Shown here: positions 1 to 20,561 of the stretch, piece by piece | Position numbering within the stretch: position 1 is the first letter of the stretch | How the letters are laid out: each line of letters begins with the position of its first letter | From: a virus | Virus record (IMG/VR): IMGVR_UViG_3300014489_000044 | Coordinates: 1 to 20,561 of that record | Direction: 5' to 3' (one strand) | DNA length: 20,561 nucleotides | Notes under the pieces: model-generated | Database searches by the model: none | Told to the model about the DNA's origin: nothing | The model's input: the letters and a program-made list of their open reading frames with translations, nothing else | Made by a program: the position numbers and the translations under genes

Positions 1-1553
1 GCGACGAGGGCGACGTAATTCTGTCCGCCTACGTTGACCACAGCGCCTACGGCATAGGCTGTCGTATTCAACCACCCAGCGCCAGTCGCAGGCTGGGAGA
101 GAATAACCATAGTCTGCTGCCCTTCCCACTGAACGTAGTCCAGTTCGCAAGGATAGGTTCCGGCAGCAGGAACGCTTACTGAGAATTGAGAATTCCACGC
201 CCCGTGATTGGCGGAATTGTTGTTGACGGCAACGATGGGATATCCCTTCAGCGCCGTCTTGGTCTGAGTCTGTGCGTTGTTGGTTGGACCGCTTACAGGA
301 ACCACCCCACCTCCCATGCCAAAGATGGCACCGTCGTCATTCACCATCTGGAAGGTGTACGTTCCCGCTTCAGAAAATTGAAGGTTGAAGATGACAATCA
401 TGCAGTAGTTCTGCGTTGCACCGCTCCAAATGACAGCGTCAGTTCCATCCCATATGCCACCGGGCGTAACGCCGAAGATTTGCATCGGCTGATCGTTATA
501 GGAATTGGGAGCGCCCGGCAACAATGTACCCGCGCTGCTACCGTTGGGGTTGAATGTGATTGAATCGTTCGCGCCGAGAGTGAATGTCGCAATAGGACCC
601 GGCAGGTTGATGTCGTATCCGTCGCCGGGATAGTCGTATTCGAAGGCACCGGCAAAGGCGTGGTTGTGCGGATAGAAGGTACAGACTGGCGGAGAAGCCA
701 AGCCCACTGCTTGCACCGCACCGCCGATTGAATTGTTGTAGTTGTTGTCGCTGTTCCCAGTGATGGTTATCGTTTCACCTTGGATCAGACCATTAGGTAA
801 TGTGGTTGTAACCGTCACATCCAGCGGAATGACTTCACCGCCAGTGCCTTCGGGCAACCCACTTGCAAGTGTGTCGTAAACGAAGCTCGTAGGGTTGGGA
901 ACAGAAGCGATGGTCTCTTGTCCGTTGTACTGATAGACCGAGTTTCCAGTGATCAAGACATTGTCGCCAACGGATAGACCATGAGGTATAGATGTCACAA
1001 CGGTTACGATGCCGTCGCCATTGGTGATCGAAACTATTGGGATGGGCGGTAAGGGGACGACGTTGACGATGTCGAAGGTTGTTGCTGCGGCGTCCGCGCA
1101 CGGAGGAGTTTCGCCCGGACCTTCCATGGTAAAGCGTTCCCACTTCGTGCCATCGTACCAGCGGGGAATATCCAGACCGACGCTACCATCGGTGACGGCG
1201 ATGTACTCGCGACCGAAAGCGGTCACGGACTTACCTATCGACTTTCCAACGGCCGTAAAGATTTCCGCACCATCGGCACGCATGATTCCGTCAGACGTAA
1301 GCTCAAGCGTGATCGGTACGTTATTGGGCTGGATATAGGATTTGATGTAAGTTACGCCAACGGTACCGTAGGTGGAATGAATTGAAGAGAGAACTTCTCG
1401 GGTATCGCATTCGCCGGGGAGGAAGCGCATGTCCTGACAGTCAGGCGAAAGACCGTGGGGAATTGTCGGACCAGCAAGCTCAGTGTTCAACCCTCCAAAG
1501 AGAGCCCAAGGGAGCTTGGCGCGACCGCTAGGATTTGACGCAGATGCAGGCAT
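1..1553 (-). CDS. Large virion protein with PA14-like region (partial, 3' end off window)
   Basis: The frame is open from the ATG at 1553 to the left edge (517 codons, no stop), so the C-terminus lies outside the window. AGGTGG sits nine bases before the ATG. The N-terminus (LFGGLNTELAGP, then LSPDCQDMRFLPG) has the look of a virion protein type I recall from environmental phages. Residues about 172-290 hold two beta-rich segments with the phage-typical pattern HGLSVGDNVLITGN...YNG. Residues about 325-485 resemble a PA14-type beta domain (AGTYTFQMVNDDGAIFGMGG, then AGTYPCELDYVQWEG). Residues about 493-517 (WLNTTAYAVGAVV...GGQNYVAL) resemble a small carbohydrate-binding module of the CBM5/12 or chitin-binding kind. 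A role in tail or host-surface binding is inferred from these domains and from the neighbouring virion genes. Confidence 0.85.
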   Translation of the reverse strand, partial: MPASASNPSGRAKLPWALFGGLNTELAGPTIPHGLSPDCQDMRFLPGECDTREVLSSIHSTYGTVGVTYIKSYIQPNNVPITLELTSDGIMRADGAEIFTAVGKSIGKSVTAFGREYIAVTDGSVGLDIPRWYDGTKWERFTMEGPGETPPCADAAATTFDIVNVVPLPPIPIVSITNGDGIVTVVTSIPHGLSVGDNVLITGNSVYQYNGQETIASVPNPTSFVYDTLASGLPEGTGGEVIPLDVTVTTTLPNGLIQGETITITGNSDNNYNNSIGGAVQAVGLASPPVCTFYPHNHAFAGAFEYDYPGDGYDINLPGPIATFTLGANDSITFNPNGSSAGTLLPGAPNSYNDQPMQIFGVTPGGIWDGTDAVIWSGATQNYCMIVIFNLQFSEAGTYTFQMVNDDGAIFGMGGGVVPVSGPTNNAQTQTKTALKGYPIVAVNNNSANHGAWNSQFSVSVPAAGTYPCELDYVQWEGQQTMVILSQPATGAGWLNTTAYAVGAVVNVGGQNYVALV

Positions 1554-1656
1554 TGACTAAGTCCACCTCGTAGGACTCGTAGGCACAGGGTGCCGTCTTG
1601 CAACCCAATCCCCCGCCATTGAGCGAGGGAACTACATGGGAAAAACCAACTTTCAT
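1528..1656 (-). CDS. Possible 42-aa Cys-containing small protein
   Basis: A 42-codon frame starts with ATG at 1656 (MKVGFSHVVPSLNGGG) and overlaps the start of the next gene by 26 bases. It has four cysteines (residues 19, 24, 38 and 40), which could bind a metal. The sequence before the ATG is only weakly like a ribosome binding site (TTAAGAA). The frame continues upstream through the antisense of the tRNA-like gene, which argues for the internal ATG if the gene is real at all. I do not recognise it, and it could be chance coding in a gap. Confidence 0.25.
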   Translation of the reverse strand: MKVGFSHVVPSLNGGGLGCKTAPCAYESYEVDLVNACICVKS

Positions 1657-1670
1657 TTTCTTAAGCAGAT

Positions 1671-1745
1671 CGGGGTGTAGCTCAATTACAGAGCAATGTC
1701 CTGCTACGGCATAGGTTGCGGGTAAAAGTCCCGCCACCCCGACCA
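1671..1745 (+). tRNA. tRNA-like gene, anticodon GCT, with altered D- and T-loops
   Basis: It folds as a full cloverleaf with encoded CCA. The acceptor CGGGGTG (1671-1677) pairs with CACCCCG (1735-1741), followed by A and CCA (1742-1745). TA forms positions 8-9. The D-stem is GCTC/GAGC with loop AATTACA. The anticodon stem ATGTC/GGCAT has one G-T pair, and its 7-base loop CTGCTAC gives anticodon GCT (1703-1705). The variable loop is AGGTT, and the T-stem GCGGG/CCCGC has loop TAAAAGT. The reverse complement would carry a C-A mismatch in the anticodon stem, which favours the plus strand. Oddities: the D-loop lacks G18-G19 and the T-loop has TAA in place of TTC, so the usual elbow contact is lost on both sides. 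GCT means serine, but serine tRNAs have a long variable arm and this one has five bases. All protein genes here are on the other strand, and I see no clear promoter for it. Confidence 0.7.
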
Positions 1746-1759
1746 ATTTTGAAACATCT

Positions 1760-2797
1760 TTAGCGGTGGAAGCGTGCCACCATGCGGATGTTGTCATTGA
1801 CAACCCCAGCAGGTGTAGCCCCAGCGGCAAGTTCCGCCATTGGCGATTGTGCGGCGCTGCCAGTGAAAATCTGGATGCTGCCGCCATTGTCGCTCGGGAG
1901 AGTTGCCACCGCCGATGGAACCACGACGCTGTTCACGTCATTGACGGATACGGCACCGGTGTTGGCGAGTACGCGCCCGTTCTGTGCTCCACCGATTGTC
2001 GCCGAAGTGTGGGCCAAAACGTTGCCGTTCGTGACCGAAGTAACGATACTGGTGAAAGATGTGTTAGCAACGAAGTACACGTTGCAGGCTTGGGCACCGT
2101 TGATCAAAAGAATCTGGGCACCGCTTTCGTTCACGATGGTGGTTCCGGCATCGAACACGAACGTCGCCGCGCTGTTGCCTTGCGCGTCCAGCGTGATCGA
2201 GGTCGGAATGTCCAGCGCCGTTGCGCCGAAGTAGGCACCCGGAGTATAGGTAGAAGCCGATGAACCGTTTCCGCCCGTGGCCAGGTCAGCCAGACCCGAC
2301 AGAGTCGGAGTAAGCGCGTTGAAGTAAACGATAGCCGCAGCCAGATCGGTTTGATTCTGCGCCACCGCCGTAACGAACGCCGAAGAGTCCATGAAGGTTA
2401 CATTGGATTCGCCGGTGATGGAGTTGGTTGGGTATGAGCCCACGTTTCCACCAGAGACTGAAGTGGCAGCCGCGAAAGTGACGCCGGAACCGCCAAGGAT
2501 CGAGTAGCTTGCGGTCGAACCGAGGGCTGCGACGTAAGGTGCGTATGCGCCGGAACTTCCGAGGTCTGGATTGTAACGATAGTTGTAGCCGCTATTGCCC
2601 GACTGGTACGAGAAAATGTCAACCGACCAGATGCCGGATGCAAACACCTTGCCGAAAAAGCTGCAAGGAAGACCGCCTGTGGTGTAGTTTCCAGCGGAAA
2701 TGCCGACTTGGAAGAGGTATTCGATGGTGTCGCGGTCAATAGTTGACGCTGCGAAACCGAGAGGTGGTGCGGAAAGAGTTACGACTGAATTAGGCAT
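1760..2797 (-). CDS. Virion protein with DUF3494 (ice-binding-like) domain
   Basis: 345 residues. GGGGAG lies nine bases ahead of the ATG. Residues 1-90 look like a phage structural N-terminus (GISAGNYTTGGLP, YNYRYNP). Residues about 91-294 match the DUF3494 pattern from end to end: ALGSTASYSILGGSGVT, then NSITG, an Ala-rich helical stretch with DLAAAIVYFN, TYTPGAYF, ITLDAQGNSAATFVFDAG, LINGAQACNVYFV and GRVLANTGAVSVNDV. DUF3494 is the beta-solenoid fold of bacterial and microalgal ice-binding proteins, also found in adhesins. Residues 295-345 are a separate tail ending in MVARFHR. The gene follows one copy of the conserved motif at 2855-2866 and sits between a probable adaptor gene and a large virion gene. 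I infer a virion-surface protein. Whether it binds ice, a glycan or nothing cannot be read from the sequence. Confidence 0.85.
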   Translation of the reverse strand: MPNSVVTLSAPPLGFAASTIDRDTIEYLFQVGISAGNYTTGGLPCSFFGKVFASGIWSVDIFSYQSGNSGYNYRYNPDLGSSGAYAPYVAALGSTASYSILGGSGVTFAAATSVSGGNVGSYPTNSITGESNVTFMDSSAFVTAVAQNQTDLAAAIVYFNALTPTLSGLADLATGGNGSSASTYTPGAYFGATALDIPTSITLDAQGNSAATFVFDAGTTIVNESGAQILLINGAQACNVYFVANTSFTSIVTSVTNGNVLAHTSATIGGAQNGRVLANTGAVSVNDVNSVVVPSAVATLPSDNGGSIQIFTGSAAQSPMAELAAGATPAGVVNDNIRMVARFHR

Positions 2798-2854
2798 TAT
2801 TGTTCTCCCCGGAAAAATCTGCCGGATACATTAGTCAGGTGTTACCCTGCTAAG

Positions 2855-2866
2855 AAAAGATACCGA
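2855..2866 (-). promoter_or_regulatory. Conserved motif copy 1 (putative phage promoter)
   Basis: Exact TCGGTATCTTTT on the minus strand. It begins two bases after the stop of the upstream adaptor gene and lies 57 bases before the ATG of the DUF3494 gene. The leader that follows contains a clear ribosome binding site (GGGGAG). Confidence 0.6.
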
Positions 2867-2868
2867 GA

Positions 2869-3660
2869 TTAGAATGAGCGGCGACCAGCGCCACTGCGAC
2901 CGCCGCGTCCGCCATAGGGACGCTTCTGTACGCCACGGCGTTGTTTTTTGCGAACAGTCTGGGTGACGATGAGGTCAAGCTGTTCGTCGGCGATAGCCTT
3001 AGCACCAGCCGATTCCACGTCCTCACGAGCACCCAAGAAGATGAAAGCTGTCATGTAAGCCAGAGCTACACCTAAGCGGCGGAATGGAATGACTGCGGTG
3101 GGTCCGTCAATATCTGGACTGAAACTTACGTAGCGAAGCCTAAGCTGATTAGTCTGCGTAGCACCGGGCAAGAAAATTGTGTCCGTGCGCCAATCCCAGA
3201 AACGGAACTGTTGACCCTGACTGAGCGCCGGAGGAATGCCGTCGTTGGCTGGGGTCACTTGGCAGTAGCCGGTATTAGTGGCGTTCATCACACGTTCGAA
3301 CAAGCGCAACGGGGTGATTAGATCACCGGGAAGAGTTGGAGTGTTGTGTTGGTTGCTACCATCGAAATAACCTGTCTGGGAGATATAGACCTGCACCGAA
3401 GGGTCGGTCGAAGTCACCGGGGTCAGACCGCTGAGGATCACCTCCTTGACGTTGAACTCCACGCCGTTATCAGCCAGATACTGTTCGCACATGCGCTTAG
3501 CAAGCGACATGTACCCCCAAGTTTGTGGCCAATCATCGGTGTAAATTTCACCGCCTGCGGATTCGATAGCATCGTTGACGATCAAGCGCACGAAGTCGGA
3601 GATGACTGACGCTTGGTCGTACACACCCCCAAGGGGCAACTGTTGTGAAACTTTAGGCAC
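2869..3660 (-). CDS. Probable head-tail adaptor / connector protein
   Basis: 263 residues. The start is GTG at 3660, supported by GGGAGG eight bases upstream; the start overlaps the end of the preceding gene by eight bases. The middle is soluble and mixed alpha/beta (LITPLRLFERVM, FWDWRTDTIFLPG, LRLRYVSF). This is followed by a helical part (LGVALAYMTAFIFLGAREDVESAGAKAIADEQLDLIV) and an Arg/Gly-rich basic tail (KKQRRGVQKRPYGGRGGRSGAGRR). An IFLPGATQTNQLRLRY stretch followed by an Ala-rich helix and a basic tail is seen in connector or adaptor-type proteins of podovirus-like phages. The position after capsid and fibre-like genes fits, but the assignment rests on pattern and context only. Confidence 0.6.
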   Translation of the reverse strand: MPKVSQQLPLGGVYDQASVISDFVRLIVNDAIESAGGEIYTDDWPQTWGYMSLAKRMCEQYLADNGVEFNVKEVILSGLTPVTSTDPSVQVYISQTGYFDGSNQHNTPTLPGDLITPLRLFERVMNATNTGYCQVTPANDGIPPALSQGQQFRFWDWRTDTIFLPGATQTNQLRLRYVSFSPDIDGPTAVIPFRRLGVALAYMTAFIFLGAREDVESAGAKAIADEQLDLIVTQTVRKKQRRGVQKRPYGGRGGRSGAGRRSF

Positions 3661-3865
3661 TGGGCGGTCCTCCCGCTGGAGGGTCTTTCTGGGCAGGACT
3701 GTAGGCGTGCGCCGTGATTGTTCCCAGCACGGTCCCGGTAAACGCGACGTATGAAGGGTCGAGCTTGTGGAACCACGAGAGTGCCGTGCCGGTGACGAAC
3801 ACGAACACCGTTATCGGCAGGTGGTAGTCCTTAGCTTCGCTTAGAATTTTGTCAAAGAGTCCCAT
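3653..3865 (-). CDS. Small membrane protein, holin candidate
   Basis: 70 residues, starting MGLFDKILSEAKDYHLP. The frame is open further upstream, but that part overlaps the preceding gene. I choose the ATG at 3865, which lies one base after that gene's stop and has GGTGGG upstream. Two hydrophobic stretches, residues about 17-33 (PITVFVFVTGTALSWFH) and 38-58 (SYVAFTGTVLGTITAHAY), would form a helical hairpin. The tail is short and proline-rich (KDPPAGGPP). Size and topology suit a small class II-like holin, but no lysin gene is visible nearby, and other small virion-associated membrane proteins look alike. Confidence 0.65.
   Translation of the reverse strand: MGLFDKILSEAKDYHLPITVFVFVTGTALSWFHKLDPSYVAFTGTVLGTITAHAYSPAQKDPPAGGPPSA
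3669..3674 (-). promoter_or_regulatory. Ribosome binding site fixing a GTG start
   Basis: GGGAGG on the minus strand lies eight bases before the GTG at 3660. It is inside the 3' end of the membrane-protein gene, so the adaptor gene is probably translationally coupled to it. Confidence 0.7.
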
Positions 3866-3866
3866 G

Positions 3867-5069
3867 TTAGTTACCCACCGTGATCCAGTAGACCGAGCCC
3901 GAAGCATTGTTGATGCTGATGATCGAGCCGGTGTCAGCCGTAGGACCGTAGTTTGCATTCGTGAACGGAGCCGTGAAAGTATTTCCATTGGCTGAATCAA
4001 GCGTGACTGTCTGACCATTCAGGAAGGTTGCCGTGCCGACGCCACTGAAGCTGATCTGCTGACCCACCGCGTAATTTGTGTTGGAGACAATCGTCAACTC
4101 ATTGGAGGTGACAGCCACACTCGCGACTTGACCCGAAGTTCCGTAGGCACTGAGACTGAACGTGGTTGAAGTGAGAGTCTGCGCCGAAACCGGATAAGCC
4201 GCACCAGCGCCTACGAGAGTTGCCTGAACCACGAAGGTGGATGAACTTGTGTAAGCAACTGGTAGGGTGACCGTCACTGTTCCCGCTGCCAAGGTGGCTG
4301 CCCCGCACTGAATGCTCGGTGCCGTAAGGGGCGTGGACGATCCCATGTAAACGGGCGTGCCCACAATCGTGATGATCCCGCCTGACGGGTTCGTGATCGC
4401 TATACCCGGACCGCTGATGAAGTTCGCGACGGTCTGGTCTGAGGTGGGGGTCCCGTTGACTTGTTCGATTGTGCCTGACGTGGATGAGAATGTGATGTTC
4501 CCACCTCCACCGTCTACAATCGACGTGCCGGTTCCGGCAATGAGGTTCTGGACAGTTTGGCTGGATGCAGCCGTCCCATTCACTTTGAATTGCACAGCCG
4601 CTGCCGTGCCAGAAATTGTTATGTTTCCACCATTGGCAGCGACTGTGATGTTCGAGCCTTGCACAATGTTGAGCAACGCTTGATTGCTGAGTGCGACGCC
4701 ATTGGCTTGGAGAGTTACCCCACCCGCAGAGGACGTGACCAGAGCTTGGTCGGCAACGATGTCAATCTGTGCAAGCGTGGAGCCAACGAAGACAATGGTG
4801 TACAGCCCATCTACCGCATAGAACCAACCATTTCCATTTGGGTCCAGCAAGAAAGGATTGGGAAGCGGATCGGCTCCAAGGCTGTCGCTGTAGATCGTCG
4901 CTAGAGGCGAAGCAGATGTTGACCATGAGCCGGGTGTCGTGTATCCCGTTCCATCTTCTGTGGGAAGCGTGATGCCCGATGTCGGCTGGTTGTAAACATA
5001 GCAACTCGCCCCACCCGCTGGGCGGGGGACGTTATCGAGGAGACCTATGTCATAGCGAGAGAGTGGCAT
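3867..5069 (-). CDS. Fibre-like virion protein with triplicate internal repeat
   Basis: 400 residues. AAGGTG lies eight bases before the ATG at 5069. Residues 1-110 form an N-terminal domain (ASCYVYNQPTSG, PLPNPFLLDPNGNGWFYAVD, GLYTIVFVG) of a kind found in phage baseplate or fibre proteins. Residues about 120-236 contain three copies of a roughly 42-residue unit with pattern NG-x3-S-x-Q-x2-x-N-hydrophobic-I-x-G, ending in GGNITI or GGIITI. The remainder is Ser/Thr/Gly/Val-rich with no charged clusters, as expected for a beta-rich fibre, and ends SGSVYWITVGN. No catalytic motif is visible. A tail or head fibre role is inferred from composition, repeats and the surrounding virion genes. Confidence 0.75.
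   Translation of the reverse strand: MPLSRYDIGLLDNVPRPAGGASCYVYNQPTSGITLPTEDGTGYTTPGSWSTSASPLATIYSDSLGADPLPNPFLLDPNGNGWFYAVDGLYTIVFVGSTLAQIDIVADQALVTSSAGGVTLQANGVALSNQALLNIVQGSNITVAANGGNITISGTAAAVQFKVNGTAASSQTVQNLIAGTGTSIVDGGGGNITFSSTSGTIEQVNGTPTSDQTVANFISGPGIAITNPSGGIITIVGTPVYMGSSTPLTAPSIQCGAATLAAGTVTVTLPVAYTSSSTFVVQATLVGAGAAYPVSAQTLTSTTFSLSAYGTSGQVASVAVTSNELTIVSNTNYAVGQQISFSGVGTATFLNGQTVTLDSANGNTFTAPFTNANYGPTADTGSIISINNASGSVYWITVGN
4362..4712 (-). repeat. Three tandem protein repeats within the fibre-like gene
   Basis: Three degenerate copies of about 126 bases encode residues 120-153, 162-195 and 203-236 of the 400-aa protein. Conserved positions are an NG near the start, an S-x-Q, an N followed by two hydrophobics, a G, and a closing GG-x-I-T. 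This is protein-level similarity; the DNA copies have diverged. Confidence 0.7.
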
Positions 5070-5138
5070 TCATTTCACCTTAAGAACGGGGAGACCGAGA
5101 GAAGAGGCCCAGCCTCCCCGCTTCGCACCCGCGTGGAG

Positions 5139-5963
5139 TTACTCGGCGGAGGCGATTCCTTTGAGCGCCGTTCCATCGACGACCACGAGTCCTTCCGCAA
5201 GCGCTGACTCGTAGCGGTCTTTGGAAATCTTTCCGAACTGATACGCCTTCTGCCAGTTGAGGATTGCTCCGCAATGGGGAATCGGGCACTGGACGCAATT
5301 CTGTGGGATAGCTCCACGGCAAGCGGGGCATGTGACCTTTACCTGAGTTACCAAGCACCAAGGTCTCTCGTTGCCGAGTGCCCTGCAAGCTATGCGGTAA
5401 ATCTCAGTGATTTCCTTGCGCTTGAGATAGTCGCCGGTGTCCCAGAGCTTGTCGGCATACTGGATAAGTTCGTCGTACTTGCGGAAAAGGTTAGCCTTCG
5501 CCTCAGCAAGATCGAAATCGAATTCAGGAGTACCGCGCTGGTGAGCCGTCATAAAGACGCCCCACGGACGCAGATCGCATCCGACATCGCCTGACGGGCA
5601 GATGATGTCCATTGCATACAACTTTCCGTCCATCTCGACAGCTTGCATTTTGTATTCGCCGACGTTCGTCCATTGGATTTCGGTTTCATGTACGATGACC
5701 GGAGCGCCAACATCTTCGCCTTCCTTCGGGGGAAGAATGTAGCGCCGCCCCATATAGGACTGGGCGATAGGACCGCAGTTGTAAATCCAGAGGATTTCCT
5801 TCTTAGTTGCGGCGATGGTTGATGGGCTGAGTTTCTGGAATTTGTACGGGCTTCTGCGGGGCGCGGACAAATGAGTTGCTTGCGCTGCGCCGGGATCAAG
5901 ATCGGTAAAGATCGTTTTTCCCGCTGCCCAGATTTGCTTCATTGTTGAAAGTGGATCGGCCAT
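5139..5963 (-). CDS. Conserved-type phage protein with C-terminal zinc-ribbon-like cysteines
   Basis: 274 residues. AGGAG lies ten bases before the ATG at 5963, and the gene follows the 244-aa gene by 16 bases. The N-terminal half includes a segment typical of small beta folds (YNCGPIAQSYMGRRYILPP). Next comes a charged helical part (LAEAKANLFRKYDELIQYADKLW). Near the C-terminus C212, C215, C223, C226 and C231 (TCPACRGAIPQNCVQCPIPHCG) look like a zinc ribbon. The function is unknown to me. Its place two genes after the capsid and its metal-binding end suggest a virion assembly or nucleic-acid-contacting role, but that is only context. There are no membrane segments or signal peptide. Confidence 0.75.
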   Translation of the reverse strand: MADPLSTMKQIWAAGKTIFTDLDPGAAQATHLSAPRRSPYKFQKLSPSTIAATKKEILWIYNCGPIAQSYMGRRYILPPKEGEDVGAPVIVHETEIQWTNVGEYKMQAVEMDGKLYAMDIICPSGDVGCDLRPWGVFMTAHQRGTPEFDFDLAEAKANLFRKYDELIQYADKLWDTGDYLKRKEITEIYRIACRALGNERPWCLVTQVKVTCPACRGAIPQNCVQCPIPHCGAILNWQKAYQFGKISKDRYESALAEGLVVVDGTALKGIASAE

Positions 5964-5979
5964 ATTTTCTCTTCTCCTG

Positions 5980-6714
5980 TTAAACCTGATAGAAGCCGGG
6001 ACGCTTGGTCACGTGCTTCGGCAGTGGTAGTTCATCTACGTGCTTGAGATTTACATCCTCAGGCTTCGTGCGCTTGTTCACAGGACCACTGACAGCCTGA
6101 AATAAGCGATTGACTCCGCCAACGGGCATAGCGTCGTCCCATACGGCGTCAAAATAGTTTTCCCAATCCTTCTCATCACGCTCTCGCTTCTGTCGTTCGG
6201 CGAGATAGATGTCAAGCTGGGTGTACTGGCGAGAAGCTTCAATCAAACGGCAATACCCTTCGATCAAGTCCGCCGTAAGTTCGCGGTACTTTCCACCCTT
6301 GGTCAACTCGTAGCAGCAGTGATATGTGCCGCGCTCTGGGTACGGACCCAAAAGACAAAGACCGCTTTCCTTATCCCTGTACTGTTTTTCCCAGTCCTCT
6401 TTCGAACATGAGGGAGGAAGCAACTTCTCAAGCACCCAACGACCTTCGCCGGGATAGCGGGGGACTTGTCGATACTCCGCTTTCTTTCCGACTACGGGAT
6501 TGGTTTCGAGTAGCTCTCCGCTGGGAGCCATAAACTCCGCAGAGTGGGCTCCGTCTTGGAAGTGATCGTGCCAAAGACCGCCGCGTAAGTCATACACGCC
6601 TTCGCTCCATACAACTCGGTAGCGATTTATCCCATGCCTATTGGTTCCGAACTTTGATAGCAAGGAAGCACAGTAGGCTGGAGCTTTGCGGTCGTGCCTG
6701 ATTCCCACTTCCAT
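5980..6714 (-). CDS. Conserved-type phage protein of unknown function
   Basis: 244 residues. The N-terminal part (FGTNRHGINRYRVVWSE, then GGLWHD) and the central LLGPYPERGTYHCCYEL followed by a long helix (LTADLIEGYCRLIEASRQYT) have the look of a hypothetical family I recall beside capsid genes in environmental phages; I know of no function. A charged helical stretch (ERQKRERDEKDWENYFDAVWDD) follows, and the C-terminus is basic (PLPKHVTKRPGFYQV). The ATG at 6714 is only five bases after the conserved motif at 6720-6731 and has no Shine-Dalgarno sequence. If the motif is a promoter, the mRNA would be nearly leaderless. The gene begins a new unit after the terminator that follows the capsid gene. 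Confidence 0.8.
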   Translation of the reverse strand: MEVGIRHDRKAPAYCASLLSKFGTNRHGINRYRVVWSEGVYDLRGGLWHDHFQDGAHSAEFMAPSGELLETNPVVGKKAEYRQVPRYPGEGRWVLEKLLPPSCSKEDWEKQYRDKESGLCLLGPYPERGTYHCCYELTKGGKYRELTADLIEGYCRLIEASRQYTQLDIYLAERQKRERDEKDWENYFDAVWDDAMPVGGVNRLFQAVSGPVNKRTKPEDVNLKHVDELPLPKHVTKRPGFYQV

Positions 6715-6719
6715 ACACC

Positions 6720-6731
6720 AAAAGATACCGA
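6720..6731 (-). promoter_or_regulatory. Conserved motif copy 2 (putative phage promoter)
   Basis: Exact TCGGTATCTTTT on the minus strand. It follows the intrinsic terminator at 6738-6767 by only six bases and ends five bases before the ATG at 6714. Terminator followed by motif followed by gene is the arrangement expected of a promoter that restarts transcription. Confidence 0.65.
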
Positions 6732-6737
6732 CGCACC

Positions 6738-6767
6738 AAAAGCAAAGGGCACGCCGTTAAGCGTGCC
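6738..6767 (-). terminator. Intrinsic terminator after the major capsid gene
   Basis: On the minus strand GGCACGC (6767-6761) pairs with GCGTGCC (6754-6748) around a six-base loop and is followed by CTTTGCTTTT. It lies 25 bases after the capsid stop. A second perfect hairpin, CAAGGT-CAGA-ACCTTG (6785-6770), stands directly ahead of it. Confidence 0.7.
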
Positions 6768-6791
6768 TTCAAGGTTCTGACCTTGTATGCG

Positions 6792-8096
6792 TTAGCTGTT
6801 GTTGTTGCTGCCGAGTGGCAGTGAAGGACTGATTGGAAGACCGTCGAGGTACAGACCAGCGCGGCGGTTGTCCGACGCAAGCTGCCAGTAGGAAATCAGG
6901 AAGGTCATCGTGCTTGGAGCAAGAGACCCGCCGCTTCCGTACTGAGGCCATTCGGTGACGCCACTCCATGCCAGAGGCACAGGGTCGCCGCCACCATCTA
7001 TGACTGAACTTTTCAGCCAGTGATTCAGCATCAAACCGTCCATTCGTCCCGGTTCCGCAGTTAGCGAAATCTTGAGAGGACGACCGACGAAATTCTTCGG
7101 CGCGTCAAACTTAGCAGGATCGACTGAGTTGTTTCCGCTGACCTGATTGAGGATGATTTGCTGAAGTTGAAGACTCAGAGCGTTTACGTTGTATTCCTGA
7201 TCTACGCCGCAATACCAAGTGAAATCGCGGTCCGCTTCAGCGCCGAGAACGAGGCGCATCTTCTGGATGGCACCGTAACCGGCTTCTGTTGTCAGAGCCT
7301 GAGTGCCGAAAGCCACGTGAGGCGTTCGCAGCATTCCTGGAAAATCGCTCAAAAGCAGCCCGAGATAAGAACCGGAGTTACCGGGGTCTTGCTGAATGTA
7401 GGCGAGTCCGTTCAAAGACGTACCCTCACCAGTACCCGGAGCACCAGCGATAAGGATTAGGTCGCCAACCACCGTGCCTGCTGGTAGGGAGGCATTGTAG
7501 ATGGCGATGTGCCCACCAAGAGGGTCAACGGTCAGAACTTGGAAAGTTCCGCGCTGAGTGGCGAAATTGCTCGATACGATTTGATACGTACCATTGCCAC
7601 GAAAGCGGTTGGGGTTCGAGACTGCGAGATAGGCGTTACCTGCCCCGATAGCTTGAACTGTGTCAATCGTTCCGCTGGAATCTTGCTGACACATAACATC
7701 GGTGTAACAGCCAAATTCTTTAAGGGCGTTCTTCAGTTCGCGCTTCGCGAAGCTGTCAACCGCCTGTTCAGAACTTTCGGTTGCAAAAGCCGAATCTAGG
7801 CTCCATCCGGTGCTCTGCACGAAGGCAATTGGGGTGGTTTGAAAGACTTCATAGTCCGAAGCGGTTGGTGTCGGGAAGCCTACAGTGTTGCTCCCATTCA
7901 GCACGGTTTGAGCGAACTGAGAGCCTGAAATCATCTGAACTGGGATACGCATCGCACGAGTAGACACAAGGTCATTCTCGATGCGCTTAATCATGTCCGC
8001 GAAAACTTGTTCGCGAGGGTACAATAGTGCGATTTTGCTGCGAACGCGTTCGTACATTAGCGCCGTGGACTGGTTGAGTGTGTTGGGAATAGCCAT
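6792..8096 (-). CDS. Major capsid protein
   Basis: 434 residues, ATG at 8096 with AGGGG about eleven bases upstream. It directly follows the scaffold gene and is the main soluble, uncharged-surface protein of the head cassette, with no transmembrane or repeat regions. The N-terminal helical part (ALMYERVRSKIALLYPREQVFADMIKRIENDL) leads into MRIPVQMISGSQFAQ and a long mixed alpha/beta body. A late DFTWYCGVDQEYNVNALSLQLQQII and a C-terminal Gly/Ser/Asn tail follow. Length and gene order (portal, scaffold, capsid) fit an HK97-fold coat protein of the P22-like size class. The fold is inferred from position and length rather than from a diagnostic motif. It has its own motif copy and a long structured leader, consistent with a need for high expression. 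Confidence 0.85.
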   Translation of the reverse strand: MAIPNTLNQSTALMYERVRSKIALLYPREQVFADMIKRIENDLVSTRAMRIPVQMISGSQFAQTVLNGSNTVGFPTPTASDYEVFQTTPIAFVQSTGWSLDSAFATESSEQAVDSFAKRELKNALKEFGCYTDVMCQQDSSGTIDTVQAIGAGNAYLAVSNPNRFRGNGTYQIVSSNFATQRGTFQVLTVDPLGGHIAIYNASLPAGTVVGDLILIAGAPGTGEGTSLNGLAYIQQDPGNSGSYLGLLLSDFPGMLRTPHVAFGTQALTTEAGYGAIQKMRLVLGAEADRDFTWYCGVDQEYNVNALSLQLQQIILNQVSGNNSVDPAKFDAPKNFVGRPLKISLTAEPGRMDGLMLNHWLKSSVIDGGGDPVPLAWSGVTEWPQYGSGGSLAPSTMTFLISYWQLASDNRRAGLYLDGLPISPSLPLGSNNNS

Positions 8097-8116
8097 AAAA
8101 TAAAGACCCCTTTGGT

Positions 8117-8262
8117 GTTGATCTCACTCGCTGACCCGTTTTTCGCTTGGGGCGAACAGCTTGGGCTCTGCCGTCTGTTTCAGTTTGTGGCTGTACTGCT
8201 TAGCGCGATCAACTCAAGTGCCCTTTCACCTTTTCAGGTCGGGACTGGGTTCCCGTTTGAGT
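8117..8262 (-). promoter_or_regulatory. Structured 5' leader of the capsid mRNA
   Basis: On the minus strand ACTCAA (8262-8257) pairs with TTGAGT (8217-8212). That stem encloses the hairpin CGGGA-ACCCAG-TCCCG (8255-8240) and ACCT-GAAA-AGGT (8239-8228), which has a GNRA loop. Next, GTTGATC (8213-8207) pairs with GATCAAC (8123-8117), enclosing TTCGC-CCCAA-GCGAA; the two closing stems overlap by two bases, so one must be trimmed. The leader runs about 180 bases from the motif at 8279 to the ATG at 8096. Confidence 0.5.
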
Positions 8263-8278
8263 GGTCTTTGCTTCTGTA

Positions 8279-8290
8279 AAAAGATACCGA
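8279..8290 (-). promoter_or_regulatory. Conserved motif copy 3 (putative phage promoter)
   Basis: Exact TCGGTATCTTTT on the minus strand, 182 bases before the capsid ATG and 92 bases after the scaffold stop. It shares an extended downstream match (two bases, then ACAGAAG) with copy 4. Confidence 0.6.
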
Positions 8291-8307
8291 AGTTTTTGGG
8301 GAGTAAA

Positions 8308-8377
8308 TTGCGGGAGCAGCAATCTCATCCGAGAGCCTCTACCTTACGGTAGAACCCCCGTGGTTGTGCCCCCGCAA
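8308..8377 (-). other. Branched inverted-repeat structure between scaffold and capsid genes
   Basis: Minus-strand TTGCGGG (8377-8371) pairs with CCCGCAA (8314-8308). Inside are TCTACC-GTAA-GGTAGA (8353-8338, a perfect six-pair stem with a GNRA loop), TCTC-GGAT-GAGA (8334-8323) and a weaker ACC/GGT hairpin. It would form a four-way junction in RNA reading out of the scaffold gene. There is no T-tract, so it is not a standard terminator. Confidence 0.45.
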
Positions 8378-8382
8378 ACTGC

Positions 8383-9759
8383 TTACCAGCGAACGGCGAT
8401 TTTGCGACCATCCTTGAGGATGAACTGATTCTTATCAGACATCTCTTCTGTGGTCTTCGTGGTGTCAACTTCTTCAGGCTTCGGAAACTTGTCCGTAGTC
8501 TGCCATCCGGCAACAGCACCAACCTTTTTGTTCGGTGTCGCCGCCTGACCGTTCTTTGGCGAAGTCCCCACCGTAAGGTCAAACTCCTTGGCTGAATCGC
8601 GGGTAGCTTTGGCGAGTAACGGCGTAGCGTGCTGCTTCCACAAGCGGTCAAGACCATCCACATCACCCTTGGCCAATAATGCTGCGCGTTGCTTGACGAA
8701 GGTCTCATTAGCCATCACAAGATCATTGATGCGAGTACGAATGTCCGCGTCCACGCGGTTGCGGAAGTTCTCGCTGACCTTGCGTCCCTTGAGAACCTTG
8801 TCAAGTTCCGACTTGATGCCGGGATTAAGCCAACGAGCGGTTGCCGCCTTCACGTTGCTGATGAGAGTCTGCTGTTCTACTTCTTTGACCTTCGCTTCGC
8901 GCTGAGAAAGTGCCGTATCTTTGGGATCGACCGTCTTGACCTTCGGTGCCGGTGTGGAAGATGCAATTTGGTAAAGTTCCTCAATGGCTTGGTCCACCTT
9001 CTGGGTCCACTCTTTCGCACCGGCGACGTTGCCGCTGTCGAGCGCCTGCTTGAGCATGGAGACGCCGTTGAGCACGCCGTTGGTTGACAGGGTGCTCATT
9101 GCCGCCTTGGCTATGTAGTTGGAATAGCCTTGGATGTCCTGCTGCGCCCACTTTACTGCGGCTTGGGGCATCAGCTTGGAAAAGCCTTCGGGGGAATCTT
9201 GGATAAGATCGTCGAGGAATTGCGGGTCGCCGTCGCGCCCAGCCTTGACGTGAGTCTGAAACGCGGTGACTGCGGTCTGAAGGTCTTTGATGCCCTCTTC
9301 GCCGCCGACCATGTCGAATTGCTGCTTGACCTTGATCGCCTCTTCTGGGGAGCCATAGGCTTCGATAGCCTGTAACTTTCGAGCTACTTCCTTGACGGTG
9401 CCGTACTTCGCGTACTGGCGGTTGCCGAAGTGAAGAGCCTTGAGGGCGTTGGCAAGCTCCGGCTTCTCGTTGGCTAGTTGCTTCGCCCACTTAGGAAGCT
9501 CTTTGTCAGTGCCGCGATCCTTGGCGTACAGATCGACATCCGGCTGCTGGACATCTTGCTGGTCTTCGTCAACTGGTTGATCATCTTCAGACGGTTGTTC
9601 ATCATCCGATGGTTGTTCGTCGTCAACTGGTTGATCGTCTACGGGCTGGTCATCAACATTGCCATCATCAACCGGCTGGTCGTCTACGACTTCTTCATCT
9701 TGGGCTATTGCTGCGGGAGTGTCTCCGAGGAGGTCGGAGTACCTATCGAATGATGCCAT
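8383..9759 (-). CDS. Capsid scaffolding protein
   Basis: 458 residues. GAGG lies five bases before the ATG at 9759. Residues about 21-75 are a very acidic, low-complexity run built from DDQPVDD-type units. The rest is strongly helical and charged, with segments such as PKWAKQLANEKPELANALKALHFGN, LSQREAKVKEVEQQTLISNVKAATARW and VDADIRTRINDLVMANETFVKQRAALLA. An acidic N-terminus, coiled-coil-rich body and basic C-terminal end (ILKDGRKIAVRW), placed immediately before the capsid gene, are the hallmarks of a tailed-phage scaffold. The protein would fill the procapsid and bind coat through its basic C-terminus, as in P22; that detail is by analogy. No protease motif is visible, so removal by exit rather than cleavage is possible. 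Confidence 0.85.
   Translation of the reverse strand: MASFDRYSDLLGDTPAAIAQDEEVVDDQPVDDGNVDDQPVDDQPVDDEQPSDDEQPSEDDQPVDEDQQDVQQPDVDLYAKDRGTDKELPKWAKQLANEKPELANALKALHFGNRQYAKYGTVKEVARKLQAIEAYGSPEEAIKVKQQFDMVGGEEGIKDLQTAVTAFQTHVKAGRDGDPQFLDDLIQDSPEGFSKLMPQAAVKWAQQDIQGYSNYIAKAAMSTLSTNGVLNGVSMLKQALDSGNVAGAKEWTQKVDQAIEELYQIASSTPAPKVKTVDPKDTALSQREAKVKEVEQQTLISNVKAATARWLNPGIKSELDKVLKGRKVSENFRNRVDADIRTRINDLVMANETFVKQRAALLAKGDVDGLDRLWKQHATPLLAKATRDSAKEFDLTVGTSPKNGQAATPNKKVGAVAGWQTTDKFPKPEEVDTTKTTEEMSDKNQFILKDGRKIAVRW
9535..9700 (-). repeat. Acidic DDQP repeat within the scaffold gene
   Basis: Short tandem units encode variants of V-D-D-Q-P-V-D-D and D-D-E-Q-P-S. The DNA shows repeated GTTGACGATCAACC-like units with third-base changes. 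The run gives the scaffold an extended, very negative N-terminal arm. Confidence 0.7.
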
Positions 9760-9831
9760 GTTTTCCTCGTGTTCGCGATTCCCTGTTGTTCAGGCTGGAG
9801 TGCGTGTCCGGTAGCGCGAGTCTCTTCTGTG

Positions 9832-9843
9832 GAAAGATACCGA
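9832..9843 (-). promoter_or_regulatory. Conserved motif copy 4 (putative phage promoter, one change)
   Basis: TCGGTATCTTTC on the minus strand, differing from the other five copies only at the last base. It lies 72 bases before the scaffold ATG, immediately next to the closing stem of the structure at 9844-9958. Confidence 0.55.
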
Positions 9844-9958
9844 CTGCGGACGGTGCCGTCTGGGGTTGTCTGAGTCAACCTTAGGTAAGCAGTGGTCATG
9901 CGCCCACTGGAGGGATCATTCCCCCGTGCGCTGTTTGGACAGTTCTTCCCGTCCGCAG
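9844..9958 (-). other. Branched inverted-repeat structure between phosphatase and scaffold genes
   Basis: A perfect 10-base inverted repeat (CTGCGGACGG, minus strand 9958-9949, with CCGTCCGCAG at 9853-9844) encloses four hairpins. They are CTGT-ACAG (9942-9931), a GGGA/TCCC stem near 9911-9922, CAGTGG-CCACTG (9909-9890) and GGTTG-CAACC (9880-9864). The closing stem starts three bases after the phosphatase stop and ends directly against the motif. It has no T-tract and no tRNA-like geometry. A structured RNA or processing site is possible. Confidence 0.45.
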
Positions 9959-9961
9959 AAA

Positions 9962-10792
9962 TTAGGAGCCGTACTCTGCGCTGCCGTTTTCTTTGAAGAC
10001 CACTTCGCAGGTGAGCTTATCTTTCTTCTCGGTCACTTGGATGATGCCCCCCGGCAGAACTGAATCCTTGGATTCGGGGCGACCCGCAGCACCTTCACCC
10101 TCGCAGTAATTTTGAAGTTGAGTCTCATTGCTGGTGTGGAACACGAGCAGGGTTATTCCGCCTGTACGTGCTTCACAGAGATAATGCTCAATGGCTTCCT
10201 GTGTGCGGTCGCCGAAGTCATTGAGTGATTCGCCGCCCGGCAAAGGATCATCGGGGTTGTCGATGTGGTCTTCGAGCACGTCCTGGTTCTCATCCCTGTC
10301 CGTACCGGCGAGGTCACCAACATCCCAAGGTCTCAGCCTGTAGTCGGAGCACGGTTCGATGCCGAGAGCTTCGCCCACAATCTGTGCCGTCTCCATTGCT
10401 CGTTCAAGGTCGGAGGAGTAGATAGCGACGATGCCCTTGTCTTGCAGGAATTCCGCTGCCTCTTTGGCGTCGGCACGCCCCTTGTCATCCAGCGGCACGT
10501 CGAGAAACCCCCTGAATTTGTTTTCTTCGTTTAGTTCCGTGGTTCCATGCCTCAAACAATAGAGAAGAGTTTTGCCGGGGGACTTGTAGAAGTTGCAGCA
10601 GTCTTCGTCGCGTACTGGCTTGGGCTTGCCGTCTTCGCCGGGAACTTCGGGGTCCAATTGAACGACAGGATGATGGCAATGGTCAGCTTTATACCAGACA
10701 CAATGACCGCACTCGCGAGGAGGCTGGTTGGATTCGCCGGACACAAAGCCGCTCATGGATGCGCCGTCTGCTAAAACCTGTAGGGGATTCAT
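9962..10792 (-). CDS. Histidine phosphatase (phosphoglycerate mutase-like) with Cys-rich N-terminus
   Basis: 276 residues; the ATG directly abuts the portal stop (TAAATG), with GGGG upstream in the portal end. Residues 28-66 hold a metal-site-like pattern (CGHC, then C39-H40, then C65-C66) of a kind I recall in small phage proteins. Residues about 74-270 are a histidine phosphatase domain: LRHGTTELNEENKFRG with catalytic H82, LDDKGRADAKEAAEFL, and SSDLERAMETAQ with R131. The FHTSN with H219 probably supplies the second histidine. Where many members have LRE-x-x-x-G this one has LRPWDVG, so substrate choice may differ. The family removes phosphate from sugars, nucleotides, proteins or other small substrates; the substrate here is unknown. 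Its place between portal and scaffold is unusual and suggests co-expression with head genes rather than a metabolic unit. Confidence 0.85.
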   Translation of the reverse strand: MNPLQVLADGASMSGFVSGESNQPPRECGHCVWYKADHCHHPVVQLDPEVPGEDGKPKPVRDEDCCNFYKSPGKTLLYCLRHGTTELNEENKFRGFLDVPLDDKGRADAKEAAEFLQDKGIVAIYSSDLERAMETAQIVGEALGIEPCSDYRLRPWDVGDLAGTDRDENQDVLEDHIDNPDDPLPGGESLNDFGDRTQEAIEHYLCEARTGGITLLVFHTSNETQLQNYCEGEGAAGRPESKDSVLPGGIIQVTEKKDKLTCEVVFKENGSAEYGS

Positions 10793-13090
10793 TTACTGCC
10801 CCGCTGGTGGAACACCGGCTGGAGCCATGCCTTCTGGAATTGGCTCTGGCGGTTGTGATGCCTGCGCGTGACCAGCCATAGCGGCTTGGGCGCTGGATGC
10901 CGCGATTGCCTTCGACGGGTCTGGGATGCGATCCTGCAACGGCTCCGCCGCGTCTGGTCCTTGCGTCGAAGCGCGGAGGTGCGAGATGGCGTGCAGGCGA
11001 ACGTTCATGAATCCCTTGGGGTTCAAAATCTTTGCCTGTTGTCCTTCGTCCGAGTACATCCAATCCTTGATTGTCTGAATGTGAACCGCGTGATCGTCAA
11101 ACTCGGGATCAATCGGGACGGACGACTGCATCAAGTCTTCCGGTTGCGGCTGCGGGGACGGGTGCCCGGCTACCTGAGTAAGAGTCTGGTGCTGCGCGAC
11201 CTTCTGGAGGTCTTCTTGCGTCGGCGGAATGGGCACACCGTTCAATAGCTGCTTGATTTCGCGAAGCTGTGTGTTGCGCTGGTCCGCACCGGGAACAGAG
11301 AATCCGTTAACGCCGGAAAACTTCTTGAAGAGGTTCTGATTGTTCGGGTCTTGCAATAGCTTCTGCCCAACAGGCGTAGGTCCGATGAACTGGGTGAGCT
11401 GCTGGAAGTTTTGGCGCTGCTGCGAAAACGACTCTGGAATTCCCTCGTCCACTTCAGGTTTGCAGTGGTAGGTTCCGGCGTTGAGCTTCTGGCTGTCGAT
11501 GTCCACGCCCATGTAGCCGCCGAAGTCGTCGGGGATCATTCCGCCGAGGTTGCGCTCGTCCTTTTTCGCCATGTTCACGGCGAGTTCGATCAATTTCGCG
11601 AGGGCGATCTTCAAAGGTCCGTAGCTGATGCCCAACGCTCCCATAGCTTGGTCGCGGGACTGCGCGTACACCGCAGCGGTCTTGCTGTTGACCATGCTGC
11701 CACCGAACAACGACGGCTGTACCTGAGATACCATCTGTGCCTGTGAGCCCATGAGGTCTTTGCACGTAGCGAGTAGGTCTGGAGCCATCGAAGCGGGAGG
11801 TTCTTTGTAGAAAAGGTTGGACATGGCTTCGCCCTTCGGGCGCTTGACGCCTGTCCACATTTCGGGGCTTGCTACTTGGTCTGCTTGAGCATCCACATCA
11901 ATCGCCTGCACGTCCACGAACTTGGTGGGTGCGCCGCGCTCGTAGGTTTCCTGAGCGAGGTTTGAAAGATTGTTGACGCGGCGTTGGATTGGCACGACGA
12001 ACTCCCCGAGACTTGCGACCGCTTGGCCGTCGCCGGGCTGCGGGAGATAGACGATAAGGACATCATCCATGTTCTCGTCAACGGCTTCGATGAACTCGTC
12101 GCCGATGTAGCAGACGCGCACACCGTTCGGCCATGCTTCTTGCAATTGGGCGCGACGCCCATCGTCCTTGCAGGCTTCAAAGGCTTCGGCGCGAATCCAT
12201 GTGTATTGCTCGGTAGCTAGGTTGGCGTAGGTGTCGCCGCTAACCATGAACTCCGTGCCTTGCATCGTCCCCAGACGACAGATGCGATCAAACGCGTCCT
12301 CTCCGGGTCCGCTGCTGTTCTTCTTGATCTTGTCGCGCTTCTCTGGCCACTTGGCCTTGAGCATGTAGACGTTCTGCTCCGTGGCTATCTGCATGTAATG
12401 GAATTCGCTCTGCCAACGCAGGGAAATCGGCACTTTGCCTTCGAGTACGCCGTAGACGCGGGGCACTTGCCGCTTGTACGGCTTCTCGTTCTCGTCCATG
12501 TGGTCGGGATCGTCTTCTTCTTCGAGGCGGATGATCACGCGACCGTCGGTCCATGCCTTCTCGGCGATGTCCTTCAAAAGCTGGTCAACGTTTATGTCGT
12601 GGTAGAAGCGCTTGCGGTACTTCTCGGCTTCGTTGCAGCCGTCGATGTCGTCGATGTTATTGGGATCGCCGGGCAGGAAGCGCACGCCGGGTACCTGACC
12701 AACAAGGGCGGAGATGAGTGACTTGCCCAGCGGCGTGTAGATGTTGGTGACGTAAAAGAAACGGTTCTGATCGCCCTCATCGCCGCCGATGGGGGCGGGG
12801 AGACCGCCAGTATAAGGCACGGCCCAAGCGCCCGAGTCGGCGCTGTAGACCGCGTACTGAAAACCTCTCCAGAAGAAACGCTGCTCACGGGCGCGGATAA
12901 GCTCATGCCTGCGGTTGGGCATCTCTTCAGTTGCAAATTTCTTGATTAGTGTGCGGAGTTCCGCGATGATCTCAGGCGGCGGATCGGCAGACAGAGATGC
13001 ACCTACGTTCGGCTGCTGACTCTCGTCATTACCGCCCGTCTGAGGTGTATTGGACTGTTCTTGAACGTCTTCGTCGATGGCGTCAGCCAT
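10793..13090 (-). CDS. Portal protein
   Basis: 765 residues; AGGGG lies seven bases before the ATG at 13090. After a polar N-terminus (residues 1-40), the body contains FFWRGFQYAVYS, FFYVTNIYTPLGKSLISALVGQVPGV and a charged region. A conserved-looking core follows (FVVPIQRRVNNLSNLAQETYERGAPTKFVD), then MSNLFYKEPPASMAPDLLATCKDLMGSQAQMVSQVQPSLFGG, then SKTAAVYAQSRDQAMGALGISYGPLKIALAKLIELAVN, which would be the long stem and crown helices. The C-terminal HAVHIQTIKDWMYSDEGQQAK plus NVRLHAISH recurs in large phage portals. The size fits the P22-like (about 700-800 residue) class. It forms the dodecameric DNA channel at the packaging vertex and binds the terminase. The Pro/Ala-rich end is low complexity. 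Confidence 0.9.
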   Translation of the reverse strand: MADAIDEDVQEQSNTPQTGGNDESQQPNVGASLSADPPPEIIAELRTLIKKFATEEMPNRRHELIRAREQRFFWRGFQYAVYSADSGAWAVPYTGGLPAPIGGDEGDQNRFFYVTNIYTPLGKSLISALVGQVPGVRFLPGDPNNIDDIDGCNEAEKYRKRFYHDINVDQLLKDIAEKAWTDGRVIIRLEEEDDPDHMDENEKPYKRQVPRVYGVLEGKVPISLRWQSEFHYMQIATEQNVYMLKAKWPEKRDKIKKNSSGPGEDAFDRICRLGTMQGTEFMVSGDTYANLATEQYTWIRAEAFEACKDDGRRAQLQEAWPNGVRVCYIGDEFIEAVDENMDDVLIVYLPQPGDGQAVASLGEFVVPIQRRVNNLSNLAQETYERGAPTKFVDVQAIDVDAQADQVASPEMWTGVKRPKGEAMSNLFYKEPPASMAPDLLATCKDLMGSQAQMVSQVQPSLFGGSMVNSKTAAVYAQSRDQAMGALGISYGPLKIALAKLIELAVNMAKKDERNLGGMIPDDFGGYMGVDIDSQKLNAGTYHCKPEVDEGIPESFSQQRQNFQQLTQFIGPTPVGQKLLQDPNNQNLFKKFSGVNGFSVPGADQRNTQLREIKQLLNGVPIPPTQEDLQKVAQHQTLTQVAGHPSPQPQPEDLMQSSVPIDPEFDDHAVHIQTIKDWMYSDEGQQAKILNPKGFMNVRLHAISHLRASTQGPDAAEPLQDRIPDPSKAIAASSAQAAMAGHAQASQPPEPIPEGMAPAGVPPAGQ

Positions 13091-13093
13091 TGC

Positions 13094-13276
13094 TTACCCC
13101 TTTACGCGGTTCAACCGGGGGTTAGCCTTTTTTGCGCCCTTTGACGCCGCACGACTGGAAGCTGCGAGGATCGCGCCTGCGGCTTCTTTGCCGTAGCCTT
13201 CGCCCTGAATCTTCTTCTGCACCGCTTTGAATCCGGGGTGCGCTTTCTTTGTCGTGGGTGTGGTGAATCCAGCCAT
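13094..13276 (-). CDS. Small basic phage protein next to portal
   Basis: 60 residues, starting MAGFTTPTTKKAHPGFKAVQ and ending KKANPRLNRVKG. It is very basic and Ala-rich with a helical centre (AAGAILAASSRAAS). I recall similar small proteins near portal genes in many phages, without a known function; DNA or portal binding would suit the charge but is not shown. Its ATG overlaps the stop of the upstream 53-aa gene (TAATG), and its own stop lies three bases before the portal ATG, so the three form a coupled set. Confidence 0.75.
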   Translation of the reverse strand: MAGFTTPTTKKAHPGFKAVQKKIQGEGYGKEAAGAILAASSRAASKGAKKANPRLNRVKG

Positions 13277-13437
13277 TACTTTTCTGCCTTTGGAGTGGTG
13301 AACGGTTTAGTCGCCTTCTTAGGCAGCTTTTTGCCCTTCGACGCCGAGTTCCACTCGTCAACTCCTGAATCACCTAATGCTTTGTGACCTGCCGGAGAAT
13401 TGCCCCAGCGTCTTTGTGCGTCACTCTTCCACGGCAT
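13276..13437 (-). CDS. Small phage protein of the MPWKSDAQRRW type
   Basis: 53 residues: MPWKSDAQRRWGNSPAGHKA, then a short linker, then SASKGKKLPKKATKPFTTP and an AEK end. The pattern of SDAQRRW, a Gly/Ala-Leu-Gly turn and ASKG-x-K-LP is one I recall in short phage proteins near portal and terminase genes, with no known role. It starts inside the last codons of the HNH gene (17-base overlap), with GAGG upstream, and its TAA overlaps the next ATG. The frame has good codon use for this phage and exact start/stop coupling, so I accept it despite its size. Confidence 0.75.
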   Translation of the reverse strand: MPWKSDAQRRWGNSPAGHKALGDSGVDEWNSASKGKKLPKKATKPFTTPKAEK

Positions 13438-13816
13438 TAGTTCTGCGCCTCAGTAGTTCTTTCTTCAATTGGTGGTTAGCGCACAATGTCTGATACCCGT
13501 TTGGGTAACCTTCAGTCATCAACGCTCTGTAAAGATGAACTCCACCCCCTTGAGTTCGTCCACGCGATTGCCTGTCAGTTGCGCCGTCGTCATTAACGTG
13601 GTCAAGAGTCAACATGTCTATGTCAACTACTCCACAATCACGCCAACAGCATTGGAGTGTTTCGTTCTTACCGTAGTGAGTTAGGACGGCAGCCTTTATT
13701 TCGAGGAATCGAGCGGCTACTTGTTCACGGCGTCTGTGATACCTTTCACGTGCGCGTTCCTGCCATCGGCTCTTATTCTTCTGGTAATACCGTTTACAAG
13801 CGTCGGCGTTGCCCAT
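13421..13816 (-). CDS. HNH-type endonuclease
   Basis: 131 residues. The first 45 residues are basic and helical (YYQKNKSRWQERARERYHRRREQ), like the DNA-binding arm of this family. The core reads CCWRDCG, LTLDHVNDDGATDRQ, GGVHLYRALMTEGYPNGYQTLCANHQLKK. The DH of LTLDHVN supplies the metal-binding and catalytic pair, and the C-x4-C with a later C-x2-H would be the structural zinc site. The last ligand pair is CANH where relatives usually have C-x2-C. Such genes act as free-standing homing endonucleases or assist packaging; here it lies between terminase and portal, which fits either. The start at 16 bases past the conserved small genes has only a weak ribosome binding site. It ends inside the next gene's start. 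Confidence 0.8.
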   Translation of the reverse strand: MGNADACKRYYQKNKSRWQERARERYHRRREQVAARFLEIKAAVLTHYGKNETLQCCWRDCGVVDIDMLTLDHVNDDGATDRQSRGRTQGGGVHLYRALMTEGYPNGYQTLCANHQLKKELLRRRTNAVEE

Positions 13817-13818
13817 TG

Positions 13819-14184
13819 CTATCGCGCTATTTCGCCGCTGATCTCGTGGTGCTTGCTGACCTTGCTTGCGCTCGGACCGCCCTTGGTGTGTTCCTGACCA
13901 TCGGTGCTTTCCTTGGATAGAGCTTCGCTCAAGTGCTGGATAGCATCCGCATGGTTTGGATGATAGTGCTTGGTGCCGTCGCCGGGGTCCACTACATAGG
14001 TTCCGTCGTACTTAGCTGAGATAGTTCCCGTCTTCTCTACGTCGTCAGACGAACGAGATGAAGCGCCTGCGGCTCCGCCCTTGGTTGATGTCTTGGATGG
14101 TTTCTTGTTGTCCTCATGCCCCTGATCGTCGGCTGAGTCCTTAGCTGCGTTCTTGCTGAAACTTTGGAATGGTGTGTCGAACAT
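13819..14184 (-). CDS. Hydrophilic protein of unknown function
   Basis: 121 residues from the ATG at 14184 (MFDTPFQSFSKNAAKDS). An upstream in-frame ATG at 14262 exists, but that stretch overlaps the preceding gene and the conserved motif. AGAGGGA lies seven bases before 14184, which fixes the start. The protein is rich in Lys, Ser, Asp and Gly with no hydrophobic core over residues 10-55 (DDQGHEDNKKPSKTSTKGG), so it is probably disordered there. The middle has a small ordered-looking part (YDGTYVVDPGDGTKHYHPNHADAIQHLSEAL). I do not recognise it. Position after TerL in the head cassette suggests an accessory morphogenesis role. Confidence 0.65.
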   Translation of the reverse strand: MFDTPFQSFSKNAAKDSADDQGHEDNKKPSKTSTKGGAAGASSRSSDDVEKTGTISAKYDGTYVVDPGDGTKHYHPNHADAIQHLSEALSKESTDGQEHTKGGPSASKVSKHHEISGEIAR

Positions 14185-14201
14185 AGTTGTTCCCTCTTGA
14201 C

Positions 14202-14213
14202 AAAAGATACCGA
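14202..14213 (-). promoter_or_regulatory. Conserved motif copy 5 (putative phage promoter)
   Basis: Exact TCGGTATCTTTT on the minus strand. It starts three bases after the stop of the 108-aa gene and ends 17 bases before the ATG at 14184, with AGAGGGA in between. Confidence 0.6.
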
Positions 14214-14216
14214 CGC

Positions 14217-14543
14217 CTAACTCTTCATAATCGCGTCGTTCTTTTGCTTTTCGACCTTCCACGCGGCGTTATGCTCTCGTTCGTAAGTCATTTGCCAATC
14301 GAGATAGGTCGGACGGCGGAGACGAATCTGTTTTGATGGGGGCTTGGCGTCTTCGGCGGTGTCCTGCTCGATTCTGTATGCGATGGCGTTACCAAGCAGG
14401 CGGACGCCGTCCTTGTACTCCTCGGCGAGGTCGTAATTGATAGCAACTTGGTTTATTTGCCGCCTGAGGTCGGCTTCCAACCGTTCGATGATGGCGCGGT
14501 GGGTGAAAAGCGTGCGAAAAAACTCTCTAATGCGTTCAAACAT
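14217..14543 (-). CDS. Helical protein of unknown function after TerL
   Basis: 108 residues. GAGGT from the TerL 3' end lies six bases before the ATG at 14543. The N-terminal 60 residues are amphipathic and helical (MFERIREFFRTLFTHRAIIERLEADLRRQINQ), with a coiled-coil look. The rest is charged and ends VEKQKNDAIMKS. There is no membrane helix and no recognised motif. It is coupled to TerL by the embedded ribosome binding site and could be a packaging or head accessory protein, which is a guess from place only. Confidence 0.7.
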   Translation of the reverse strand: MFERIREFFRTLFTHRAIIERLEADLRRQINQVAINYDLAEEYKDGVRLLGNAIAYRIEQDTAEDAKPPSKQIRLRRPTYLDWQMTYEREHNAAWKVEKQKNDAIMKS

Positions 14544-14546
14544 GAT

Positions 14547-16172
14547 TTACCTCGATGGTCGTCCAAAACTGCGCGGTTTACCGAAGACAATGCCGTTTCC
14601 GCGTTTCTTTTCTGCGCGTAGACGCAAGTCAACGAACAATTTTTCATTACCGTTGGTACACTGGCTCAAAATCTTCTGTCGGCGCATCTCAAATGACGTT
14701 TTTCCCGCAGCGAGTTGCGATTTCAGTGTGTAGCGGCATCCGTCATAGATGTCGTCGTTCTTTGTCTTCGTCTTTTTGACGTCCTCGTCGTTTTTTTCGT
14801 CCCTTTGCATTCGCGGGATGGCTTCGATCAATTCATCGCACTCGGAAGAGATGAGGAGCTTGGAATTCGGGCGACTGGACAGCATTTCGTCCATGAGACG
14901 CGCCCCTCCGACGCGGTCGTCGTCGGCTACGGTCGGATAGGGAAGCTTGTAATGGCTCAGGGTGTTGCCTATTTCCTCAGCGATGGTGTTCTGGCTCGTG
15001 CGCTTAGCCCAGCAGTCGGGGGACAGGAAGATTTCCGCGATGTTCTCCTGTTGTTCGTTCCCGTCGGAGTCGATGTAGACGCACTCCTTGGCGATAAGCT
15101 CGGCAAGCTCTGCTTCGCCGGTCTTGTTGACTACCATCTCGCGATAAATCAGCGTGGCTTCGTACTCGTCGCCGTTCTCGTCGGGCAAAGTGACCTTGGA
15201 TGCCCAGAACACGGCGCAGTGGTGCTGGTATCCCCAGTCGATTCCTATCCACTTGTCGTGGTGATGCTGACGGCGGGTGAGATTGACGGCGCTGAAGTAG
15301 ACGGAGAACAGTTTTTCGTACACGCAAACCGCAGGATCGAAGCGCTCGAAGAACATCCCGGCGACTGTGTCCCAAGAACCGTAAAGGTATCGTGCTTTCC
15401 AATCGGATGATGCCGATTCAAGCGTGCTGATGTACTCTTGGTCATCCTTGTACGCCGGATTGTCGTACACCGACGAGAAGATGTAGGAGTAACGGCTCGG
15501 ATCGTACTTCGTGATTCTCTTGTGGGTATATTTCTGGGCGATTTCAAAGTTGCGGACTAGTTTTCCCGATTCGTCCTTCTTGCCGATGAACAACGCCTCG
15601 ATCCAGTCGGAGCCGATTCCTCCGGGGTTACTCGCTAGAGCCATGCACGGCACCACCGGTCTGCCGTCCTTGTCTTCCTTGATCGGGCAGCGGTTCTGGA
15701 GGGTGAGGTACTGGAACATCTCATAGGTCCACTCCGTGGCTTCGTCGATTCCGATGAAGACGTATTCGCCGCCGTTGTAGGTGTAGACATCGTGTTCGTG
15801 TTGGCACGTGCCGAACCAGAGCTTGGAGCCGTTGCGGAAGGTGACGACATGGTCGTTGTGGTTCCACGAGCGAGGGCCGCCGTAGTAGGACGATGGAACC
15901 TTTTTCTCGAAGTGATCCATCAACGTTTTCTGTAGGTCGGGATAGGTACGACGCAGCAACAGGACGTTGCAGCCGGGGATGCGTTGACAGAATTCCATCG
16001 CTTCCCAGAGAAGGCAGAGAGATTTGCCACCGCCCTTAGCGCCGCCGTAGAGACGGTACTTCGCTGGGTTCTTGTGGAACTCTATCTGCTTATCGGATGG
16101 GTTGTAGGCGAGTTTGCCGTCTACATAAACCGCGTATGGGTTGTTGGGTATTGCCTTCGCGAATTTCGACAT
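14547..16172 (-). CDS. terL: Terminase large subunit
   Basis: 541 residues. The ATPase domain has Walker A GGAKGGGKS (residues 43-51), Walker B VFIGIDEAT (138-146, with catalytic E144) and the coupling motif ALASNP (178-183). The nuclease domain shows the RNase H-like acidic residues: D312 in WIGIDWG, D386 in LSPDCW, and D474/D477 in NDDIYDG. The motor drives DNA through the portal and cuts it at start and end of packaging. The ATG at 16172 is three bases after the stop of the upstream gene. The protein is of full length for the family, so no part is missing. The frame's last codons carry the ribosome binding site of the next gene. Confidence 0.95.
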   Translation of the reverse strand: MSKFAKAIPNNPYAVYVDGKLAYNPSDKQIEFHKNPAKYRLYGGAKGGGKSLCLLWEAMEFCQRIPGCNVLLLRRTYPDLQKTLMDHFEKKVPSSYYGGPRSWNHNDHVVTFRNGSKLWFGTCQHEHDVYTYNGGEYVFIGIDEATEWTYEMFQYLTLQNRCPIKEDKDGRPVVPCMALASNPGGIGSDWIEALFIGKKDESGKLVRNFEIAQKYTHKRITKYDPSRYSYIFSSVYDNPAYKDDQEYISTLESASSDWKARYLYGSWDTVAGMFFERFDPAVCVYEKLFSVYFSAVNLTRRQHHHDKWIGIDWGYQHHCAVFWASKVTLPDENGDEYEATLIYREMVVNKTGEAELAELIAKECVYIDSDGNEQQENIAEIFLSPDCWAKRTSQNTIAEEIGNTLSHYKLPYPTVADDDRVGGARLMDEMLSSRPNSKLLISSECDELIEAIPRMQRDEKNDEDVKKTKTKNDDIYDGCRYTLKSQLAAGKTSFEMRRQKILSQCTNGNEKLFVDLRLRAEKKRGNGIVFGKPRSFGRPSR

Positions 16173-16175
16173 TAA

Positions 16176-16535
16176 TTACTGCGTGCGATCAACAGCAGGC
16201 AAGCCGGATCGGACGTGTACGTCTGGTCTCTTCTCTTCCGCGCTGAGTGCAGCACCTCTCTTCGTAGGTGTTTCGTCGAGAATTTCCATCATGAGTCTCA
16301 TAGCTTGGATAGCGGTTCCGTTCTGCTTGAGAGACAAACCATGGAGGTTCTTCATCGACTCTTCAAGTCCTGTCTTCGGCGTGTACTTCTCCCGTTCTTC
16401 CAAGGTCTTGCCGATGATGCACACAAGTGCCTTGCGACAGTAGCGTGACCTACCGCGAACTTTAGGCTTGGTGCCGCCTTGTGTAGCGATTGCTTCTTCG
16501 ATTAGTGCATTGGTGTCTGGTACTGAGGCAGGCAC
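16176..16535 (-). CDS. Probable terminase small subunit
   Basis: 119 residues, GTG start at 16535 with AAGGAG five bases upstream. It lies three bases ahead of TerL, the usual TerS place. The N-terminus is Lys/Arg-rich (GGTKPKVRGRSRYCRKALV), followed by a helical core (LEESMKNLHGLSLKQNGTAIQAMRLMMEILDE). The LSLKQNGTAIQAM stretch would be the subunit-contact helices, and the basic N-terminus the DNA-binding part. The C-terminal 25 residues look unstructured. No motif proves TerS; the call rests on position, size and charge pattern. Confidence 0.55.
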   Translation of the reverse strand: MPASVPDTNALIEEAIATQGGTKPKVRGRSRYCRKALVCIIGKTLEEREKYTPKTGLEESMKNLHGLSLKQNGTAIQAMRLMMEILDETPTKRGAALSAEEKRPDVHVRSGLPAVDRTQ

Positions 16536-16537
16536 AG

Positions 16538-16729
16538 TTACTCCTTCTTCTCAAGCGCGGTTGCCGTAACCTTAGCGTCGGCGAGTACCTTGTCGGCGAC
16601 CACCAAAGCGGCAGCGATCAGCTTGGCTGCGTCGTTCTTAGCAGCCAAGGCTTGGATTTTGAATTGCTGGTAGATTGACAAAACCAGTGCGGCGACGCCG
16701 GAATAGGCGACTATTGCTTCATAGTTCAT
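16538..16729 (-). CDS. Small single-helix membrane protein
   Basis: 63 residues from the ATG at 16729: MNYEAIVAYSGVAALVLSIY, then QQFKIQALAAKND, an Ala-rich helix and a KATALEKKE-like end. Residues about 4-20 would cross the membrane once; the rest is an Ala/Lys amphipathic helix. An in-frame ATG at 16780 would add 17 residues (MDISNAIVAVTSVSFGS), but that stretch is encoded by the conserved motif, which is outside genes in all other cases. I prefer 16729, while noting that it has no Shine-Dalgarno sequence. Its last codons carry the ribosome binding site for TerS. The role is unknown; holin-related or spanin-like roles are possible but unproved. Confidence 0.6.
   Translation of the reverse strand: MNYEAIVAYSGVAALVLSIYQQFKIQALAAKNDAAKLIAAALVVADKVLADAKVTATALEKKE
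16541..16546 (-). promoter_or_regulatory. Ribosome binding site fixing the GTG start of the TerS candidate
   Basis: AAGGAG on the minus strand, five bases before the GTG at 16535. It is made from the last codons of the upstream membrane-protein gene, so the two are likely translated in a coupled way. Confidence 0.75.
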
Positions 16730-16735
16730 GCTGCC

Positions 16736-16747
16736 AAAAGATACCGA
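16736..16747 (-). promoter_or_regulatory. Conserved motif copy 6 (putative phage promoter)
   Basis: Exact TCGGTATCTTTT on the minus strand, six bases before the ATG at 16729 and about 70 bases after the stop of the 223-aa tail gene. It would begin the TerS-TerL transcription unit. Confidence 0.6.
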
Positions 16748-16815
16748 TGTTACTGCGACGATTGCGTTTGATATGTCCATGGTTAAGTCCCGCTAGAGGA
16801 AGTTACCGAATGGGT

Positions 16816-17487
16816 TTACAGCACCACCGTGGCTTCGACCCCGAGCGTGTATGTGCTGATCTGGTCACCCGCCTGTATGCCCACGGCCTGAATCTCGACG
16901 GTGTAACCCACACCCACGACAATGGTCGGCATCGCCGCCGTGAAGTAAACGTCATCAACGGTCGTCGCCGTAAGCCCTTGACCGAAGGTGTAAACCCCGA
17001 TAGCCCCAGCCGCTTGCGTATGACCGGAGAAAGTCTGGCTCATGATGTTTCCAGCCGCGTCCTTGATCAGCACCCCGAGATAACGGTTCCCAACCGTGGC
17101 CGACGTGGTGAGTCCCACATAAATTGATCGCAGCGTCCATTGCGTGTTGAGCGGAACCGTGACGCTGACGTTCGCGCCCGGTGCGGGATTGGGAACCACC
17201 ACCGACTGGAAAGCCGGTTGCTGCGCGGGATTCTGAAGCTCGTACTGCGGCGGGTCGTAGGACACGACGAGTTGTATCTGACCCGTGAAAGGCGTGAAGG
17301 CGATCACGGCGGTGTACGGCTGGATCGTGATCCCCGTGACGTTTGTGGTCGCAACCCCCGTCAGCGGCACGGATTGGGACAGGATGGTCGCCGTCGTGGG
17401 TGTCCATGAAAGGGGAACGTTGTACGACGTGCTCACGCCGTCGCCTTGCAACACGTAGCTTGTTGTTGATACGAGTACTACTGCCAT
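16816..17487 (-). CDS. Beta-rich virion (tail) protein, paralogue 2
   Basis: 223 residues. TGAGGAATAATCT before the ATG at 17487 supplies a ribosome binding site that overlaps the previous gene's stop. The N-terminal domain (STTSYVLQGDGVSTSYNVPL) matches that of the next upstream gene (SYLLQGDGASTSFSF). Residues about 100-223 hold VTVPLNTQWTLRSIYVGLTTSATVGNR and LGVLIKDAAGN, a pattern I know from phage virion proteins of the head-fibre or tail kind. The sequence is Val/Thr/Gly-rich with almost no lysine, as expected for an outer beta-sheet protein. No enzymatic motif is present. Confidence 0.75.
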   Translation of the reverse strand: MAVVLVSTTSYVLQGDGVSTSYNVPLSWTPTTATILSQSVPLTGVATTNVTGITIQPYTAVIAFTPFTGQIQLVVSYDPPQYELQNPAQQPAFQSVVVPNPAPGANVSVTVPLNTQWTLRSIYVGLTTSATVGNRYLGVLIKDAAGNIMSQTFSGHTQAAGAIGVYTFGQGLTATTVDDVYFTAAMPTIVVGVGYTVEIQAVGIQAGDQISTYTLGVEATVVL

Positions 17488-17497
17488 AGATTATTCC

Positions 17498-18295
17498 TCA
17501 CTGCTCCGTCCACTCCACCCAGAACTCGCAAACGTTTCCGTTGATGGCACCGACGATGCTCACGACGAAAAAGTCGTTGACGCCGTTGAGCACGAAGGCT
17601 CTCGCCCCGGGAGCGGTTCCGAATTCGCTGACGAACGGTTGCAGAACCGCCGGAGATTCGCAGAACGTGACCGCCTCGCACCGGATCGGACCCTGCGCGA
17701 ATGTCCCCGCCGTGGGGGGAGCGGTGAAATATTTCGCTACCGCCGTCGCCGGCGCATCGACAACGGGATTGGCCACGCCGGGGCTTATGGCCACGGCGGT
17801 GCCTCCCGTGGCGGTGGTGCTGTAGCGGGACATCACCACATCAACCGCGCCCGTGGCGTACCCGCCGTGACCGGATAAGTTGAACCTGACGATCTTGACG
17901 ATTTTCGTCGCCGATCCCTGCAGCTGGAACACGATCCCCGGCACAGGCGTGAACGTTGGCGTGACGACATTCGCGCTGACCGTGCCGGACGCCGCGTAAT
18001 AAGTGGCCGAGATGCCCGTCACCAAGTTCACCGACCCGACGATAAGCGTGGACAGCGCCGGGATGAAGTTCACGATCAGTTCGAACTCGTAGGCGAACGC
18101 GGCAAGGAATGTGACTTTCATGTTCTGGCCATTCAGCGTGATGGACGTGATGTTCGCCGACACGTCAACCCCGTTGTAGAGCGCGGAAACGAGGGATACC
18201 GAAATCGGCTCGAAGCCGAGATTGAAGGAGAACGACGTGCTTGCGCCGTCGCCCTGGAGCAGATACGAAACCGGTGTCAACAGTGAGATTGCCAT
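17498..18295 (-). CDS. Beta-rich virion (tail) protein, paralogue 1
   Basis: 265 residues; ATG at 18295, with AGGGAAT upstream overlapping the end of the preceding gene by spacing only. The N-terminal 95 residues (SYLLQGDGASTSFSFNLGF and on to LIVNFIP) match the N-terminus of the downstream 223-aa protein. The C-terminal half (FQLQGSATKIVKIVRFNLSG to the end) matches the C-terminus of the upstream long fibre protein (GSTSKLTKVTKLRFQL), and both end in EWTE plus one residue. The protein therefore looks like a bridge of two domains found separately in its neighbours. It is Ala/Val/Thr-rich with no visible catalytic site. A short tail or head-fibre role is inferred. Confidence 0.75.
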   Translation of the reverse strand: MAISLLTPVSYLLQGDGASTSFSFNLGFEPISVSLVSALYNGVDVSANITSITLNGQNMKVTFLAAFAYEFELIVNFIPALSTLIVGSVNLVTGISATYYAASGTVSANVVTPTFTPVPGIVFQLQGSATKIVKIVRFNLSGHGGYATGAVDVVMSRYSTTATGGTAVAISPGVANPVVDAPATAVAKYFTAPPTAGTFAQGPIRCEAVTFCESPAVLQPFVSEFGTAPGARAFVLNGVNDFFVVSIVGAINGNVCEFWVEWTEQ

Positions 18296-18305
18296 AAATT
18301 ATTCC

Positions 18306-20561
18306 CTATTCCTCGGTCCATTCCACGAAGCCGGACAACGTGCATCCCGCCGAGAAGAAAAATGCCATGTTGTACCCGGAGCGCAGGAGGTACGGCTGTC
18401 TCCCGACGCCGTCGCCCAGGACCTCCTCGTAAACCGCGTTTGCCGAACTGAGAATGGTGGTGGTGGCCATGGTGACGAACGGTATGACATTGAGCTGGAT
18501 TTGCGTGCCGCCGCCGCCGGTGGCGAGAGCGCCGTACAGGTAGATCGCGCTCGTGGGCGCGGGACCGCTGGTGTCCATGCTGAACGTGTTGTAAAGATAC
18601 GAAGTTCCTCCCGTCCATGCGGCGCTTTGCGATGCCACGGTCATCGCCACGTAAGCCTGCGTCGCTGTTGTCAGCTGGAACCGCAGTTTCGTGACCTTGG
18701 TCAGTTTGCTCGTGCTGCCATAGAAAACGACCCCCGGGAATGTCGCCGACGCAAGCTGCGCATTGCTGAACGGGACCCTGAATGTGCTCTTGCGGCCTTC
18801 CGTGCTCACGAGCAACGAGCCACGGACGTCTCCCTGGATGCCCACGGACTGGCCGGTCGTCAAGGTTGGCGCGGTCGTGTTGAAAGTGTCGCTGACCGCC
18901 AACGCGTTGGCCGGGGCCGTGGCCGCTGTTATCGCGCTGTCGAGACTCGCGCCCGCGTGCCCGACGATGCCGACTTCCTGCACGCCTGCCGCCGCCGTGA
19001 CCACAGCCGCACCAGCCACGGCCTGCAGATCGTGGTTGATCGCGCCGTGGATGTCGGTGACGGCGAGGACTTGATCTCCGCTCGTGTAAGTCAGGTTGGC
19101 GTAGGCGGACTCCGCGATGAATCCAAGCACGCCCAAATTGTCGGCGATTGGCGCGGCGCTGTTGTTGGTCAGGTTCCCGGCGACCGTCACCGTGTTGGTG
19201 ACAGTCGTGGACGCAAGGGTGATCGCCCCCGAAATGACCCACGGACTTGTTGATTGCGTGACGGCGATAGTGGTGTTGGAAAATGCGACGGTGCCGGATA
19301 CGACCCACGGCGATGTCGATTGAGTGACTGCGACCGTGGCTGGGAAATTCGAGACCGCCACTGTTCCGCTTACGGGCTGCGTGGCCTGCCAGAAGGTTCC
19401 TGTGACAGGGACGGTGTTGGTCACATCGACATTGACGGTGGATGCGATGCTGACTGGCTGCGTAGCCTGCCAAAATGTCCCCGTGACCGCCACGCTTCCG
19501 CTGACGGCTACCGTGCCGCTGACTACCCATGGCGACGTTCCCTGCAACGCGGTCACTGTTCCGCTGACGGCTTGCGTCGCCGGGAAGTTGTTGACCGCGA
19601 CAGTCCACGCGCCGCTCTGCGCGGCCTGCACCGCGAACGTGCCGGTGTTCGTGACAGCGATTGTCGTGTTGGAAAATGCGACAGTGCCCGTGACGGTCAC
19701 GGCACCGGAGACGACCCATGGCGATGTGGATTGCGTGACAGCGACTGTTCCTGTGATCGTCGTGCTGGTGGGGAAATTCGAGACCGCGACTGTTCCGCCG
19801 ACCGCGAATGTGCCGGTCCCCGCGTTGGCCGTCACGGTGCCGCCCACGACCCAAGGCGATGTTCCCTGCAAGGCCGTGACAGTGCCGGACACGGGCTGCG
19901 TCCCCGGGTTGGCGACGATGGCGGCGGCGATTGACGCGGCGGACACCACGTTCGTCTGGAAGGCGTTAACGGCGGGGACAAGCGCCGCCGCCGGTGTCGA
20001 GCCGTAGGCCACCACGGCGGTCAAGCCGAGGGCCGCGCCCGCGACTTCCGTGAGGTTGACCGCGCCCAACGGAAGGGCCGAGAGCGAAACGGCCACGGTG
20101 TTCGTGACGTAGGCGTTGACGCCCTGGACATTGATCGAGCCGGGGCTTGTTCCGTAGGCGGACGGCGAACCCAGTCCCACCGAGTTGAGTTCCGTCAGGT
20201 TGACCGCACCCAGCGGTAATGACGCCAATGTCACGGGCTGGGCGATGGAGTTGAAGCTTACGATTTGCGAAGCGGGGAAGTTGCTGACCTGAATAGAGGT
20301 GTTGGAGAATGCGACAGTCCCAGAAACCGTGACCGCACCCGCGACGTTGAAAGTTCCTGTGCCTGCGTTGGCTGTGACGGTGCCGGTGATAGCAGGCAGA
20401 GAAGAGACCGCGACGGTTCCTGTCACCGCGATGCTGGAATTCAAAATGTTCGCGTTGACGCCTATTACATTTCCTGTTAGCGGTGCGATTCCCCATGCCG
20501 TGGGTGATCCCAGACTGATGGAATTCCATTCCGTGATGTTTGCCGCGACGCCACCACCAGC
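18306..20561 (-). CDS. Long repeat-rich fibre-like protein (partial, 5' end off window)
   Basis: At least 752 residues; no stop or credible start occurs up to the right edge. An internal TTG at 20444 would give 712 residues, but the frame stays open upstream and the extra 39 codons repeat the same unit, so the true start is outside. From about 19962 to the edge there are three copies of a unit with V-N-L-T-E, L-G-S-P-x-A-x-G and a later V-N-A. From 19904 to 19185 there are five copies of TSPWVVSG-type units with SNFPAT, TGTFWQATQPVSG and SNTTIAVT between them. A non-repeated region follows, and the last 170 residues are the domain shared with the 265-aa protein, ending EWTEE. This layout is common in phage fibre or tail-surface proteins. 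Host binding is inferred. Confidence 0.85.
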   Translation of the reverse strand, partial: AGGGVAANITEWNSISLGSPTAWGIAPLTGNVIGVNANILNSSIAVTGTVAVSSLPAITGTVTANAGTGTFNVAGAVTVSGTVAFSNTSIQVSNFPASQIVSFNSIAQPVTLASLPLGAVNLTELNSVGLGSPSAYGTSPGSINVQGVNAYVTNTVAVSLSALPLGAVNLTEVAGAALGLTAVVAYGSTPAAALVPAVNAFQTNVVSAASIAAAIVANPGTQPVSGTVTALQGTSPWVVGGTVTANAGTGTFAVGGTVAVSNFPTSTTITGTVAVTQSTSPWVVSGAVTVTGTVAFSNTTIAVTNTGTFAVQAAQSGAWTVAVNNFPATQAVSGTVTALQGTSPWVVSGTVAVSGSVAVTGTFWQATQPVSIASTVNVDVTNTVPVTGTFWQATQPVSGTVAVSNFPATVAVTQSTSPWVVSGTVAFSNTTIAVTQSTSPWVISGAITLASTTVTNTVTVAGNLTNNSAAPIADNLGVLGFIAESAYANLTYTSGDQVLAVTDIHGAINHDLQAVAGAAVVTAAAGVQEVGIVGHAGASLDSAITAATAPANALAVSDTFNTTAPTLTTGQSVGIQGDVRGSLLVSTEGRKSTFRVPFSNAQLASATFPGVVFYGSTSKLTKVTKLRFQLTTATQAYVAMTVASQSAAWTGGTSYLYNTFSMDTSGPAPTSAIYLYGALATGGGGTQIQLNVIPFVTMATTTILSSANAVYEEVLGDGVGRQPYLLRSGYNMAFFFSAGCTLSGFVEWTEE
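19185..19904 (-). repeat. Tandem fibre repeats
   Basis: Interspersed units encode TSPWVVSG, AVSNFPAT, FWQATQPVSG and AFSNTTIAVT. Five TSPWV copies are present, at spacings of about 22-75 residues. DNA copies are close to each other in places (for example the repeats around 19250-19340 and 19660-19760), so recombination between copies and assembly errors are both possible. Confidence 0.75.
19962..20561 (-). repeat. Three VNLTE...GSP...VNA units in the fibre gene
   Basis: Three copies of a roughly 45-residue unit: residues 126-161 and 78-111 counted from the TTG at 20444, and a third just upstream of that TTG (NITEWNSISLGSPTAWG). The third copy continues to the window edge, which shows the gene extends beyond it. 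Confidence 0.75.

Follow-up and report, generated by a model that had tools for sequence, protein, structure and literature searches.

Organisation of the locus

The window, by which we mean the whole 20,561-nucleotide stretch of DNA that was analysed, is a linear IMG/VR record in which all of the long genes are carried on the minus strand. It was found whole, at 100% identity, inside a longer contig of 38,888 bases, and this duplication makes the gene arrangement independent of any one assembly. The gene studied here encodes a protein of 345 aa and occupies positions 1760..2797; it lies on the minus strand, the one point on which the first-pass annotation needs correcting. Its assignment is based on the open reading frame, a match of its product to PF11999 (described below) and an identical copy in the longer contig. 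A Shine-Dalgarno-like GGGGAG (2805..2810, minus), identified by direct reading, precedes its ATG by 7 nt.

The gene is surrounded by genes of particle assembly. The terminase large subunit (14547..16172, minus) was recognised by both PF03237 (E=3.8e-8) and phrog_979 (E=1.5e-39). A 434-aa product (6792..8096, minus) is the probable major head protein; it has homologues in three DUF3494-carrying viral contigs, L065, L067 and L081, and the L081 homologue matched the major head protein family phrog_14242 over its length (E=5e-8). The 765-aa product of 10793..13090 (minus), judged from its size and position, is probably a portal; it has homologues in the same three contigs and in that of L037, and gave zero matches in the family libraries or the PDB. 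Directly upstream of the 345-aa gene lies an open reading frame of 263 aa (2869..3660, minus), whose sole match, phrog_15790 at E=0.02, is not a confident family assignment and which may, from its position, encode a head-tail adaptor. The downstream gene (1..1553, minus) is cut by the end of the window; in the longer contig its product reaches 1,047 aa or more. It probably encodes a large virion or tail protein with a PA14-like stretch, as judged from its match to the virion structural protein family phrog_3287 (E=4e-4) and from its homologues, which sit 3' of the DUF3494 genes in L037, L062 and L087; the name 'nozzle-like' might suit it. Profiles of the head protein, the portal and the downstream gene product found nothing in the PDB.

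The 345-aa gene thus belongs to a one-strand head/tail cluster together with the terminase, the probable portal and the probable major head protein. Its placement in a virion gene cluster, as first proposed from the letters of the sequence, was upheld directly by the terminase, through a homologue by the major head protein, and by the same-strand layout. Since the gene is on the same strand as this morphogenesis cluster and within it, we infer that the 345-aa protein is part of the virion.

Several other features of the region were recorded. The gap that separates the DUF3494 gene from the downstream gene contains, on the plus strand, a tRNA-Ser(GCT) gene (1671-1745; ARAGORN, Rfam 58.8 bits). 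Within the head cluster, a histidine-phosphatase gene (9962-10792, minus; PF00300, E=4.5e-34) is situated between the probable portal and a probable scaffold gene; three further viral contigs with DUF3494 (L024, L067 and L079) have homologues of it. The PA14-like stretch corresponds to residues 377-487 of the downstream gene product and is common to the 1.6-kaa DUF3494 proteins of L012 and L017; it is also present in gp19 ('head decoration protein') of Tunturiibacter phage Tunturi_3, the sole cultured-phage match found. A single family uniting the downstream gene product with the 1.6-kaa DUF3494 proteins was considered, and was not clear beyond the PA14-like stretch. A 712-aa protein (18306-20444, minus), for which a family match was absent, contains many degenerate 'SGTVAVxxFPAxVAVTQSTSPWVV' repeats and is probably a fibre-like virion protein. 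The far end of the longer contig (L177:17746-18888) encodes a protein of HAF repeats whose N-terminus is of the export type, and this end of the contig may be host DNA. HAF repeats are common in Acidobacteriota, a hint that the host is perhaps a member of that phylum.

Identification of a complete DUF3494 domain

PF11999 (Ice_binding, formerly DUF3494) matched residues 100-286 of the 345-aa protein over profile positions 1-203 of 208, with a score of 91.8 bits against a cut-off of 28.7 (E=6.2e-26). A PHROG search with the same protein gave zero family matches, while a sequence search of the PDB retrieved 18 matches, all of them DUF3494-type ice-binding proteins (best E=4.7e-19). In an AlphaFold2 model built from 49 aligned sequences, residues 90-290 were mostly predicted at pLDDT >90 and the flanks mostly at pLDDT <50. 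The predicted strands and a long helix (residues 146-160), at pLDDT >90, follow the order of the DUF3494 fold, and the model forms a discontinuous beta-solenoid with the long helix alongside. Foldseek comparison with the PDB returned 31 ice-binding-protein chains at E <= 1.6e-8, beyond which there was noise; the best match was 7bwy (E=3.7e-12, target-normalised TM 0.87).

The agreement of the HMM, PDB, AlphaFold and Foldseek results therefore establishes that residues 91-294 (1916..2527, minus) are a real and complete DUF3494 domain. The DUF3494 pattern that the first-pass annotation had read over these residues was confirmed by both of the routes it had proposed, a Pfam search and a structure prediction compared with solved ice-binding proteins. 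Membership of the NCBIfam equivalog IBP_CFB (NF045625) does not extend to this protein, which scored 41.7 bits against a required score of >400.

The flanks of the domain and the carrier protein

Two other DUF3494-carrying viral contigs, L037 and L062, encode a free-standing protein of 125-129 aa just upstream of the DUF3494 gene, and the DUF3494 protein itself ends in a second copy of this small protein (its C-terminal ~128 aa). A profile of this protein, termed here the carrier, was built from the four copies (one free-standing and one fused from each contig). When the two flanks of the window protein were joined (residues 1-90 and 295-345) and compared with this profile they scored 17.5 bits, a value that none of 20,000 shuffled versions of these residues attained (best 9.7), and hhalign gave a probability of 95.9 for the pair. 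The whole 345-aa protein scored more weakly (E=0.025 among all open reading frames) and was the top match outside the carrier family. The first flank (2528..2797, minus) is supported by its profile match to the free-standing protein, and the second (1763..1915, minus), which is weak alone, by being collinear with it. The two align in order along the carrier, with a gap between the equivalents of GYxYHYSP and DxLQI. Strands 77-82 and 87-92 of the AlphaFold model of the free-standing carrier (mean pLDDT 74) flank the position of this gap, which would place the DUF3494 insertion in the turn between them.

The flanks thus look, from these alignments, as if together they made up a single beta domain of ~130 aa that has been split in two, and the DUF3494 domain appears, on the geometry of the predicted model, to be inserted at the tip of a hairpin in a small protein of the virion cluster. 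The earlier view of a DUF3494 domain joined to a phage-type N-terminus in a virion cluster therefore stands as to the fusion and the cluster, and has to be amended as to the partner, which is made up of both flanks and not of the N-terminus alone. As a query, the N-terminal 96 residues alone retrieved only the duplicate contig, and the N-terminus gave no library family match. A fold search with the carrier yielded no significant PDB match; one borderline match was to a haloarchaeal tailed-virus protein (E=1.3e-3, TM 0.5-0.6).

Three more phages with the carrier were found by a further scan, each with a carrier-DUF3494 fusion, so that the carrier is fused C-terminal to DUF3494 in five other phages (L037, L062, L087, L089 and L090), four of which also have a free-standing copy. 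The L037 contig encodes, in addition, a relative of the portal-type gene of the window (E=5e-115). The shared carrier and shared neighbours point to two topologies of the same pair of domains, nested in the window and tandem in the other phages. In L062 and L087 (positions ~400-5,900), genes for sugar-nucleotide enzymes and a glycan-synthesis-like cassette are located directly upstream of the carrier/DUF3494 genes.

Recurrence of DUF3494 on viral contigs

A survey of viral contigs for similar fusions, as had been recommended at the outset, revealed that DUF3494 recurs far beyond the window. When viral contigs were scanned with an alignment of the domain, at least 196 IMG/VR stretches were confirmed to encode it; the best 80 of these were kept, and a count over 50 records gave up to five DUF3494 domains per record. 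The N-termini of the proteins that carry it are unrelated to each other, and DUF3494 proteins of ~400 aa and ~1,630 aa occur on the same contigs. In L058, a single uninterrupted open reading frame of 2,576 aa matched both Baseplate_J (E=7e-19) and Ice_binding (E=3e-34), as well as the baseplate wedge subunit family phrog_6 (E=9e-34), and L059 has the same combined form. A terminase or baseplate-wedge match was present in 26 of the 50 records (PF03237, phrog_979 and phrog_6; union counted by hand). The domain is thus borne by several unrelated proteins, among them the baseplate-J product, the carrier in its split and fused forms and the ~400-aa and ~1,630-aa proteins, and most of these partners probably have a role in the virion. 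Four of the contigs (L050, L061, L071 and L074) encode proteins that resemble ordinary exported bacterial proteins, and IMG/VR may include cellular DNA.

No cultured phage with the domain was found. Three of the DUF3494 proteins gave no tblastn match in 50,697 phage records, a collection that offers no positive control for these negative results. A PF11999 match was absent from Tunturi phages 1-5. Synechococcus phage S-SKS1 has been named among the viral homologues of an ice-binding-like protein (PMC11515562); this was not reproduced, as the whole record (HQ633071) had no PF11999 match.

Export signals and ancestry of the domain

Export-type N-termini were scored by a rule requiring a 12-residue hydrophobic stretch, preceded by K/R, within the first 60 aa. 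In the sampled sets, 69 of 86 cellular DUF3494 proteins carried such an N-terminus, compared with 6 of 76 viral ones, and the cellular proteins that failed the rule mostly look like over-long start calls. By the same rule the 345-aa protein of the window has no signal peptide.

A tree of 158 domains placed the window domain in a phage-only clade of 17 (SH-aLRT 100, bootstrap 100), which was recovered with support of 100/99 in a careful tree of 34; its own branch measured 0.77 changes per column. The viral label must change 13-14 times on the tree, against about 52 times with shuffled labels, and at least six of the changes are forced by supported branches, although such counts leave gains and losses indistinguishable, and different patterns were used to gather the cellular and the viral samples. 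Grouping of the window domain in one clade with the carrier-fused domains of the five phages named above was rejected (AU p=0.004, 34 rows), which indicates that one carrier has combined with DUF3494 domains of two lineages. The closest sampled cellular domains were ~40% identical to the window domain and the closest viral ones, among the best 80 of 196, were 53% identical. Mimicry of a host surface protein, one of the roles initially envisaged, found no support in these distances or in a phage-only clade.

Composition of the putative ice-binding face

The ice-binding site of AnpIBP is its B-face, formed by six strands with four outward residues each, in which Ser153 and Thr156 are critical (PMC7277481). 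The equivalent strands of the window domain are SGVTFA, TALDIP, TTIVNE, TSFTSI, TSATIG and GAVSVN. Ala, Gly, Ser or Thr fill 18 of their 24 outward positions (75%), with Thr at both of the positions equivalent to Ser153 and Thr156, and Asp, Pro, Glu and Ile take up four of the others. Across the window clade these four small residues make up 88% of the B-face compared with 49% elsewhere in the domain. Ice attachment of the particle, as proposed in the first-pass annotation, thus gains from a flat face of the ice-binding type that has been kept, and from the solved DUF3494 structures found, all of which, apart from generic depositor names, are named as ice-binding or antifreeze proteins; several near cellular relatives are, moreover, permafrost, palsa or fen MAGs by title. 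The proposal loses, however, from the same face being equally kept in 83 sampled cellular domains (86%), many from ordinary non-icy soil, with sources that include soil Streptomyces, Nonomuraea deserti and Streptomonospora (Actinomycetota). The B-face therefore belongs to the family as a whole and fails to tell ice binders from the rest, and PF11999 is among the abundant Pfams in soils generally (PMC11237643). Furthermore, the window clade has Asp at b2-4 (10/17), Pro at b2-6 (12/17) and Glu at b3-6 (10/17), where the cellular domains have mostly Gly, Thr or Ala. Ice binding by the window domain is accordingly possible on its sequence, and a displayed domain that tethers the virion to crystals, keeps it in unfrozen host-rich films or protects it during freeze-thaw is an explanation that we regard as plausible, yet doubtful.

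Discussion

The DUF3494 domain of the window is, in our judgement, probably a promiscuous virion-display domain that was inserted into a carrier and acts as a surface adhesion module. The beta-solenoid would interrupt a hairpin at the surface of the carrier, a small beta-sandwich, and the carrier would dock close to the tail or neck of the particle, a location suggested by its being encoded beside a large tail-type gene. The solenoid would then project outward and offer its flat Thr/Ser/Ala-rich face for adhesion, and particles held in this way on a surface (ice, minerals, polysaccharide or the host envelope) might meet more hosts. Phages would repeatedly take up DUF3494 and attach it to various exposed particle proteins, as they do with Ig-like domains. 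The split of the carrier and its union with separate DUF3494 lineages, two elements of this proposal, are supported by the shuffling and AU statistics given above.

Among known systems, the window domain resembles the DUF3494 ice-binding proteins (AnpIBP 7bwx, EFR/6eio, FfIBP and TisAFP) over the whole domain, in fold (TM up to 0.87), conserved motifs and the Thr/Ser/Ala-rich B-face, and differs from them in lacking a signal peptide, in being inserted in a phage protein and in the Asp, Pro and Glu that its clade carries on the B-face. Bacterial ice adhesins, such as SfIBP_1, bear DUF3494 or RIV domains on stalks of Big domains, as discussed in PMC9957290, and there too a solenoid is the binding tip borne by another protein; they are, however, cell-anchored and exported, whereas the window solenoid is carried by a phage protein without an export signal. 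The Ig-like display domains of tailed phages are likewise single compact beta domains found on many unrelated particle proteins, sometimes inserted and several per genome, although DUF3494 has a different fold, a beta-solenoid with a capping helix. Three Arctic sea-surface vOTUs likewise carry PF11999 on viral contigs, as ice-binding-like auxiliary genes proposed for host cryoprotection (PMC11515562), in contrast to the window, where DUF3494 is embedded in virion-type proteins and a structural cluster. No description of DUF3494 as part of phage particle proteins was found in the open-licence literature searched, and what we describe looks like a known domain that phages employ as a promiscuous display module, a use not described before in those papers.

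Besides ice, the target of a displayed domain could be the host itself, with DUF3494 acting on the tail or neck as a receptor-binding or host-surface adhesion module for a glycan or protein ligand. The adjoining tail-type genes, the occurrence of the domain within a baseplate protein, the several copies in different proteins of one contig and the divergent branch of the window domain are all in keeping with such a role. On the other hand, domains of one clade are spread over N-terminally unrelated proteins, no lectin-like or hypervariable site was identified, and we know of no established glycan receptor role for DUF3494. We therefore hold this explanation to be tenable though on balance improbable, much as we do ice binding. 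Somewhat less likely still is a solenoid that has no ligand and serves as a stabiliser or rigid spacer, in the manner of many neutral Ig-like insertions: the promiscuity with which the domain enters unrelated proteins would suit such a part, as would the alignments of DUF3494 domains, in which no conserved catalytic or metal site was seen, but the enrichment of small residues on the flat face exceeds what a spacer needs, even if it is a property of the whole fold family. That the gene is an auxiliary 'moron' encoding an ice-binding protein for host cryoprotection, as published for PF11999 on polar viruses (PMC11515562), is very improbable, since the rarity of export signals among the viral proteins, the window protein included, speaks against that reading at least in the phages sampled, as do the insertion of the domain in phage proteins and in a baseplate-wedge open reading frame and the position of the gene within a structural cluster.

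Display of DUF3494 on the virion as an adhesion module is thus the interpretation that we prefer. An extension of it to ecology, which we put forward as speculative and rather unlikely, would be that, where habitats are cold or freeze seasonally, tailed phages have particles that adhere to ice, having gained DUF3494 several times on baseplate, tail and neck proteins, and that virions are thereby tethered to ice or to the freeze-concentrated films where hosts gather. On viruses, DUF3494 has so far been read as an accessory gene for the host. If our interpretation is true, the domain has been built repeatedly into particle proteins, with several copies per phage, and would constitute a new class of virion display module, which raises the question of whether some phage particles stick to ice. 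Should the target be something other than ice, the label 'ice-binding' would be too narrow for what is a very common soil domain.
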